A program made the position numbers and the translations under genes. 64,000 nucleotides of DNA from Sphingomonadales bacterium Ga0077559 (GTDB lineage: Bacteria > Pseudomonadota > Alphaproteobacteria > Sphingomonadales > Sphingomonadaceae). A model generated the notes under the pieces. That model ran no database searches. It was not told where the DNA came from and worked only from the letters and a program-made list of their open reading frames with translations. The stretch lies in assembly GCA_001464315.1 (NCBI GenBank), contig LNFK01000078.1, positions 1-64,000 on the forward strand, given 5' to 3'. Below, one piece after another: positions 1 through 64,000 of this stretch; position 1 is the first letter of the stretch; each line of letters starts with the position of its first letter.

Positions 1-243
1 CATGCGATAATGGATCGCCGCATCATCGGCTGCCTTAGCGATTAATCCATCGAAGGAATCAACTTCCCGAACAAGGTGACCTTTGCCAAGACCGCCAATG
101 GCCGGATTGCACGACATCGCGCCAATCGTATCGCGATCAAAGCTCACCAGCGCGACACGCACACCTATCCGCGCGGCAATCGCCGCAGCCTCGGTCCCGG
201 CATGTCCGCCGCCGACAACGATGATATCGAAGTCTGTACTCAT
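1..243 (-). CDS. mnmG: tRNA uridine-5-carboxymethylaminomethyl modification enzyme MnmG, N-terminal part (partial)
   Basis: This is the first 81 residues of MnmG (GidA); the rest lies beyond the left edge. MnmG works with MnmE to modify the wobble uridine of several tRNAs, using FAD. The visible part starts with the FAD-binding Rossmann motif GGGHAG at residues 11-16, followed by the family signature [14 protein letters not shown] near residues 46-59. The start codon ATG is at 241-243 on the reverse strand. Its partner mnmE lies just upstream on the same strand, with a parS site in the gap. In related genomes rsmG, parA and parB usually follow mnmG; they would be outside this window. Confidence 0.95.
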
Positions 244-291
244 GCCTGCGCGCATAGCTGAGTCGGCCTTGTTCGTCAAAGCTCGACAAGC

Positions 292-307
292 TGTTTCACG
301 TGAAACA
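292..307. promoter_or_regulatory. parS: parS centromere site for ParB binding
   Basis: The sequence TGTTTCACGTGAAACA is a perfect 16-bp palindrome identical to the consensus parS bound by chromosomal ParB (Spo0J) proteins. It lies in the 85-bp gap between mnmG and mnmE, about 6.3 kb from the proposed replication origin. Chromosomal parS sites are known to cluster near the origin and near parAB, so both sequence and location agree. Confidence 0.93.
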
Positions 308-328
308 AACCCCGAAGTTTCAAATTCG

Positions 329-1624
329 TTACTTGCCGACGCAGAATTTCCCGAACAACACATCAAGCATATCCTCAGTATGCGCCCTGCCCGTTAACGC
401 GTCCAGCGCGAGCCGCGCCTGCCGCAAATTTTCCGCTACGATCAACCAGTCTGTAGACACGGAAGCTTCTGCCAATGCGGCGGCACAATTAGACAATAAA
501 CTGCGCTGGCGTTGATTCACTGCAAACTGATCGGGGGGCGGCAACATATCTTTGGCCCGGCCAATAATTTCGTTAACAAGTGCATTCATTCCCTCACCGC
601 TCACTGCGGAAATTTGAAATGCCTCCGAACCTTTCCGTTCATGGTCGGGATCGTCGGCTTTGGCCTCAATCTCGATTCGCTGGCTGTGGTCAGGTCGATC
701 ACCTTCAGCGCCTAGCCAGAGCAAAATATCGGAAGATTCAATCGCAGCAAGACTACGCTCTATCCCCATCGCCTCGATCACGTCCTCCGTGGCGTCGCGA
801 AGCCCTGCGGTATCAGTGAACAGAAAGGGTATTCCTTCCAAAGCCACGGGGACCTCAATCATATCGCGCGTGGTGCCCGCAATATCTGAGACTATCGCTG
901 CATCACGGGCGACGAGCGCGTTTAACAATGTCGACTTTCCGCTATTGGGAGGACCACCTAGAACGACCCTAATCCCGTCACGCAACTTTTCCGCTGCGGG
1001 TGCGGCTAGCAATTGCGTAATAGCATCGTGAATCTTCATGCAACCGTCTGATATACTTGAGTTATTCAGTTTTTCGACATCATCCTCATCCGAAAAATCG
1101 AGTTCGGCTTCGGTCATCGCCGACAGACGCAGCACATCGTGCCGCCATGTCTCGATTACTGCGCTAAATACGCCGCCCATCATGGCCCCAGCTGCGCGTC
1201 GCTGCCATTCGGTCTCGGCCGACAGAAGGTCGGCCAGCCCTTCGGCCTCGTTGAGATCAAGCCGTCCATGCAGGAAAGCCCGCCGCGTAAATTCTCCTGG
1301 TTCGGCGCGCCGTAACTCGGGCAAATTTAGCAGCGCATTTTCTACGGCGCGCACCACAGCTCGCCCGCCGTGCAGATGCAACTCGGCCAGATCCTCACCG
1401 CTGGCGCTATTGGGACCCGGGAAGGTTAGAACCAGTGCGTGATCAAGCAGGCCTCCGTCCTGAGGGTCCTTCAAAGTCGCCAATGATGCACGACGCGGGA
1501 CGGGCAAGCGTCCAGCTAGCGCATGAATGGCGTCAAACGCAAATGGACCACTGATCCTGATAATCGCAATTGCCGCTGGGGGCGCACCGCTGGACAGCGC
1601 AAAAATCGTGTCAGCGGATCTCAT
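329..1624 (-). CDS. mnmE: tRNA modification GTPase MnmE (TrmE)
   Basis: This 431-residue protein is full length for MnmE, the GTPase partner of MnmG in wobble-uridine modification. An N-terminal tetrahydrofolate-binding domain precedes a helical region and an inserted G domain. The G domain has a P-loop GGPPNSGKS at 223-231, GTTRD at 250-254 and DTAG at 271-274. The usual NKxD specificity motif is degenerate; the best candidate is AKAD at 321-324. The protein ends FCVGK, with the conserved cysteine at 428, where many homologues have FCIGK. It is transcribed towards mnmG across the parS site. The start is the ATG at 1622-1624. Confidence 0.96.
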
Positions 1625-1633
1625 GAATATAGA

Positions 1634-1894
1634 TTATTTCTTATCCTTGGGGTTCATACCAGACATCGCTGCCTTTGCGCCCGTCTCGATCAGCTGCTGA
1701 AACAACTGCAAACCCATCTGCCCCATTGGCGCGATCTGTTTGCCAAGCTCCTGCAGCTGTTCGATGCCGCCGGCACCCTTCATCAACTTGGTGACATTCT
1801 CGACATAGGCTTCGTTCGCCTTGGTCACGTCTGGCAAGCCCAATAAAGCCCGCGCTTCTTCGGGCGAACAGTCGATTTCGATATTCATCTTCAT
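1634..1894 (-). CDS. Small conserved alphaproteobacterial protein (DUF6489-like), function unknown
   Basis: This is an 86-residue acidic protein beginning MKMNIEIDCSPEEARALLGL, with a helical, methionine- and glutamine-rich C-terminal half. I believe it matches a small sphingomonad family catalogued as DUF6489, but I cannot confirm the number and no function is known. The region rich in A, M, G and Q loosely resembles phasin-like amphipathic helices. The ATG at 1892-1894 was chosen because AAGGAGGG lies just upstream; an in-frame extension further upstream has no such support. It sits 9 bp upstream of mnmE on the same strand and may be co-transcribed with it. Confidence 0.75.
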   Translation of the reverse strand: MKMNIEIDCSPEEARALLGLPDVTKANEAYVENVTKLMKGAGGIEQLQELGKQIAPMGQMGLQLFQQLIETGAKAAMSGMNPKDKK

Positions 1895-1941
1895 GAGCCT
1901 AGCCCTCCTTATCCCATCTCCTCGAGCAAAGCAGTGAAGCT

Positions 1942-1968
1942 TTGTCCCGCTATAGCTGCCACTATAAT
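1942..1968 (+). promoter_or_regulatory. Predicted promoter of the dienelactone hydrolase gene
   Basis: A perfect -10 hexamer TATAAT at 1963-1968 is preceded by a weak -35 (TTGTCC at 1942-1947, spacing 15). Transcription from about 1975 would give a 5' leader of roughly 35 nt before the ATG at 2011, which supports that start. Confidence 0.45.
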
Positions 1969-2010
1969 GATAAAGCCGAATCAAGCAATTGCCGAGAAAA
2001 GGACGAAGAT

Positions 2011-2721
2011 ATGGGTGAAATGGTAAAGATCAACGCGTTGGGTGAAGATGCCCTTTTCCCGGCCTATATGGCAACGCCATCCGATAACGCCAAAGCCGCG
2101 ATCATCGTGATCCCCGAGATCTTCGGCGTAAATGCGGGCATTCGGCAGAAATGCGACAAGTTGGCAGCCGACGGCTATCTTGCAGTCGCGCCCGATATAT
2201 TTTGGCGTTTCGCGCCCGGCGTTGAACTCAATCCGGATATCGAGGCCGAATTACAGGAAGCATTCAGCTATTTTGGCCAATATGATGCCGATGACGGGGT
2301 TAAAGATATAGAAGCGGTCGTCCGTGCAATCCGAGGCGGATTAGCAGGGAAATTACCAGTGCAAAAGGTCGGCTGCGTTGGTTACTGCCTCGGCGGACGC
2401 CTTGCCTATATGGCGGCTGCGCGCACCGATATTAGCGCTTCGGTTGGTTATTATGGCGTGATGATCGACCAGATGCTAAATGAAAGCCACGCTATCGCAA
2501 ACCCGTTGATGCTTCACATCCCCACCGCAGACCATTTTGTTGGATCAGAGGCGCAGGCGGCAATTCATGCGGGGTTGGATAGCCACCCCAAGGTCACGCT
2601 GTATGACTATGAAGGCCTCGACCACGGCTTTGCGACCGAATTGGGGGACCGGCGAGACGATGCTGGGGCGAAGCTCGCAGATTCACGATCCGCGGCGTTT
2701 TTCACCGAACATTTGAGCTGA
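2011..2721 (+). CDS. Dienelactone hydrolase family protein
   Basis: This is a 236-residue cytoplasmic alpha/beta hydrolase of the carboxymethylenebutenolidase (dienelactone hydrolase) family. The cysteine nucleophile is in GYCLGG (Cys about 126), with Asp about 174 in TADHF and His about 205 in LDHGF completing the triad; the PEIFG motif near residue 36 is also typical. The true substrate is unknown, because most family members outside chlorocatechol pathways are uncharacterised. The ATG at 2011 is preceded by AAAAGGACGAAG and was preferred to an upstream in-frame start. It is the only rightward gene among those left of the proposed origin. Confidence 0.88.
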   Translation: MGEMVKINALGEDALFPAYMATPSDNAKAAIIVIPEIFGVNAGIRQKCDKLAADGYLAVAPDIFWRFAPGVELNPDIEAELQEAFSYFGQYDADDGVKDIEAVVRAIRGGLAGKLPVQKVGCVGYCLGGRLAYMAAARTDISASVGYYGVMIDQMLNESHAIANPLMLHIPTADHFVGSEAQAAIHAGLDSHPKVTLYDYEGLDHGFATELGDRRDDAGAKLADSRSAAFFTEHLS

Positions 2722-2758
2722 ACTTAAATGGGCCGGATAACATCCGGCCCATAAGTTT
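2722..2758. terminator. Bidirectional rho-independent terminator
   Basis: An 11-bp perfect stem (ATGGGCCGGAT and ATCCGGCCCAT, loop AAC) spans 2728-2752. It is flanked by AACTTAA on the left and AAGTTT on the right, giving a T-rich tail on either strand. It lies between the convergent dienelactone hydrolase and TerC-family genes and should terminate both. Confidence 0.85.
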
Positions 2759-2765
2759 CAATAAA

Positions 2766-3488
2766 TCAGCCGAACAGCGTACCGATCCCGACCGAAGGAT
2801 CGACCCAACCGTCATAGATCATCTTACCGGCCACATAAACGATCACGGCCAGACCGATGTAAGCAATCCAGCGATAGCGTTCGATATATTTCGCAATGAT
2901 GTTCGCTGCGACACCCATCAAAAGTACTGCAAAAATCAACCCAACGATCATGATTCCGGGGTGATCGCGCGAAGCTCCAGCCACGGCGAGGACATTGTCG
3001 AGGCTCATGCTGACATCGGCAATGGCCACAGCCCAAGCCGCGCCTGCAAAGCTTTTGGCTGAACGCAGACCCGAAGCCTCATCACCTTCGATTTCCGGAG
3101 AACCCGACGACTGACCGGTGTGACGCAGCTCACGCCACATTTTCCATGCGACCCATACCAGCAGCAAACCGCCGATGAAGATCAGGCCAATGATCTGAAG
3201 CAACTGGCTGACGACGAGCGCAAAGGCGATGCGAAGCACGAGCGCTGCCAGAACGCCGATAATGATAACCTTGCGCCGTTGGTCGGCGGGAAGCCCCGCA
3301 GCCAGTGCGCCAACGACAATAGCGTTGTCGCCTGCAAGCACGAGATCGATCAATAACACCTGAACAAACGCCGCCATCGCCGACGGCTGCGTTATGTTGG
3401 AAAAATCGGTGACAATAGCCTGCCACATTTCGGCAGGCCCGCCGAGCGATGGTGCTACGGCTGCAGCGGCCAAGAGAAAATCAAACAT
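2766..3488 (-). CDS. TerC family integral membrane protein (YjbE-type)
   Basis: This 240-residue inner-membrane protein has about seven hydrophobic segments. Two family signatures stand out: DLVLAGDNAIVVGA at residues 48-61 and ADVSMSLDNVLAVAGA at 157-172. Their paired acidic and asparagine residues are thought to handle metal ions. TerC/Alx/YjbE relatives are linked to manganese export and to metallation of exported enzymes. Nothing around it points to tellurite resistance. It lies 15 bp downstream of rho on the same strand and may be read through from it. Confidence 0.88.
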   Translation of the reverse strand: MFDFLLAAAAVAPSLGGPAEMWQAIVTDFSNITQPSAMAAFVQVLLIDLVLAGDNAIVVGALAAGLPADQRRKVIIIGVLAALVLRIAFALVVSQLLQIIGLIFIGGLLLVWVAWKMWRELRHTGQSSGSPEIEGDEASGLRSAKSFAGAAWAVAIADVSMSLDNVLAVAGASRDHPGIMIVGLIFAVLLMGVAANIIAKYIERYRWIAYIGLAVIVYVAGKMIYDGWVDPSVGIGTLFG

Positions 3489-3503
3489 ATTCAGACCTTA
3501 TGC

Positions 3504-4715
3504 TTACTGGTTCATCGAATCGAAGAAATCTTCGTTGGTCTTCGAATCCTTCATCTTGTCGAGCAAGAATTCCATCGCGTCGATGGTACCCATTTGCATG
3601 AGGATGCGGCGAAGCACCCACATTTTCTTGAGTTTGCCTTCCTCGACGAGCAACTCTTCCTTACGCGTACCGGACTTGCCGACATCGAGCGCAGGGAAAA
3701 TCCGCTTGTCGGAAACCTTGCGATCAAGAACGATTTCAGAGTTACCTGTGCCTTTGAATTCTTCAAAAATAACTTCATCCATGCGGCTGCCAGTATCGAT
3801 CAAGGCGGTCGCAATAATCGACAACGATCCGCCTTCCTCGATGTTCCGAGCGGCACCAAAGAACCGCTTCGGCCTCTGCAACGCGTTGGCATCGACACCG
3901 CCGGTCAGGACTTTGCCCGAGCTTGGGACCACGGTGTTGTATGCACGCCCCAGACGCGTGATCGAGTCGAGCAGAATGACGACATCATGCTTGTGCTCGA
4001 CCAAACGTTTGGCCTCGTCGAAGGTTGAGGAAACCACCTCGCCTTTTACCGAGCGCTGCATGTCGGTAACTTCTTCCGGCCGTTCATCGATAAGCAGAAC
4101 GATGAGGAAAACTTCTGGGTGATTGTCGGTAATCGCCTTCGCAATATTCTGCAGCAATACGGTTTTACCCGTGCGCGGCGGCGCAACGATGAGGGCGCGT
4201 TGGCCTTTGCCCTGCGGACTGACAATGTCGATCACGCGCGCCGACTTGTCTTTGATCGTGGGATCGAGCGAGTCGAGTGTCAACTTCTCGTCAGGATAAA
4301 GCGGCGTCAGGTTGTCGAAATTGACGCGGTGACGCACTGCGTCGGGGTCGTCGAAGTTGATCTTCATGACCTTGGTCAAAGCAAAATAGCGCTCACCATC
4401 CTTAGGCGCGCGGATTTCGCCTTCCACAGTGTCCCCGGTGCGCAAACCGAACTGGCGAACCATGTTGGGCGAGACATAAATATCATCGGGACCTGCAAGG
4501 TAATTGGCCTCGGGCGAACGCAGGAAGCCGAAACTGTCAGGAAGGACTTCAATAGTGCCGAGCCCCATAATCTGCTCACCATCGTCGGCGAGTTCCTTGA
4601 GGATGGCGAACATCAAGTCCTGCTTGCGCAAGGTGGACGCACCTTCAACGCCCAATTCCTCTGCCATCGAGACGAGGTCGGCGGGGTTTTTGCTTTTCAG
4701 CTCTTTCAAATGCAT
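3504..4715 (-). CDS. rho: Transcription termination factor Rho
   Basis: This 403-residue protein is the hexameric ATP-dependent RNA helicase that ends transcription. An N-terminal helical Rho-N domain (1-47) is followed by a cold-shock-type RNA-binding domain with DSFGFLR (60-66) and by the RecA-like motor. The motor has Walker A APPRTGKT at 178-185, a Walker B ending VVILLD, and the Q/R-loop region. It is slightly shorter than the 419 residues of E. coli Rho because of its N terminus. The ATG at 4713-4715 follows a leader of about 250 bp. Rho genes are often autoregulated through such a leader, but I saw no defined structure in this one. Confidence 0.97.
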
Positions 4716-4962
4716 AATTTATTCCGTTTGTTGGGCCACTGGCCCGAAATGACAGCCGGTATCAGAAAGCTAACCGGCGAGAGATGATAAGGTTGGTGGC
4801 GCGGTTGTTGTGAAAGTCGCGCCTCACGCCCAGGACGGGCTTAATTGCAGCGATAGTCGCAGTTCGGCGCGGCGTCAACTATATCGGCGCCGATCCGATT
4901 CAATGCCCTTTGTGTTGGCAGGCTCAATAAATGTAAGGGTCGGAAGCTGTTAGTCGCTCGGT

Positions 4963-5406
4963 TCAGAACGGTTTTGCCACCACCAGCACGACGATAATCG
5001 CTGCGGCTATACCCGGCACTTCGTTGAACAACCGCAGTTGTTTACCGGTCAATGTCCGTTCGTTTCTCGCTAGTTTCTTCGAATAGCCGATAATCCAGCC
5101 GTGATAGGCCGACAGGCCAAGCACAAAAAGCAATTTGGCATGGAACCAGCCCTCGCTGAGCGCGCCGATATGCCAGGCTAGTACTAGACCCAATATCCAC
5201 ACAACAATGATCGAAGGATTGAGGATGATCTTGATCAGTTTGGACTCGCGGTCGACCCATTTGACGTCTTCATCCGAACCTTCGGGACTTTCCTGATGAT
5301 AGACAAAAAATCGCGGCAGCATGAACAGGCCGGCCATCCAGAAAATGACAAAAATGATATGGGCGGATTTAAGCCAGATATACAGCACTGCGATGGTTTC
5401 CGTCAT
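4963..5406 (-). CDS. hemJ: Protoporphyrinogen IX oxidase HemJ
   Basis: This 147-residue inner-membrane protein with four hydrophobic helices belongs to the HemJ (UPF0093) family. The family oxidises protoporphyrinogen IX to protoporphyrin IX in bacteria without HemG or HemY. The N-terminal helix has the conserved SAHIIFVIFWMAG segment, whose histidine is a heme-ligand candidate. The motif LPRFFVYHQE follows, and a conserved lysine is expected in helix three (GWFHAKLLFVLGL). It lies 18 bp downstream of hemE on the same strand, so two steps of heme synthesis are encoded together. Confidence 0.93.
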   Translation of the reverse strand: MTETIAVLYIWLKSAHIIFVIFWMAGLFMLPRFFVYHQESPEGSDEDVKWVDRESKLIKIILNPSIIVVWILGLVLAWHIGALSEGWFHAKLLFVLGLSAYHGWIIGYSKKLARNERTLTGKQLRLFNEVPGIAAAIIVVLVVAKPF

Positions 5407-5424
5407 TGGGCGGCCTTATTCGGG

Positions 5425-6456
5425 TTATCCCTTGCGGACCAGAGTAAGCAGCTTTTCTACATGTTCAATGGGCGTATCGGGCAAGATGCCGTGGCCGAGA
5501 TTGAAAATATGCGGCCGGTCGGCAAACGCACCGAGTATCCGCTGCACGGCGGAATCTAGCGCTGCGCCACCGGCGATTAACGCCAGCGGATCAAGGTTGC
5601 CCTGAACCGGCATTCCCGCTGGCAAATATTCGTTAGCCCAGACCGGATCGACAGTTTCATCGACACCGACGGCATCCACACCCGTTTCACGGGCATAAGC
5701 TGGTAGCTTGCCGCCGGCACCTTTCGGAAAGCCGATGATCGGCGTGTCGGGATGACGGGTTTTCAACCCAGCGACAATTTTCGCATTGGGGGCAATCACC
5801 CATTGTTCGAATTGAGCAGGTGACAATGAACCTGACCAGCTGTCGAACAATTGTACCGCGTCGACCCCGGCCTCAATTTGACCGGAGAGATAATCGACAG
5901 TTGCGATTATAATCCGGTCGATGAGTTCACTGAAACGCTCAGGCTGTCCATAAGCCATCCGCCTTGCTTCTGCCTGGTCCTTACTGCCTTGGCCTGCAAC
6001 CATGTAGGTAGCGACCGTCCACGGGCTCCCAGCGAAGCCCAGAAAGGTTGTTTCGGGTGACAGCGCAGATGCCACCTTGCGAACAGTTTCAAACACCGGA
6101 TTCAAACGCTCCGGCGCCGGTACCAGTTTCTCGAAATCATGATCAACCAGTGGTGGTGCCAGTCGGGGACCTTCGCCCGTTTCGAACCACAGATCTTGCC
6201 CCATCGCGTGCGGGATAACCAGAATGTCGGAGAACAGGATCGCACCGTCAAAACCAAAGCGCCGGATCGGCTGGATTGTGATCTCGGCGGCACAATCGCT
6301 GTCATAAGCCAGTTCGAGAAACCCGCCTTTTTCTGCCCGCAAAGCACGATATTCGGGCAAATACCGCCCGGCCTGACGCATGAGCCAGACAGGCGGAACT
6401 TTTTCCCGATTGCCCCTCAGGACGTTAAGCAGTTTCTTGGGCGTAGGCACTGACAT
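5425..6456 (-). CDS. hemE: Uroporphyrinogen III decarboxylase
   Basis: HemE removes four carboxyl groups from uroporphyrinogen III to give coproporphyrinogen III in the cytoplasm. This 343-residue protein has full family length. It carries the substrate-binding signature PPVWLMRQAGRYLPEYRALR at 21-40, an active-site Asp in ILFSDIL, and the second signature GFAGSPWTVATYM. The ATG at 6454-6456 opens onto the proposed origin. The hemE-oriC pairing is known from Caulobacter crescentus. It is followed by hemJ. Confidence 0.97.
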   Translation of the reverse strand: MSVPTPKKLLNVLRGNREKVPPVWLMRQAGRYLPEYRALRAEKGGFLELAYDSDCAAEITIQPIRRFGFDGAILFSDILVIPHAMGQDLWFETGEGPRLAPPLVDHDFEKLVPAPERLNPVFETVRKVASALSPETTFLGFAGSPWTVATYMVAGQGSKDQAEARRMAYGQPERFSELIDRIIIATVDYLSGQIEAGVDAVQLFDSWSGSLSPAQFEQWVIAPNAKIVAGLKTRHPDTPIIGFPKGAGGKLPAYARETGVDAVGVDETVDPVWANEYLPAGMPVQGNLDPLALIAGGAALDSAVQRILGAFADRPHIFNLGHGILPDTPIEHVEKLLTLVRKG

Positions 6457-6470
6457 CGAGGTGTGGATCC

Positions 6471-6495
6471 AATCAAAATATATATATTTATATAA
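6471..6495. other. AT-rich candidate DNA unwinding element
   Basis: This is a run of almost pure A/T (alternating TATATATTTATATAA) immediately upstream of the hemE start. It contrasts sharply with the GC-rich surroundings. It is the likely site of strand opening in the proposed origin, though it could also serve as a hemE promoter element. Confidence 0.6.
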
Positions 6496-6514
6496 GGATG
6501 ATGAAAGATGATGG

Positions 6515-6563
6515 GCTGTTGGTAACCCGTGCCTTAAAAGCTTTTACGGATATTGCCAACAGC
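6515..6563. repeat. Inverted repeat with central palindrome inside the proposed origin
   Basis: GCTGTTGG at 6515-6522 is mirrored by CCAACAGC at 6556-6563; the pairing extends to 10 of 11 bases. Between the arms lies the 12-bp palindrome TAAAAGCTTTTA at 6535-6546. The arms could form a cruciform or bind a dimeric initiation regulator. No regulator can be named from the sequence. Confidence 0.6.
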
Positions 6564-6614
6564 TTGACGGCATGAGTCGGGCACAGCGGTTACGAGTCGC
6601 AAATTCCATCCCCG

Positions 6615-6635
6615 TTATCCACAGGCTGTGGATGC
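6615..6635. other. Paired DnaA boxes (one perfect, one degenerate, inverted)
   Basis: TTATCCACA at 6615-6623 is a perfect DnaA box on the forward strand. Three bases on, TGTGGATGC at 6627-6635 is an inverted near-match (GCATCCACA when read in reverse). Together they form a compact back-to-back pair. Confidence 0.8.
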
Positions 6636-6646
6636 AGCAATGCCCC

Positions 6647-6655
6647 TGTGTATAG
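6647..6655 (-). other. Degenerate DnaA box
   Basis: Read in reverse this is CTATACACA, one mismatch from the relaxed consensus TTATNCACA. It lies 11 bp from the paired boxes. Confidence 0.5.
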
Positions 6656-6726
6656 CCTGTGCCCGAATCGAGAGCTTATTGGCCGCTAACGGGGACGGAC
6701 TATGCCTGCAAAACTTGTCCCTTGAT

Positions 6727-6735
6727 TTATCCCCA
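6727..6735 (+). other. Degenerate DnaA box near ppsR
   Basis: TTATCCCCA differs from the TTATCCACA consensus at one position. It lies 24 bp before the ppsR start codon, at the right edge of the proposed origin. Confidence 0.5.
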
Positions 6736-6758
6736 GCCTGCCAACAAGACTATGAGTC

Positions 6759-7592
6759 ATGAGCCAGCGCTTCCACCTTCATCTATTGTCCGACTCGACT
6801 GGCGAGACTCTGGAAAATATCGCCAAGGCGGCACTGGTGCAGTTTGACGGCGCCGAAAATGTCGTCAAACATTTCTGGCCGATGGTGCGGTCCGAAAATC
6901 ATCTGGAGCGTATCCTCGTCGACGTTGCCGCCAATCCAGGACTGGTGCTGTTCACTCTGGTAAACCGCGATACCAGGCGCAAGCTGGAAAACCGTTGCCG
7001 TGCTTTGGGCTTGCCTGCAGTTGCTGCGCTTGATGCAGTGAGCGATGCAATGTCTAATATGTTGGGGCAGGAAGCCAAAGCCCGGCCGGGCCGTCAGCAC
7101 GCGATGGACGCAGCTTATTTTGCCCGGGTCGAAGCCATCCAGTTTACTATTGCGCATGACGACGGCATCAATTCGCAGAATTGGGAAGAAGCGGACATAT
7201 TATTGGCGGGGGTATCACGCACCTCAAAAACACCGACAAGTATTTATCTAGCCAATCGCGGCTATAAGACCGCAAATATCCCGATCGTCCCCGAAGCGCC
7301 CCCGCCGCCGATACTGTTCACGGTCAAACATCCGATGGTTGTCGGATTGGTTACCAGCGCCGAACGGCTGATTCAGGTGCGTCGCAACCGCTTACTGTCG
7401 CTCAATCAAGCGCCCGATACCGATTATGTTGACGAGGAAAAGGTCAAGGCCGAAGTCGCGCATGCCCGCCGGATGTTTGCTGATAATGGCTGGCCGGTTC
7501 TCGATGTCACGCGGCGCTCAATCGAGGAGAGTGCTGCGGCGATTATCAATCTTTTTAATGAACGTGAATTGCAACAGGCCGCACCGGTTTGA
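6759..7592 (+). CDS. ppsR: PEP synthase regulatory protein / kinase-pyrophosphorylase (DUF299)
   Basis: This 277-residue cytoplasmic protein belongs to the bifunctional kinase/pyrophosphorylase family that switches PEP synthase or pyruvate phosphate dikinase on and off. Phosphorylation uses ADP and reactivation uses phosphate. It has the N-terminal signature LLSDSTGETLENIAKA (9-24) and the P-loop-like GVSRTSKTPTS (151-161). The ATG follows the proposed origin directly. Its stop codon overlaps the TTG start of the maf gene, so it heads a tightly packed run ppsR-maf-aroE-coaE. The same first gene flanks the origin in Caulobacter. Confidence 0.95.
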   Translation: MSQRFHLHLLSDSTGETLENIAKAALVQFDGAENVVKHFWPMVRSENHLERILVDVAANPGLVLFTLVNRDTRRKLENRCRALGLPAVAALDAVSDAMSNMLGQEAKARPGRQHAMDAAYFARVEAIQFTIAHDDGINSQNWEEADILLAGVSRTSKTPTSIYLANRGYKTANIPIVPEAPPPPILFTVKHPMVVGLVTSAERLIQVRRNRLLSLNQAPDTDYVDEEKVKAEVAHARRMFADNGWPVLDVTRRSIEESAAAIINLFNERELQQAAPV

Positions 7593-8185
7593 CGTTGATA
7601 CTTGCTTCGCAAAGCACCGGGCGCATCGCAATGTTGCGCGCCGCCGGGGTCGACGTTGAGGCGCATCCGGCATTGGTCGATGAGACGGCTATCAAAGATA
7701 GTATGATTGCGGGCGGCGCAAAGCCGCGCGACATTGCCGATGCGCTGGCCGAGGCCAAAGCGCGCAAAGTCTCGCGCAAATTTCCAGGTGCGCTGGTTCT
7801 GGGATGCGACCAGATATTGGTCACGGCGGACGGGCAAGTATTCGACAAACCCGAAACCGTTGGGGAAGCGCGGGCGCATTTGGAGATGCTCTCGGGCAAG
7901 ACGCACAGGTTGATCAGTGCGGCGGTGGTCGGCGAAAATGGCGAACCTGTCTGGCGGATTGTAGATACCGCAACACTAACAATGCGGAACTTGAGCAGCG
8001 CGTTTATTGATCAATATGTCGACAGTCATTGGGAGCATATTCGCCATAGCGTCGGATGTTACCGGATCGAGGCCGAAGGCGCGCAGCTTTTTGCCAGCAT
8101 CAGCGGCAGTCAGTTTACGATCATCGGCCTGCCCTTGCTCCCCGTGCTTGACTATTTACGGGTACGAGGTCTTTTGCTGGTATGA
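7589..8185 (+). CDS. Maf-like nucleoside triphosphate pyrophosphatase
   Basis: This 198-residue protein belongs to the Maf/HAM1-like family that hydrolyses non-canonical or modified nucleoside triphosphates (dTTP, UTP, or m7GTP by subclass). The N-terminal substrate-binding signature LILASQSTGRIAML is at 3-16, followed by the conserved VDETAIK and GCDQIL motifs. The start is TTG at 7589, sharing bases with the ppsR TGA; no better start exists and the family N terminus begins here. Its end overlaps aroE by four bases. The exact substrate class cannot be fixed by eye. Confidence 0.9.
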   Translation: MTLILASQSTGRIAMLRAAGVDVEAHPALVDETAIKDSMIAGGAKPRDIADALAEAKARKVSRKFPGALVLGCDQILVTADGQVFDKPETVGEARAHLEMLSGKTHRLISAAVVGENGEPVWRIVDTATLTMRNLSSAFIDQYVDSHWEHIRHSVGCYRIEAEGAQLFASISGSQFTIIGLPLLPVLDYLRVRGLLLV

Positions 8186-8988
8186 AATATGCCGAAGTCA
8201 TCGGGCACCCGATAGCCCATTCGAAGTCACCGCTGATTCACCGGTTTTGGCTCGGACAACTGGGCATTGTTGCTGACTATAAAGCACGAGATATTCTACC
8301 TGCCAATCTCGACAGCTATTTTGCAGAAATGGCCGAAGACGCTGAGTGGCGGGGCTGCAATATTACGATCCCACACAAAATTGCGGCGCTCGATTTCGTG
8401 ACCGACCCCGGCGATGTGCGCGGTTCGATTGGCGCGATCAACACTGTCTTTCGTGGCGAGAATGGCCAGTTGATAGGCACCAACACCGATGTTGGTGGCT
8501 TTTACGGACCGATTGCTGACGTGCCACTTGCAAGCGATACTGCAATAGTGATTGGTGCCGGCGGTGCGGCGCGAGCGGTACTATTTGCGTTGGCGCAAGT
8601 GGATATCGGTGAAGTGGTGCTCTTGTCGCGAAATGCGCTTAAAGGTGCTGCCATACTTGCGCATTTTGGGCTGAAGGGCCGGGTGATGCCGATGGATGCG
8701 AAGCTACCCGGCGCGGCTTTGCTGGTGAATGCGAGTCCCTTGGGCATGGCCGGGCAAGAACCGCTCGATATCGATCTTTCGCCGTTGCCCGAACATGCGC
8801 TGGTTTATGATCTGGTCTATGCGCCGATTGAGACTGAACTGTTGAAAGCGGCCCGAGGCCGCGAACTGGAAACCGTCGACGGGCTTGAAATGCTCGTTGG
8901 CCAGGCGGCGATTGCGTTCGAACTCTTCTTTGGCGTGGCGCCCCCGCAGGACGGCGAAGACGTGCTCCGCGCTAAGCTATTGGCATGA
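8182..8988 (+). CDS. aroE: Shikimate dehydrogenase
   Basis: AroE reduces 3-dehydroshikimate to shikimate with NADPH, step four of aromatic amino-acid synthesis. This 268-residue protein has the substrate-binding SKSPLIH (14-20), catalytic Lys66 in NITIPHK, and NTDVGG. The NADP-binding loop [11 protein letters not shown] lies near 128-138. Start and stop overlap the neighbouring genes as ATGA, a sign of translational coupling in the ppsR-maf-aroE-coaE operon. The operon order is typical of alphaproteobacteria. Confidence 0.96.
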
Positions 8989-9584
8989 CTAAGCCGCTCA
9001 CTATCGGCCTGACCGGGTCAATTGGAATGGGTAAATCGGCGGTTGCGGCGATGTTTGCCGACGAAGGCGTACCCGTGTTCGATGCCGATGCAGCGGTGCA
9101 CGCGATGCAGGGCGCGGGCGGTGAACTTGTTGCTGAAATCGAGGCGCTGTTTACCGGGACAACGGGGCCGCAAGGTGTCGACCGCAAAGCGCTGGGTGCA
9201 GCTGTCCTGGGTGATCGCGACCGGCTGGCGAAGCTTGAGGCGCTAATTCACCCCGCGGTTGCGCGGCAGCGTGGGGATTTTCTGAAAGCGCACGCAAGTG
9301 CCGACATGGTCGTCTTCGATATACCGTTGCTGTTCGAAACCGGTGGGGACGAGCGGGTCGATGTCACCGTCGTGGTATCGGCACCGGCCACAGTTCAGCG
9401 CCAGCGCGTGCTCGCGCGGCCCGGCATGACACCTGAAAAATTCGAACATATTCTCGCGTTGCAAATGCACGACACCGACAAGCGCGCGCGCGCGCATCAT
9501 GTTATCGATACCGGGCAACCGCTGGCTGACACGAGGCGTGATGTGCGGCAACTTGTCAAAAAGCTGCTCACGGGTCTTGCATAA
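8985..9584 (+). CDS. coaE: Dephospho-CoA kinase
   Basis: CoaE phosphorylates dephospho-CoA, the last step of coenzyme A synthesis. This 199-residue protein has the P-loop GSIGMGKS at 11-18, a conserved DADAAVH, and [11 protein letters not shown] in the CoA-binding region. The ATG overlaps the aroE stop. dnaQ follows 30 bp later on the same strand. Confidence 0.95.
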
Positions 9585-9614
9585 GGGCTGAAACAGGCTC
9601 ACATTCACTGACAG

Positions 9615-10322
9615 ATGCGCGAGATTATTTTCGATACAGAAACCACAGGCTTTGATCCCCAGACCGGGGACCGAATGGTCGAAATAGGATGTATCGAGAT
9701 GTTTGGCCGGGTGATGACCGGCGAAACGTACCATGCATATTTCAATCCGCAGCGTGCGATGCCGCCTGCCGCCGAACAGGTGCACGGCCTGTCCGACCGC
9801 TTTCTCTCCGATAAGCCGTTGTTCGCGCAAAAGGCGGGCGAACTTATCGCGTTTCTTGGCGATAGCCCTCTAGTCGCGCATAATGCGAGCTTCGACTTCG
9901 GGTTCCTCAACAAGGAACTCGAGCTTTGCGGGCGTCCGCCGGTGGCTATGGACCGGATGATCGACACTGTGGCGCTGGCCAAGGTAAAGCATCCGGGCGC
10001 GAAACTTTCGCTCGATGCCTTATGCACGCGCTACGGGATCGATCGCAGCCACCGCGTCAAGCACGGAGCGTTGCTCGATGCCGAATTACTTGCGCAATTA
10101 TACATAGAATTGACCGGCGGCCGGCAGATCGGTCTGGGGCTGGCCGACGATCGCGCGCCGGGAGGCAGTATGGGCGCTGCGTTTGTGACGAACAGCGAAA
10201 TCAAACGGATATTTCGCGAACCGCGCCAGCATTCGGCATCGGAAATGGAACTTGCACGCCATGCAGAGTTTATAGCCAAGATAAAAGACGCGCTGTGGCT
10301 CGAGCCTGGGTCGGCGCTGTAA
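9615..10322 (+). CDS. dnaQ: DNA polymerase III epsilon subunit (proofreading exonuclease)
   Basis: This 235-residue DEDDh 3'-5' exonuclease is the proofreading subunit of the replicative polymerase. ExoI has Asp7 and Glu9 (FDTETTGFD), ExoII has Asp94 in HNASFDFGFL, and ExoIII has His150 and Asp155 in HGALLDAELL. The C-terminal tail should bind the alpha subunit. It sits about 3 kb from the proposed origin, at the end of the coaE operon, and is followed 17 bp on by the ribosome hibernation factor. Confidence 0.95.
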   Translation: MREIIFDTETTGFDPQTGDRMVEIGCIEMFGRVMTGETYHAYFNPQRAMPPAAEQVHGLSDRFLSDKPLFAQKAGELIAFLGDSPLVAHNASFDFGFLNKELELCGRPPVAMDRMIDTVALAKVKHPGAKLSLDALCTRYGIDRSHRVKHGALLDAELLAQLYIELTGGRQIGLGLADDRAPGGSMGAAFVTNSEIKRIFREPRQHSASEMELARHAEFIAKIKDALWLEPGSAL

Positions 10323-10339
10323 AAAGAAGGAGACAGGCA

Positions 10340-10915
10340 ATGGATATCAGGGTTTCAGGACATCAGGTAGACACCGGCGAAGCACTGCAAAGCCATGTCG
10401 AAAAGCGCTTGGGCTCGATTGCCGACAAATATTTCTCTAAGGCTCTGTCATCACACGCGACATTCGGGCGCGGGCCGCATGACGGGTTTACCAGCGATAT
10501 CGTGATGCATGTCATGCAAGGGTTAGTGCTCAAAGGCCGGGGCGAAGCGCAAGATGCGCATGTCGCGCTGGATAAGGCGGCCGAACGGATTGAAAAGCAA
10601 CTGCGCCGCTACATGCGCCGCTTGCAGGACCGACATGAACAAACCGCGCATGCCATTCGCGAGGAAGAGGCCGCTTATACCGTTTTTGACGGTGGTAATT
10701 ACAATGAAGAAGCATCACCTCCTGACGCGCCGGTTATCGTCGCTGAAATGAGCGTCGATATCCCCGAATCGACGGTTTCCGATGCCGTTATGCTTATGGA
10801 TTTGCGTAACACCCCAGCGCTCTTGTTCAAAAACACTGGAACTGGCCGACATAATATGGTTTACCGCCGCGAAGACGGCACGATCGGGTGGGTTGAACCA
10901 AAATCTGCACCTTAG
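10340..10915 (+). CDS. hpf: Ribosome hibernation promoting factor, long form (HPF/RaiA)
   Basis: This 191-residue protein has an N-terminal RaiA domain (about 1-105: MDIRVSGHQVDTGEALQSHV to a basic RRYMRRLQDRH helix). A linker joins it to a C-terminal dimerisation domain (about 130-190), ending in the conserved region around YRREDGTIGW. Long HPF dimerises 70S ribosomes into inactive 100S particles in stationary phase. The ATG at 10340 follows GAAGGAG and was chosen over a longer in-frame stretch that overlaps dnaQ. It is followed by ptsN; rpoN, usually just upstream in this class, is absent here. Confidence 0.93.
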   Translation: MDIRVSGHQVDTGEALQSHVEKRLGSIADKYFSKALSSHATFGRGPHDGFTSDIVMHVMQGLVLKGRGEAQDAHVALDKAAERIEKQLRRYMRRLQDRHEQTAHAIREEEAAYTVFDGGNYNEEASPPDAPVIVAEMSVDIPESTVSDAVMLMDLRNTPALLFKNTGTGRHNMVYRREDGTIGWVEPKSAP

Positions 10916-11005
10916 AATTCGGCTGCGCTCAATCTTATTACGCGAATTTATTCAAATATTTGGGGTTTGCTTCCCGGGTTAGAACCGGTCGCATTTAAAC
11001 AATTT

Positions 11006-11473
11006 ATGATTCGACTTTCTACAAGGCTCGTCGAGGGCGCTGTCGCCGCGAATATGGTTTGCACGGGCAAATCTGATCTGCTGGCGCGTCTTTCGGTGAT
11101 TGCCGCGGATAATTATTTACTAGATGCAAGCGCTGTTCTGGATGGTCTTGTCGAACGAGAGCGTTTGGGCCCGACGGGTTTTGGCGGTGGAACCGCAATT
11201 CCGCATTGCAAGGTCGCCGGAATCGATATGCCGGTAGCTGTATTTGCAAAGCTGGCCAAGCCGGTGGATTATGACGCGGTCGACGATGAGCCTGTGGATC
11301 TGGTTTGCGCCTTGGTGTCGCCGGCACAGGATGGCGCGTCGCATTTGCGGGCGCTGGCAGAGGTGTCGCGGTTGTTCCGTGACGAGAAGTTTCGTTCACA
11401 ATTGCGCGGCGCTGCCGACTCGGACGCGATGTTTGCTTTGCTGACGTTGTCCGAAGAGCGTGACGCGGCTTGA
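11006..11473 (+). CDS. ptsN: PTS IIA-like nitrogen regulatory protein PtsN
   Basis: This 155-residue IIA-Ntr phosphoacceptor protein has its active-site histidine in TAIPHCK (His67). It receives phosphate from the EINtr-NPr relay and tunes potassium, nitrogen and stress responses. The start is uncertain: the ATG at 11006 gives a typical N terminus, while a TTG at 10967 would add 13 residues; neither has a clear ribosome site. Its stop overlaps the TTG start of the next gene. Pairing with hpf is a conserved alphaproteobacterial arrangement. Confidence 0.9.
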   Translation: MIRLSTRLVEGAVAANMVCTGKSDLLARLSVIAADNYLLDASAVLDGLVERERLGPTGFGGGTAIPHCKVAGIDMPVAVFAKLAKPVDYDAVDDEPVDLVCALVSPAQDGASHLRALAEVSRLFRDEKFRSQLRGAADSDAMFALLTLSEERDAA

Positions 11474-11814
11474 TTGAACCACGGCTCACCGCCGAGTTCC
11501 AGATTTCTGCGATACAGCGGCTAGCCGAGGCTGGAGGCGGCTTTGCAACGGTGCTGCGCAAGGGCGACCGGACAGCTGGCGCAATCTTGCTGATTGGCCA
11601 GATTCGGGGCCGGAATCCTATGCTTTTTGACCGATATCCTTCGCTCGATGGAATATCCAAATGGCAGCCGGTGTCGCTGCAAAATGATGAAAATGAAGCA
11701 AAGGTTACGGCTTACTGGCAAAAGCGCGCCGCTCGCGACCCCGATTTGTGGATAATGGAACTGGACGTCGCATCACCAGAACGGTTGGCCGGACTTTTGG
11801 CGTCATCCCCTTGA
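11470..11814 (+). CDS. DUF1491 family protein
   Basis: This 114-residue soluble protein of unknown function begins MIEPRLTAEFQISAIQRLAEAGGGFATVLRKGD and has a compact mixed alpha/beta pattern. These features fit the DUF1491 family found in alphaproteobacteria. The start is TTG, overlapping the ptsN stop codon, so it is probably translationally coupled to ptsN. No catalytic motif is visible. Confidence 0.82.
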   Translation: MIEPRLTAEFQISAIQRLAEAGGGFATVLRKGDRTAGAILLIGQIRGRNPMLFDRYPSLDGISKWQPVSLQNDENEAKVTAYWQKRAARDPDLWIMELDVASPERLAGLLASSP

Positions 11815-11982
11815 CTGTGCTGCACCGCACAATAAATGGCAGATTAACGAAGAGCGAAGGTTGTCGCGCGGGACGCTAATGGGGTGACCGGATAAACACG
11901 CGAGTCGGATGCAACAAAAGACGAGCGAAAACAATTAATTAAACGCTCATCCGCTGGTGCCGCCGCACTAAATGTACGATAA

Positions 11983-12705
11983 ATGTTGAAAATGGTTCGG
12001 GCTGCCTCTGTGGTGGCCATTTCGTTTACCCTGATCGCTGCCGTTGTTACTGCAGATGCAGGTTTTGCTTTTGGCAATGACCAAGGCACCGCGCTCAGCG
12101 CTTCCACTATTGTCATCGATGCAGCCCAGATCAAGGCTGACCAGGACACCGCCGAACTCGCCAAAAGCGGCAAAGTGACGGCAACTCTCGCCAAAAATGG
12201 TGATATCATTTTCGTTCCTGGCAATGGCGGCTTGCCGGTCATGGAAGCTGAAGCTCCCGTTTCCGATGAAGCCGAACCGGCCCGAATTTCCGCCTCCTCG
12301 CTCGCCGAACTGGTCCGTGCACACGACACCAGCGGGCCATTGAACGCCGAAGAACGCTGCCTTGCGGGTGCAGTTTACTTTGAATCAAAGGGCGAATCGC
12401 TCAGCGGCCAACTCGCCGTTGCCCGCGTCGTTATGGCCCGTGCCAAATCCGGGCGGTTCCCGACCACATTATGCGGTGTCGTTTATCAGAAGAGCCAGTT
12501 TTCCTTCGTGCGCGGCGGCGGGATGCCTCCGATAGCCACCGGCAGCAATAACTGGCGCAACGCGGTCGCAATCAGCAAAATTGCTTTGGATGGCAGCTGG
12601 AAAAGCCCGGTCGAAGGCGCATTATTCTTCCATGCTCGTCACGTATCGCCGGGCTGGCGGCTGACCCGGCTCGGGTCGATAGACAATCATATCTTCTATC
12701 GCTGA
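11983..12705 (+). CDS. Secreted cell-wall hydrolase (SleB/CwlJ-type, Hydrolase_2)
   Basis: This 240-residue protein has an N-terminal hydrophobic signal (about 1-28), a low-complexity spacer, and a C-terminal SleB-like hydrolase domain (about 118-238). The domain includes ERCLAGAVYFESKGESLSGQ, where Glu134 is the likely catalytic residue, and ALFFHARHVSPGW. Such enzymes cleave peptidoglycan glycan strands in the periplasm. The preceding 168-bp gap is AT-rich near the start and must hold its promoter. A clear terminator follows, so it forms a single-gene unit. Confidence 0.87.
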   Translation: MLKMVRAASVVAISFTLIAAVVTADAGFAFGNDQGTALSASTIVIDAAQIKADQDTAELAKSGKVTATLAKNGDIIFVPGNGGLPVMEAEAPVSDEAEPARISASSLAELVRAHDTSGPLNAEERCLAGAVYFESKGESLSGQLAVARVVMARAKSGRFPTTLCGVVYQKSQFSFVRGGGMPPIATGSNNWRNAVAISKIALDGSWKSPVEGALFFHARHVSPGWRLTRLGSIDNHIFYR

Positions 12706-12731
12706 ACCAGCGGCGAAGAATCTAAAAGATG

Positions 12732-12760
12732 AAGGCTCTTTCATAGAGCCTTTATTTTGT
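12732..12760 (+). terminator. Rho-independent terminator after the cell-wall hydrolase gene
   Basis: An 8-bp stem, AAGGCTCT and AGAGCCTT with loop TTCAT, is followed by a T-rich tail TATTTTGT. It lies 27 bp after the hydrolase stop codon. Confidence 0.85.
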
Positions 12761-12785
12761 TCTTAATACGTTCTAATGCGTCGGC

Positions 12786-13274
12786 ATGGCATCCATTGCG
12801 CAATTTGATCCCTTTACCGGCGCCCCAGCAGTGGCACGCGGCGTATCGCGATTGTTCCTGCTTAACCAGATAATGGTGCAACCCGAGGTCACTCTCCGCA
12901 ATCATCGCCGCGCCGACTTGATGGGAATCAATTTCAAAGGCGAGATAATAATTGTCGAAATCAAATGCGCCCGTGCGGATTTGTTGGGTGACCAGAAATG
13001 GCCTGAATATCTCGATTACTGCGACCGCTTCTTCTGGGCGGTACCAGCAGGGTTTGACATTGGACCGTTAGATGGCGACGCATTCCTGCCCGAACGTGCT
13101 GGCCTGATCATAGCCGATGCTTATGATGCAGAAATTGCGCGACCTGCGGCTCTGGTCCCGTTAGCGGCAGCGCGGCGCAAGGTCGAAACGCAGCGGCTGG
13201 CACGGCTGGCAATGCGACGTTTGATGGGCATTGCCGACCCTGATCCGATACTGGCCGAGATTGAAGCGGAATAA
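12786..13274 (+). CDS. mmcB: MmcB family DNA repair protein (predicted endonuclease)
   Basis: This 162-residue protein matches MmcB, a Caulobacter protein linked to mitomycin C damage tolerance. It has a PD-(D/E)XK nuclease-like core: Asp44 in RRADLMGI, then Glu58 and Lys60 in IIVEIK, followed by a KWPEYLDYCDRFFWAVP motif. The ATG at 12786 starts a family-like N terminus. Its TAA directly abuts the stop codon of the convergent DUF3604 gene. SOS control is known in Caulobacter; I saw no clear LexA site here. Confidence 0.87.
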   Translation: MASIAQFDPFTGAPAVARGVSRLFLLNQIMVQPEVTLRNHRRADLMGINFKGEIIIVEIKCARADLLGDQKWPEYLDYCDRFFWAVPAGFDIGPLDGDAFLPERAGLIIADAYDAEIARPAALVPLAAARRKVETQRLARLAMRRLMGIADPDPILAEIEAE

Positions 13275-15209
13275 TCAGGTCGTTTTCGGATTATACCAAA
13301 TTGGCGATGAATAGGCGCGTTCCTGCGATTTAAGTTCAGTACCCGGTAACAGCTTCGCACCATAACGAATGGCGTCAAACAGCACCCAGCGCGGTGTCGG
13401 AATTTCGATCACGCGGACATAATAAAATGCGCGGGTTTTTGGGTCGAACTCCGGGTCACTCCACACAGTGCGTAGTTCGGGATCACCGATGCTGTTGGTG
13501 AAGCTGGCTTTGGCGATATCGACAGTATCGCCCACTGCGGGTACTTTGCCGTTTACGCCCTTCATGCGTTTTTCAGCATCGCCCCAGACGACGTCGAATA
13601 TTTTCTCCTGCAACTGTCCCGAAGCATCGACCCATCCTTTGACGATCTGAACGCGGTCAAGATTGGCGCCCGTCGGGTCTTTCATTGCCGAAATCATGAA
13701 TTTGGGCGTGCCATTACCCGGCTTTAGATCGGCTCCCATCGGGACGCCGCGCGCGTAGCCAGCATTTACCCAGTCGCCTGAAAAATCTTCGGCGGTGTAA
13801 TCCCAGCCGCCAAAGAAGCGCACCGACATGCGCGGGCCGGTCGTTGCATAAATCTCCTTTCGCATCATCGCATCGAAAATCGCCGCGCGTGTGTTCGCTG
13901 TTGCCCAAACAGCGGCATAGCCGCCCGCCAGATAATGCCAGCCAAAACGGCCCGGCCGATTACCCAGATTCTGCGGTTCGGACGCGCGCTTGCCATTTGG
14001 CTCGCCGCCCGAATGCTTGCCGAAGAAATTATCTTCGTCTGCAGTTGCGAGACCGGTATGGCTGTCAGTCGATCCAATGACACCGAATTTGTAGGGATTT
14101 ACACCAGTCTTTGCTTCAATCGCCAGCCCGCGTTTCAGCGCTTCACGAATATATTCTCCTGCATAATCCTGCGGCTTTTTTGCTGCCTGCATGGTCAGAT
14201 TGCCGATGTCCCAACCAGCAGTGCCATAGCCTGCAAATTCGTCATTGGGTGACAGGAACGGATGCGCTTCGCTATCGCCCTTTATCTGGGTAATCTCCAC
14301 CACGGGCTCGCGTGCGGCACGCCGCTTGGCATATTCCGCAGTCATCGGTCCGCCGCCCGGACCCACCATTTCGAACATCATGCCGTTCGACAGGTTGCTG
14401 TTATGCGGGATTGCCAGCACCTTGCCGCCGGTGACTTTTTCGTAGTTTTCCATATAGTCCCACAGCTGGCTGACCGGTGTGTCGCCTTGGCCGGGATCAT
14501 AAGGAAGCACCTGATCGGTGCGGCTTTTGCCGTCGCGGAACATGACGACGCGGTGCAAATTATTGCCGCCGGGCATCAGCGTATATTCAAACCCCATGAA
14601 GGCGGTAAACTTCCCCGGTTCGTTATAGCGCTCGACCAGAGTGCTATGGCCGGTCCAAATGCTTGTCGAAGTTTCGCGTTGCCGCTTGGGATTGGTCAAT
14701 GCGGCTGGAAGATCGTTACGGCCAACTCGGTCGATGAGCTCGGCGGTGACACGTTGCATGCCTTCGGGGCCTTCGTGCATTGTGTCATGCCAGCGCCGCA
14801 GGGTCGGGTCGCTGATGAGGAAACCGGGCGCTTCGTACAAAGCCTTGGTTGCACCCAGACCGCCCGAGTGATCGGCGATGACCAGGAAATCGAGCGGGCG
14901 TTCGAGTTTCGCCTTCATACCCCAAGTTGAAATAACCTCCTCGCCGCGAGCAAAGCGCAATGCTTCTTCGGGCCCGAGCTTTACGCCAAAGCCGAAGGCA
15001 TCGATTGAGTTAGCGGTATGGAGATGCGTGTCACCCCAGAGCAATTTGGTCGCAACGCCGCTGGTGACTTCTTTGTCCGAAGAGACCTGCATGACGCGGG
15101 CATCTTCGAGGATGCTCTTCTCCCGATATTGCTGCCAGCCATAAGTCAGGCCAGCGCCAACTGCGACCACAGCAACAGTCCCCAGTATGATGTTTCTAAT
15201 TTTTGGCAT
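13275..15209 (-). CDS. Exported DUF3604 domain protein (PHP-like metal-dependent hydrolase)
   Basis: This 644-residue protein has an N-terminal signal or anchor helix (about 5-24), then a domain resembling PHP phosphoesterases. Visible metal-ligand candidates are LLWGDTHLHTANSIDAFGFG (His62, His64), ADHSGGLGA and GSTDSHTGLA. DUF3604 proteins are common in marine and sphingomonad genomes and have no firmly established substrate. It appears monocistronic: the convergent mmcB abuts its stop, and a different gene lies upstream. Periplasmic location is inferred from the signal. Confidence 0.88.
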   Translation of the reverse strand: MPKIRNIILGTVAVVAVGAGLTYGWQQYREKSILEDARVMQVSSDKEVTSGVATKLLWGDTHLHTANSIDAFGFGVKLGPEEALRFARGEEVISTWGMKAKLERPLDFLVIADHSGGLGATKALYEAPGFLISDPTLRRWHDTMHEGPEGMQRVTAELIDRVGRNDLPAALTNPKRQRETSTSIWTGHSTLVERYNEPGKFTAFMGFEYTLMPGGNNLHRVVMFRDGKSRTDQVLPYDPGQGDTPVSQLWDYMENYEKVTGGKVLAIPHNSNLSNGMMFEMVGPGGGPMTAEYAKRRAAREPVVEITQIKGDSEAHPFLSPNDEFAGYGTAGWDIGNLTMQAAKKPQDYAGEYIREALKRGLAIEAKTGVNPYKFGVIGSTDSHTGLATADEDNFFGKHSGGEPNGKRASEPQNLGNRPGRFGWHYLAGGYAAVWATANTRAAIFDAMMRKEIYATTGPRMSVRFFGGWDYTAEDFSGDWVNAGYARGVPMGADLKPGNGTPKFMISAMKDPTGANLDRVQIVKGWVDASGQLQEKIFDVVWGDAEKRMKGVNGKVPAVGDTVDIAKASFTNSIGDPELRTVWSDPEFDPKTRAFYYVRVIEIPTPRWVLFDAIRYGAKLLPGTELKSQERAYSSPIWYNPKTT

Positions 15210-15283
15210 TTCCCTCTCCCGAAGGGAAAATTGCGCTGGAATATACCATGCGTCAAGTAGGATGAGCTTACGGTCTGGTGACG

Positions 15284-16075
15284 CTACGTCAGCGGTTGCT
15301 TCATACTCCAGATGAAGTTCGACGGGCGGCTATCGGTGACTTCAGCGAGGCCGATTTTCTGGTTGTCCCGGCCTGCAACCGACTCATCGGCGTAGGTTCC
15401 GAACAGGCGGTCCCATATTGTCAGGGCAAAGCCGTAGTTGCGGTGTTGCTCGCTCACGATGGTACTGTGGTGGACTAGATGCATATCGGGGGTGACGAGT
15501 ATACATCGGATTAGCCTATCCAATCTTCGTGGCAGACGGATGTTGCTGTGATTGAATAGCGCGTTTGCATTGAGCCAGAGCTCGAATGCTAGCGCAATTA
15601 GCACCGGCACTCCGAGCAAAGCCACCCATAGAGATTTGTAGAGCGTTGAGACAATGAGCTCGAAGGGATGAAACCGCAGCGCAGACGTTGCGTCCAAGTC
15701 ACGGTCGCTATGGTGGACTTTATGCATTCGCCAAAGCAATGGTGAAAAGTGCATCAGCCGATGCTGAAACCAGACTGAAAAATCTAATATGACAAATGCC
15801 AAGGCAGCTTCGACAAGCCACGGCCAAGCGGTCAGGTTGAGCAGGCCGAAATCGTTCGTGGCCGCCCAGTTTGCGGCGACGCCAACAACGATGCCCAGCG
15901 ACAGCAACCGTCCAACCACAGCATTAGTCAGGAAAAACAGCGCGTGGGTCAACCATCGCGGATGTCGGCCAAGCACCAGTTTGCGTCGCGGCCATATCCA
16001 TTCTGCCAACGACAATAATGCAAGCAACAAGGCGGGGATGGCAATCGCGTAAATACCAAGCCCCCCCTCGATCAT
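15284..16075 (-). CDS. Sterol desaturase / fatty acid hydroxylase family membrane protein
   Basis: This 263-residue protein with about five hydrophobic segments has the histidine clusters of the di-iron hydroxylase superfamily. These are HRLMH (105-109), HKVHH (118-122), His136 in LRFHPFE, and LVHHSTI further on. The family hydroxylates or desaturates lipids at the membrane. The substrate is unknown; carotenoid, hopanoid and ether-lipid roles are all seen in relatives. It lies 3 bp downstream of the Old Yellow Enzyme gene and is probably co-transcribed with it. Confidence 0.88.
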   Translation of the reverse strand: MIEGGLGIYAIAIPALLLALLSLAEWIWPRRKLVLGRHPRWLTHALFFLTNAVVGRLLSLGIVVGVAANWAATNDFGLLNLTAWPWLVEAALAFVILDFSVWFQHRLMHFSPLLWRMHKVHHSDRDLDATSALRFHPFELIVSTLYKSLWVALLGVPVLIALAFELWLNANALFNHSNIRLPRRLDRLIRCILVTPDMHLVHHSTIVSEQHRNYGFALTIWDRLFGTYADESVAGRDNQKIGLAEVTDSRPSNFIWSMKQPLT

Positions 16076-16078
16076 ATT

Positions 16079-17173
16079 TTAGGCGTCCAAGCTCTGTAGA
16101 AACGGATAATCGGTATAACCTTCGGCGCCGGGCGAATACCAGGTTTTGAAATTATCGGGCGTCAGTTCCGCGCCGGTGCGCAAACGTTCGGCAAGATCTG
16201 GGTTGCTGATGTAAGGCCGCCCAAAACTGATCGCATCGGCAAGGCCCGAGGCGAGATCGGCGTCGGCGAGTTCCTTGGTATATTCCTGATTGAGGACCAG
16301 CGGGCCATGAAACACCTTGCGGATTTCAGGCGATACGCGTGGCACTTCGGTCTGACCGAAATTGCCATAGGGTTTGACCTCGCGCAGCTCAAGGAAAGCG
16401 ATACCGATCTCCTGCAATGCCGCGGCTGCGGCGGTGAACAAGGCAACGGGGTCGCTGTCGTCGCAACCTTGCGTTTCGCCATTAGGAGACAGGCGCACCG
16501 ATGTCCGGTCGGCACCGACGGCGTCAACAACCGCTTGGGTAACTTCGCACAGCAAACGGATTCGGTTTTCGATTGAGCCGCCATATTCATCGGTACGGAA
16601 ATTGGCATTGTCGCGCAAAAACTGGTCGATCAGATAGCCGTTTGCGCCATGAATTTGCACGCCGTCAAATCCGGCGGCAATCGCGTTCTTTGCCGCGTGG
16701 ACATAGTCCGCTACCACGCGCGGGATTTCGGAAGTTTCGAGCGCGCGCGCTTCGGTATAATCTTTCTTACCCTCTGCCGTGTGTGCAAGTCCAGGCGCGG
16801 TGGTCGCCGACGATGATACCGGCTCCGCGCCGCCGAGGAAATCGGGGTGCACAAGGCGGCCCATATGCCAAAGTTGCAGGATGATCCGCCCTCCGCGTTT
16901 ATGGACTTCATCGGTGACGGGTTTCCATGCAGCGACTTGCTCTTCTGACCATATGCCAGGTGCCGACGGCCAGCCCAGCCCTTCCTGACTGATGCCGGTG
17001 GCTTCGGCGATAATCAGGCCTGCGCTTGCACGCTGGCCATAATATTCGGCCTTTAGCTCGGTGATCGGCACGTGCTCGCCAACGCTGCGCCCGCGGGTGA
17101 GCGGTGCCATGAGGATCCGGTTCGGGGCTTTGATGGAACCGAGGTCGATTGGGTCGAAAAGCGTGCTGCTCAT
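16079..17173 (-). CDS. Old Yellow Enzyme family alkene reductase (NemA-like)
   Basis: This 364-residue FMN-dependent enoate reductase resembles N-ethylmaleimide reductase. FMN- and substrate-binding motifs include NRILMAPLTRGRS near the start, ILQLWHMGRLVHP, GFDGVQIHGANGYLIDQFL, NFRTDEYGGSIENR and FGRPYISNPDL. It reduces activated C=C bonds or nitro groups using NAD(P)H. The ATG at 17171-17173 has CGGAG upstream; a longer in-frame stretch crosses the divergent promoter and was rejected. A palindrome in the gap to the EamA gene may control both genes. Confidence 0.92.
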   Translation of the reverse strand: MSSTLFDPIDLGSIKAPNRILMAPLTRGRSVGEHVPITELKAEYYGQRASAGLIIAEATGISQEGLGWPSAPGIWSEEQVAAWKPVTDEVHKRGGRIILQLWHMGRLVHPDFLGGAEPVSSSATTAPGLAHTAEGKKDYTEARALETSEIPRVVADYVHAAKNAIAAGFDGVQIHGANGYLIDQFLRDNANFRTDEYGGSIENRIRLLCEVTQAVVDAVGADRTSVRLSPNGETQGCDDSDPVALFTAAAAALQEIGIAFLELREVKPYGNFGQTEVPRVSPEIRKVFHGPLVLNQEYTKELADADLASGLADAISFGRPYISNPDLAERLRTGAELTPDNFKTWYSPGAEGYTDYPFLQSLDA

Positions 17174-17221
17174 AAATTCTCCGGGATAAAGGCTTTGGTT
17201 TGAACCCAAGATGCGGATAAG

Positions 17222-17238
17222 CGTTGCAAATTGCAACG
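17222..17238. promoter_or_regulatory. Operator-like palindrome in the OYE / EamA divergent region
   Basis: CGTTGCAA and TTGCAACG form a perfect 8-bp inverted repeat around a single central A. It lies 8 bp before the EamA start codon and 49 bp before the Old Yellow Enzyme start. The shape suits a dimeric regulator, but none is encoded beside it. Confidence 0.55.
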
Positions 17239-17245
17239 GGGGTTT

Positions 17246-18115
17246 ATGCTTCAGAAGAATATCTATTCCAAACCATCGGCTTTGGCGTTTTTCGCATTGA
17301 TTGCGGGTAATGTCGCGATTGCGTTTGGCCCGTTGCTGGTGCGCTATGCTGATAGTGGACCGATCGCCACGGGTTTTTGGCGTTTGGTACTTGCGACCCC
17401 GTTCCTGTTGCTGGTCGCGCACCGATTTGGCTTCCGACTGCCGCAAGTAAAGCCGCAGACCCTGACGCTGGTAATTATCGCCGGACTTTTTTTCGGCGCG
17501 GATATCATTGCCTGGCATATCGGGATTTTCCAGACCAAATTAGGTAACGCCACATTGTTTGCCAATTGCGCTAGCCTGTTGCTGGTGATTTATGGCGTGT
17601 TCGTCGCCCGGAAATTGCCGGGGAAATGGCAAATGCTCGCGGTGGTACTGGCTTTTGTCGGTGCAGGCTTGCTGATGAGCCAGAGCCTTGAACTTTCGCC
17701 GAAAAATTTTGCCGGAGACCTGCTCTCGCTTGGAGCTGGGCTGGCTTATACCGTTTATCTGGTGCTGATGATGAAGGTCCGCGAAAGCACCGAAAGTTGG
17801 GGGGCATTGGGGCTTGCAAGCGCGGTGGCATCGCTGGTGCTGTTGCCCGCAGCATTGATCGCGGGCGAACAAATCATACCGTCTGTTTGGTGGCCAGTGC
17901 TATTACTCGCCTTTTCTTCGCAATTTTTCGGGCAAGGCTGCCTGACCTATGCACTCCCGCATTTCAGCCCTTTGGTCATCGGCCTCGCTTTGCTGTTGCA
18001 ACCCGCATTGTCGGCGGCGGCAGGATGGATTGCGTTCGGCGAGATACTCAGTGCGCTCGACATCTTCGGCGGCTTCATGGTGATGGCGGCTTTGGTATTG
18101 GTGCGTAAGCAATAG
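17246..18115 (+). CDS. EamA (DMT) family transporter
   Basis: This 289-residue inner-membrane protein has about ten hydrophobic helices arranged as two EamA repeats, as in drug/metabolite exporters. The N-terminal repeat holds AGNVAIAFGPLLVRYAD and FWRLVLATP; the second ends in AAGWIAFGEILSALDIFGGFMVM. The substrate is not predictable. The ATG at 17246 is close behind ACGGGGG; a TTG at 17231 is a weaker option that would overlap the palindrome. It diverges from the Old Yellow Enzyme gene, which may mean joint regulation. Confidence 0.88.
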   Translation: MLQKNIYSKPSALAFFALIAGNVAIAFGPLLVRYADSGPIATGFWRLVLATPFLLLVAHRFGFRLPQVKPQTLTLVIIAGLFFGADIIAWHIGIFQTKLGNATLFANCASLLLVIYGVFVARKLPGKWQMLAVVLAFVGAGLLMSQSLELSPKNFAGDLLSLGAGLAYTVYLVLMMKVRESTESWGALGLASAVASLVLLPAALIAGEQIIPSVWWPVLLLAFSSQFFGQGCLTYALPHFSPLVIGLALLLQPALSAAAGWIAFGEILSALDIFGGFMVMAALVLVRKQ

Positions 18116-18147
18116 GGCTTTTCTTGGGAACACCTTGCGCCTACATT

Positions 18148-18822
18148 ATGCCTATGCATGCACAACCACTTCCCGCCGATCCGACGCTCGATGAAATCCG
18201 CGCCGCGCTTGCGCCAGCCATAGCCCGCAACGCGGCATTTGATGGCTGGAGCCCGGCTGCGGTCGCGGCTGCAGCTACCGAAATCGGCGTTGACCCCGAT
18301 GTCGCGCAACTGGCGTATAAGGACGGCGCGATGGCGATGATCGACGGCTGGATCGACAGCATAGATATGGAAGTTGCCCACCGCTTGCCGCCCGAAAAGC
18401 TCAACGCGATGAAAATTCGGGCGCGCATCACCGCATTGCTCGCGACGCGTATGGAGGTCATGGCCCCCGACCGCGAGGCATTACGCCGCGCGATGGCGAT
18501 CATGGCAATGCCGCAAAATCTTGCACGGGCGGCGAAAATCGGCTGGCGCACAGCTGACCGCAACTGGCGGCTCGCGGGCGATACTGCGACCGATTTCAAC
18601 CATTATACCAAGCGGTTGACGCTGTCGGCGGTCTATGGAAGTTTGCTTGTCGTCTTCGTCAATGACGAGAGCGAGGACTTCGCCGACAGCCGCGCTTTCC
18701 TCGACCGGCGCATCGACAATGTGATGCAGTTTGAAAAGGTCAAAGCGCAGGCCAAGGCGCGCCAAGAATATGTGCCAAGTTTCTCGCGGTTCATCGGCAG
18801 GCTACGCTATCCCGCCAGATAA
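18148..18822 (+). CDS. COQ9 family protein (ubiquinone biosynthesis accessory)
   Basis: This 224-residue protein resembles COQ9, a lipid-binding TetR-fold protein that supports the COQ7 hydroxylase step of ubiquinone synthesis. It has the family pattern AFDGWSPAAVAAAATEIGVD near the N terminus. A C-terminal region follows with NWRLAGDTATDFNHYTKRLTLSAVYGSLLVVFVND, the part that binds isoprenoid lipids. The start is uncertain among ATGs at 18148 and 18154, with no strong ribosome site. It lies 32 bp after the EamA gene and 37 bp before feoA. Confidence 0.88.
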   Translation: MPMHAQPLPADPTLDEIRAALAPAIARNAAFDGWSPAAVAAAATEIGVDPDVAQLAYKDGAMAMIDGWIDSIDMEVAHRLPPEKLNAMKIRARITALLATRMEVMAPDREALRRAMAIMAMPQNLARAAKIGWRTADRNWRLAGDTATDFNHYTKRLTLSAVYGSLLVVFVNDESEDFADSRAFLDRRIDNVMQFEKVKAQAKARQEYVPSFSRFIGRLRYPAR

Positions 18823-18859
18823 GCGAATCTTACTTGATGTTATTGCGAATCGGTTGCAA

Positions 18860-19111
18860 ATGGGCGGCGTGCAACTTGACCAGCTTCCCCTCAACCAATT
18901 TGCCATTGTGCGCACGATAGATTGGTCGGCCTTTCCCGATAGCGAAGGGCACCGATTGCGCTCGCTCGGCCTTGAAGAAGGTGTCGGTATCGAGGCGCTG
19001 CACATGGGCATATTGCTCTGGAAAGACCCTATAGCTGTGCGCGTCGGGCGGATGACAATCGCGCTTCGCCGCAAGGTCGCCGCGGCGATCATCTGCGAGT
19101 TTGCCGCATGA
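18860..19111 (+). CDS. feoA: Ferrous iron transport protein A
   Basis: This 83-residue SH3-like FeoA has LDQLPLNQFAIVR near the N terminus, the central RLRSLGLEEG and the end RVGRMTIALRRKVAAAIICE. It regulates or couples to the FeoB channel at the inner membrane. The ATG at 18860 gives normal family length; an open stretch upstream lacks family residues and overlaps the preceding gene. Its TGA overlaps the feoB start, so the two are translationally coupled. No feoC is seen. Confidence 0.92.
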   Translation: MGGVQLDQLPLNQFAIVRTIDWSAFPDSEGHRLRSLGLEEGVGIEALHMGILLWKDPIAVRVGRMTIALRRKVAAAIICEFAA

Positions 19112-20958
19112 CCGAAATGATGCCTCTGGTTGCGTTGGTCGGCAATCCTAATGCCGGGAAAAGCGCGTTGTTCAATGCGCTGACCGGAGCGCGGCAGAAA
19201 ATTGCCAATTATCCCGGCGTAACCGTTGAACGCAAAAGCGGGCGGATTGCACTCGCCGATGGCAGGCCGGTTGAACTGGTTGATTTGCCAGGTGCTTACA
19301 GCCTGTCGCCGGACAGTCTCGATGAGGCGGTGACTCGCGACGTCGTGCTCGGCAAGCTCGAAGGCCATCGCCGTCCCGATGCACTGATCATCGTTGTCGA
19401 CGCAGGCAATCTCGACAACCATTTGCGCTTTACGCTCGAGCTTGTGGCGCTTGGCCTGCCCGTGGTGGTCGCACTCAACATGGTCGATCTGGCCGAGCGT
19501 GACGGGCTTGAACTTGACCCCGCAAAGCTATCATCCAAACTCGGCGTTCCGGTGGTCCAGACAGTCGCGGTGCGCAAGCGCGGTCTGGATGCATTGGTCG
19601 AGACGCTCGACGCTCAACTCAAAATTCCGCCAGTTGCGGCCAGCCCAATTGCCGAACGCAAGGCGTTGACCGCAAGAGCGCATAGCATCGCCAAAGCGGT
19701 GATCGTCAAGGAAACTGCGACCCGGCAATGGACTCGCACGCTCGATAATATCCTGCTTCATCCCTTTGCCGGGCCGCTGATACTGTTCGGGTTGTTGTTT
19801 GTGATGTTCCAGTCGGTCTTTGCGTGGTCCGAAGCGCCAATCGGCTGGATCGAAACCGGAATCGCGGCGCTGTCTGATGGCATCGCCGCAACATTGCCGA
19901 CGGGTTTTTTCCGGTCGTTATTGATTGAGGGCGTTTTGGCGGGTGTCGGATCGGTGATCGTCTTCTTGCCGCAGATTTTGATCCTGTTCCTCTTCATCCT
20001 GATACTCGAAGCGACCGGCTATATGACCCGCGCGGCATTTGTTATGGACCGGATGATGGCGAGCGTTGGTCTGTCAGGCCATAGCTTCATCCCGTTGCTG
20101 TCGTCTTTTGCCTGCGCAATTCCTGGCATTATGGCGACGCGCACGATCATGGACCAGAAGGACCGGCTGACAACGATATTGATCGCGCCATTGATGACCT
20201 GTTCGGCACGATTGCCAGTTTATACGGTGATTATCGGCGCGTTCATTCCGGCGCGCGCGATTGGACCCGGTATCGGCCTGCAGGGAACGGTGCTGTTCGC
20301 GCTGTATATGGCAGGGATCGTCGGCGCGATGGTCGCGGCTCTTTTCCTGCGCCGGACGGTAGCCAAGGGGAGCAACAGCAGCTTCCTGATCGAAATGCCG
20401 CGGTACCAACTGCCACTGATCCGCGACATCGCGCTCGGCTTGTGGCAGCGCGCATGGGTTTTCCTGCGGCGCGCGGGGACAATCATCTTTGCGTCGACGA
20501 TCCTGTTGTGGGTGCTGCTCAGCTTTCCCAAAGTCCCCATCGGCAGCGAGATGACTCAAAGCGAATATTCGGTCGCTGGACGCATCGCATCGGGCCTTGC
20601 TGTCGTGACCGAGCCGATCGGTTTTAACGACAAGATCGCACTGGCCTTGATCCCGGCGATGGCAGCGCGCGAAGTGGCGGTGTCGGCGCTCGCCACCGCC
20701 TATTCGGTTGATGCCGGTGACGAAGACGCAACCGCGATGGCTTTGGGCGACCGGCTGGCGGGCCAATGGTCCCTGGCAACGGCGCTGGCGTTCCTCGCCT
20801 GGTTCGTTTTTGCCCCGCAATGCATATCCACCATCGCCGTCGCCAAGCGCGAAACCAACGGATGGAAATGGCCGATATTCATGGTCACTTATCTTTTTGC
20901 GTTGGCCTACATCGCGGCTGGCATAACCTATTGGACAGCACGTTCCTTCGGCTTATAG
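19108..20958 (+). CDS. feoB: Ferrous iron transporter FeoB
   Basis: This 616-residue inner-membrane Fe(II) transporter has an N-terminal G domain with P-loop GNPNAGKS (12-19), DLPG at 59-62 and NMVD at 124-127. About eight membrane helices follow, with the Gate motifs FACAIPGIMATRTI and LIPAMAAREVA. It is shorter than the roughly 770-residue E. coli protein but within the range of alphaproteobacterial FeoB. It overlaps feoA. I did not find a convincing Fur box upstream of feoA. Confidence 0.95.
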   Translation: MTEMMPLVALVGNPNAGKSALFNALTGARQKIANYPGVTVERKSGRIALADGRPVELVDLPGAYSLSPDSLDEAVTRDVVLGKLEGHRRPDALIIVVDAGNLDNHLRFTLELVALGLPVVVALNMVDLAERDGLELDPAKLSSKLGVPVVQTVAVRKRGLDALVETLDAQLKIPPVAASPIAERKALTARAHSIAKAVIVKETATRQWTRTLDNILLHPFAGPLILFGLLFVMFQSVFAWSEAPIGWIETGIAALSDGIAATLPTGFFRSLLIEGVLAGVGSVIVFLPQILILFLFILILEATGYMTRAAFVMDRMMASVGLSGHSFIPLLSSFACAIPGIMATRTIMDQKDRLTTILIAPLMTCSARLPVYTVIIGAFIPARAIGPGIGLQGTVLFALYMAGIVGAMVAALFLRRTVAKGSNSSFLIEMPRYQLPLIRDIALGLWQRAWVFLRRAGTIIFASTILLWVLLSFPKVPIGSEMTQSEYSVAGRIASGLAVVTEPIGFNDKIALALIPAMAAREVAVSALATAYSVDAGDEDATAMALGDRLAGQWSLATALAFLAWFVFAPQCISTIAVAKRETNGWKWPIFMVTYLFALAYIAAGITYWTARSFGL

Positions 20959-20995
20959 CAAGGCCAGATAATCCATAAAGTTAGAGGGCAAAGAT

Positions 20996-21511
20996 ATGGC
21001 GGGCAGCGTCAATAAAGTAATCATCGTCGGCAATCTGGGTGCTGACCCCGAGGTCAAATCCTTCCAAAATGGCGGACGCATCTGCAATTTGCGGATCGCG
21101 ACGTCAGAAGACTGGAAAGACAAAAATACCGGCGAAAAGAAAGAGCGCACCGAGTGGCATACCGTTGTGCTCAACTCCGATGGCCTCGTCGGCGTTGCCG
21201 AGCGCTTCCTGAAAAAAGGCAGCAAGGTATATATCGAGGGCAGCCTGCGCACACGCAAATGGCAGGACGCATCGGGCAATGACCGTTATTCGACCGAAGT
21301 GTCGGTTGCCGGTTTCGACGGAAAGCTGGTGATGCTTGACGGCGCAAAGGGCGGCTCGGGCGGCGGCGGCAATGACGGTTGGAGCGGCGGTTCCTCAGGT
21401 GGCGGCGCGCCGTCTGGCGGCGGTCAGGGCGGCAGCAACTGGCAGGGCGGATCATCGGGCTTTGGCGGCGGCGACTTCGATAATGACCTCGACGACGACG
21501 TCCCGTTTTGA
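20996..21511 (+). CDS. ssb: Single-stranded DNA-binding protein
   Basis: This 171-residue protein has an N-terminal OB fold (1 to about 110; [33 protein letters not shown]), a glycine- and serine-rich linker (about 118-160) and the acidic tail DLDDDVPF. The tail recruits replication and repair partners. It acts as a tetramer on single-stranded DNA. It starts 38 bp after feoB and is separated from the next gene by 45 bp. Confidence 0.97.
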
Positions 21512-21556
21512 TCCTTAGGGTAACCGCATAAGCCAAAGCAACGAACAGGGACCGAG

Positions 21557-22231
21557 ATGAAAAAAGCGATTTTGGTCCTGTTGGTGCTTGCGGCGGTCGC
21601 GTCCTATTTCCTGTTCGATCTCGGCCAGTATTTGAGCCTGGAAAATTTCAAGGCGCAGCAGGCCGAGATTCTAGCGGCCAAGAACGCCAATCCGGTGCTC
21701 TATGTCGCCGGATTTTTTCTCATTTACGTCGCCGTGACCGGGCTATCGATTCCAGGCGCGGCGATTATGACGTTGATTGCCGGGGCGCTGTTCGGGCTGG
21801 CGCTTGGTACAATCATTGTGTCCTTCGCCTCGACCATTGGCGCAACTTTGGCGTTTCTGGGTTCGCGCTATGTGCTGCGCGACTGGGTGCAGTCGAAATT
21901 TGGTGCTCGGCTGAAGGCGATTGACGATGGGCTGGCCAAGGATGGTGCATTCTATTTGTTTACGTTGCGCCTAATCCCTGTGTTCCCGTTCTTCGTTATT
22001 AACCTGCTGATGGGTCTGACTCGAATCAAGACTTGGACCTTTTTCTGGGTCAGTCAGCTCGGAATGCTGGCGGGCACAATTGTATATGTGAACGCCGGGA
22101 CGCAGATCAGCCAGATCGATTCGACCGCAGGCCTCTTGTCGCCGACGTTGATCGGGTCATTCGTTTTGCTGGCGCTGTTCCCTTGGGCAGCAAAAGCGCT
22201 CATCGCTTATGTGAACCGCCGCCGTGCATAA
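21557..22231 (+). CDS. TVP38/TMEM64 (VTT domain) family membrane protein
   Basis: This 224-residue inner-membrane protein has a VTT/DedA-like domain: an N-terminal helix, then GLSIPGAAIMTLIAGALFGLALGTI and the conserved FTLRLIPVFPFFVINLLMGLTRIKTWTFF. Relatives are implicated in lipid scrambling or envelope homeostasis. Its last 8 bases overlap the GTG start of a flavin disulfide reductase. The TVP38-reductase pair recurs across bacteria, which suggests a linked role in membrane redox, but the substrate is unknown. Confidence 0.88.
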   Translation: MKKAILVLLVLAAVASYFLFDLGQYLSLENFKAQQAEILAAKNANPVLYVAGFFLIYVAVTGLSIPGAAIMTLIAGALFGLALGTIIVSFASTIGATLAFLGSRYVLRDWVQSKFGARLKAIDDGLAKDGAFYLFTLRLIPVFPFFVINLLMGLTRIKTWTFFWVSQLGMLAGTIVYVNAGTQISQIDSTAGLLSPTLIGSFVLLALFPWAAKALIAYVNRRRA

Positions 22232-23675
22232 AAAGCCCAAAAGCTTCGATCGCAATCTGATCGTCATCGGTGCTGGCTCCGCCGGCTTGGTATCGGCCTA
22301 TATCGCCGCGATGGTGAAGGCCAAGGTGACGCTGATTGAAGCGCAAGACATGGGCGGCGATTGCCTCAACACTGGATGCGTGCCATCAAAGGCTTTGATC
22401 AAGAGCGCCAAGGTCGCGCACCAGATCGCCGACGCCGCGCGCTTTGGCGTCAATGCGCCAGCTGCCACAGTCGATTTTCCCGCAGTCATGCGCCGCGTGC
22501 GTGACGTCATAACGGCCATCGAGCCACATGACAGTGTTGAGCGCTTCACCGGACTGGGCGTCGATTGCGTGAAGGGCTATGCGCGCTTTATCGACCCGTG
22601 GACGGTCGAGATTGACGGTGAAAGGCGTTTGACAGCGCAATCCTTCATTATTGCCACTGGTGCCGCACCGTTGATCCCGCCATTGCCGGGGGTGGAGGCA
22701 AGCGGTTATCTGACCAGCGAGACTTTGTGGGATGCGTTTGCGACTCGCGAAGCAGCGCCGGAGCGTCTGGTCATTTTGGGTGGCGGCCCGATTGGTTGTG
22801 AACTCGCACAGGCATTTCAACGGCTTGGAAGCCAGGTCACAATCGTCGAAATGGCCGAGCGCTTGCTGCTGAAGGAAGATGCCGACGCAGCGGCATTAGT
22901 GACCGCGCAATTGCAGGCCGAGGGCGTTTCGGTTTTAATCGGGCATAAGGCGCTGCGGTTTGAAGGCGGCAAGAATCTGTTTGTTGAAGGACCGGACGGC
23001 GAAAAGCAGATTGGCTTCGACGACATCATCATTGCGGTCGGGCGTAAGCCCCGTGTAGCTGGTTTTGGTCTGGAAGAGCTTGGATTGGTTGTCGAAGGTA
23101 GGCTCGACAATGACGAGTTCCTGCGGACAAACCTGCCGCATATCCTCTGCGCCGGCGATGTCGCGGGACGGCAGCAGCTGACGCATGGCGGTAGCCACGA
23201 GGCGTGGTATGCCAGCGTCAACGCGCTCGCTCGCCCGTTCAAGAAATATCGCACTGATTACCGCGTGCTGCCCCGCGTGACCTACACCGAGCCCGAGTTA
23301 GCCGCCGTCGGATTGACAGAGGCCGGCGCGATAGCGAAGGGCATATCGTTCGATGTGACCCGCTATGATCTGGACGATCTTGACCGCGCGATTGCCGAGA
23401 GCGAGGCTAAAGGCTTTGTCAAAATCCTTACCGCAAAGGGAAGCGACGAGATATTGGGCACGACGATCATTGGCCAACATGCAGGAGAAATTTTGGCCGA
23501 GGTTACCTTTGCGATGAAGCATAAAATGGGACTTCGGAAGATATTGCAGACGATCCATCCCTATCCGACCTGGGCCGAAGCGAACAAATATGCGGCCGGG
23601 CAATATGGGTTGGCGCGCAAGCCGGAGGGTCTGCTAAAGTGGGCCGAACGTTGGTTCCGATGGCAGCGCGGCTAG
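22224..23675 (+). CDS. FAD-dependent pyridine nucleotide-disulfide oxidoreductase (mercuric reductase/Lpd-like)
   Basis: This 483-residue flavoprotein has the FAD motif VIGAGSAGLVSAY near residue 14 and the redox disulfide GGDCLNTGCVPSKALI (Cys47, Cys52). An NAD(P)H-binding GGGPIGCELAQAF follows, and near the C terminus HPYPTWAEANKY. It lacks the paired C-terminal cysteines of true MerA, and no mer genes are nearby. The tightly coupled TVP38 gene suggests a membrane-linked reductase rather than a dehydrogenase-complex E3. The start is GTG at 22224. Its TAG interlocks with the stop codon of the convergent gene. Confidence 0.87.
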   Translation: MHKKPKSFDRNLIVIGAGSAGLVSAYIAAMVKAKVTLIEAQDMGGDCLNTGCVPSKALIKSAKVAHQIADAARFGVNAPAATVDFPAVMRRVRDVITAIEPHDSVERFTGLGVDCVKGYARFIDPWTVEIDGERRLTAQSFIIATGAAPLIPPLPGVEASGYLTSETLWDAFATREAAPERLVILGGGPIGCELAQAFQRLGSQVTIVEMAERLLLKEDADAAALVTAQLQAEGVSVLIGHKALRFEGGKNLFVEGPDGEKQIGFDDIIIAVGRKPRVAGFGLEELGLVVEGRLDNDEFLRTNLPHILCAGDVAGRQQLTHGGSHEAWYASVNALARPFKKYRTDYRVLPRVTYTEPELAAVGLTEAGAIAKGISFDVTRYDLDDLDRAIAESEAKGFVKILTAKGSDEILGTTIIGQHAGEILAEVTFAMKHKMGLRKILQTIHPYPTWAEANKYAAGQYGLARKPEGLLKWAERWFRWQRG

Positions 23676-24277
23676 CGGAAAGTTTTGGCGGCGAGCATGA
23701 TGCGCTGCGCCACAGTCAGAACGCACAGGCCTGCAAAAAGCAAAGCCAAAACCGGGAAATATTCCGGAAACAGACAGAACAGGATGAAAAAGGCGATGGT
23801 CTCGCCGCCCTCCATCAATCCGGTCGAATATATAAAAGCCTTGGATCCGTGCGCGCCATCGGCTCCCTGGCCTTTACTGGCGGCGATGGCGGCGAAGGCC
23901 AGAAAGCTGACAGCGGTTAGCGTGAAGCTGGCGACCAGTAGCAAAGCGGGTAACTGATTTGGCAGGTTCGCCCAGCCGAACGCGACGGGTATCGAAATAT
24001 AAAATATGTAATCGGCGAGAGTATCGAGATATCCACCCCACTCGGACGCACTATTGATCCGCGCAACTGCGCCATCGAGTCCGTCAAGGATTCGGTTGAG
24101 CATAATTAAAGCCAGCGCGACGGCAAAATGCTCCTGAATCACGGCAACTGCCGCGGCCAGCCCGACTAGAGCGCCAAATAAGGTGAGCGCATTGGCCGAA
24201 ACTCCCGAGCGCGCTATACCGAGCGCCACTGCGTTCAACGGCGGGTCAATTTTTGTGCGCAGTTTGGCATCAAACAT
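23672..24277 (-). CDS. CDP-alcohol phosphatidyltransferase family protein
   Basis: This 201-residue membrane protein with about five helices belongs to the CDP-alcohol phosphotransferase family, which makes phospholipids by displacing CMP from a CDP-alcohol. The metal-binding motif reads DGAVARINSASEWGGYLDTLAD (about 68-89). The spacing between AR and the glycine is seven residues, one fewer than the usual eight if the first glycine is used. The head-group substrate is not predictable. It follows the DUF177 gene on the reverse strand by 12 bp. Confidence 0.86.
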   Translation of the reverse strand: MFDAKLRTKIDPPLNAVALGIARSGVSANALTLFGALVGLAAAVAVIQEHFAVALALIMLNRILDGLDGAVARINSASEWGGYLDTLADYIFYISIPVAFGWANLPNQLPALLLVASFTLTAVSFLAFAAIAASKGQGADGAHGSKAFIYSTGLMEGGETIAFFILFCLFPEYFPVLALLFAGLCVLTVAQRIMLAAKTFR

Positions 24278-24289
24278 TTCGCGCCTCGT

Positions 24290-24820
24290 TCATTTCTTCG
24301 CCAGCAGGTCCTTCAGCCCCGACAAAGCGCCCGATGGGACAATCTCATCCTCGGATTTGACCCCAGCCGCTTTCAATATTACCTCGGCCTCCGGACTGCG
24401 CGGGTACGGATTGAGTGCAAGCCCCATCGATTGCGCGACCGCTTCGCCCAAGTCGATTGTGTGGCCGTCCTGAAACACAGTGTCGCAATCGTTGGCCCCT
24501 AATTCGATCTCGGTCTCGCCACCGCCTGACGGCTCGGGAATGAAACGGATGTGAATTGGTTCGTCGATGGTGGCAGGGACCAAGTCGTTGGTGGCTATAC
24601 AATATTGAGCAAGATCGGCGATGAAACGCCCGGTGGCGATGACGTCTGGGCCGTCGAGAACCAAGGAAAGTTGCGCCTCCAGCGACTCGAGCGATGCCAG
24701 GTCGAAGCGTGCTACCAAACCGGACCGGGCGGCTTCGTCGGCGGCCAGGTGGAGGTTTCGGCTGTGGCTGCCTATTTCGGATAATTTGACAACATGGCTG
24801 AATTCATTGGCAGTCACCAT
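24290..24820 (-). CDS. DUF177 / YceD family protein
   Basis: This 176-residue acidic protein of the YceD (DUF177) family begins EFSHVVKLSEIGSHSRNLHLAADEAARSGLVARFDLASLESLEAQLSL. In many bacteria YceD is encoded with rpmF and the fatty-acid gene plsX and is linked to 23S rRNA maturation. Here neither rpmF nor plsX is adjacent; a phospholipid synthase gene follows instead. It overlaps the upstream ubiquinol-cytochrome c chaperone gene by 7 bases. Confidence 0.86.
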   Translation of the reverse strand: MVTANEFSHVVKLSEIGSHSRNLHLAADEAARSGLVARFDLASLESLEAQLSLVLDGPDVIATGRFIADLAQYCIATNDLVPATIDEPIHIRFIPEPSGGGETEIELGANDCDTVFQDGHTIDLGEAVAQSMGLALNPYPRSPEAEVILKAAGVKSEDEIVPSGALSGLKDLLAKK

Positions 24821-25338
24821 TTGGCACTGCCCTCAACAATCATATCAGGAAGTTGCGAACCGAGCGCGCGTTCTGTAGCCAGCAAGCCCTGATGCACATG
24901 CGCCAGCCCGGCGGCATCGACGTTCTGCCCGCGGTAGATATTGCGCGAAATGGCTTCGTCCAGCTTGCTATGATCGGCCATAGCTTCGCGGAATGCGCCA
25001 AGGCGTCCGCCGACCGCACTCATGATCTTGCCGATATGCTTGCCGACAATCATGTCGCCGATACCGACCTCGCGCAATTGCCCGTCCATATCGTCGACGA
25101 ACACTTCGGTGAGGTGCACCATATCCTGCGCCCGCGAAGGATCTTCCTCCAACCGCAGCAGCACCAACGAGAGGATTGCGGCGACCATATCGAAACGGCC
25201 GTCGATATGATCGGGCACCTGCCCCTCGATATACCAATGCGGTTTGCGCGCTTCGGCAACGATCTGATTATACAGCGGCACTAATTTGAGCTTTGGGTCA
25301 GGTTCGGCATTTCCGAACAGTCGTTTCAAAAGGGACAT
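24814..25338 (-). CDS. Ubiquinol-cytochrome c chaperone family protein (CBP3-like)
   Basis: This 174-residue protein resembles CBP3/UQCC1, an assembly factor for cytochrome b of the bc1 complex. The domain spans most of the length: LYNQIVAEARKPHWYIEGQVPDHIDGRFDMVAAILSLVLLRL, then DMDGQLREVGIGDMIVGKHIGKIMSAVGGRLGAF. The ATG at 25336-25338 (MSLLKRLFGN) fits the family; an upstream in-frame ATG would add 11 residues. It is divergent from bamE, a neighbourhood shared with other alphaproteobacteria. Confidence 0.9.
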   Translation of the reverse strand: MSLLKRLFGNAEPDPKLKLVPLYNQIVAEARKPHWYIEGQVPDHIDGRFDMVAAILSLVLLRLEEDPSRAQDMVHLTEVFVDDMDGQLREVGIGDMIVGKHIGKIMSAVGGRLGAFREAMADHSKLDEAISRNIYRGQNVDAAGLAHVHQGLLATERALGSQLPDMIVEGSAKW

Positions 25339-25450
25339 GGGATTTCTCGCTTCCGGCCACTCATCGGGCATTCATCTGGACTTGCATATTGATATTGCGC
25401 CCCAAGGATGCAATGGCAAAGCCTTCATTTTGCAAAGTTCGGAGAAGTCT

Positions 25451-25924
25451 ATGCGCGCGTCGCAAATTGTCAGCCTTTCAGCCATCGTTACCGCGTTGGT
25501 GCTGACCTCCGGCTGCACCCGCCTGCGCGGCCAGCAAGGCTATGTCGGCGATGCAGCTTTGCTCACCTCGGTTCAGCCTGGGGTCGACAACAAGGCATCT
25601 GTACAAGCGTCGCTTGGCCGCCCGACCTTTGTCGGGCAATTTGACCAGAATGACTGGTATTATTATTCGCGCCAGACCAGGCAGCTCGCATTTTCCCAAC
25701 CAACCGCAAGCGAGCAATATGTGCTGAAGGTACGCTTCGATCCTGCCGGAAATGTCGCATCTGTTACCCAGACCGGAAAAGAGCTGATCTCAAAAATCAG
25801 CCCCGAAGGCGACAAGACCCCGACCTTGGGCCGCAACAAGAGCTTCTTCGAAGAAGTCTTTGGCAATATCGGCTCGGTTGGTGCAGGTTCGGGCCAAGGC
25901 GCAACACCGAACAGCCCGAACTAA
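25451..25924 (+). CDS. bamE: Outer membrane assembly lipoprotein BamE (SmpA/OmlA)
   Basis: This 157-residue lipoprotein has a signal peptide ending in the lipobox LTSGC (cysteine about 19). A BamE domain follows, with SVQPGVDNKASVQASLGRPTFVGQFDQNDWYYYS. BamE is part of the Bam complex that folds beta-barrel proteins into the outer membrane. The ATG at 25451 has GGAGAAG just upstream. The C-terminal tail beyond residue 110 is longer than in E. coli BamE and ends in a glycine/asparagine-rich stretch. Confidence 0.93.
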   Translation: MRASQIVSLSAIVTALVLTSGCTRLRGQQGYVGDAALLTSVQPGVDNKASVQASLGRPTFVGQFDQNDWYYYSRQTRQLAFSQPTASEQYVLKVRFDPAGNVASVTQTGKELISKISPEGDKTPTLGRNKSFFEEVFGNIGSVGAGSGQGATPNSPN

Positions 25925-25947
25925 GCCGGTAACTATCGGGCGCTAAA

Positions 25948-28209
25948 CTATTCAGCGACGCCCGCCGCCGCCAACACCGCCAATGTCACCAGATCGCTGG
26001 TGCTTGACGCCATTGTCGCTACCTGCACCTGACGCTCGATACCTATCAACATTGGTCCAATGACCTGATCCCCACCAAGCTCGCGTAGCAGCTTTGCCGA
26101 AAGATTGGCCGACTGAAGTCCTGGCATGATCAAAACATTTGCTGGGCCCGACAGACGGCAGAACGGATAATTCTTCATCAGTGCAGGGTTCAGCGCGACG
26201 TCGGGCGGCATGTCGCCTTCATATTCAAAATCGGGCTTATGCGCGTCGAGCAACGCCACCGCATCGCGGATATTGTTTAGCCAGGTGCCTGCCGGATTGC
26301 CAAAGGTTGAAAAGGACAGAAATGCAACGCGCGGCACATGCCCCATCCGGCGCGCGACCGCGGCGGTCTTTTCGGCGATATGCGCAAGTTCCTCGGCGCT
26401 CGGCCGTTCGTTGACCGTTGTATCTGCGATAAAGACGGTATGCGTCTTGCCGACCATGACGTGGATGCCGAAGGGAATTTCGCCCTTTTTCGGGTCAAGC
26501 ACGCGGCGCAATTCGACCAAGGTCTGGCTGAAGGTGCGGGTCACGCCAGTGATCATCGCATCCGCCTGATCCATTTTCAGCAGCAGTGCGCCAAAGATAT
26601 TCCGGTCGCGATTGACCATCCGCTGGACGTCGCGGCGCAGATAGCCGCGGCGCTGCAACCGCAGATAGAGCTTGTCGACCATCCGTTCGATCAGCGGACT
26701 TTGAACGCTATTGTGGATTTCATATTCGTCAGGATCAGCGCCGAGTTCGCGCAGCTTTTCAACGACCTTGGCATCGCGGCCAATAAGCACGGGCACGCCA
26801 TAGCCATCCTGCTTGAATTGCACTGCCGCGCGCAACACGACATCTTCTTCGGCCTCTGCAAATATGACACGTTTCGGTTTGGCGCGTGCGGCCTCATATA
26901 CTTGAGTGAGTACCGACGTCGTCGGGTTCAGTCGAGCGCGCAACTCGGCGCGATAGGCGAACATGTCGGTAATCGGCTTTTGCGCAACGCCCGAATCCAT
27001 TGCCGCTTTGGCGACGGCGGAGGCTACGATTTCCATCAGGCGGGGGTCGAACGGCGAAGGAATGATATAATCACGGCCGAATTTATGGACGAGCCCGCCA
27101 TAAGCCGCCGCGACTTCTTCAGGCACCGTTTCGCGCGCCAGCTGCGCCAGTGCATTGGCTGCGGCGATCTTCATCGGTTCGTTGATCGTTGTCGCCCGCA
27201 CATCGAGCGCGCCGCGAAACAGAAAGGGGAAGCACAGGACATTGTTGACCTGATTGGGAAAGTCCGACCGTCCCGTCGCAATGATCGCATCGGGCCGTGC
27301 GGCGCGCGCAACCGGCGGCGAGATTTCAGGATCGGGATTGGCCATTGCGAAGATGATCGGCTCGGGTGCCATCGCCTTGACCATATCGGCGCTCAGCGCG
27401 TTGGCCGCAGACAGGCCGAGGAACACATCAGCACCGACGATGGCTTCGGATAAATGCCGCGCTTCGGTTTTGGCGGCATGTGCGGACTTCCACTGGTCCA
27501 TGCCTTCGGTGCGGCCCTGATAGATTACCCCGCTGCGGTCGCACATGATGACATTGTCATGCGGTACGCCCATCGCTTTGATGAGTTCGGTGCAAGCAAT
27601 TGCTGCGGCGCCTGCGCCGTTGCAGACGACCTTGATATCTTTGAGCGAACGTCCCGTCAGATCGCAGGCGTTGATCAGGCCTGCGGCGGCGATGATCGCC
27701 GTACCGTGCTGGTCGTCGTGAAAGACCGGAATGTTCATCCGCTCGCGCAACGTCTGCTCGATAATGAAACAGGATGGCGCGGCGATGTCTTCGAGATTGA
27801 TGCCGCCAAAGGTCGGCTCGAGCAATTCGACCGCGTCGATAAACCGGTCGACATCCTCGGTTTTGACCTCGATGTCGATACTGTCGACATCGGCGAAGCG
27901 TTTGAACAGGACTGCCTTGCCCTCCATCACTGGCTTGGATGCCAGCGCGCCAAGATTGCCCATGCCGAGGATGGCGGTGCCATTGGAAATCACCGCGACC
28001 AGATTGCCCTTGGCGGTGTAGTCATAGGCGGTCGAAGGATCGTCGAATATCGCCTGCACCGGAACCGCGACGCCGGGCGAATAGGCAAGGCTCAAGTCAC
28101 GCTGCGTCGCCATCGGTTTGGTCGCGACAATTTCGATCTTGCCGGGGCGTCCCTGCGAATGAAAATCCAAGGCTTCCTGCGCGGTGAATTGGACGTCGCT
28201 ATCGCTCAT
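25948..28209 (-). CDS. maeB: NADP-dependent malic enzyme with C-terminal phosphotransacetylase-like domain
   Basis: This 753-residue fusion has a malic enzyme part (about 1-430) that oxidatively decarboxylates malate to pyruvate. It contains [24 protein letters not shown], the metal-binding [13 protein letters not shown], and [13 protein letters not shown]. The phosphotransacetylase-like part (about 430-753) is a known non-catalytic regulatory domain in MaeB that senses acetyl-CoA. The length matches E. coli MaeB. It is divergent from mutS across a 103-bp gap. Confidence 0.96.
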
Positions 28210-28312
28210 TTTTGGCCCTGACCAGTTATCATCAACTTATCCGGCCCTAACGTGGGTATGACGCTAGGGCAAGCATTGCCCCGCCCGATATCGTTCGCTA
28301 ACGCAATCACCT

Positions 28313-30919
28313 ATGGCGGGGGACGGCAAACCGACACCAATGATGGTGCAATATTTAGGCTTGAAGGCCAAGGCAGGCGACTGCCTTTTATTCTACCGCA
28401 TGGGCGATTTTTTCGAGCTGTTTTTTGATGATGCGCGCGCGGCAGCAGCGACGCTCGATATTGCGCTGACGTCGCGCGGTGAGCATGACGGCAAGCCAAT
28501 CCCGATGTGCGGCGTGCCGGTGCACAGCGCCGAAGGATATCTCGCGCGGCTGATCAAAGGCGGCCACCGCGTCGCGATTGCCGAGCAGACCGAAAGTCCT
28601 GAAGTCGCCAAAGCACGCGGCGGATCGAAGACGTTGGTCGCGCGTGATATCGTGCGCTTTGTCACTGCCGGTACGCTGACCGAGGATAGCCTGCTCGATA
28701 GCTGGGCATTGAACATGCTGGTGGCGGTAGCTCCGGTGGGTGATGCCATTGGCCTGGCGGCGGCGGATATCTCGACCGGACATTTCGAACTGGTCACGGT
28801 CAAGCCCGACGCGTTGGAGGCCGAGCTTGCGCGGCTGTCAGCGAGCGAACTGGTCGTGCCGGAAGGCTTTGCCGCCGCGCCGCTCGATTCGATAACACGA
28901 CCTCGTGCCGACTTTGATAGCGCGGGCGGCGAGGCGGCGCTCAAGCACCACTTTGCGCTCGCTACAGTTGATTCAATCGGACCTTTGTCACGCGCCGAGC
29001 TGGCGGCGGCGGGCGGGATGATCACCTATCTTGCGCATGTCGGTCAGGGCAAGATGCCTTTCCTCAAGCTGCCCTTGCGGCGTGAGGTGCACGAGCATCT
29101 TCTGATCGACCAAGCGACTCGCGACAGCCTTGAAATCACCGCTGCCAGCAAAGGTGGCCGTTCTGGTTCGTTACTCGCCGAGGTCGACCGGACGATCACA
29201 GGCGCTGGCGCACGGCAATTGGCTGCCGATCTGGCGGCACCGTTGATGGATAAGGCGAAGATCGAGGCGCGATTGTCTTTGGTACAGTGGTTTCATGATA
29301 CGCCGCTGCTTCGGGATGCAGTGCGAACCGCGTTGCGCCAGTTGCCTGATGTTGCCCGCGCATTGGGCCGTGTTGTCGCTGGTCGCGGAAGCCCGCGTGA
29401 TGTTGGGCAGATTCGGGATGGTCTTGATGGCGCTCGAGCGTTGCGCGAGCGGCTTGGCGCAATGGCGGACCGGCCCGCGATGCTAGATGGACTATTGCCG
29501 ACACTCGACGGACACTGCGCAATGGTCGATCTATTCTCCATGGCACTGGTGGCATCGCCACCGACAGATACGGGCCAGGGCGGCTACATAGCCGAAGGCT
29601 ATGATGAAGCGTTAGACTCTTTGCGCTCGGCGGGACGCGACGGGCGGCAGGCGATTGCGCAGCTCGAAGCACGCTACCGCGATGCCACCGGGGTTTCGGC
29701 GCTCAAGATCCGCCACAATGCCGTTCTCGGGTATTTCGTTGAGGTTCCGGCCAAGCATGGTGATGCGCTGATGGCCCCCGGCACGGGTTTCACGCACCGG
29801 CAGACTATGGCCGGTGCTGTGCGGTTCAATTCGCCCGAACTGCACGAAGAGGCGATCCGGATTACACATGCTGGTAGCCATGCACTCGCGGCCGAAGCAG
29901 CGCATCTCGAAGAACTGATCGCTTATGTGATGGAGCGCCGTGACGCGATTGCTGCAAGCGCCGATACGCTGGCCCGGATTGATGTGGCCGCGGCTCTGGC
30001 CGAGCGCGCGGCGGAGAGCGGTTGGTGCAAGCCTTCTTTTGCCGAACATCCGTGCCTTGAAATCGAAGGTGGTCGTCATCCGGTGGTCGAAAGCGCGCTG
30101 GCGAAATCGGGTGACCGGTTCATTTCGAACGACTGCAAGCTCGCACCCGATACAAGGCTTTGGTTGGTCAGCGGCCCGAATATGGGCGGCAAGTCGACGT
30201 TTCTACGCCAGAATGCGTTGATCGTTTTGCTGGCTCAGGCGGGCAGCTATGTGCCTGCGACTTCGGCAAGACTGGGTCTGGTCGATCGCCTGTTCAGTCG
30301 AGTCGGTGCATCCGATAATCTTGCGCGTGGCCGCTCGACCTTCATGGTCGAAATGGTCGAAACCGCAGCGATCATGGCGCAGGCAACCGTGCGAAGCTTC
30401 GTCATACTGGACGAGGTCGGACGAGGCACCTCGACCTATGACGGGCTCGCAATCGCCTGGGCAGTGGTCGAAGGCATCCACGAAGCCAACCGCTGCCGCT
30501 GTTTATTCGCAACGCATTATCACGAACTGACCCGGCTTTCTGAGACTCTCGATGCGCTGTCGCTGCATCACGTCCGCGCCAAGGAATATAAGGGCGATCT
30601 GGTGTTGCTACACGAGCTTGCCGACGGCCCGGCCGACCGAAGTTATGGTATCGCGGTGGCCAAACTTGCGGGCCTGCCGCCACAGGTCGTCGCACGCGCA
30701 AAAACGGTACTTGAGAAACTCGAAAAAGGCCGCGCCGAAACCGGCGGCTTGGCCGCAGGCTTGGGTGATCTGCCCCTGTTCAGCGCCGCGCTTGATGCAG
30801 CGGAAGCCAAGGTAGATGCATTACGCGCGAAATTGACCGGGCTGGATATCGACGCGCTCAGCCCAAGGGCTGCGCTTGATTTGCTCTACGAATTGAAACG
30901 TGCTGCCGGCGAGGAGTGA
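28313..30919 (+). CDS. mutS: DNA mismatch repair protein MutS
   Basis: This 868-residue mismatch-recognition ATPase has an N-terminal mismatch-binding domain with the FYRMGDFFELFFDDA motif (Phe-x-Glu). Connector and lever domains follow, then an ATPase with Walker A GPNMGGKSTFLRQ (about residue 622) and the DEVGRGTSTYDG signature. It ends in a helix-turn-helix dimerisation part. No mutL is adjacent. The ATG at 28313 lacks a strong ribosome site but gives the family N terminus. Confidence 0.97.
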   Translation: MAGDGKPTPMMVQYLGLKAKAGDCLLFYRMGDFFELFFDDARAAAATLDIALTSRGEHDGKPIPMCGVPVHSAEGYLARLIKGGHRVAIAEQTESPEVAKARGGSKTLVARDIVRFVTAGTLTEDSLLDSWALNMLVAVAPVGDAIGLAAADISTGHFELVTVKPDALEAELARLSASELVVPEGFAAAPLDSITRPRADFDSAGGEAALKHHFALATVDSIGPLSRAELAAAGGMITYLAHVGQGKMPFLKLPLRREVHEHLLIDQATRDSLEITAASKGGRSGSLLAEVDRTITGAGARQLAADLAAPLMDKAKIEARLSLVQWFHDTPLLRDAVRTALRQLPDVARALGRVVAGRGSPRDVGQIRDGLDGARALRERLGAMADRPAMLDGLLPTLDGHCAMVDLFSMALVASPPTDTGQGGYIAEGYDEALDSLRSAGRDGRQAIAQLEARYRDATGVSALKIRHNAVLGYFVEVPAKHGDALMAPGTGFTHRQTMAGAVRFNSPELHEEAIRITHAGSHALAAEAAHLEELIAYVMERRDAIAASADTLARIDVAAALAERAAESGWCKPSFAEHPCLEIEGGRHPVVESALAKSGDRFISNDCKLAPDTRLWLVSGPNMGGKSTFLRQNALIVLLAQAGSYVPATSARLGLVDRLFSRVGASDNLARGRSTFMVEMVETAAIMAQATVRSFVILDEVGRGTSTYDGLAIAWAVVEGIHEANRCRCLFATHYHELTRLSETLDALSLHHVRAKEYKGDLVLLHELADGPADRSYGIAVAKLAGLPPQVVARAKTVLEKLEKGRAETGGLAAGLGDLPLFSAALDAAEAKVDALRAKLTGLDIDALSPRAALDLLYELKRAAGEE

Positions 30920-30925
30920 TGGAAA

Positions 30926-31232
30926 TCAGGCGTTCGACGTGATCTCATCTTCATAGATGACCATACCAAATCCAATGTCACGCGCGCTCAGCGCAGCATC
31001 TCTAAGAACGTCGTCCGAAATATCATTCATGTCTTCGGGTGCTTCTTTGCCTCGCTTTAATTCTATGAAACGCCACCCACGTTCTTGAGCTTTGGTTGTG
31101 GCCACATTTTGAGCTTCTTTTATACTGTCTGCTGGAACAAAATATCACCAAAGCATGCCTAGCTCCCGCACGTTTCGGAGCGCCGTCACCGGCAACGCCT
31201 TCAGCAAGAAACACGAATAATGATTGGCCCAT
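30926..31232 (-). pseudogene. Small gene of unknown function, interrupted by an apparent frameshift
   Basis: Reading leftwards from the ATG at 31230-31232 gives MGQSLFVFLAEGVAGDGAPKRAGARHALVIF. Near 31141-31146, at a TTTT run, the frame must shift by one base to continue VPADSIKEAQNVATTKAQERGWRFIELK and on to MVIYEDEITSNA and a stop at 30926. Joined, the two frames make one plausible protein of about 101 residues. The stretch is AT-richer than its neighbours, which suggests a foreign origin. It may be a true pseudogene, a sequencing error, or programmed shifting. I do not recognise the family. Confidence 0.5.
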
Positions 31233-31254
31233 CAAGCTACCAGCGGGCGCTAGG

Positions 31255-32517
31255 TCAGGTTAAACTGAGGAAAAGCCCCGCCAGAGCAGCACTCATCAAG
31301 TTGGATAATGACCCTGCGGCCAAGGCTTTCAAACCAAGCTTTGCTATCATCGGACGCTGGTTGGGGGCGAGGCTTCCGGTGACCGCCATCTGGATCGCGA
31401 TCGACGAGAAGTTGGCAAAACCGCACAGCGCAAACGTTACGATGCCGACCGTTGGCGCTGACAATGTTTTCAACGCGCCGAGATCGATAAAGGCCACGAA
31501 TTCGTTGAGCACAATCTTGGTGCCGAACAGGCCACCTGCCTGAATGGCTTCATTCCAAGGCACGCCAAGCAGAAACATGATCGGTGCAAAGACATAGCCG
31601 ACGATCTGCTGGAAGCTGAGCGCCGGTTGCCCGAACCACCCGCCTATCCCGCCCAATATGCCGTTGGCCAGTGCTACCAGTGCGACAAAGGCAAGCACCA
31701 TCGCGCCGACGGCGACTGCCAGCTTCACGCCGGTCTGCGCTCCCTGGGCCGCCGCCATGATGATATTGGCTGGTTTCTCTTCGTCATCGGCGACGATCAT
31801 CGGTTCATCATCGGGATGTGGATTAGGCAATGCGGGATCGCCTTCGCCTACAAGAACCGGCGGAACGTCAGGCATCATCAACTTCGCCATCAATATCCCC
31901 CCGGGTGCCGACATGAAGGCAGCAGCAAGGAGATAATCGATTCGAATGCCCATCGAAGCATAGGCCGCTAGAATCGTGCCCGCGACGCCCGCCATGCCGA
32001 CCGTCATGACGCAAAACAGTTGCTCGGGTTTGAGGCCAGCGAGATACGGCCGGATCACAAGTGGCGATTCAGACTGTCCGACGAAGATATTTGCCGCCGC
32101 ACACAGGCTTTCTACCTTCGAAATGCCGGTGACTTTCTGCAAACCACCGCCGATCCAGCGGATGACATATTGCATGAGGCCGAGATAATACAGGATCGAG
32201 ATCAAGGAAGCGAAGAAGATGATGACGGGAAGTGCCGCGATCGCAAAACTGTTGCCGCCGATTTCAGGCGACGCCAACGGACCGAAAATGAAATTTGTAC
32301 CGGCCTGTGCATAGCCCAGAAGGTTTGAGACGCCGTTCGACATCACCTGCAACACCGTTTTGCCCCAAGGCACATAGAGCACCAACGCGGCAAGGCTGGC
32401 CTGTAACGCGAAAGCCGCTCCAACAACGCGGAATTTGATCGCGCCGCGGTTTGATGACAACAAAACCGCGATGGCCAGAATCAGAACCATGCCGGCTAGG
32501 CTTAACAAAATCTGCAT
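31255..32517 (-). CDS. Concentrative nucleoside transporter, NupC family
   Basis: This 420-residue inner-membrane symporter has the CNT family layout. It shows an N-terminal membrane triplet, GSPEIGGNSFAIAALPVIIFFASL-like and SKVESLCAAANIFVGQSESPLVIRPY motifs, a hydrophilic insert (about 215-245), and a C-terminal GTKIVLNEFVAF segment. CNT proteins import nucleosides with Na+ or H+. The ATG at 32515-32517 (MQILLSLAG) has GGGAA upstream and was chosen over a longer start. It diverges from the queuosine-precursor transporter gene. Confidence 0.93.
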   Translation of the reverse strand: MQILLSLAGMVLILAIAVLLSSNRGAIKFRVVGAAFALQASLAALVLYVPWGKTVLQVMSNGVSNLLGYAQAGTNFIFGPLASPEIGGNSFAIAALPVIIFFASLISILYYLGLMQYVIRWIGGGLQKVTGISKVESLCAAANIFVGQSESPLVIRPYLAGLKPEQLFCVMTVGMAGVAGTILAAYASMGIRIDYLLAAAFMSAPGGILMAKLMMPDVPPVLVGEGDPALPNPHPDDEPMIVADDEEKPANIIMAAAQGAQTGVKLAVAVGAMVLAFVALVALANGILGGIGGWFGQPALSFQQIVGYVFAPIMFLLGVPWNEAIQAGGLFGTKIVLNEFVAFIDLGALKTLSAPTVGIVTFALCGFANFSSIAIQMAVTGSLAPNQRPMIAKLGLKALAAGSLSNLMSAALAGLFLSLT

Positions 32518-32550
32518 TGTGGTTCCCGACCCCTTGTATTTCCCTTTCAC

Positions 32551-32593
32551 CTAGCGGCAACCCAAGCCTTGCGCCAATAAAAATAGCCGCTAG
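32551..32593. promoter_or_regulatory. Inverted repeat in the NupC / YhhQ divergent promoter region
   Basis: CTAGCGGC at 32551-32558 is repeated in inverse as GCCGCTAG at 32586-32593, with 27 bases between. It lies between the two start codons and could form a hairpin or bind a regulator to two half-sites. No regulator gene is adjacent. Confidence 0.45.
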
Positions 32594-32602
32594 TCAGTCA
32601 AC

Positions 32603-33268
32603 ATGATAGACCAGACGACATCACGCCCAGCGACAGGCGCAATTCCCAGATCCTTATTCATGTTTTCGGTCATCTATGGCGGCATGGTGTGTATCGCCGG
32701 GGTCCTTGGCAACAAACAGGTGGCGTTGGGGCCATTGGCTGTTGAAGCTGGAATATTCCCCTTCCTTTTGCTGGTTATCCTGTCGAGTTCTGTCGCGGCC
32801 TTGCACGGCAAAACGGTAGCTGACCGGCTGGTGCAATACGGCTTCATTCCGCTTATCGGCTCGATCCTGCTGACATTGCTGGTCCTCGCACTTCCGGCGT
32901 CGCCAAAGATGGATGGCAAATATCTCGACGCCTTTAACACGATGATGGGGCAGACACCGCGCATATGGGTTGCGGGGATTGTCGCGTACGGGACGTCGCA
33001 ACTGCTCAACGTCTATCTGTTTGACCGGTTGAAAAACAGTGTCGGCAAATATGTCGCGCTACGCGGTGCGATTGCAGCGGTACTGTCGCAGATCGTCGAC
33101 ACTTTGCTTTTCGTGACCATCGCTTTCTACGGCATATTCCCTATAACCGAGTTGATGCTCGGGCAGATGCTCGCAAAGGTCGTGCTCAGCCTGGTCATGG
33201 TCCCGCTGTTGATCAGCTTCTTCGTCGGTCTTGGCCACCGGCTCGACGGGACGGAACCAACCGAATGA
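32603..33268 (+). CDS. Queuosine precursor transporter (YhhQ/VUT family)
   Basis: This 221-residue inner-membrane protein with about six helices belongs to the YhhQ (VUT, COG1738) family. The family imports preQ0 or preQ1 for the queuosine tRNA modification. Typical features are the N-terminal [20 protein letters not shown], then [19 protein letters not shown] and [24 protein letters not shown]. Queuosine synthesis genes are not in this window. Its last bases overlap the argB start (ATGA), suggesting coupled translation with an unrelated function. Confidence 0.9.
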
Positions 33269-34155
33269 CGATCAACCCGGTCAATCTCGCCAAGGCGGAA
33301 ACACTTACCGAGGCGCTGCCCTATCTGCAGCGTTATGCAGGCAAGACCTTCGTCGTCAAATATGGTGGCCATGCGATGGGCGATGCCGCGCTGGCTCAGG
33401 ACTTTGCGGCTGATATTGTTTTACTGAAGGCTGTCGGCATCAATCCGGTTGTGGTCCACGGCGGCGGGCCGCAAATTGGTGCAATGCTCAAGAAATTGGG
33501 CGTCGAGAGCGAATTTGTCGATGGCCTTCGCGTGACCGATGCCGAAACGGCCAAGGTTGCCGAAATGGTACTATCGGGTGCGATCAACAAGGAACTGGTC
33601 GGCTGGATCAACGCGGCGGGCGGCAAGGCGCTGGGTATTTCGGGCAAGGACGGCGACTTCGTTCGCGCGGCCAAGGTCCAACGCACGCAGAAAGATCCTG
33701 ACAGCAATATCGAACGCAGCATTGACCTTGGCTTTGTCGGCGAGCCGCAGCATGTCGACCGAAGCGTGATCGATACGATCAGCGGCGCGGGTATGATACC
33801 GGTGATCGCGCCGATCGGTGTTGGCGATGATGGGCATACCTATAATATCAACGCAGACACGATGGCTGGCGCGATTGCCGGTGCGCTGGGCGCTTCGCGG
33901 CTATTTTTGCTGACCGACGTTGCAGGCGTACTCGACAAGAGCGGCAAATTGCTGACCGATCTCGAACCTAAGGCAATCGCTGCATTGCAGGCGGACGGCA
34001 CGATCAGCGGCGGGATGATCCCGAAGATCGAAACCTGTGTCGCGGCTGTCGGCGCAGGCGTTGATGCAGCGGTTATTCTCGACGGCCGTGTGGCCCATGC
34101 GATGCTCATCGAAATGTTCACCGATCAGGGCGCGGGAACGCTGATTCACGCGTAG
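33265..34155 (+). CDS. argB: Acetylglutamate kinase
   Basis: This 296-residue enzyme phosphorylates N-acetylglutamate, the second step of arginine synthesis. It has the amino-acid kinase features KYGGHAMGD near residue 32, [10 protein letters not shown], a GLRVTDAET loop and a C-terminal [11 protein letters not shown]. The N-terminal helix ([18 protein letters not shown]) is typical of the arginine-sensitive hexameric form, so feedback inhibition is likely. It overlaps the upstream transporter by four bases. Confidence 0.97.
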
Positions 34156-34226
34156 CTGTTTTATGTGGTTGATACAGCACGCCCGCTCGGCTAATCGATT
34201 GGACCTGTTCATTTCCGGAGAAATCC

Positions 34227-34529
34227 ATGCTTCTCGCGCTTATTTCGATCATCGGCTATCTGGCGACGATCCTGTCGACCGTGGTTATCGTTCAGTTCAT
34301 CCTTAGCCTGTTGCTCGCGTTCAATGTCGTCAGTCTGTCGAACAATATCGTCGCGGCGATTTGGGAAGCGCTCAATAAAATCCTAGATCCGTTTTTAAAG
34401 CCTATTCGCAAGATCATGCCAGATACCGGGATGATCGATTTTTCGCCGATGGTGCTGCTCATTGGCCTTCGCATCGTGCAGATGTTGTTGATGGGCTTGG
34501 CCAATGACATCGCTGCGGCGGGTATGTGA
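34227..34529 (+). CDS. YggT family membrane protein
   Basis: This 100-residue inner-membrane protein has two hydrophobic segments and the YggT signature: [40 protein letters not shown]. YggT relatives are linked to cell division and osmotic shock survival, with no fixed biochemical role. The ATG is preceded by TTCCGGAG. Its TGA overlaps the GTG start of folD. Confidence 0.92.
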
Positions 34530-35422
34530 GCGCGGGAACGCTGATTGACGGCAAGGCGTTTGCCGCCGGATTGCGCCAGCGCGTAGCGGGTTCAGTCGCA
34601 AAATTTGTGGATGTGACTGGACACAAGCCCGGACTTGCCGTGATTTTGGTCGGCAATGATCCTGCCAGCCAAGTCTATGTGGGATCGAAGAAAAAAGCGA
34701 CGGTCGAGGTCGGCATGGAAAGTTTTGAGCACCGCCTACCCGAAGATGTCCCTCAATCGGATCTGATCACGCTGGTCGAGCGGCTTAACGCCGATACCGC
34801 AGTCGACGGAATATTGGTGCAATTGCCCCTTCCATCGCACATCGACGACAAGGCCGTGATTGCCGCGATCGATCCCGCCAAGGATGTCGACGGCTTCCAC
34901 GTCGTCAATGCAGGTCGGCTAGCGGTGGGCGAAGAGGCGTTTGTGCCTTGTACGCCTCTCGGCTGTCTGATGCTGCTCAAAGACCAATTGGGTGACCTCT
35001 CTGGCAAAAATGCAGTGGTGATCGGCCGGTCGAATATTGTCGGCAAGCCGATGGCGCAGCTGTTGCTGGGCGAGAATTGCACCGTCACGATTGCGCATAG
35101 CCGGACGCAGGATCTTGCTGACGTAGTCCGCCGAGCTGACATTGTTGTCGCTGCGGTCGGCCGCGCCGAAATGGTGAGGGGAGACTGGTTGAAGGACGGC
35201 GCGATTGTCATCGACGTCGGGATAAACCGCCTGGCACCAGAAGGCGGTGAGGCAAAAGGACGACTGGTTGGCGATGTTGCCTTTGACGAGGCGCTGGGCC
35301 ATGCTGGCGCGATCACGCCGGTACCGGGCGGGGTTGGTCCGATGACCATCGCCTGTCTGCTCCGCAATACAATGGTCGCCGCGAGCCGTCGCGCGGGGTT
35401 GGCCATGCCGGAAGGACTATGA
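34526..35422 (+). CDS. folD: Bifunctional methylenetetrahydrofolate dehydrogenase / cyclohydrolase
   Basis: This 298-residue FolD converts 5,10-methylene-THF to 10-formyl-THF for one-carbon metabolism. It has the catalytic YVGSKKKAT (Tyr and Lys), [25 protein letters not shown] in the NADP-binding region and [15 protein letters not shown]. The start is GTG at 34526, overlapping the yggT stop; the pair yggT-folD is common in alphaproteobacteria. Confidence 0.96.
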
Positions 35423-35426
35423 CGTC

Positions 35427-36113
35427 ATGAAGCGTCTTGCAGTTGTGTCGCTCATTTTTTCCCTCGCCGCCTGCGCAGGCGGTCCGCCCGGCGGTGGTCG
35501 CAATTTTGAACCTAAACTTGCTAACCCAAGCGCTATTATTGCAGCAGAGATTAGCTTCAATCAACTGGCGCAGGAAAAAGGCCAATGGACCGCCTTCCGC
35601 GAGACCGTTGCCAAGGACGCGACGATGTTCGTGCCGCAACCGGTGATCGCCAATGAATGGCTGAAGGGCAAAGCCGACCCTCCGCAAACGGTAAAACGGC
35701 AACCGCACAAGGCGGTCATGTCGTGCGATGGCAGGACCGGCGTTACCACTGGCGCGTGGCAGCATCCCAACGGGACATTCGGCTATTTCACAACGGTGTG
35801 GCAGTTCGTTCAAAAGAACGCGCGCGGCGATGGCGACTGGAAATGGGTCGTAGATCATGCAGATGAACTGACGACGGCGCGCGAACCCAAGGAAATGATT
35901 GAAACCAAGGTCGCCAGTTGCAAGGGCAGCGCGCCTGCGGCGCTGACTGCACCGGCCGAAGGCGCAAAAATGAAATCGGGTTTTTCGCGCGATCAATCGT
36001 TGAATTACACGTGGGTGGCACAGCCCGATGGTGCGCGCACGTTGGAGGTCAAGCTCTGGAACGGGGAAGCCTCTGAAATCGTGATATTGGACCGCGTCGC
36101 GGCAAAGTCATGA
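35427..36113 (+). CDS. Predicted lipoprotein with NTF2-like domain, function unknown
   Basis: This 228-residue protein has a short signal peptide and a lipobox SLAAC (cysteine about 16). A domain beginning AAEISFNQLAQEKGQWTAFRETVAKDATMFVPQPV follows, resembling SnoaL/NTF2-like folds with a conserved WQFVQKNARGDGDWKWVVDH strand. The function is unknown. It lies 4 bp after folD and overlaps the marC-like gene by four bases, so it is probably in the same operon. Confidence 0.75.
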   Translation: MKRLAVVSLIFSLAACAGGPPGGGRNFEPKLANPSAIIAAEISFNQLAQEKGQWTAFRETVAKDATMFVPQPVIANEWLKGKADPPQTVKRQPHKAVMSCDGRTGVTTGAWQHPNGTFGYFTTVWQFVQKNARGDGDWKWVVDHADELTTAREPKEMIETKVASCKGSAPAALTAPAEGAKMKSGFSRDQSLNYTWVAQPDGARTLEVKLWNGEASEIVILDRVAAKS

Positions 36114-36730
36114 TCGACCTTTTCTTTTCGGCATTTATCACCTTTTTTGTGGTTATCGATCCGCCCGGATGCGCGCCGATTTACGCTAGCTTAACCAAAG
36201 GTGCTACCGGGGCGCAGCGCCGGAACATGGCGCTACGCGCGAGCTTTGTCGCCGCGATGATCCTGTTGGTGTTCGCGCTGTTCGGCGAGCAATTGCTGGG
36301 CGCGTTGCATATCGAGTTGAACAGTTTCCGCATCGCTGGCGGCATCATGTTGTTCCTCATCGCCATCGATATGGTCTTTGAGAAACGCACAGAGCGCCGC
36401 GAAGAACGCGCACAGAAGATAATCGACACGCCCGAGATCGAAGATGTTTCAGTATTTCCGATGGCGATGCCGATGATCGCAGGGCCCGGCTCGATTGCCT
36501 CGGTGATGCTATTGATGTCGCAAAATGACGGTATTGAGCGTGCCAGCGTTATCTTGGCGGCGCTTGGTGCGGTTCTCCTTTTGACTTTGCTGGCAATGCT
36601 GGCCGCAGGGCCAATCATGCGGGTTTTGGGTTCACAGGCCGAAGCGGTGATTACGCGATTGCTCGGGGTATTGCTCGGCGCGCTTGCAGCGCAGTTCGTG
36701 ATCGACGGGCTGCGGGCGAGTTTCGTTTAG
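36110..36730 (+). CDS. MarC family integral membrane protein
   Basis: This 206-residue inner-membrane protein with six helices belongs to the MarC/UPF0056 family. It begins with FFSAFITFFVVIDPPGCAPIYASLTKGA and has the conserved MAMPMIAGPGSIASVMLLMS. Despite the name, a role in multidrug resistance was not upheld in E. coli, and the substrate is unknown. Its TAG directly abuts the stop codon of the convergent Lon-N gene. Confidence 0.92.
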   Translation: MIDLFFSAFITFFVVIDPPGCAPIYASLTKGATGAQRRNMALRASFVAAMILLVFALFGEQLLGALHIELNSFRIAGGIMLFLIAIDMVFEKRTERREERAQKIIDTPEIEDVSVFPMAMPMIAGPGSIASVMLLMSQNDGIERASVILAALGAVLLLTLLAMLAAGPIMRVLGSQAEAVITRLLGVLLGALAAQFVIDGLRASFV

Positions 36731-37348
36731 CTATTGCAGAGTTACGCGGTCATCCGATCCGTCATGCCGCCCGAAAAACTGCATGAGCTGCACGATCAGA
36801 TCGGCTCGATCCGACAGGCCACGCGCCTCCAGTAGAGCCTGCTTCGCCGCATAATCGAATGGCGCAATCTGTGCGATCGCATTGACCAACGAATAATCGT
36901 CAAGCTGACCCACAGCTGCCCAATCGACCGCATAGCCCTGCGCGTCGGCAAAGCGCCGCGATTCGATTTCCAATGAAGCACGCTCGGCAATCGACAGCGC
37001 TTCGGCGGCTTCGTCTTCTTCCCACAATTCAGCTTGAACCTGGCGGAAGGTCGTCGTCGCATCAATCTCCTTGATGACGGTGAAGCGCTGCAGCCCCTCG
37101 AGGATTACATTATACCGACCATCCTCCATCGCCTCGACATCGCCGATCCTGCCCAAACATCCGACTTCAAACAATGGCGGGTTTGTCCCTTGCCCCTTCG
37201 GCTGGATCATTCCGACCATCCGGTCACGCGCCAGAGAATCGCCGACTAGATCGCGGTAGCGCGGCTCGAAGATATGCAGCGGCAACTGCATCCCGGGAAA
37301 AAGGATCGCGCCAGTCAGCGGGAAAATCGAGATGCGGCGGACGGTCAT
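36731..37348 (-). CDS. Lon N-terminal (substrate-binding) domain protein
   Basis: This 205-residue protein consists of a Lon-type N-terminal domain only: ISIFPLTGAILFPGMQLPLHIFEPRYRDLVGDSLARDRMVGMI, then CLGRIGDVEAMEDGRYNVILEGLQRFTV, with a helical C-terminal part. It has no ATPase or protease domain. It overlaps the start-proximal cnoX gene by 4 bases. That suggests a joint role in protein quality control, although the family's function is unproven. Confidence 0.9.
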   Translation of the reverse strand: MTVRRISIFPLTGAILFPGMQLPLHIFEPRYRDLVGDSLARDRMVGMIQPKGQGTNPPLFEVGCLGRIGDVEAMEDGRYNVILEGLQRFTVIKEIDATTTFRQVQAELWEEDEAAEALSIAERASLEIESRRFADAQGYAVDWAAVGQLDDYSLVNAIAQIAPFDYAAKQALLEARGLSDRADLIVQLMQFFGRHDGSDDRVTLQ

Positions 37349-38268
37349 CCGAACAGGATCGCAGACAACTTACGACGTGTCGCCGCCACCCATGGATCTT
37401 CGAGGCCGATCATTGAGAAAATTTCAAGCAAACGTGCCTTCGCAGTGCCTTCATTCCAATCGCGGTCGGCGGCAATGATGTGAAGCAGGGATTCTGCTGC
37501 CGCATCGCGCTCGCCCGCCGCCATCAAGGCATTGGCCAGTTCCAGTCGCTTGCCGTGATCGTCGGGCGCGGCATCGACGGACGACTTAAGCGCTTCGAGT
37601 TCGTCCGGTGCTACTGCTGCGGCAGCAATGCTCAAAACTGAGCCAGCCTTCGCCAAAGCAGCGTCGCTGCGAAGATCGTCACTCAGGCTGTCAAAGATCG
37701 CCTGTGCTTCTTCCTGCCGGCCGAGCGCGGCGAGCGCGCGGATAATGCCGGACAGCGCTCCTGGATGTTCGGGGGCAATCGCGATTGCGTCGGTGAACAG
37801 GCCATAAGCCTGCTCTGCGCCATTATGTTCGAGCAATTCATCGCCAGCATCGATAAGCGGCGCGATTTGCGCGGCGAGGTCGGGTGCAGCATCACTGACC
37901 ACAATGGGCAGCTTTTCGAGCAATTGATCGAGCATCTGCTTAAGTTGCGGCTCGGTGCGGGCGGGCGACAGGTCGGCGACGGGCTGTCCTTGGAATATTG
38001 CATAGACGGTAGGGATCGATCTTACTTGGAATTGCGCAGCAATGAATTTATTCTCGTCGACATTGACCTTGGCCAGAACCACGCCCTTGTCGGCATAGTC
38101 CGTCGCTACCTTTTCCAGGATCGGGGTCAGTTGCTTGCATGGTCCGCACCATTCGGCCCAGAAATCGAGAATGACGAGTTTGTCCATCGATGGGGTGACC
38201 ACATCGACACGAAATTGTTCGACTGCTTTCTGCTCGTCGCTGGTCAGGCCCATGGTCGCCAAAATCAT
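37345..38268 (-). CDS. cnoX: Thioredoxin-fold co-chaperone CnoX (YbbN)
   Basis: This 307-residue protein has an N-terminal thioredoxin domain with the intact active site WCGPC (Cys41, Cys44), followed by TPR-like helices (about 130-307). CnoX is a chaperedoxin that holds unfolded proteins and passes them to GroEL or DnaK. E. coli CnoX lacks the CxxC, whereas the Caulobacter protein has it, as here. Two starts are possible, at 38268 and 38253; the first has GGAGA immediately upstream. It is followed by the Lon-N gene. Confidence 0.9.
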   Translation of the reverse strand: MILATMGLTSDEQKAVEQFRVDVVTPSMDKLVILDFWAEWCGPCKQLTPILEKVATDYADKGVVLAKVNVDENKFIAAQFQVRSIPTVYAIFQGQPVADLSPARTEPQLKQMLDQLLEKLPIVVSDAAPDLAAQIAPLIDAGDELLEHNGAEQAYGLFTDAIAIAPEHPGALSGIIRALAALGRQEEAQAIFDSLSDDLRSDAALAKAGSVLSIAAAAVAPDELEALKSSVDAAPDDHGKRLELANALMAAGERDAAAESLLHIIAADRDWNEGTAKARLLEIFSMIGLEDPWVAATRRKLSAILFG

Positions 38269-38364
38269 TCTCCGGTAGATTCGTTCGAGACCCTATGTGG
38301 GCAAAGCGGGGTATTTCACAAGACAGGCAATCACCCTTCAGCACAAAAACCGCATATTTGGGGC

Positions 38365-38393
38365 TTGCGGGGGTGTATACCCCATGCTAACGG
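38365..38393 (+). promoter_or_regulatory. Predicted promoter of tRNA-Gly
   Basis: TTGCGG at 38365-38370 and TAACGG at 38388-38393 are separated by 17 bases. They lie 41 bp before the tRNA, a normal spacing. The -35 and 17-bp spacer resemble the promoter proposed for tRNA-Ser in this window. Confidence 0.4.
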
Positions 38394-38434
38394 CGCGCCT
38401 CACCTGTCGGGAATTATGCATTTCCGACCGCCGA

Positions 38435-38509
38435 GCGGGCGTAGCTCAGGGGTAGAGCACAACCTTGCCAAGGTTGGGGTCGAGGGTTCGAATCCCTTCG
38501 CCCGCTCCA
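38435..38509 (+). tRNA. tRNA-Gly (anticodon GCC), CCA encoded
   Basis: The 7-bp acceptor stem GCGGGCG pairs with CGCCCGC. The D-loop contains AGCTCAGGGGTAGAGC, the anticodon loop CTTGCCAAG has GCC, and the T-arm is GAGGGTTCGAATCCCTT. The discriminator T is followed by an encoded CCA. It reads glycine GGC and GGT codons. Confidence 0.97.
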
Positions 38510-38541
38510 GTTTTTCAGCAGAGAACAGTGTGTCTGCGCGC

Positions 38542-39672
38542 TTAAGCGCCGCGGACCATTGTGCTTTTTGCCAGGCGGTAGGCTAGGCCGGGGAGACCGC
38601 CATAATTGGCCTTGTGATAAGCGGAATCGGGCGTCAGCTGCGCGGTCAGGCGGCGGTGGGCTTCGCCGAGCGCATGATACGGTACGCTTGGCAGCAAATG
38701 GTGCAGCGCGTGATAGCGCAGGCCAACCGGCGCCCAGATGGCGGGCAGCAACGCGGGAGGAGGCACGTTGACGCTGTCGAGAAACTGCGCGGTTACGCTG
38801 AGCGGTGCGCCATCATTTTCCCAAAGATGCGCGACCAGCGTACGCACCTGATTCAATACGGCTACAGCGGACACGATCACGAGGAATATCAAAAATGCGT
38901 TCAGTGGAATGAAACCGCTGAATACGCCTGTCAGCAGGGCAATCGCCCAGACGCTCGCTGCGGTTTCCTGCCACAGCCAGTTGCGCCGCGCTTCACCTTC
39001 GGCGGGGCGGCGGCGGAATGCAGGGTTAATGACGAGGCCCGAATACCGCTCGACGACGATCTTGCGTAATGGCGGGATGATCAACGACAAGGGCGCGAGC
39101 ACTGCATTGCGGAACAGCAGCGCAAAGGGCGCGAGCAACGATACCAGAATGAATAACGGTAATGTCCAAGGCTTCATCAGCGCGAGCGGCAGATATTCGG
39201 GGTCTTGATCGGTGCCGTAGCGCGTGCGCGCGTGATGCAGATTATGGATGCCTTCATACATGTACGACGGCACGAGCAATGGCACGCCGATCACGGCGTT
39301 GAAGCCGAAGCGGAAACCCGGCAGAGCCGAATGCTTAATATGCGTAACCTCATGAATGAATCCGCCGGCGCGGTACAGCGCTAGCACTGAAACGACTCCG
39401 GCCAAAATCTGCAACCACAGAGCGGGTGCGAGAATTGCGCCAGCAAGTCCAGCATAGCCAAGCGCTGCGGAGGCCAGAAAGTCGGACCAGTAGATATGCG
39501 GCTTCGGCGTACCAAGATCACGTGTCATTTCGGCCACCGCGCGCAGCATGGCTTTGTCGTCGGGCACATGTTTCAGCCGCTGCGCACGCGCAGCGATGTC
39601 ATCACCAGCCGGTGTTTCAGGGCCTGCTTCAAGCGGGGAGATGGCGATTCCAGTCATTTTCAACGTCTTCAT
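38542..39672 (-). CDS. Fatty acid desaturase family membrane protein
   Basis: This 376-residue membrane protein has the three histidine boxes of membrane desaturases: FIHEVTH, NLHHARTRYG and ALHHLLP. There are two pairs of hydrophobic segments between them. It uses a di-iron centre and oxygen to introduce a double bond or hydroxyl into a lipid. The substrate is not certain; carotenoid and acyl-lipid enzymes share these boxes. The ATG at 39670-39672 was chosen over an earlier start that lacks family residues. Confidence 0.87.
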   Translation of the reverse strand: MKTLKMTGIAISPLEAGPETPAGDDIAARAQRLKHVPDDKAMLRAVAEMTRDLGTPKPHIYWSDFLASAALGYAGLAGAILAPALWLQILAGVVSVLALYRAGGFIHEVTHIKHSALPGFRFGFNAVIGVPLLVPSYMYEGIHNLHHARTRYGTDQDPEYLPLALMKPWTLPLFILVSLLAPFALLFRNAVLAPLSLIIPPLRKIVVERYSGLVINPAFRRRPAEGEARRNWLWQETAASVWAIALLTGVFSGFIPLNAFLIFLVIVSAVAVLNQVRTLVAHLWENDGAPLSVTAQFLDSVNVPPPALLPAIWAPVGLRYHALHHLLPSVPYHALGEAHRRLTAQLTPDSAYHKANYGGLPGLAYRLAKSTMVRGA

Positions 39673-39778
39673 ATGGATTTCTGTTGATGAACAGATAGGC
39701 GCTGGTCGTGGCGATATCATGGCAAAAATGGCGAATTGTGACGGCTTGTTCCTGCCAGCCTGATTGACGCACCCGATA

Positions 39779-41341
39779 TCAGCGTTCTTTTGTGGCGCTG
39801 AATTTCAGGTCGGGATGCTTTTCCTGTTGGTAACCGACATCCCAAGCCGAGCGCGCCATGAACACCGGATGTCCATCACGGTCCTTGGCCATATTGCCCC
39901 CATTGAACGAGACAAATTGGGCCAAAGCAGCATCAGTACCGATCAGCCACCGGGCAGTGTCATAGGGTGCAGGTTCGAGAAACGCGTCGACCTTATACTC
40001 GGCCTCCAACCGTGAAATCAGCACATCGAGCTGAAGCTGACCGACGACACCGATCACCCAATTAGAGCCGATTTCTGGGTAAAACACCTGAATAACGCCT
40101 TCTTCGCTTAAGTCGTCGAGTGCCTTGCGCAGTTGCTTCGTCTTGGTGGGGTCGCGCAACACTACTCGGCGCAGGATTTCAGGCGCAAAATTGGGCAATC
40201 CGGTGAAGCGGACTTCGTTGCGCTCGGACAATGTGTCACCCACGCGGAGCGTGCCGTGATTGGGGATGCCGATGATATCGCCCGGCTCGGCGCTATCGGC
40301 TATCTCGCGGTCCTGCGCGAAGAACAGGATCGGGGAGTGAATAGCGACAGGTTTGCCAAGGCCGGACGGCGTGAGTTTCATGCCGCGCTTGAACGTGCCC
40401 GAACATAGCCGCATGAACGCGATCCGGTCGCGGTGCTGCGGGTCCATATTAGCCTGCACTTTGAAAATAAAGCCGGTGACTTCTTTGCCAGAAGGATCGA
40501 TGACGCCCATTGAGCTTGGCTGGGGGCGCGGCGGTGGGGCATAGGCAGCAATCGCGGTGATCAGGTCGATCACGCCAAACTCCTTGAGCGCGGATCCGAA
40601 ATATACTGGCGTCAAGTCGCCGTTCTGGAACGCGGTGAGGTCGAAATCGGAATAGCCTGCCTGTGCAAGCTCAGCCTCTTCGCGCAGGCGCGTTACACCT
40701 GCCGGAGTGAGTACGGCCTCGAGGCTTTCCGCGTTCAAACCTTCATGGTCGCTGACTTTGCCTTCGAACGCTTTGCTATCGCCCGATGGCTGGCTCAACC
40801 GACCGCTAGTGAAGTCGTAAATGCCCTCGAACTCTCCACCCATACCCACCGGCCAGTTCATCGGACAGACGTCGAGTGCGAGCGCGTCAGCAACCTCGTC
40901 GATCGTTTCGAACGCAGCGCGGCCCTCGCGGTCGACCTTGTTGACGAAGGTGATGATTGGCACGCTGCGCAGACGGCAAACTTCGAACAGCTTGCGTGTC
41001 TGCGGCTCGATACCTTTCGCGGCGTCGATGACCATGATCGCACTGTCCACGGCGGTGAGCGTGCGGTATGTGTCCTCGCTGAAATCTTCATGGCCCGGCG
41101 TATCGAGCAAGTTGAAAACGATGCCGTCCTTCTGGAAGGTCATAACCGACGACGTAACCGAAATACCGCGCTGCTGTTCAATCTTCATCCAGTCCGACCG
41201 CGCGCGCCGCGCCTGCCCGCGTGCCTTGACTTCACCTGCTAGGTGGATCGCTCCGCCCTGCAGCAACAGTTTTTCGGTCAGCGTTGTCTTACCCGCGTCG
41301 GGATGGGATATGATAGCGAATGTGCGGCGGTTGAGCGTCAT
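39779..41341 (-). CDS. prfC: Peptide chain release factor 3
   Basis: This 520-residue GTPase recycles RF1 and RF2 from ribosomes after termination. It has the P-loop ISHPDAGKTTLTEKLLL (about 12-28), the switch ARSDWMKIEQQRGISVTSSVM, DTPGHEDF and NKVDREGR. The C-terminal EF-like domains contain IQVFYPEIGSNWVIGVVGQLQLDV. RF3 is present in only some bacterial lineages. It is 107 bp downstream-facing from the desaturase gene and appears to be its own unit. Confidence 0.96.
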   Translation of the reverse strand: MTLNRRTFAIISHPDAGKTTLTEKLLLQGGAIHLAGEVKARGQARRARSDWMKIEQQRGISVTSSVMTFQKDGIVFNLLDTPGHEDFSEDTYRTLTAVDSAIMVIDAAKGIEPQTRKLFEVCRLRSVPIITFVNKVDREGRAAFETIDEVADALALDVCPMNWPVGMGGEFEGIYDFTSGRLSQPSGDSKAFEGKVSDHEGLNAESLEAVLTPAGVTRLREEAELAQAGYSDFDLTAFQNGDLTPVYFGSALKEFGVIDLITAIAAYAPPPRPQPSSMGVIDPSGKEVTGFIFKVQANMDPQHRDRIAFMRLCSGTFKRGMKLTPSGLGKPVAIHSPILFFAQDREIADSAEPGDIIGIPNHGTLRVGDTLSERNEVRFTGLPNFAPEILRRVVLRDPTKTKQLRKALDDLSEEGVIQVFYPEIGSNWVIGVVGQLQLDVLISRLEAEYKVDAFLEPAPYDTARWLIGTDAALAQFVSFNGGNMAKDRDGHPVFMARSAWDVGYQQEKHPDLKFSATKER

Positions 41342-41419
41342 GTGGGGCGCTTTAAGCGATTTCGAGTTAAATGGAACATGTAACGGTCAAGAAATCGCGC
41401 CCGCCAAAGCTGTAATGGC

Positions 41420-42043
41420 TTATCGCTTCAACCCGTTTGTCAGAAACTCAGCGGCGATGTTGGCGACTTCACGCACGTCGCGATCTTCGCTCATGACGCC
41501 ATAACGGAGCCCCAAAAATACGTTCATGCCCACAATCGCCCAAGCGTGTACCTCCTCGACGTCATCTCGGACCTGCCCGTTGGCAGCAGAATCTTTCAGA
41601 CTGGCGACATAGCCGGCGACCGTATTTTCATAATGTGCGCGGTAGCTCGGCGGATCGACAAATTCTGCTTCATCGATAATCCGGTACAGCTCCTTATGCT
41701 CCCGTACGAATGTGAGAAACTGTGCCAAACCTTTGCGCTCGCCTTCAAGCCGGTTGGACTCCGCTGCTATAACGGGGCCGACCGTGTTGCGGACCTGAGC
41801 CGACATATCGCGGACCAGCGCTTGAAATAGAGATTCTTTCGAATCGAAATAGGTGTAGAAACTGCCCAAGGCGACTCCGGCGCGCTGGGTAATGCTGACC
41901 ACCGAGCTTTCGTGAAAGCCTTTCTCGCCAAATTCAGCCGCAGCCGCGTCAAGCAGCAGGCGCAAGGTTTTGCGCCCGCGTTCCGTTCGCGGAGTTTTGG
42001 CGGCGGGTGTCATTGTTGCCGATATGCCACGTTCTGTGGGCAT
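41420..42043 (-). CDS. TetR/AcrR family transcriptional regulator
   Basis: This 207-residue regulator has a typical N-terminal helix-turn-helix: RLLLDAAAAEFGEKGFHESSVVSITQRAGVALGSFYTYFDSKESLFQALV (about 28-77). A ligand-binding helical domain follows. It diverges from a TonB-dependent receptor gene, with a 22-bp palindrome between that overlaps the receptor promoter. This suggests local repression relieved by the receptor's substrate or a product of it. The start ATG at 42041-42043 has GGAGA directly upstream; an ATG at 42013 is an alternative. Confidence 0.92.
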   Translation of the reverse strand: MPTERGISATMTPAAKTPRTERGRKTLRLLLDAAAAEFGEKGFHESSVVSITQRAGVALGSFYTYFDSKESLFQALVRDMSAQVRNTVGPVIAAESNRLEGERKGLAQFLTFVREHKELYRIIDEAEFVDPPSYRAHYENTVAGYVASLKDSAANGQVRDDVEEVHAWAIVGMNVFLGLRYGVMSEDRDVREVANIAAEFLTNGLKR

Positions 42044-42065
42044 TCTCCAGCAATCCTCTCACTTC

Positions 42066-42087
42066 AAGTTGAAACATGGTTCAACTT
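42066..42087. promoter_or_regulatory. Operator palindrome between the TetR regulator and the TonB-dependent receptor
   Basis: AAGTTGAA and TTCAACTT form perfect 8-bp arms around the 6-bp centre ACATGG. The left arm contains part of the proposed -35 of the receptor gene, so binding should block RNA polymerase. The size and symmetry are typical of TetR operators, and the TetR gene starts just 23 bp away. Confidence 0.8.
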
Positions 42088-42097
42088 TCACTATAGC
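42069..42097 (+). promoter_or_regulatory. Predicted promoter of the TonB-dependent receptor gene
   Basis: TTGAAA at 42069-42074 and TATAGC at 42092-42097 are separated by 17 bases. The -35 sits inside the operator palindrome. A small hairpin CGGGT-AAAG-ACCCG at 42109-42122, followed by CTTTTT, lies in the leader before the start codon and could modulate expression. Confidence 0.6.
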
Positions 42098-42145
42098 AGT
42101 TTTCAGAACGGGTAAAGACCCGCTTTTTCTGCAGGAGAGTGACAT

Positions 42146-44503
42146 ATGAAATCCGCCAAAATCTCGATAATACGTTCCGCATTGCTGGCGAGCATTGCTG
42201 CCTCTGGACTGGCATTTGCAGTTCCTGTCATGGCTCAAGATTCGACAGTTGCCGATGAAGGCGAAGGTGGTGATGAAATCATTGTTACTGCCCGTCGCCG
42301 CGAAGAGAATCTGCTCGATGTGCCAATCGCGGTCAGCGCGTTTTCTGGCGAGGCGCTCGAAATGCGCGGCGCGATCGACCTCACCGACATCGGTAACATC
42401 ACGCCCAACACCACGCTCGAAACATCACGCGGCAGCAACTCGACATTGTCTGCTTTCATCCGCGGCATAGGACAGCAGGATCCGGTTTCGGGTTTTGAGC
42501 CTGGCGTCGGCATCTATCTCGACGATGTGTATCTGAACCGTCCGCAAGCAGCCGTGCTCGACATTTACGAAGTCGAGCGCATCGAAGTACTTCGCGGCCC
42601 ACAGGGCACGCTTTACGGACGCAATACTATTGGCGGTGCGGTGAAATATGTCACCAAGCGGCTGCCTCAGGAAGTATCGGTCAAGGTACGCGGCACATAC
42701 GGCACATATGATCAGGCCGAGGGCGTGATCACCGCTTCTGCGCCGCTTGGCGACATTGTTCGCGTCGGCGCGAGCTTAGCACGCCTGTCGCGTGGCGGCT
42801 TCGGCGACAATCTGACCACGGGCCTTGAAAATTATAACAAGGATGTCTGGGCTGCCCGCGGCACAGTCGAGCTTGGCGGTTATGACGCGCCTGTGTCGAT
42901 TCGGATCAGCGGTGATTACAGCCGCGATAAAAGCGATCCGCGCGGCGGCCATCGCTTGATCCCTGGCCTGCTTTCTGGCGCACCGGTGCTGAACAATGTT
43001 TATGATACACGCGGCGGCCTGATCGACCCCGAACAGGATATTGAAGCTTACGGTCTTGCGATGAACATCGCGGTCAATCTGTCCGAGAACCTGACGCTGC
43101 GGTCAATCAGTGCCTGGCGCAAGGACAGCACGTTGACACCCATTGATTTTGACGCGCTACCCGGCGTCGATGTCGATGTCCCCGGCGGCTATTTCAACGA
43201 ACAGATCAGCCAGGAAGTGCAGCTGCTGGTCGATGCCGGACCGTTGAACGGCATGATTGGGGCATATTATCTCGATGCAACCGCCGACACTTTGTTCGAC
43301 GTGCGTCTGTTCACCACATTGGCTGGATTAACCGCGTTCACCAATGCTGCGGTTGATACTGAAACCTATGCCGTTTTCGGCGATTTCACCTATGACTTTT
43401 CCGAGCAGTTCAGCGTATCGCTTGGCGGTCGCTACACATGGGATGAACGCACTGCGAATATCCTGCGTCAGAATTATCTCGGAGGCGGTTCGCCATTTTT
43501 TGGCGGTGCAGGCGTGCCCTTTGGTGCGGCAAGCACGAACTTCAGCGGCAAGCGGAGCTTCAAGAAATTCACGCCGCGTGCATCGGTCAGCTTCAAGCCA
43601 ACGCCCGATCACAATATCTATGCCAGCTATAGCCAGGGCTTTAAGGGCGGCGGCTTTGACCCGCGCGGTGTCGGGACAAACGCACCCGATCTCAATGGTA
43701 ACGGCATTCGCGGCGAAAATGACGAAGTTGCAGCCTTCCTGAGCTTCCGCCCGGAAAGCGTCGATAGCTATGAAGTCGGCTACAAGGGTAATTTGTTTGA
43801 TGGCGGCCTGACATTTGCGCTCGCAGGCTTCTACGCCGATTATCAGGATGTCCAAATCCCAGGCTCGGTCGCTTGCATCGTTGGCGGATTGCCGTCATTC
43901 TGCGGCGTTACTTCAAATGCTGGCAAAGCAACGTTCAAGGGCGTTGAGCTGGAATTCAACGCGCGACTTGGCGAAAACTTTGCCGCTGACGGTGACCGGC
44001 TGAACCTGCTTGGCGCGGTTGGCTATATCGATGCCCAGTTTGACGAATATATTACCAATATCGCCAGCGTGCCGACAGATGTTGCTAACTTCCGTCAAAT
44101 CCAGAACACCCCGTCATGGACCGCGAGCGCTACGCTTGCCTACATGACGCCAATTGGAGCTGGAAGATTGAATTTGGGAACGACATTGTCGTACCGCAGC
44201 AGTACCAACCAGTTCGAAATTCCCAATCCATATATCGACCAGTCGGGCTATGCATTGCTCGATGCCAGTATCGTCTACACCTCGCCTGACGACACATGGA
44301 GCATTGGCCTGCACGGCAAGAACCTTACAGACAAGGAGTATAAGACCTCGGGCTATAGCTTCATTGCAGGTAACGCGACGACCGGTGTTCCAACGATTGG
44401 TGTCAACGGTTTGCCCGTTGCCTCGCTTGGCCGCGAAGGAACGCTCACCGCATTTTACGGCAATCCGCGTCAGGTATTTGTGACCGCCGGGTTTAAGTTC
44501 TAA
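42146..44503 (+). CDS. TonB-dependent outer membrane receptor
   Basis: This 785-residue receptor has a signal peptide (about 1-30) and a TonB-box-like stretch DEIIVTARRREENLLDVPIAV (about 43-63). A plug domain contains RGIGQQDPVSGFEPGVGIYLDDVY, and the beta barrel ends in the aromatic residue F (GFKF). Sphingomonads use many such receptors for siderophores, vitamins or plant and aromatic compounds; the substrate here cannot be read. GGAG lies before the ATG. Its TetR neighbour and operator suggest induction by a specific compound rather than by iron alone. Confidence 0.94.
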   Translation: MKSAKISIIRSALLASIAASGLAFAVPVMAQDSTVADEGEGGDEIIVTARRREENLLDVPIAVSAFSGEALEMRGAIDLTDIGNITPNTTLETSRGSNSTLSAFIRGIGQQDPVSGFEPGVGIYLDDVYLNRPQAAVLDIYEVERIEVLRGPQGTLYGRNTIGGAVKYVTKRLPQEVSVKVRGTYGTYDQAEGVITASAPLGDIVRVGASLARLSRGGFGDNLTTGLENYNKDVWAARGTVELGGYDAPVSIRISGDYSRDKSDPRGGHRLIPGLLSGAPVLNNVYDTRGGLIDPEQDIEAYGLAMNIAVNLSENLTLRSISAWRKDSTLTPIDFDALPGVDVDVPGGYFNEQISQEVQLLVDAGPLNGMIGAYYLDATADTLFDVRLFTTLAGLTAFTNAAVDTETYAVFGDFTYDFSEQFSVSLGGRYTWDERTANILRQNYLGGGSPFFGGAGVPFGAASTNFSGKRSFKKFTPRASVSFKPTPDHNIYASYSQGFKGGGFDPRGVGTNAPDLNGNGIRGENDEVAAFLSFRPESVDSYEVGYKGNLFDGGLTFALAGFYADYQDVQIPGSVACIVGGLPSFCGVTSNAGKATFKGVELEFNARLGENFAADGDRLNLLGAVGYIDAQFDEYITNIASVPTDVANFRQIQNTPSWTASATLAYMTPIGAGRLNLGTTLSYRSSTNQFEIPNPYIDQSGYALLDASIVYTSPDDTWSIGLHGKNLTDKEYKTSGYSFIAGNATTGVPTIGVNGLPVASLGREGTLTAFYGNPRQVFVTAGFKF

Positions 44504-44530
44504 CTGGGGCGATGCGGAGGTGCTCGGCGG

Positions 44531-45976
44531 TTAAAACGCCCCGGGCACCTCGCGTTGCGCCACATTGGGGTTTTGCGGTAGCGGCAAAACCTGCGGTTCG
44601 ATGATCACCTTGTCATCCTGCGCGCTCAACCCTGCCGTGGCGGGGGTGCAACTGCGTCCGGCGACAAAATCGAGCGCAACACGCAGCGACTCCTCCTGCG
44701 GATCACCGAGCGGGCGACTGATATCGTCAGCAGCGGCGCAACTCGCCCGCATCGTTCCGATAAGTCCGCTATAATAATCCCCCTGACCAGCAGCATTTTC
44801 CTTGGCAAAGGCGACGACGCGAATGCGGTCATCGCATGATGCCTGGTCGAGCGCGATCTGGCCCACCGGCTTACCGAAGCTGTTGCTACCGATCAATGCC
44901 GCATTGGCCCCAAGAAATGGCGGGAATGCCGCCATTACCAGTTCGCTTGCAGACGCCGTCGCACTGGTCGAGATGAAAGCAATCTTTAAAGGTGAGACCG
45001 ACTGGGATCCCGGCTGGAACCGACGCGTTTCATTGTTGGACGATTTCGACGCACGGAAGCGCGTTACCGAAAACACGTCGCTGCTGAACCGATTGCCGCC
45101 GAGCAAATCGCCCATCACTTCGGCGGTCGAAACCAGCCCGCCGCCATTATAGCGGAAATCGATGACGAAATTGGTGATGCCCTGCGCGCGGAAGTCGGCG
45201 AACGCTGTGCGGAGTTGATTATCGGCGGTCGAGATGAAGGTGCGCATATTGATATAACCAACACGCTGGCCACCATTGTCTATTGTCTTCACTCCATAAC
45301 GCGATGACAGCGGGTCGATATTGAAATTGGCCTTGGTCACCGTCAGGTTGCGCGTTCCATTGGCGTCGGTGACCCGCAGTACGCGCGCAGTGCCTGCGGT
45401 GCTTGGCCCGAGCGCGTCGCTGACCCCGTTCGCGCCTTGGGCTGCAATGATGCTGCTTACTGTGGCGAGATTGGCATCGGTTGTGCCGATGGCCAAAATC
45501 TCGGTCCCGCGATCAATGCCAGCCGCCAGTGCTGGAGCGCCTTCGAACGCCTCCATGATGAAAACGCGGTTACCCTGATAGAGCAAGCGGATGCCGAAAC
45601 CGGCGGTCGCGCCTGATGCAAAAAAGGCGTTCTCTTCGGTAATCGAAGTTATGTAAGTGAAGAAACGGTCTTTGCCCTGCGATCGCGCGGTGGCGGTCAA
45701 CGCGTCGATATAGGCCTGAACCGAGCTATACGGGGTTGGGCTGAGCGATGCAGGCAACGTTTCGGGAAATAGATACCATTCGTTGAGCACCGAAAAGGCA
45801 AAATTTTGACGGTTTTGCAGGCTGCACGCACTTGATGACGGTGGTGGCGTAGTGGTTACTATCGTAGGTGGAACAGTGACCGTACTGCCCCCAGATCCAC
45901 CGCCGCCGCCTCCGCCACATGCGGTAACGCCGGCGGCCAAAATGACGATTATGTTTTTAAGCGACACTGTTTTCAT
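44531..45976 (-). CDS. S41 family carboxy-terminal processing protease, lipoprotein
   Basis: This 481-residue protein has a signal peptide ending in the lipobox GVTAC and a glycine-rich spacer (GGGGGGGSGG). A PDZ-like region follows (about 150-210: FGIRLLYQGNRVFIMEAFEGAPALAAGI), then an S41 catalytic domain. The domain has FVIDFRYNGGG, the nucleophile serine in STSATASASELVMAAF, and GSNSFGKPVGQ with the likely lysine. It is probably anchored facing the periplasm, cleaving C termini of envelope proteins. It converges on the TonB receptor gene and has no operon partner visible. Confidence 0.91.
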   Translation of the reverse strand: MKTVSLKNIIVILAAGVTACGGGGGGGSGGSTVTVPPTIVTTTPPPSSSACSLQNRQNFAFSVLNEWYLFPETLPASLSPTPYSSVQAYIDALTATARSQGKDRFFTYITSITEENAFFASGATAGFGIRLLYQGNRVFIMEAFEGAPALAAGIDRGTEILAIGTTDANLATVSSIIAAQGANGVSDALGPSTAGTARVLRVTDANGTRNLTVTKANFNIDPLSSRYGVKTIDNGGQRVGYINMRTFISTADNQLRTAFADFRAQGITNFVIDFRYNGGGLVSTAEVMGDLLGGNRFSSDVFSVTRFRASKSSNNETRRFQPGSQSVSPLKIAFISTSATASASELVMAAFPPFLGANAALIGSNSFGKPVGQIALDQASCDDRIRVVAFAKENAAGQGDYYSGLIGTMRASCAAADDISRPLGDPQEESLRVALDFVAGRSCTPATAGLSAQDDKVIIEPQVLPLPQNPNVAQREVPGAF

Positions 45977-46057
45977 TTTAAATTTTTCCGGTTGCGACCA
46001 TCAATTGCAAATTGGTGCACCGGATGCGTTCAGCGAACAAGGGAATTTCTTCGATGA

Positions 46058-48463
46058 TCAGCCGCGAAGCGCAGCCCCCAGCTTGGCGGCAGCCGAAATC
46101 ACCGCGTCGCTAATTGCTTTCAATTCATCCTCGGAATAGCTTTTTTCGGTGGGTTGAAGCGTCACCTCAACCGCCAGGCTCACCTGTCCATCGGGTACGC
46201 CTTGCCCTGCGAACCGGTCGAACAGGCGCACCGCGAAGATATTGGTCTTGTCGCACCCCTTGATAGCGCGAACAAGATCGGCGCCTGGTAAATCGGCTGC
46301 GACCAGAAAGGCAAAGTCGCGCGTGACCGCTTGCAGCGCTGGCGGCGTGAACGCGGGGCGCATGAAGCCTGATGATTTCTTTGCGGGAATAGCATCGAGA
46401 TAGATTTCGGCGACCATGACCGTTCCGTCTAGATCGAACGCCTTGGCGGTAGCCGGATGCAGCGCGCCGAATGCGGCGAGAGTGTTTTTCGGTCCCATGC
46501 GCAATGTGCCAGATTGGCCAGGATGATAATGCTCGCCTGCCTCTCCCATCACCATCAGGGTATCTACTGCGACACCCGCCGCGGCGAGCAACGCCATCGC
46601 CTCGGCCTTGGCATCGAATGCGTCGAACTTGATTGCCTTGCCGGTAGCCCAATCGCGCGATTGCTTTTCGCCTGCGAGCACGAGACTGGCGGTCAATTTC
46701 TCGGCATCTGCCAGATAGCGTCGACCGATCTCGAACAGCCTCACGCTGTCTGCGCCACGGTCCATATTTCGCCGTGCAGCCGATAACAGTCCGGGGAGAA
46801 GCGAAGGCCGCATGACCTTCATGTCGTCGCTGATTGGGTTGGCGACAACCCAGAACCGCTCATCCAGAGCTTGTCGAAGGACGCCAAAGGCATCGGCTTC
46901 CTTTTGCGGGATGAACGACCAGTTGATCGCTTCGTTAAGCCCACGCGCGGCGGCGCTCCGGCGGACCTTGCGTTCAATCTTCTGCATCGGCGTTGCGGTT
47001 GGTTTAGCGACACCCGCATCGCGCGGGAGCGGGGTCGAGGGAACGTGGTCGAGACCGACGATGCGAACCACCTCTTCGACCAGATCAGCGCCGCCTTCGA
47101 CGTCACGACGCCAGCTGGGGGGTGTGACTTGCCAATCTGGCGTCACTGCAAAGCCAAGGCTTTCGAGGATTTTGCGCTGTGTTTCGGGCGCAACATTGAT
47201 GCCGCCCAGTCGCAGACAGTGGCTGGTGTCATAGGAAATGTTGCGCGGCGCAACTGGCGGGGTCCCCGATCGAACCACCGCACTTGTTGTCCCGCCGCAG
47301 TGATCCACAACCAGTCTCGTCGCAATTGCCAAGCCGTCGTCGAGGAATGTCGGGTCAACCCCGCGCTCAAACCGTTGGCGTGCGTCGCTGGTCAACGCGA
47401 GTTTTTGCCCTGTTCGTGCGATGTGCTCAGGGTCAAAATAGGCGCATTCGATCAACACGTCGGTGGTGGTTTCTGAAACGCCCGAATGCTCGCCGCCCAT
47501 AATGCCGCCAATGTCATGCACCATTGCATCATCGGCAATAACGGTCATGCTGGAATCGAGCGTATATGTCTTGCCGTTTAGCGCAAGCACCTGCTCGCCA
47601 TCATGGGCCTTGCGCGCGACGAGCGGCCCGGACAGCTTGGCGCGGTCGTAGACGTGCAGTGGTCGCCCAAGGTCGATCGAGATAAAGTTGGTGATATCGA
47701 CCAAGGCAGAAATTGGATTCTGGCCGATGGCCTTTAACTTGCTGGTCATCCACTCGGGAGCGGCATCATTGGTGACGCCTGATACCGCCTGCGCATAAAA
47801 AGCTGGGCACCCCGCTGCGTCGTCGGTGCGAACATCCGGCGCGGGGTCGCTTCCGCCGACTGGTACCAGCGATGTCATGCGATAGACCTCGGCGAGCGGC
47901 ATGAGCGTTCCCAGCCCAGCCGCCGCCAGATCGCGTGCAATTCCGCGCACGCCCATGCAGTCCTGACGGTTCGGGGTAATCGACACATCAATGACCGCAT
48001 CGTCCAGCCCCGCCCATTCGGCGTATACCTGACCGAGCGGTGCATCAGCGGGCAGTTCGATGATGCCATCATGGTCATCGCCGAGTTCAAGTTCGGCAAT
48101 CGAACACATCATGCCATTCGATTCGACGCCGCGGATGGCCGCGACCTTCAGCACCATGCCGTTCGAAGGCACCACGGCCCCCGCCGGACCGAAAACGCCG
48201 AGCATTCCGGCGCGCGCATTGGGCGCACCGCAGACGACCTGAAGCGGTTCGCCGCCTGCATCGACCGACAGGACTTGCAATTTGTCGGCCTGCGGATGCG
48301 GGGCGGCGGTCAATACCCTCGCAATGCGGAAGGCAGACAATTTGTCGGCCGGGTTTTCGATGCCCTCAACCTCCAGCCCGATCTGGTTCAACCGGTCAGC
48401 GACTGTATGGATGTCGGCGTCGGTTTCGAGATGCTCCTTGAGCCAGCTAAGCGAGAATTTCAT
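46058..48463 (-). CDS. pheT: Phenylalanine-tRNA ligase beta subunit
   Basis: This 801-residue subunit has an N-terminal tRNA-binding OB domain (about 40-150: [22 protein letters not shown]), the B3/B4 editing region, a B5 domain and a catalytic-like core. It ends in an FDX-ACB anticodon-binding domain ([31 protein letters not shown]). It forms an alpha2-beta2 enzyme with PheS. The ATG at 48463 overlaps the pheS stop by four bases. Confidence 0.97.
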
Positions 48464-49536
48464 GCGCCGACTCCTCCGCTCAACGTCGGTACATCAAGCG
48501 CACCAAAACCATAATGTTTGAGCCAGCGCAGGTCGCCATCGAAGAAGGCGCGCAAATCGTCCATCCCATATTTGAGCATCGCCAGCCGGTCGACGCCCAC
48601 GCCAAAGGCAAAGCCCTGGTAGACATCAGGGTCAAGCCCGCAGGCCGAAATGACTTTCGGGTGGACCATGCCGGAGCCAAGCAATTCCATCCAACCGCCG
48701 GTTCCGCCCAGCACGCGTTTGCCGTTTTCCACCGAGAAGCTAACATCGACTTCGGCCGACGGCTCGGTGAAGGGGAAATAGCTAGGGCGCAGGCGGATGG
48801 TGAGGTCGTCGCGTTCGAAAAACGCCTTGAGGAAAGTCTCAAGCGTCCATTTCAGGTGACCCAAATGGATGCCTTTGTCGATAACCAGCCCCTCGATCTG
48901 GTGGAACATCGGTGTATGCGTCGCGTCGCTGTCGCTGCGATATACTCGGCCCGGCGCGATGATGCGGATCGGCGGCTCCTGTGACGTCATGGTGCGGATT
49001 TGAACGGGCGAGGTATGTGTGCGCAGCACCTTGGCCTCTTCGCCGTCAGCTGCAGCCATATAAAAAGTGTCATGCATCGCGCGAGCTGGATGGGTTTCGG
49101 GCATGTTGAGCGCGGTGAAATTGTGCCACTGATCCTCGATCTCCGGACCTTCGGCGACGGCAAAGCCCATATCGGCAAAGATTTCCGCGAGCTCGTCCAT
49201 CACCTGACTTACCGGGTGCACGGTTCCGCGCGGCGTTTCTGGCGCGGGCAAAGTCATATCGTGCCGTTCGGTCGCGAGACGCTGATTAAGCACGGCAGTT
49301 TCAAGAGCCGCCTTCTTGGCCGCGAGAGCTGCAGTCACCGTTTCACGTAAGCCGTTTATTATCGGACCCTGCACCTGCCGCTCGTCGGGCGACATAGCAC
49401 CCATCGTCTTGAGCAGCCCGGACACGCTGCCCTGCTTGCCGAGAGCTGAAATCCGCAATGCTTCAAGCGCATCAAGTGTTTCGGCAGCTTCAATACCCTT
49501 AGTCAGTTCGGATTGGAGTGTTGCTATGTCTGTCAT
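48460..49536 (-). CDS. pheS: Phenylalanine-tRNA ligase alpha subunit
   Basis: This 358-residue catalytic subunit has an N-terminal coiled coil ([27 protein letters not shown]) and class II motif 2 around [31 protein letters not shown] follows, then motif 3 [22 protein letters not shown]. The ATG at 49534-49536 gives the usual family N terminus; in-frame codons further upstream lie in the hairpin after rplT and were excluded. It is followed by pheT in an overlapping operon. Confidence 0.97.
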
Positions 49537-49554
49537 ATCGTCCGTCTGCATAAG

Positions 49555-49594
49555 CAAAAGGGCGCGAACGGCAAGTGCCGCCCACGCCCTTTTG
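49555..49594 (-). terminator. Terminator or attenuator hairpin between rplT and pheS
   Basis: CAAAAGGGCG at one end pairs with CGCCCTTTTG at the other over about 10 bp, with an inner GGCA-CT-TGCC helix. On the coding strand the 3' side ends CCCTTTTG. It lies between the rplT stop and the pheS start. It could terminate most rplT transcripts or act as an attenuator for pheST. I found no phenylalanine-rich leader peptide. Confidence 0.65.
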
Positions 49595-49614
49595 CGCAAT
49601 ATCGAAGTTTTGAA

Positions 49615-49980
49615 TTAAGCCGCTTTTTCCAAAGCCGCCTTCGACTGCGCAATAATTGTGCTAAACATTGCGGCTTCGTTCATCGCCATGTCGGCCATGA
49701 TCTTGCGGTCGAGTTCAATGCCAGCGAGCTTAACACCATGCATGAACACGCCATAGGTCATGCCTTCGGCGCGAACAGCGGCGTTAATGCGCTGGATCCA
49801 CAATGCGCGGAAATTGCGCTTGTTTACCTTGCGGTCGCGATACGCGTATTGGCCGGCCTTTTCGACGGCCTGCCGCGCGACGCGGATGGTATTTTTGCGG
49901 CGGCCACGAAAGCCCTTCGCTTGCTCTAATATTCTTTTATGTTTGGCGTGTGTAGTAACACCCCGTTTGACGCGTGCCAT
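49615..49980 (-). CDS. rplT: 50S ribosomal protein L20
   Basis: This 121-residue basic protein has the L20 pattern [69 protein letters not shown]20 binds 23S rRNA early in large-subunit assembly and often represses its own operon. It follows rpmI by 41 bp on the reverse strand. infC, usually first in this operon, is not next to it. Confidence 0.98.
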
Positions 49981-50021
49981 AATCTATATCCTTTTAGAAA
50001 TGTCTCAAATGTCGCAGCGGG

Positions 50022-50222
50022 TCAAAGACCGTAGGGCGCCCATTTTTTGATGGTCTTGGCATCAGGCGCAGAAATTACGCTGGTGCCACGGTTCTGGCGG
50101 ATATATTTCGCGTTATGGCTGCTCAAACGGTGCCGTTTTCCAACGACGCCATGCTTGATCTTGCCGGTTGCGGTGATTTTGAAGCGTTTCTTCACACCGC
50201 TCTTGGTCTTGAGCTTGGGCAT
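50022..50222 (-). CDS. rpmI: 50S ribosomal protein L35
   Basis: This 66-residue basic protein has the L35 signature [24 protein letters not shown] and ends in [11 protein letters not shown]. It is the first gene of the leftward set rpmI-rplT-pheS-pheT. The preceding 136-bp gap must hold the promoter. In many bacteria infC lies upstream; here an unrelated AraC regulator gene does. Confidence 0.98.
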
Positions 50223-50358
50223 TTTGGTCTCCTTTGTTGAGTCCGTATCAAGCCGACATGGCAGCCCTATTGGCCAGCCTGCTTATTCGGAAGGCGCGCG
50301 CCTAGCGGGATTCGCCCATGATTGCAAGGTTGAATGCAAGCTTTGAAGCATTGGGGCG

Positions 50359-51240
50359 TCACTCCGACAAGCCGGGTCCTTGCAACGCCTGCAACGGATG
50401 ACCGAACAGGCGTGCGCGCAATAGTGTCGACGGAATGCTGATCGGTCGCGGCATCGCCAGATACTGGCTGGGTGACATACCCATAAATTCCTGAAAATCA
50501 CGGTTGAAATGCGCCTGATCGAAATATTGATCATCTAGCGCAGCCGACCATTTCAGATCGGGATCGAGCATCACGCTGCCCAAAGTGCGTAAAAACCGCT
50601 GTCTGCGGAGCAAACGCTTGGGCGGAAATCCGAATACACGCCGGCACAGGCGTTCCAGCCGTTGCTGGGTGATACCCGTTGCATCGGCAAGGTCGGAAAC
50701 ACTCGCAGCGCGCGGATTTGCGAGCGCGTCATGAATGTTTTCAATGTCGCTTTCAAGCGGATCGGGGCGATTGATTGCCCTAATCAACACGTTATCGAAC
50801 TCGGCGGCGATGGCCTTGGGGTCGGAAAGGCCGCGCACACTCTCCCAAATCGTCATAAACAGAGCAAATTCGGGATGCTCCAGATCTCCAACGCGATTGG
50901 CCCAGCGATCGGCGGGTGCTTTGATAAGACGATGCCAGCCGAGCGGTAATATACCGATCCCTGCCAAATGCATAGATTTACAGAATATGCGTGATGCCTT
51001 GCCGGTTGGTCCCGTGACATTGGCGGCAGGCGTTGGCTGCGGAGGCTCCGTAACAATGCTGCCTCGCGAACTGCCGGAGAGCGTAAAATGCGCGCTCCCC
51101 CATTCGGGATGCAGCAAATCCTCCTGTTCTTTATCCTCGGGAATTTCGATGCGGAAAAAATAGTAAGTCGACACATAGCGCAGCAATTGCTGCGCAGGCA
51201 TGATGAAATGGACCGGTTCGTTGGCGTTCAGTGATGACAT
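50359..51240 (-). CDS. AraC family transcriptional regulator
   Basis: This 293-residue protein has a C-terminal AraC-type DNA-binding domain with two helix-turn-helix motifs (about 190-275: DLADATGITQQRLERLCRRVFGFPPKRLLRRQRFLRTLG, then DQAHFNRDFQEFMGMSPSQYLA). The N-terminal half (about 10-150) resembles the uncharacterised sensor domains of this group (FIMPAQQLLRYVSTYYFFRIE). Its start overlaps the 3' end of hisN by 13 bases, so it is probably read through from the prs-hisN unit. Targets are unknown. Confidence 0.9.
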   Translation of the reverse strand: MSSLNANEPVHFIMPAQQLLRYVSTYYFFRIEIPEDKEQEDLLHPEWGSAHFTLSGSSRGSIVTEPPQPTPAANVTGPTGKASRIFCKSMHLAGIGILPLGWHRLIKAPADRWANRVGDLEHPEFALFMTIWESVRGLSDPKAIAAEFDNVLIRAINRPDPLESDIENIHDALANPRAASVSDLADATGITQQRLERLCRRVFGFPPKRLLRRQRFLRTLGSVMLDPDLKWSAALDDQYFDQAHFNRDFQEFMGMSPSQYLAMPRPISIPSTLLRARLFGHPLQALQGPGLSE

Positions 51241-52007
51241 GCAAGCGACTCGAGCACGTCATCAAGTCGTGCGGAGTCGCCCAGTGCAATTATATGCCCA
51301 TCCGATTTTGCGTGCAGCGGTTCACCCGTCCAGTCACACATCAAGCCACCCGACCCTTCTATTATCGGAACTAAAGCAGCAAAATCATGGAGTTTCAATC
51401 CCGCTTCGACTACCAGATCAATCTGTCCGGCGGCAAGCAGGCCATAATTATAGCAGTCGCCACCCCAGACCATCCGCTTGTGTGCTGTCTTGGCGGCCAA
51501 CGTCATGAAATGTTCGGCATCATGGGTGTCGAAATATTGTGGGCCGGTGCTCGCCAACGTCGCTTCACCGAGCGAGCGGCAAACGCGGGTTCGAACCGGC
51601 TTGCCGTTTAGCGTTGTCTCCCGACCTGAAGCGCCAACCCATCTTTCACCGCTGATACACTGGTCGATAATGCCCAGTACCGGCCAGCCCTCGTCGAGCA
51701 GGGCGATCAATGTTCCGAAAATCGGGCGGCCCGCCATGAAACTGACCGTTCCATCGATGGGGTCAAGCACCCAGGTCCTGCCTGACGTGCCAGGTTTTGA
51801 GCCATATTCTTCGCCAATAATGGCGTCATGAGGGCATTCGGCATCGAGTATCGTGCGGATCGCGGCTTCGGCAGCGCGATCGGCCTCGGTTACCGGTGAG
51901 GCGTCGCTTTTGGCTTCATGGTTGAAAATTGATCTAAAAAATGGCCGGATGGAATTGCCTGCGGCATCGGCGAGCCGGGTTCCTAACGGAATGTCGGTAG
52001 CGCGCAT
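51228..52007 (-). CDS. hisN: Histidinol-phosphatase HisN (inositol monophosphatase family)
   Basis: This 259-residue Mg2+-dependent phosphatase of the IMPase fold has the metal-binding motifs GEEYG, DPIDGTVSF and the C-terminal LHDFAALVPIIEGSGG. In alphaproteobacteria and actinobacteria this subgroup dephosphorylates histidinol phosphate in histidine synthesis. The VWGGDCYNYGLLAAGQIDLVVEAG pattern fits HisN. The ATG at 52005-52007 shares one base with the prs stop (TGATG). Pairing with prs, whose product feeds histidine synthesis, supports the assignment. Confidence 0.9.
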   Translation of the reverse strand: MRATDIPLGTRLADAAGNSIRPFFRSIFNHEAKSDASPVTEADRAAEAAIRTILDAECPHDAIIGEEYGSKPGTSGRTWVLDPIDGTVSFMAGRPIFGTLIALLDEGWPVLGIIDQCISGERWVGASGRETTLNGKPVRTRVCRSLGEATLASTGPQYFDTHDAEHFMTLAAKTAHKRMVWGGDCYNYGLLAAGQIDLVVEAGLKLHDFAALVPIIEGSGGLMCDWTGEPLHAKSDGHIIALGDSARLDDVLESLACHH

Positions 52008-52942
52008 CAATCGAACAGTGAACTCACCGAACTTTCGTCGGCAATCCGCTTGATTGCCTCACCCAGCAGTGGCGCAATGGGAATTTGGCGTATTTTTGCG
52101 CTGTCTTGTGCCGCATCGGACGCCATGATCGAATCGGTAATCACCAACTTGCGCAAAGATGACGCATTGACGCGGTTGACCGCTTCGCCCGAAAGCACGC
52201 CATGGGTGATGTAAGCGACGACATCGGCGGCGCCTGCATCTTTCAAGGCTTCGGCGGCATTGCACAAGGTGCCGGCGCTATCGGCGATATCGTCGATCAG
52301 GATACAGAAGCGATCCTTCACATCGCCAATGATGTTCATCACTTCAGAGACGCCCGCTTTCTCGCGGCGTTTGTCGACGATTGCCAGCGGGGCATCATCG
52401 AGACGTTTGGCAAGCGCCCGCGCGCGCACAACGCCGCCTACATCTGGAGAGACGACGGTGATATTCTTGTCGCCGTGGCGCGATAATATATCCGCACTCA
52501 TCACCGGCGCGCCATAAAGATTGTCGGTAGGGATGTCGAAAAATCCCTGGATCTGGCCTGCGTGCAGATCAACCGTCAATACGCGGTCGGCTCCTGCTTC
52601 GGTGATAAGATTGGCGACCAGTTTGGCCGAAATCGGTGTACGCGGCCCTGGCTTTCGATCCTGCCGCGCATAGCCGAAATAAGGAAGTACGGCAGTAATT
52701 CGCTTGGCCGATGCGCGGCGTAGCGCGTCGATCATGATGAGCAATTCCATAAGATTGTCATTGGCGGGATGGCTCGTCGACTGGATGACAAACATGTCCT
52801 CGCCGCGCACATTTTCGTGGATCTCAACGAAAATCTCGTTGTCGGCAAAGCGGCGGACACTGGCGTCGGTGAGCGGTACGCCCATATAGTCAGCAATGCC
52901 CTTTGCCAAAGGCAGGTTGCCATTGCCCGTCATCAATTTCAT
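52007..52942 (-). CDS. prs: Ribose-phosphate pyrophosphokinase
   Basis: This 311-residue enzyme makes PRPP from ribose 5-phosphate and ATP for nucleotide, histidine, tryptophan and NAD synthesis. It has the N-terminal [16 protein letters not shown], the catalytic loop [34 protein letters not shown], and the PRPP-binding [12 protein letters not shown]. It diverges from nadE, another user of PRPP-derived metabolites, across a 111-bp gap. Confidence 0.97.
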
Positions 52943-53053
52943 CAGTGCGCTCCCCGAATTACCTTGTCGTCGGATTCGCTCGACGCTCTAGCGGCGCGGA
53001 ACAACCCTGACAATCGGCTTGCTCCCTTAGATTGTGGACAATAGACAGGGGGA

Positions 53054-54709
53054 ATGACAGACCAATTGACGATCGCGATGGCGCAACTCAACCAGCGGGT
53101 TGGCGACCTTGCCGGCAACGCGAAGTCGATGCTCGAATGGCGGGCGAAGGCGCCGGGTGCTGACCTCGTCATTTTCCCCGAACAACAATTGATTGGTTAT
53201 CCGGCCGAAGATCTTGTTCTGAAACCCGTTTTCGCCGCACGCGCAGCGGCGCAACTGGCAGAGCTGGCGTTGGCCACCGGAGATGGAGGACCGGCAATGC
53301 TGGTGGGCTCGATATTCGTTGAAGATGGCTCATTGTATAACGGCGTTGCTTTGCTCGATGGCGGCCGCGTGGCTGCCGTCCGGTACAAGCACGAGCTGCC
53401 CAATTACGGCACGTTTGATGAAAAGCGGATTTTTGCAGCTGGTCCCTTGCCAGAGCCGGTTGAATTTCGCGCGATCAGGCTGGGCTTGCCGATTTGTGAG
53501 GATGGCTGGCTGGCACCGGTATCGAAACATCTGGCGTCGCGCGGTGCTGAAATCCTGATCTCGGTCAACGGTAGCCCGTATGAAATCGACAAGGATGATC
53601 GTCGCCTCGAAGAAGTTTTTGCCGCGCGCGTGCACGAGACCGGCTTGCCCTTGCTGTTTCTCAACCGGGTAGGCGGTCAGGACGAACTGGTGTTTGATGG
53701 CAGCTCGTTCGTGCTGAACGCCGATGGCAGCGCGGCGCATCATCTGCCCGATTGGGAAGAACATTTGCGTGTGACGCACTGGAGCCGGTCAGAATCGGGC
53801 TGGCGCTGCGCCGTTGGTCCAAAGGCATTATGGGAAGATCATCCCGCAGACATTTATAGCGCGATGGTTGTAGGGCTGCGCGATTATGTCGATACGAACG
53901 GTTTTCCCGGCGTCGTGCTGGGCATGTCGGGCGGCATTGACAGCGCAATTTGCGCCGCGATTGCCGCCGATGCATTGGGGCCAGACCGGGTCTGGTGCGT
54001 GATGCTGCCCAGTCGCTACACCAGCCAGTCAAGCCTCGACGATGCGGCCGAGTGCGCCGCGATGATCGGCTGCAAGCTCGATACGATCCCGATTTCACCC
54101 GCAGTCGACGCATTCGACGTCATGCTGTCGGGCAGTTTTGCCGACGTAGATGTCGATATCACCGAAGAGAATGTCCAGTCACGGATCCGAGGTGTCACAT
54201 TGATGGCGCTGTCCAACAAATTTGGTCATATGCTGATGACGACTGGTAATAAAAGCGAGATGAGCGTCGGCTACGCAACCATATATGGTGATATGGCGGG
54301 TGGGTATAATCCACTGAAAGATGCCTATAAAATGACAGTGTTCGCCATCTCCGAATGGCGCAACAGGCATCGCCCGCGCATTGGTCTCGGGCGTGAGGGG
54401 CCGGTCATTCCGGAGCAGATCATTTCCAAGCCACCGAGCGCCGAACTTCGGCCCGACCAAAAGGACAGCGACTCACTGCCGCCTTATCCTGAACTCGACA
54501 AGATGCTTCACGCGTTGATCGAGGAAGAATTGTCGGTTGACGAGGTGGTCGCGCGTGGATTCGACCGGGTAATTGTGTCGCGCATCGAGCGGCTGCTCTA
54601 TATCGCCGAGTATAAACGGCGGCAGGCACCACCAGGCGTAAAGCTGGGGACCCGGAATTTCGGGCGCGACCGGCGTTATCCGATCACCAACGCGTTCCGC
54701 AGCGGGTGA
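53054..54709 (+). CDS. nadE: Glutamine-dependent NAD+ synthase
   Basis: This 551-residue two-domain enzyme makes NAD+ from nicotinate adenine dinucleotide, ATP and glutamine-derived ammonia. The N-terminal nitrilase-like amidase has the catalytic Glu in FPEQQLIGYP, a Lys in VRYKHELPNYG and the Cys in LPICEDGW. The synthase domain starts near residue 270 with the P-loop GMSGGIDSA and has GNKSEMSVGYATIYGDMAGGY. The ATG follows GGGGGA. Confidence 0.97.
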   Translation: MTDQLTIAMAQLNQRVGDLAGNAKSMLEWRAKAPGADLVIFPEQQLIGYPAEDLVLKPVFAARAAAQLAELALATGDGGPAMLVGSIFVEDGSLYNGVALLDGGRVAAVRYKHELPNYGTFDEKRIFAAGPLPEPVEFRAIRLGLPICEDGWLAPVSKHLASRGAEILISVNGSPYEIDKDDRRLEEVFAARVHETGLPLLFLNRVGGQDELVFDGSSFVLNADGSAAHHLPDWEEHLRVTHWSRSESGWRCAVGPKALWEDHPADIYSAMVVGLRDYVDTNGFPGVVLGMSGGIDSAICAAIAADALGPDRVWCVMLPSRYTSQSSLDDAAECAAMIGCKLDTIPISPAVDAFDVMLSGSFADVDVDITEENVQSRIRGVTLMALSNKFGHMLMTTGNKSEMSVGYATIYGDMAGGYNPLKDAYKMTVFAISEWRNRHRPRIGLGREGPVIPEQIISKPPSAELRPDQKDSDSLPPYPELDKMLHALIEEELSVDEVVARGFDRVIVSRIERLLYIAEYKRRQAPPGVKLGTRNFGRDRRYPITNAFRSG

Positions 54710-54730
54710 AATTCTTCTCAACAACACAAG

Positions 54731-54758
54731 TTGACATTATCAAGATATAATATAACAT
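54731..54758 (+). promoter_or_regulatory. Predicted promoter of the TonB gene
   Basis: A perfect -35 TTGACA at 54731-54736 is followed 16 bases later by TAACAT at 54753-54758, within a strongly AT-rich stretch. A leader of about 60 nt ends with GGGAGAGAGGAG before the ATG at 54828. Confidence 0.6.
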
Positions 54759-54827
54759 AACTCATCAGGGGCCGTAACCGTTTCCTGTTCAGGCTCCGGA
54801 CCGCAAACGGGAGAGAGGAGACCCGAG

Positions 54828-55487
54828 ATGAGTTATACTAACGAAAACAGGCGCGGCAGTCCGCTAGGCATGGTTGCCGCGATAACGATCAATGGCTCGA
54901 TCATACTGGCGGTGGCGCTGTCGCCGGTTGTGATTGACCATCTGCCGACGGCCACGGTTATCACGGGGCAAAATATCAAGGACCGGCCGGCTCCGCCGCC
55001 TGAAAAGCCAGTGGAAAAGCAGCAGAGTAAAAATGCCGACCCGATTTTCACACCTGACCGCGCAATCGATACAACGGTACCCGTCGATACCGGTGTAACA
55101 ACCACAACTCTGGCGACCGACACTACAAATGTCCTCGACGGCGCGGGCGGCGGGGACGATGTGGTCACCGGCATCCGCGATCTGCCGCCACCGCCTACGC
55201 CCTTATTCAAGGCCGCGTTGCGCGACCCAAGATTTGTACGGGATTTTCAGCCCGAATATCCGGTGGGAAAATTGCGGCTGGAAATCGAAGGCAGTGTTAC
55301 CGTCCGCGTGTTGATAGGTACCGATGGCCGGGTACGCGAAGTACAAATAATCCGCGCGACCGACCTTGATTTTGCCCGAGCCACCGAGCGACAGGCGCTG
55401 AAATCCTGGCGCTTCAAACCCGCAACGCGCGATGGCTCGCCTGTAGAGGATTGGCAAACGCTGACTGTAAGGTTCGATATAAGCTAA
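54828..55487 (+). CDS. Energy transducer TonB
   Basis: This 219-residue inner-membrane protein has one N-terminal membrane helix (about 14-34), a proline-rich periplasmic stretch (PAPPPEKPVEKQQ), and a C-terminal TonB domain. The domain runs FQPEYPVGKLRLEIEGSVTVRVLIGTDGRVREVQIIRAT to ALKSWRFKPATRDG. With ExbB and ExbD it powers outer-membrane receptors such as the one at 42146-44503. exbBD are not in the window. A strong promoter-like sequence precedes it. Confidence 0.9.
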   Translation: MSYTNENRRGSPLGMVAAITINGSIILAVALSPVVIDHLPTATVITGQNIKDRPAPPPEKPVEKQQSKNADPIFTPDRAIDTTVPVDTGVTTTTLATDTTNVLDGAGGGDDVVTGIRDLPPPPTPLFKAALRDPRFVRDFQPEYPVGKLRLEIEGSVTVRVLIGTDGRVREVQIIRATDLDFARATERQALKSWRFKPATRDGSPVEDWQTLTVRFDIS

Positions 55488-55550
55488 ACGAATATTGGCG
55501 GCGCGATTCAAACACTGGAAATCGCGTCGCCGCCACCCTATTGATTACCG

Positions 55551-55958
55551 ATGTCCTTTTTTAAAGATGTGTCGTTTCGCAGCGCGGGTTCCGACCTGAT
55601 CGGATTTTTGCGTTCGGGGCAGCATAATGCTTTTCTGTTTATGGCGGCATGTATTCCAACGGCTGTAATTATCGGGATGTTCTATATGGACAGCCAGAAC
55701 AAGGCCAAGCCGCCCCCGCCAACAGTGACCTATTTCGAAAGCTGGCCAGCCAGCCGGACAATCGAAGAATCCAAGGCGTGGATTGCCGAGCGCCAGGTTC
55801 GAAAAGACGAAATGCGCGAGCGCGAAAAGGAAGCGTATAAAGCCTTCGGGCGTGCCGTCGGCATGGATGTCGAGCGCATCGAGCGCGAGGCCGCCGCTGA
55901 GCGCGCTGCGAAAGACCGCGCGGATTCAGCAGCGGGAACAGCAGGGGCGACGAAATAG
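55551..55958 (+). CDS. Small membrane protein with cytoplasmic or periplasmic coiled coil, function unknown
   Basis: This 135-residue protein has one hydrophobic helix (about 28-46: AFLFMAACIPTAVIIGMFYM), then a proline-rich stretch and a highly charged C-terminal coiled coil (IERQVRKDEMREREKEAYKAFGRAVGMDVERIEREAAAERAAKDRA-like). I do not recognise a named family. It sits between tonB and ribD on the same strand, ending 5 bp before ribD, and may be co-expressed with ribD. Confidence 0.7.
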   Translation: MSFFKDVSFRSAGSDLIGFLRSGQHNAFLFMAACIPTAVIIGMFYMDSQNKAKPPPPTVTYFESWPASRTIEESKAWIAERQVRKDEMREREKEAYKAFGRAVGMDVERIEREAAAERAAKDRADSAAGTAGATK

Positions 55959-55963
55959 CGGCT

Positions 55964-56947
55964 TTGGTCGATCATGAGCGTTTCATGGCGGTTGCTCTGA
56001 CGCTCGCAGAGCAAGGTCTTGGTCAAACCGGCAACAATCCGCCCGTTGGCTGTGTGCTTGTCAAAGACAATCGCGTTGTGGGGCGGGGATGGACGCAGAG
56101 CGGCGGCCGGCCGCATGCCGAGGCGGTGGCGCTTGAGTCCGCTGGTTTGCAAGCAAAGGATGCGACTGCATATGTCACGCTGGAACCGTGCGCCCATCAA
56201 TCAATACGCGGACCAAACTGTGCGTCGTCGTTAGTCGAAGCCGGTGTCGCTGCTGTCGTCGCCGCAGTGAAAGATCCCGATCCGCGTACGGCGGGCAAAG
56301 GCTTTGCGTTGCTTCGGGACGCGGGAATAGATGTATCGGTCGGAACCGGAGCCATCGAGGCAGCGCGAACATTGTCAGGTTTTTTCAGCAGGGTCCGGCT
56401 TGGCAGGCCGTTCATAACGCTAAAGTTAGCGACGTCGCTCGACGGCATGATTGCGATGGCGGACGGGCAAAGTCGCTGGATCACCGGCGCAACGGCCCGC
56501 GCCCATGCCCATCTCGAACGCGCCCGGGCCGATGCAATCTTGGTTGGAGCAAATACGTACCGCACCGACCAACCTACCCTTGATGTGCGCATTGCGGGAT
56601 TACAAAACCGCAAGCCCCGTCGGATCATTCTGGGCAGTGGTGACGCGCCCGATGGATGGGAAATCATTGGTTCGCCGCACGACATAGCTTTGCTTGATTG
56701 CAATCATTTGATCGTCGAAGGCGGAGCAATGACCGCGACAGCGTTCCTGCGCGCAGGCCTTGTTGATCGGCTGACCATCTACCGCGCCCCCATATTGATC
56801 GGCGCAGGGAAATCGTGCCTCGGCGATCTTGGACTCGGCCAGCTGGGCGACGCGCATAAACAATGGCGGCTCACTGATGCGCGCCAGCTTGGCAAGGACA
56901 GGTTTGAAGTCTACGAGCGGGCCGAAAGACAAGAGGCGCACGCATAA
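55964..56947 (+). CDS. ribD: Bifunctional riboflavin biosynthesis protein RibD
   Basis: This 327-residue protein joins a deaminase (about 1-145) and a reductase (about 146-320) for two steps of riboflavin synthesis. The deaminase zinc site has PHAEAVAL and an unusual EPCAHQSIRGPNC in place of the common PCxHxGRTPPC; both cysteines and the histidine are kept. The reductase has LKLATSLDGMIAMADGQSRWITG and ADAILVGANTY. The start is TTG at 55964 or possibly the ATG at 55985. Its TAA shares a base with the ribE ATG. Confidence 0.93.
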   Translation: MVDHERFMAVALTLAEQGLGQTGNNPPVGCVLVKDNRVVGRGWTQSGGRPHAEAVALESAGLQAKDATAYVTLEPCAHQSIRGPNCASSLVEAGVAAVVAAVKDPDPRTAGKGFALLRDAGIDVSVGTGAIEAARTLSGFFSRVRLGRPFITLKLATSLDGMIAMADGQSRWITGATARAHAHLERARADAILVGANTYRTDQPTLDVRIAGLQNRKPRRIILGSGDAPDGWEIIGSPHDIALLDCNHLIVEGGAMTATAFLRAGLVDRLTIYRAPILIGAGKSCLGDLGLGQLGDAHKQWRLTDARQLGKDRFEVYERAERQEAHA

Positions 56948-57555
56948 TGTTTACCGGCATCATCACCGACATAGGTCACATCATTTCCGCCGAACAGCGC
57001 GGCGACCTGAGGTTGACCATCGGCACGGCGTATGACACGGATAGTGTCGCGATCGGCGCTTCCATCGCTTGTTCGGGCGTTTGCCTGACGGTAGTGGAGA
57101 AAGCGCACGGCTGGTTCGCGGTCGATGCATCGGCTGAAACCGTCTCACGCACCGCTGCCGGTTTATGGTCGGCTGGCAGCCGCATCAATCTCGAGCGTGC
57201 GTTAAAGGTCGGCGATGAACTGGGCGGGCATATCGTCACCGGCCATGTCGATGGTGTCGGGACAATTGTCTCAAGCGAGGAGATCGGCGATAGCTGGAAG
57301 GTTGGCGTTGCCGCGCCAAATTCGCTCGCGCCCTATATCGCCGCCAAAGGCTCAGTAACGGTCGATGGAGTTTCGTTGACGGTAAACGATGTGTGCGACC
57401 AAATCGATGGAACGGCACTGTTTATGCTCAACATCATTCCGCACACGGCGGCGATGACGACGCTCAATACGCTTTCTATTGGGCGGCAGGTCAATCTCGA
57501 GATTGACGTACTTGCCCGTTATCTCAAGCGCATGGAAGATTTACGCGCCGCTTAA
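56947..57555 (+). CDS. ribE: Riboflavin synthase alpha chain
   Basis: This 202-residue trimeric enzyme dismutates two lumazine molecules to riboflavin. It has two similar lumazine-binding barrels, beginning MFTGIITDIGHI and LGGHIVTGHVDGVGTIV, the second following the first at about residue 97. Catalytic residues include Ser and Cys in IACSGVCLTVV. It is translationally coupled to ribD. Its TAA interlocks with the stop codon of the convergent EipA-like gene through a shared TTAA. Confidence 0.96.
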   Translation: MFTGIITDIGHIISAEQRGDLRLTIGTAYDTDSVAIGASIACSGVCLTVVEKAHGWFAVDASAETVSRTAAGLWSAGSRINLERALKVGDELGGHIVTGHVDGVGTIVSSEEIGDSWKVGVAAPNSLAPYIAAKGSVTVDGVSLTVNDVCDQIDGTALFMLNIIPHTAAMTTLNTLSIGRQVNLEIDVLARYLKRMEDLRAA

Positions 57556-58310
57556 AAGGGCGACCACCGCTGTTTTTTTGAAAATTTCATATAACCGACA
57601 TTGGCACCCAATCGTAGTCCAGCACCCACGCGGATGGGAATGAGCACGACGTCGCCGCGGCGGAGGTAACTGGCGTTGAAGCCGCCGACCAGATAGGCGA
57701 CCCCCTCGCCCGATGGAAAGCGCTTATAAATTTCTTCGGTGTCGTAAAGATTATAGACCAGCACGAATGTACTTCCCGCATTGGCTCCGGCGTCGAAGCC
57801 AATCGATGGGCCTGTCCAATATACCGGCTTTTCGCCCTCGACCTTATGATTCAGTGTGCCCGACCCATAGCGCAGGCCGACGATGAAAGCCCCGCCGCCT
57901 TCGCGGCCTACAATATATCCGTTCGGACGGCCCTGCTTTTTCAGGATATCCTCAAGCAGCTTGCCAAGTCCTTGCGCGCCTTTGCCGAATACGCCCTCAG
58001 CCGCGCCAATCAGGTCATCTTCCTGATAGGTATTTTGGTCCGACGGCAGAACCGGAGCGGATGTGGTGGTAGCCGTCGACGCGTTGTCAACTTGTTCGGT
58101 CGGGACGCCGTCCTGAATGGTGCTGCTCTCCTGCGCTGCAGAATTACTCACAGGCGGCGGCGTGCCCAGATCGGAATCGATAACATCATTGGGATCGACC
58201 GTGGAGATTTGTGCAGCTAACGGCGCCGATGCAAATGTGCATACCGCCATTAGTAGCAGCATTTGCTGCCGGAAAGATGTGCGTCCATGGTTAAAAAACG
58301 ATATGCGCAT
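57552..58310 (-). CDS. EipA family (DUF1134) envelope protein
   Basis: This 252-residue exported protein has an N-terminal signal (about 12-34), a threonine/serine-rich spacer, and a C-terminal DUF1134 domain (about 120-250: GAQGLGKLLEDILKKQGRPNGYIVGREGGGAFIVGLRYGSG, GPSIGFDAGANAGSTFVLVYNL, VVLIPIRVGAGLRLGANVGYMKF). EipA is a periplasmic envelope-integrity factor in Brucella and Caulobacter. The ATG at 58308-58310 has GGGAG at the right distance; two earlier in-frame starts are less likely. Confidence 0.88.
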   Translation of the reverse strand: MRISFFNHGRTSFRQQMLLLMAVCTFASAPLAAQISTVDPNDVIDSDLGTPPPVSNSAAQESSTIQDGVPTEQVDNASTATTTSAPVLPSDQNTYQEDDLIGAAEGVFGKGAQGLGKLLEDILKKQGRPNGYIVGREGGGAFIVGLRYGSGTLNHKVEGEKPVYWTGPSIGFDAGANAGSTFVLVYNLYDTEEIYKRFPSGEGVAYLVGGFNASYLRRGDVVLIPIRVGAGLRLGANVGYMKFSKKQRWSPF

Positions 58311-58458
58311 CACGCATTTCTCCCGAAAAATCCCGTGCAACATTATGAATCCTGTGGATGAGCGCACAATGAACGGGCGGCCATCCGAGTCTTATTTGCG
58401 CCGAAATGAATCAAGTGCGGTCAATGGACAATAGCATGGACCAGAACGTCAATAACCG

Positions 58459-58487
58459 TTGCAGCCCCTTGAATGCCTCGCTATAGG
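58459..58487 (+). promoter_or_regulatory. Predicted promoter of tRNA-Ser
   Basis: TTGCAG at 58459-58464 and TATAGG at 58482-58487 are separated by exactly 17 bases, 20 bp before the tRNA gene. Confidence 0.6.
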
Positions 58488-58507
58488 CCGCCGATGCCAA
58501 GCGCGCG

Positions 58508-58600
58508 GGAGACGTGGGTGAGTGGCTGAAACCAACGGTTTGCTAAACCGTCGTACTGGTAAATCCGGTACCGAGGGTTCGAATCCCTCCGTCTCCGCCA
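58508..58600 (+). tRNA. tRNA-Ser (anticodon GCT), CCA encoded
   Basis: This 93-nt class II tRNA has an acceptor stem GGAGACG pairing with CGTCTCC and a D-arm GAGTGGCTGAAACCA. The anticodon loop TTTGCTAAA has GCT at 58542-58544. A long variable arm (CGTACTGGTAAATCCGGTACC) and a T-arm GAGGGTTCGAATCCCTC follow. Discriminator G is followed by an encoded CCA. The long variable arm marks it as serine-specific. Confidence 0.97.
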
Positions 58601-58639
58601 GTTTGTGAACCGTACCTCAGGTGAAGCCGCGCAAATCCG

Positions 58640-59905
58640 ATGTCTAGAAAAAGCAAAGGCAATCCGCGATTTGCGGCACTCCGGGCAAAGTCGCCTTTAT
58701 TTTGGGCAAAGCTTGTCGTCATTTTTTCCATTACCGGCTATCTCGCTTGGCTGTCTTTCATTCATGCTGTTGCCAATGTTACGTGGCAACAAAACCCGGA
58801 TATGGCTTTAAGTTACGTTCCGGATCATCCTTTGGCATTATCGCGGAAAGCCGATGAGCTTTTTGCGGAAAAGCAGGATCCGGCCACGCTTGCCAAAGTT
58901 GAGGCGATGGCGAAAGAGTCGCTGAGAGGCGGCGCTCTTAATCCGGTAGCTATTCGTCTGCTGGGCTATGTCGCTGACGTACGCGGCGACCAGAAAAAGG
59001 CGCGTGAACTGATGCTGCTCTCGCAAAAGGTTTCACGCCGCGATTTCGGAACGCAATTGTGGCTCATCGAAGATGCAGTCGCCCGGGGCGACAAGAAACA
59101 GGCGCTCTATCATTATGATATTGCCATGCGGACAACGCCGAGCAGTTTTCCGGTCCTGTTGCCCACATTGGTCGGCGCATTGAGCGATCCGGAAGTTCGC
59201 GTGGCATTGGTACCTCATATCAAAGCTGCACCCGGATGGCTTCCGGCGTTTTTAGGGCAAGCGATCGGGACAATCGATAGTCCGGCCAATTTGGCGGATG
59301 TGTTGGTAAAGGCAGGTGGCCTAACTGAGCGCGATGAGTATAGGGGCCTTTCCAATGCGCTATTGACCCAGCTGGCAGCCAAGGGGCAGTTTGCTGCATT
59401 TCGGGAATATTATTTGAGCCTTCGTCGTAGTAAAGTTGCGACCTTTGCCTCGGCCGCTTTCACTAAAGATACCGTAAATTTGCGTTATCCTGTTGCGGGA
59501 TGGCAAATCACCGAAAACCCTGCATTTGGCGGAACATTTTCGCAAGCCAACAAGGATGGGCGGCACAGCTTGAGCGCCTTTGTCGGAACCGGAGAGCGCG
59601 GGGAGCTGATGCGGAAGCACATGTTTCTCAAACCAGGAAATTACCGCTTTATGGCGCGGCATAGCTCTCAGGAAGCCTCGCCGGATGCGGAGGTGAAATG
59701 GGAGATGCAATGCCTTTCAGCGACCGGCAGTATTGCAAAATGGGCTGTTGCTACGCCCTTGCGCAAAGGAAGCTTTGTTACGGCGCAGGATTTCTCGATT
59801 GGGACGGAATGCCTTAATCAGTTGCTGATGTTACAAGTAGCTGGTGGCAGCGGGCAATTGGGCGCGGAATTTATCGTTCGTTCGGTCGAAATCACGCGCC
59901 GTTAA
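58640..59905 (+). CDS. Membrane-anchored TPR-like protein, function unknown
   Basis: This 421-residue protein starts with a basic tail and one membrane helix (about 24-44: AKLVVIFSITGYLAWLSFIHA). Helical repeats follow that look TPR-like (about 60-260: PVAIRLLGYVADVRGDQKKARELMLLSQKVSRRD, QALYHYDIAMRTTPSSFPVL). The C-terminal beta-rich domain (about 285-421) carries WEMQCLSATGSIAKW and FSIGTECLNQLLMLQVAGG, resembling a ligand-binding jelly roll. I do not recognise a named family, though sphingomonads have similar proteins near polysaccharide genes. It is transcribed alone after tRNA-Ser and ends in a strong hairpin. Confidence 0.75.
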   Translation: MSRKSKGNPRFAALRAKSPLFWAKLVVIFSITGYLAWLSFIHAVANVTWQQNPDMALSYVPDHPLALSRKADELFAEKQDPATLAKVEAMAKESLRGGALNPVAIRLLGYVADVRGDQKKARELMLLSQKVSRRDFGTQLWLIEDAVARGDKKQALYHYDIAMRTTPSSFPVLLPTLVGALSDPEVRVALVPHIKAAPGWLPAFLGQAIGTIDSPANLADVLVKAGGLTERDEYRGLSNALLTQLAAKGQFAAFREYYLSLRRSKVATFASAAFTKDTVNLRYPVAGWQITENPAFGGTFSQANKDGRHSLSAFVGTGERGELMRKHMFLKPGNYRFMARHSSQEASPDAEVKWEMQCLSATGSIAKWAVATPLRKGSFVTAQDFSIGTECLNQLLMLQVAGGSGQLGAEFIVRSVEITRR

Positions 59906-59920
59906 TTTCCAATAAAAATC

Positions 59921-59954
59921 GAGCTTGGCCGGGAGTGCACCGGCCAAGCTCTTT
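59921..59954 (+). terminator. Terminator hairpin after the TPR-like gene
   Basis: A 12-bp perfect stem, GAGCTTGGCCGG and CCGGCCAAGCTC with loop GAGTGCA, begins 16 bp after the stop codon and is followed by TTT. The T tail is short but the stem is very stable. Confidence 0.8.
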
Positions 59955-60000
59955 AGGAGAGGACTACTCTCTTGAAGTGAGAAGCCCTCGGGTCGCTTCA

Positions 60001-60046
60001 CAGCAATAGATGTTGCTGCAGCAAGCCCGCGTGACGAGCGTCACGC
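60001..60046 (-). terminator. Tandem hairpins after the cupin gene
   Basis: GCGTGAC and GTCACGC (60029-60046) form a 7-bp stem just beyond the cupin stop codon, followed by a second stem CAGCAA and TTGCTG (60001-60018). There is no clear T run, so termination is uncertain. Confidence 0.4.
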
Positions 60047-60047
60047 C

Positions 60048-60437
60048 TCAGCGCGGACGATGTTGCGTGCCCAATCCGGCGGTAATGAACAACGCGGTCG
60101 CCTCGATTTCGACATTGGCGGTGTGCCAGCAGCCTGGCGGGTTGACCGCATATTCGTTTGCGCTGATCGTGACGCTGGCAGCCGAACCATCGGCAAATTC
60201 CTGATGCAATGTAATCTGACCCGAAAGGCAGAGAACGACCTCATCGCCCAAGGGATGCATTTCCCAGCTATTCCAGCTTTCGGAAAAGCTGTGCATTGAT
60301 ACCAGCCGGCCTTCTGCTCCATCGTGATCATGGCGTTCGCCATAACCTTCATACCAGTCCATGCCGGTAAAAGGTGGTTGGGGAACCGCGGTCGCGCTGA
60401 GGCCGAGATGGAGCGGGTTTTCAAGCAAGTTAGGCAT
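60048..60437 (-). CDS. Cupin domain protein
   Basis: This 129-residue single-domain cupin has metal-ligand candidates in YEGYGERHDHDGAEGRLVSMHSFSESWNSWEMHPLGDEVVLCLSG, including the histidines and the Glu, and a C-terminal NPPGCWHTANV. Such proteins may be enzymes or sensors; the substrate is unknown. It has its own apparent unit between tandem hairpins and the VOC gene, 59 bp downstream of the latter. Confidence 0.85.
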   Translation of the reverse strand: MPNLLENPLHLGLSATAVPQPPFTGMDWYEGYGERHDHDGAEGRLVSMHSFSESWNSWEMHPLGDEVVLCLSGQITLHQEFADGSAASVTISANEYAVNPPGCWHTANVEIEATALFITAGLGTQHRPR

Positions 60438-60496
60438 GGCAAAACTCCCGGAATTCTAACGAAGGTTACTCCATAAAAGGGTCAGGCTAAACGGTG

Positions 60497-60877
60497 TCAG
60501 GCGGCAGCCGGACCCATCACGAAAGCGTTCAGCTTGTTGCCGTCCGGATCGCGGAAATATCCAGCATAGAAACCTTCACCACGTGAACCAGGAGGGCCTT
60601 CGCAGGTGCCGCCATTTGCCAAGGCAATGTCGTACAGCCGCTGGACCTGATCCTTGTCTTTGGCCGCCAGCGCCACCATCACTCCGTTGCCGACACTGGC
60701 TGCGTTGCCATCGAAAGGCTTAGTCAGGCCAATGCCCGCCGCATCGCCTTCTTTGCCCCATGCGATAAATCCGTCGAATTCCATCATCCGCGGCGTATCC
60801 AATTCAGCGGCAATCGCGTCGTAAAATACCGCAGCGCGCGGCAAGTCGTTGGTACCGAGTGTCACATATCCAATCAT
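60497..60877 (-). CDS. VOC (glyoxalase/bleomycin resistance) superfamily protein
   Basis: This 126-residue protein has the two beta-alpha-beta-beta-beta repeats of the vicinal oxygen chelate fold: MIGYVTLGTNDLPRAAVFYDAIA and the C-terminal GFYAGYFRDPDGNKLNAFVMG. The Asp-Pro-Asp-Gly-Asn stretch is typical of glyoxalase-like and dioxygenase-like members. The ATG at 60875-60877 has AGGGAGAG upstream. It starts 50 bp after the YghU-like gene on the same strand, so a shared transcript is likely. Confidence 0.88.
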   Translation of the reverse strand: MIGYVTLGTNDLPRAAVFYDAIAAELDTPRMMEFDGFIAWGKEGDAAGIGLTKPFDGNAASVGNGVMVALAAKDKDQVQRLYDIALANGGTCEGPPGSRGEGFYAGYFRDPDGNKLNAFVMGPAAA

Positions 60878-60927
60878 CGAATCTCTCCCTTTTCGAAAAT
60901 AGAACAATAGAAGAACAAAACAAAATG

Positions 60928-61809
60928 TCAATCGACTGCGGGAGCCAATTTGTCCTGTGTCTTGGTATTGAAATCGCTGGCGTCATGACGTTCGTGCAAC
61001 TGGCTGGCGGGGTCGCCGAAGGAGCGGTTGACCATTCGTCCGCGTTTGACCGCTGGCCGTACGCCGATCTGGTCGGTCCAGCGGATGACATTTTTATACT
61101 CGTCCACCGAGAGAAACTGGCCCGCCTCATAAATCAGCCCTTTGACCAATGCGCCATACCAGGGCCAGATCGCCATGTCGGCGATGCTATACTCATCACC
61201 CGCCATATACTCACGCTCGGCCAGATTGCGGTCGAGCACATCAAGCTGCCGCTTCACCTCCATTGCAAAGCGGTCGATGGCATATTCGAACTTGAACGGA
61301 GCATAGGCGTAAAAATGCCCGAATCCGCCGCCAAGATACGGCGCGCTGCCCATTTGCCACATCAGCCAGTTGATCGTTTCGGTTCGCTTGTGATGCTCGG
61401 TCGGCAGGAACGCACCGAACTTTTCGGCCAAATAAAGCAGGATCGAACCCGATTCGAACACTCGCGTTGGTTCGGATGTGCTGTGATCGAATAAAGCCGG
61501 GATTTTCGAATTGGGATTGGCCTCGACAAAGCCGCTGGAGAATTGGTTGCCGTCGCGGATGTTGACCAGCCACGCATCATATTCCGCGCCTTCATGGCCA
61601 AGCGCGAGCAACTCTTCGAGCATCACCGTGACCTTCACCCCATTCGGCGTGGCAAGCGAGTACAACTGCATCGGGTGTTTGCCGACAGGGCGTTCCTTGT
61701 CATGCGTCGCGCCTGCGATCGGCCGGTTTATATTGGCAAACTGCCCGCCATTTTCGCTATTCCATTCCCAGACTTTTGCTGGCGTATATTCGGAAAATGT
61801 CTGGGTCAT
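60928..61809 (-). CDS. Glutathione-dependent disulfide-bond oxidoreductase (YghU-like GST)
   Basis: This 293-residue protein matches YghU, a glutathione transferase relative that reduces disulfides and peroxides with two glutathiones. The N-terminal extension ends in HPMQLYSLATPNGVKVTVMLEELLALGH, then a thioredoxin-like domain with IPALFDHS and VFESGSILLYLAEKFG. A helical C-terminal domain has WLMWQMGSAPYLGGGFGHFYAYAP. The ATG at 61807-61809 has AGAGGAAC upstream. It diverges from the crotonase gene and is followed by a VOC gene. Confidence 0.92.
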   Translation of the reverse strand: MTQTFSEYTPAKVWEWNSENGGQFANINRPIAGATHDKERPVGKHPMQLYSLATPNGVKVTVMLEELLALGHEGAEYDAWLVNIRDGNQFSSGFVEANPNSKIPALFDHSTSEPTRVFESGSILLYLAEKFGAFLPTEHHKRTETINWLMWQMGSAPYLGGGFGHFYAYAPFKFEYAIDRFAMEVKRQLDVLDRNLAEREYMAGDEYSIADMAIWPWYGALVKGLIYEAGQFLSVDEYKNVIRWTDQIGVRPAVKRGRMVNRSFGDPASQLHERHDASDFNTKTQDKLAPAVD

Positions 61810-62152
61810 GCGGGTTCCTCTCAAATAATTTTGACGATCATATGATGCTACCTCATCAAGGTCTATCAGCTTGGCGAGGCCGCGACATTTTGTTTCGCGC
61901 GAAGGCGCAAAGATTTTCAAGAGGGCGGCATAGATTCTTGCGGCCGGGAATCCATTGGCATCAATTTGGCTGAGATTCTTGCGATGCCATCTTAATAATC
62001 TTTGCGACTTCGCGTGCAAAGAGTTTGTTCAAATTTAGACTGTCGTGACGGCATTAAGCAAGGCAGTGGGCTTCATCACCCAAGGAATTTTTCGATTGAT
62101 GTTTACGTAAGGGACCGCTTTAATCGTGCGATTAAATACCGGGAGAGCTATC
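61810..62152. other. 343-bp divergent intergenic region with short repeats
   Basis: This gap separates the divergent YghU-like and crotonase genes. It holds an 11-bp direct repeat AGATTCTTGCG at 61932-61942 and 61973-61983 (41 bp apart, about four helical turns). A 10-bp inverted repeat CGCAAAGATT at 61906-61915 matches AATCTTTGCG at 61997-62006. No coding region with family resemblance was seen. It probably holds both promoters and a regulator site. Confidence 0.5.
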
Positions 62153-62833
62153 ATGTCCGCCACTGTCGAAATCGCCAACGACATCGCCCTCATTCGCATG
62201 GACGACGGCAAGGCCAATGCAATCAATTTCGAAATGATTGCCGCGCTCAACGAGGCGCTCGACACAGCAGAGGCCGAGGCGAAGGCGATTGTGCTCAGCG
62301 GAAGAGACGGGCGCTTTTCGGGTGGGTTTGATCTCAACGCCTTTGCCAGCCTTGGTGCGGACGGCGTGTATAAATTGCTCGATGCAGGCGCGGAATTGTT
62401 GCTGCGGCTTTACGGCGGCCCGCTGCCCGTGGTGGCGGCGTGCACCGGCCATGCGATTGCGATGGGGGTGTTCATCCTGAACGCCTGCGACACTAGAGTA
62501 GGCGCAGCGGGCGAATATAAAATTGGCGCGAACGAGGCGATTACGGGCATGAACCTGCCGATCTTCGCCATGGAACTCGCCCGCGACCGGATAAGCCCGC
62601 AGCACCTGACCCGCGCGATGGTGCAGGGCTTCATCTATAACCCCGAAGGCGCTGTCGAGGCAGGCTATCTCGATATGCTGGCCGAAGCGGACAAGGTCGA
62701 GGCCAGGGCGCTGGCGGTCGCAGGCCAGTTGGCGCAGCTTCCCGGCAAAGCTTATGCGTGGAACAAGAAATCGATCCGCAAGGGAACGCTCGACCGTATC
62801 AGCGCGAGTTTGGGCGCGCATCACAAAGTTTGA
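62153..62833 (+). CDS. Crotonase / enoyl-CoA hydratase family protein
   Basis: This 226-residue protein has the crotonase fold with IALIRMDDGKANAINFEMIAALNEALD and the oxyanion-hole segments SGRDGRFSGGFDLNAF and GHAIAMGVFILNACDTRVGA. The catalytic glutamates of true enoyl-CoA hydratases are not obvious (EAITGMNLPIFAMELARDR), so hydrolase or isomerase activity is also possible. The ATG at 62153 has CGGGAGAG upstream; an earlier in-frame ATG at 62126 is less likely. Confidence 0.88.
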   Translation: MSATVEIANDIALIRMDDGKANAINFEMIAALNEALDTAEAEAKAIVLSGRDGRFSGGFDLNAFASLGADGVYKLLDAGAELLLRLYGGPLPVVAACTGHAIAMGVFILNACDTRVGAAGEYKIGANEAITGMNLPIFAMELARDRISPQHLTRAMVQGFIYNPEGAVEAGYLDMLAEADKVEARALAVAGQLAQLPGKAYAWNKKSIRKGTLDRISASLGAHHKV

Positions 62834-62918
62834 AAACCCCCTCTTCTAAAGGAGATGGGCTTAGTTTCACCAGCCGCCTTCTTCATTCGCAAACATTAGC
62901 ATTAGACTGGGCTTTTAC

Positions 62919-64000
62919 TTAATGTAGCTGGGAGCAGGCCTCAGTAACCCAAGCTAGCGCCTCGCCCTCCAGTTGCGGTCCGACCACCTCCAGCACCTTG
63001 GCGTGATACGCATCCCACCAGCGCAATTCATCGCGATTGAGGAGTCCCGTATCCACCAATGTCTTGTCAATCGGCGCGAAGGTCAAAGTTTCGAACCCGT
63101 AATACCGCCCCTCCGCCGCCGCAATCTCGCGTTCCTCGACCAGCACCAGATTTTCGATTCGAATGCCATATTCGCCTTGTTTGTAATAGCCCGGCTCGTT
63201 CGACAGGATCATGCCGGGGTGCAGCGGCTCGTCGGTGCCGGCTTGGCCGCCGGAGAACTTGCCAATGCGTTGCGGTCCTTCGTGGACGGCGAGGAAGCTG
63301 CCGACCCCGTGGCCGGTGCCGTGCGCGTAATCGACGCCTGCCTGCCACAATGACGCGCGCGCTAGCGTGTCGAGTTGCGCGCCTCTGGTCCCCTCTGGGA
63401 AGACCGCGAGAGCCAAAGCGATATGGCCCTTGAGGACGCGGGTGAAGCGGTCCTTCATTTCCGCCGTTGGTTCACCGGGGCCGACCCAGATCGTGCGGGT
63501 GACGTCGGTGGTGCCGTCGAGATATTGCCCGCCGCTGTCGCACAGATAGACGCTGTTGGGTTCAATTCGCCGGTTCGACTTTTCGTCGACCTTGTAATGC
63601 GGACTCGCGCCATTGGGTCCTGCGGCGGAGATCGTGTCGAAGCTTAAATCCTTGAGCATGCCGGTGGCCTCGCGAAATTCGCGCAATTTGGCGGCGGCGG
63701 AGAGTTCGGTGAGGTCACCCTTGTGCGCTTCTTGGGAAAGCCAGTGCAGATAGCGGCTGAGCGCGGCGCCGTCGCGGGCTTGTGCGGCGCGGTGGCCAGA
63801 TTGTTCGATTGGGTTCTTGACTGCCTTGGGCAGGATCGTCGGGTCGCGCGCTTCCACGATGGTCGCGCCGCCATCCTTGAGCGCGCCGAAGATCGCCGAT
63901 ACGGCACGGTCGGGGTCGACCGCGATGCGCTTGCCGCTCATGGCTTTCAGTTCCGGGACGAACTCCTGCGGCGTGCGCAAGCGAACGGCGTTGCCGAGAT
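62919..64000 (-). CDS. Xaa-Pro aminopeptidase (aminopeptidase P, M24B), C-terminal part (partial)
   Basis: About 360 C-terminal residues are present; the start lies beyond the right edge. The pita-bread M24 domain has the metal ligands YLCDSGGQYLDGTTDVTRTIW (two Asp), HGTGHGVGSFLAVHEG (His) and ILSNEPGYYKQGEYGIRIENLVLVEE (two Glu). The architecture, with a long N-terminal extension and the C-terminal WVTEACSQL, matches eukaryotic-like XPNPEP1-type enzymes of about 600 residues. It cleaves N-terminal residues next to proline. Confidence 0.95.
   Translation of the reverse strand, partial: LGNAVRLRTPQEFVPELKAMSGKRIAVDPDRAVSAIFGALKDGGATIVEARDPTILPKAVKNPIEQSGHRAAQARDGAALSRYLHWLSQEAHKGDLTELSAAAKLREFREATGMLKDLSFDTISAAGPNGASPHYKVDEKSNRRIEPNSVYLCDSGGQYLDGTTDVTRTIWVGPGEPTAEMKDRFTRVLKGHIALALAVFPEGTRGAQLDTLARASLWQAGVDYAHGTGHGVGSFLAVHEGPQRIGKFSGGQAGTDEPLHPGMILSNEPGYYKQGEYGIRIENLVLVEEREIAAAEGRYYGFETLTFAPIDKTLVDTGLLNRDELRWWDAYHAKVLEVVGPQLEGEALAWVTEACSQLH

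Follow-up and report, generated by a model that had tools for sequence, protein, structure and literature searches.

The hemE/ppsR intergenic region as the probable chromosomal origin of a Sphingorhabdus-like alphaproteobacterium, and its GANTC sites

Introduction

In Escherichia coli, the origin of replication, oriC, works together with Dam (GATC) methylation sites and the SeqA protein. In Caulobacter crescentus, the origin, known as Cori, is located between hemE and a gene of COG1806 (PMC1914354). The order of hemE, origin and DUF299 gene, which the original prediction for the present DNA had named as established for this species, agrees with that report. The same paper describes some accepted hemE/ppsR origins that have no CtrA sites; such sites are, therefore, not class-defining. 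Similarly, the oriC of Sphingopyxis granuli TFA has been placed near hemE, as is predicted in DoriC for most Sphingomonadaceae, and conserved DnaA boxes as well as a putative DUE were described for it (PMC4741004).

The locus and the sample

The window, i.e., the whole stretch of 64 kb analysed here, is the first part of contig C78 (102,309 bp) in a draft genome of 78 contigs and 2.86 Mb (2,863 kb). The organism is called Sphingorhabdus-like since the best named relatives of its ppsR, among the matches listed, are records labelled Sphingorhabdus, with 94% identity. From its sequence, the region of 302 bp between hemE and ppsR is very probably (roughly 95%) the chromosomal oriC of this organism, in the Caulobacter-type location. 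The locus is made up as follows.

6457..6758, no strand: predicted oriC, 302 bp between the divergent hemE and ppsR, with the skew minimum, a box cluster and a single match in its own genome
5425..6456, minus strand: hemE, uroporphyrinogen decarboxylase, left flank (TIGR01464, 404.5 bits, cut-off 302.95; PF01208)
6759..7592, plus strand: ppsR (DUF299 / Kinase-PPPase / COG1806), right flank (NF003742, 322.6 bits, cut-off 225; PF03618)

Both genes pass their family cut-offs in the profile search, and they face outwards from the region, just as had been predicted. At the Rfam gathering threshold, two tRNAs were found in the window, and the origin region gave no match. A DNA match to the region is present in 39 of the 45 genomes of the genus set, its own genome counted. 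One genus genome, G039, holds two hemE-ppsR-type regions, on its contigs C20 and C34, and is perhaps a mixed assembly.

The survey covered 170 loci, which comprise 30 of the genus, 80 named records, 20 of the order, 20 of the class and 20 further ones of the family or genus. The named loci are the best 80 among the matches listed; for the order and the class, 20 loci apiece were hand-picked from the matches listed. In the order set, 19 loci come from other families and one, L219 of genome G089, comes from the same family; it is included in the counts. ppsR had a match in 78 of the 79 genomes of the order and in 51 of the 76 of the class. In 169 of the 170 loci, hemE and ppsR point away from each other and lie no more than 1500 bp apart; since the loci were picked by their ppsR match, this figure measures gene pairing. 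The exception, L224, in which the two genes are 1.6 kb apart, was dropped from the region counts. As the named records repeat genus genomes, the 130 family regions reduce to 102 distinct ones and, along with 20 order and 19 class regions, make up 141 distinct regions. For the column counts, seven of the 102 distinct origins (longer than 335 bp) were left out; the remaining 95 distinct sequences are still related and form 34 clusters at 70% identity.

GC skew and parS sites

A GC-skew plot had been proposed as a check on the original prediction. It could be drawn as far as the draft allows, and it puts the minimum at the locus, leaving the prediction standing. On C78 (102 kb), the cumulative minimum lies at 6418, which is 39 bp off the region. 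When C75 (254 kb) is joined to C78, the minimum of the resulting 357 kb is still C78:6418; this plot spans 357 of the 2,863 kb, with a join taken from gene order. Read from its translations, C75 appears to end with parB, parA, rsmG and a truncated mnmG, while mnmE opens C78 (1-1624 of the window), which suggests that C75 precedes C78. The two contigs probably adjoin, and their ends have no exact overlap of 10-300 bases. On the C75 side, the skew is noisy and, with a mean of -0.0042, weak.

The related genomes point to the same place. In the closed congener G004, the minimum of a contiguous 426-kb stretch is at 2,692,267, just inside hemE and 557 bp to the left of where ppsR matches. Of the sampled 20-kb blocks of this genome, L051, L062 and L066 on the left and L072, L074 and L075 on the right have the wrong sign, besides some that are near zero. 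In the closed congeners G009 and G005, the skew changes sign between the two 20-kb blocks adjoining at the locus. The sampled 20-kb blocks of G009 are negative before the locus and positive after it, except L085 and L088, with a second change of sign at 2.0-2.2 Mb, across the 3.02-Mb chromosome from the locus. The sampled blocks of G005 follow the same pattern, except L103 and L119. The shift in GC skew that characterises an alphaproteobacterial oriC at hemE/ppsR is, in short, found at this locus.

Another mark of the origin neighbourhood is the ParB site.

292..307, no strand: perfect parS TGTTTCACGTGAAACA, one of two places in the genome at up to one mismatch, about 6 kb from the origin

The second such place in the genome is near the end of C75. 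Perfect parS sites also occur near hemE/ppsR in G004 (three), G009 (two) and G005 (one), and G005 has one further near-perfect place; all of these are within 5.5-8.9 kb of the gene pair. The reversed parS pattern, used as a control, had zero matches in the four genomes. This placement of the origin serves a draft genome, and related ones, in which dnaA sits on another contig and gives no guidance.

DnaA boxes and the candidate unwinding element

The elements recognised inside the region are the following.

6462..6470, minus strand: degenerate DnaA box GGATCCACA, from the box search
6470..6495, no strand: AT-rich block, candidate duplex-unwinding element, holding the 25-mers richest in A+T of the whole 64 kb
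6497..6513, plus strand: triplet block GATGATGAAAGATGATG, at the position where other alphaproteobacteria have TAG/TTG/TGG (DnaA-trio-like) triplets
6514..6516, no strand: G+C spacer GGC between the triplet block and the next box
6517..6525, minus strand: degenerate DnaA box TTACCAACA adjoining the triplet block, 2 mismatches
6553..6568, plus strand: conserved element TTGCCAACAGCTTGAC, whose core 29 of the 30 genus origins and 64 of the 102 distinct family origins share
6615-6623, plus strand: perfect DnaA box TTATCCACA, a match to the consensus
6627-6635, minus strand: inverted partner DnaA box GCATCCACA, 2 mismatches
6647..6655, minus strand: degenerate DnaA box CTATACACA, from the box search
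6715..6735, plus strand: conserved block TTGTCCCTTGATTTATCCCCA of 29 of 30 genus origins, with the ppsR-proximal DnaA box TTATCCCCA (6727-6735, plus strand)

A perfect box with an inverted partner, further degenerate boxes and an AT-rich block had been named in the original prediction. All were found again, at 6615-6623 with 6627-6635, at 6462, 6517, 6647 and 6727, and at 6470-6495, where the most AT-rich 25-mers of the window lie. At up to two mismatches, there are six boxes in the 302 bp, a number that none of 500 shuffles reached (mean 1.14). At up to one mismatch, there are two (shuffle mean 0.13), which 4 of 500 shuffles reached. A box cluster above chance, as expected of an alphaproteobacterial hemE/ppsR oriC, is thus present. 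The whole 64-kb window has 10 boxes at up to one mismatch against 7.81 in shuffles, 28 of 100 of which reach 10. Since this number is ordinary, it is the clustering at 6457-6758 that is unusual. The mean number of boxes at this threshold is 2.47 per family region (range 0-5; shuffles 0.07), 3.60 per order-set region (1-7; shuffles 0.12) and 2.37 per class-set region (0-6; shuffles 0.09). Taken together, the box cluster, the GC skew, parS and the conserved gene pair support the predicted identity as oriC.

Perfect boxes were also seen outside the region. One, on the minus strand at 11747-11755, is inside the ORF 11470-11814, 5 kb to the right of the origin. Two others, 445 bp apart on C75, were set aside, both being inside one ORF of 380 aa and not intergenic.

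The ppsR-proximal block is nearly confined to the genus: the TTGTCCCTTGATTTATCCCCA pattern occurs in 29 of 30 genus origins, and of the 71 other distinct origins of the family (L144 on) just one has it. Its conserved sequence (6715-6735) exceeds what a lone DnaA box needs. The core of the element at 6553-6568, TGCCAACA...TTGAC, is present in 64 of 102 distinct family origins vs 0 of 39 order and class origins. This element, TTGCCAACAGCTTGAC, is non-standard as a DnaA box and might serve as the -35 element of a promoter or as a site for a protein.

Only four 25-mers of the window have at least 23 A+T, and they start at 6470, 6471 (24), 6472 and 6475. The AT-rich segment of a hemE/ppsR oriC is, therefore, found here as the AT maximum of the window, with unwinding itself as a candidate role. 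Next to it is the GATGATGAAAGATGATG block, whose exact sequence is present in 25 of the 30 genus origins and 26 of the 102 distinct ones of the family, and in none of the 39 of order and class. The box adjoining the triplet block reads TGTTGATA (plus strand) in 24 of 30 genus origins and is likewise degenerate. In many class regions, read by eye, TAG/TTG/TGG-like triplets come after an AT-rich block and before a CCTGTG(G/A)A box. A strict pattern of this arrangement matches 8 of the 20 regions of the order, 7 of the 19 of the class, 15 of the 102 of the family and 1 of the 30 of the genus. By their position, the triplet block and the AT-rich block are taken as the putative unwinding site. The layout can also be compared with the basal unwinding system (BUS), which calls for three or more triplets with a central A no further than 16 bp from a DnaA box, and in which the G+C gap averages 4 bp (PMC8287927). 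The layout would fit, but the triplets read 3'-TAG-5' and not 3'-GAT-5', with a slip, and the adjacent box has 2 mismatches.

Folding of the centre

The original prediction had also suggested that the architecture may be specific to sphingomonads. To some extent this holds, in that some of the conserved elements occur only in the genus or family sets. The ‘structured centre’, which was part of the same suggestion, is not among these. DNA folding of the region gives a z of -1.71, with 5 of 100 shuffles equally stable, and, of the inverted repeats compared, those made by DnaA boxes stand out in the family and the rest hardly do. In the 95 aligned family sequences, the inverted pair 6615-6623/6627-6635 (I9) is 80% paired vs at most 41% in the slid controls. 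Against the best slid control, the values are 70% vs 43% for I7, 57% vs 50% for I5, 43% vs 43% for I3 and 50% vs 48% for I1 (8-bp core only). In the 30 genus sequences, they are 87% vs 50% (I9), 84% vs 48% (I7), 79% vs 73% (I5), 79% vs 53% (I1) and 48% vs 40% (I3). The cells changed on both sides number 3 for I9, 34 for I7, 28 for I5, 86 for I3 and 40 for I1 in the family, and 0, 3, 0, 8 and 4, respectively, in the genus. The double changes of I3, I1 and I5 in the family are read as chance, because their pairing is barely above the slid controls. I9 and I7 are both made of DnaA boxes. A structured centre as a separate feature was rejected, as nothing supports it beyond the inverted DnaA boxes; at the genus level, I1 may still form a hairpin.

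GANTC sites and the question of a methylation gate

Besides the boxes, sites for CcrM methylation are found in and beside the region.

6574..6578, no strand: GANTC, in 1 of 95 at its column, i.e., in this sequence alone
6594..6598, no strand: GANTC whose middle base varies, present in 84 of the 95 distinct origins aligned
6665..6669, no strand: GANTC, in 51 of 95
6754..6758, no strand: GANTC, weakly conserved, in 8 of 95 at its column
6792..6810, no strand: two more GANTC (6792 and 6806) in the start of ppsR, part of the dense stretch from 6574

At the 6594 site, the G, A, T and C columns are kept in 92, 86, 85 and 83 of the 95 sequences, while the middle base is T in 55, G in 31 and C in 9. 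Such a pattern would be expected if selection acted on the GANTC site and not on one fixed sequence. Among the 34 clusters, 26 have the 6594 site and 13 have the 6665 site.

The 102 distinct family origins hold 407 GANTC vs 132.7 in shuffles (sd 10.6, 20 shuffle sets), or 12.6 per kb vs 1.1 to 6.3 per kb for seven control palindromes of the same composition. The excess is smaller in the order and class sets (40 vs 26.4 and 69 vs 44.8 in shuffles), and in the 64-kb window the motif is depleted (123 vs 273.5 in shuffles). The flanks of the named loci have 2.63 GANTC per kb. In the 357 kb of its own genome, the highest density per 250 bp is reached from 6574 on, with six sites, two of them inside ppsR. 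The 30 genus regions hold 83 GANTC vs 33.4 in shuffles, and the control AGNCT is denser there (10.6 vs 9.17 per kb), presumably due to its location in a conserved block. Thus, GANTC density alone proves little within the genus. In another family of the order, one origin region (L213, genome G048) has 13 GANTC in 442 bp.

As for the proteins, the genome encodes a CcrM-like methylase (NF050803, 605.6 bits over positions 2-349 of 350, which is below the cut-off of 830), in which PF01555 and RAMA score above cut-off. A GcrA homologue is also encoded in this genome, and a SeqA homologue was not found in it. The DNA of Sphingomonas sp. AAP5 is reported to be methylated at GANTC (PMC8067484). Of the marks of a Dam/SeqA-type origin, site enrichment and a cognate methylase are thus found, and the SeqA reader is not.

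There is about an even chance that the GANTC sites are unrelated to initiation, being either tolerated in intergenic DNA or parts of methylation-dependent promoters of hemE and ppsR that are read by GcrA. The motif is reported to be over-represented in intergenic regions (PMC8067484), which would suit this explanation, as does the presence of GcrA with no SeqA found. Furthermore, genus origins are not special in density, as the origin of G004 ties with other stretches for the top density in the sampled DNA, and those of G009 (4 per 250 bp vs 6 in the densest other stretch) and G005 (2 vs 5) are exceeded. It is also reported that a ccrM deletion in Caulobacter leaves a DNA-content profile like that of the wild type (PMC3973325), and that CcrM depletion in Agrobacterium delays ori2 but not the DnaA-dependent ori1 (PMC11514494). 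However, between the genes of three congeners the density is 1.67-2.10 GANTC per kb, vs the 12.6 per kb of family origins, and only 6 of the 211 gaps of 200-450 bp there hold at least four sites. The preservation of G-A-T-C around a variable base at 6594 likewise argues against this explanation, and so do the extra chromosome copies that Caulobacter is reported to gain when CcrM is over-expressed (cited in PMC3973325).

Alternatively, the origins of Sphingomonadaceae might be gated by CcrM, such that hemimethylated new origins would stay silent until CcrM acts. The GANTC between and around the DnaA boxes would then be kept as methylation sites and not as fixed sequences. Such a gate would be the GANTC counterpart of Dam/SeqA and would replace the CtrA block of Caulobacter, with DnaA, GcrA or a new protein as the candidate reader. 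We regard this proposal, with all its parts, as doubtful. The published data on ccrM deletion and depletion in Caulobacter and Agrobacterium speak against it, and the poor conservation of two of the four GANTC sites of the region, together with the ori1 result, makes it slightly less probable. The idea itself is not new, as a Caulobacter model has the methylation of Cori gating initiation (PMC8865702). As far as the texts retrieved go, the open-licence full-text literature yielded no paper on GANTC at sphingomonad origins. The conserved GANTC sites are, in any case, a directly testable candidate for once-per-cycle control.

Other explanations of the region

It is very unlikely that this oriC is under Caulobacter-style control, in which CtrA blocks the origin in non-replicating cells. 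The gene neighbourhood is the same as that of Cori, but neither TTAA-N7-TTAA nor the loose TTWW-N7-TTWW was found in 6457-6758 (0 strict and 0 loose sites by a pattern search, which a diverged site would escape). The strict site is present in just 6 of 102 distinct family origins, and TTAACCAT is absent from all the sets counted. Moreover, the growth and viability of Sphingomonas melonis are reported not to be harmed by the loss of CtrA (PMC8116508). The question is thus raised of how alphaproteobacterial origins without CtrA consensus sites restrict initiation to once per cycle. The IHF patterns used, whose consensus is loose, also gave no match in 6457-6758.

That 6457-6758 is only a promoter region shared by hemE and ppsR, with its boxes as sites of DnaA-regulated promoters and the origin elsewhere, e.g., at dnaA, has next to no probability: the two genes diverge from the region and presumably both have their promoters there, and the 705-bp gap upstream of dnaA has a one-mismatch box TTATCAACA along with GANTC sites, but the GC-skew minima of its own and related DNA fall at hemE/ppsR, parS lies beside this gene pair, and the dnaA gap has three boxes (up to two mismatches) in 705 bp vs six in 302 bp and a lower AT peak (21 vs 24 of 25). 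An origin at dnaA was rejected on skew, boxes and AT. The gap upstream of dnaA (L240 3201-3905), with its five GANTC and one-mismatch box, would fit a methylation-dependent expression of dnaA.

A model for initiation

The features themselves, their conservation, the GC-skew minimum and parS are directly established, and with 6457-6758 as oriC they suggest how initiation might proceed. DnaA would bind the central perfect box and its inverted partner, in addition to the weaker boxes around them. From there, a DnaA filament may extend via the 6517 box onto the triplet block at 6497-6513 and open the AT-rich block at 6470-6495, the putative unwinding site. The helicase would be loaded at the opened block, and the forks would exit both ways, co-directionally with hemE and ppsR. 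The parS about 6 kb away would direct segregation. Any role of GANTC would come on top of this scheme, as a separate and weaker inference than the origin model.

Comparison with known systems

The likeness to E. coli oriC consists in the enrichment of methylation sites at the origin and in the cognate methylase family being encoded. The systems differ in that E. coli uses Dam/GATC and SeqA, whereas CcrM/GANTC is present here with no SeqA homologue found, and the gating here is hypothetical. With BUS (PMC8287927), the region shares the order of box, G+C spacer, triplet block and AT-rich block; in contrast to the BUS consensus of 3'-GAT-5', the triplets of the genus are GAT/ATG, with a slip of one base, and the adjacent box of the genus is degenerate.

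The Cori of Caulobacter crescentus is similar in having the same flanking genes, an AT-rich segment, few DnaA boxes and a box of the TCCCCA type. GANTC motifs, which are reported in the Caulobacter origin and in close relatives (PMC3973325), are present here too. Unlike Cori, which has CtrA and IHF sites, 6457-6758 gave no match to the CtrA and IHF patterns used; its strong box is TTATCCACA vs the G-box TGATCCACA of Cori, and its length is 302 bp vs 404 bp. The oriC predicted for Sphingopyxis granuli TFA and for further Sphingomonadaceae resembles it in the position near hemE, the conserved gene organisation, the DnaA boxes and the putative DUE (PMC4741004). The location of the origin is, thus, already known, experimentally in Caulobacter and by prediction in most Sphingomonadaceae, and the present region is a new member of this group with some parts specific to the genus or the family.
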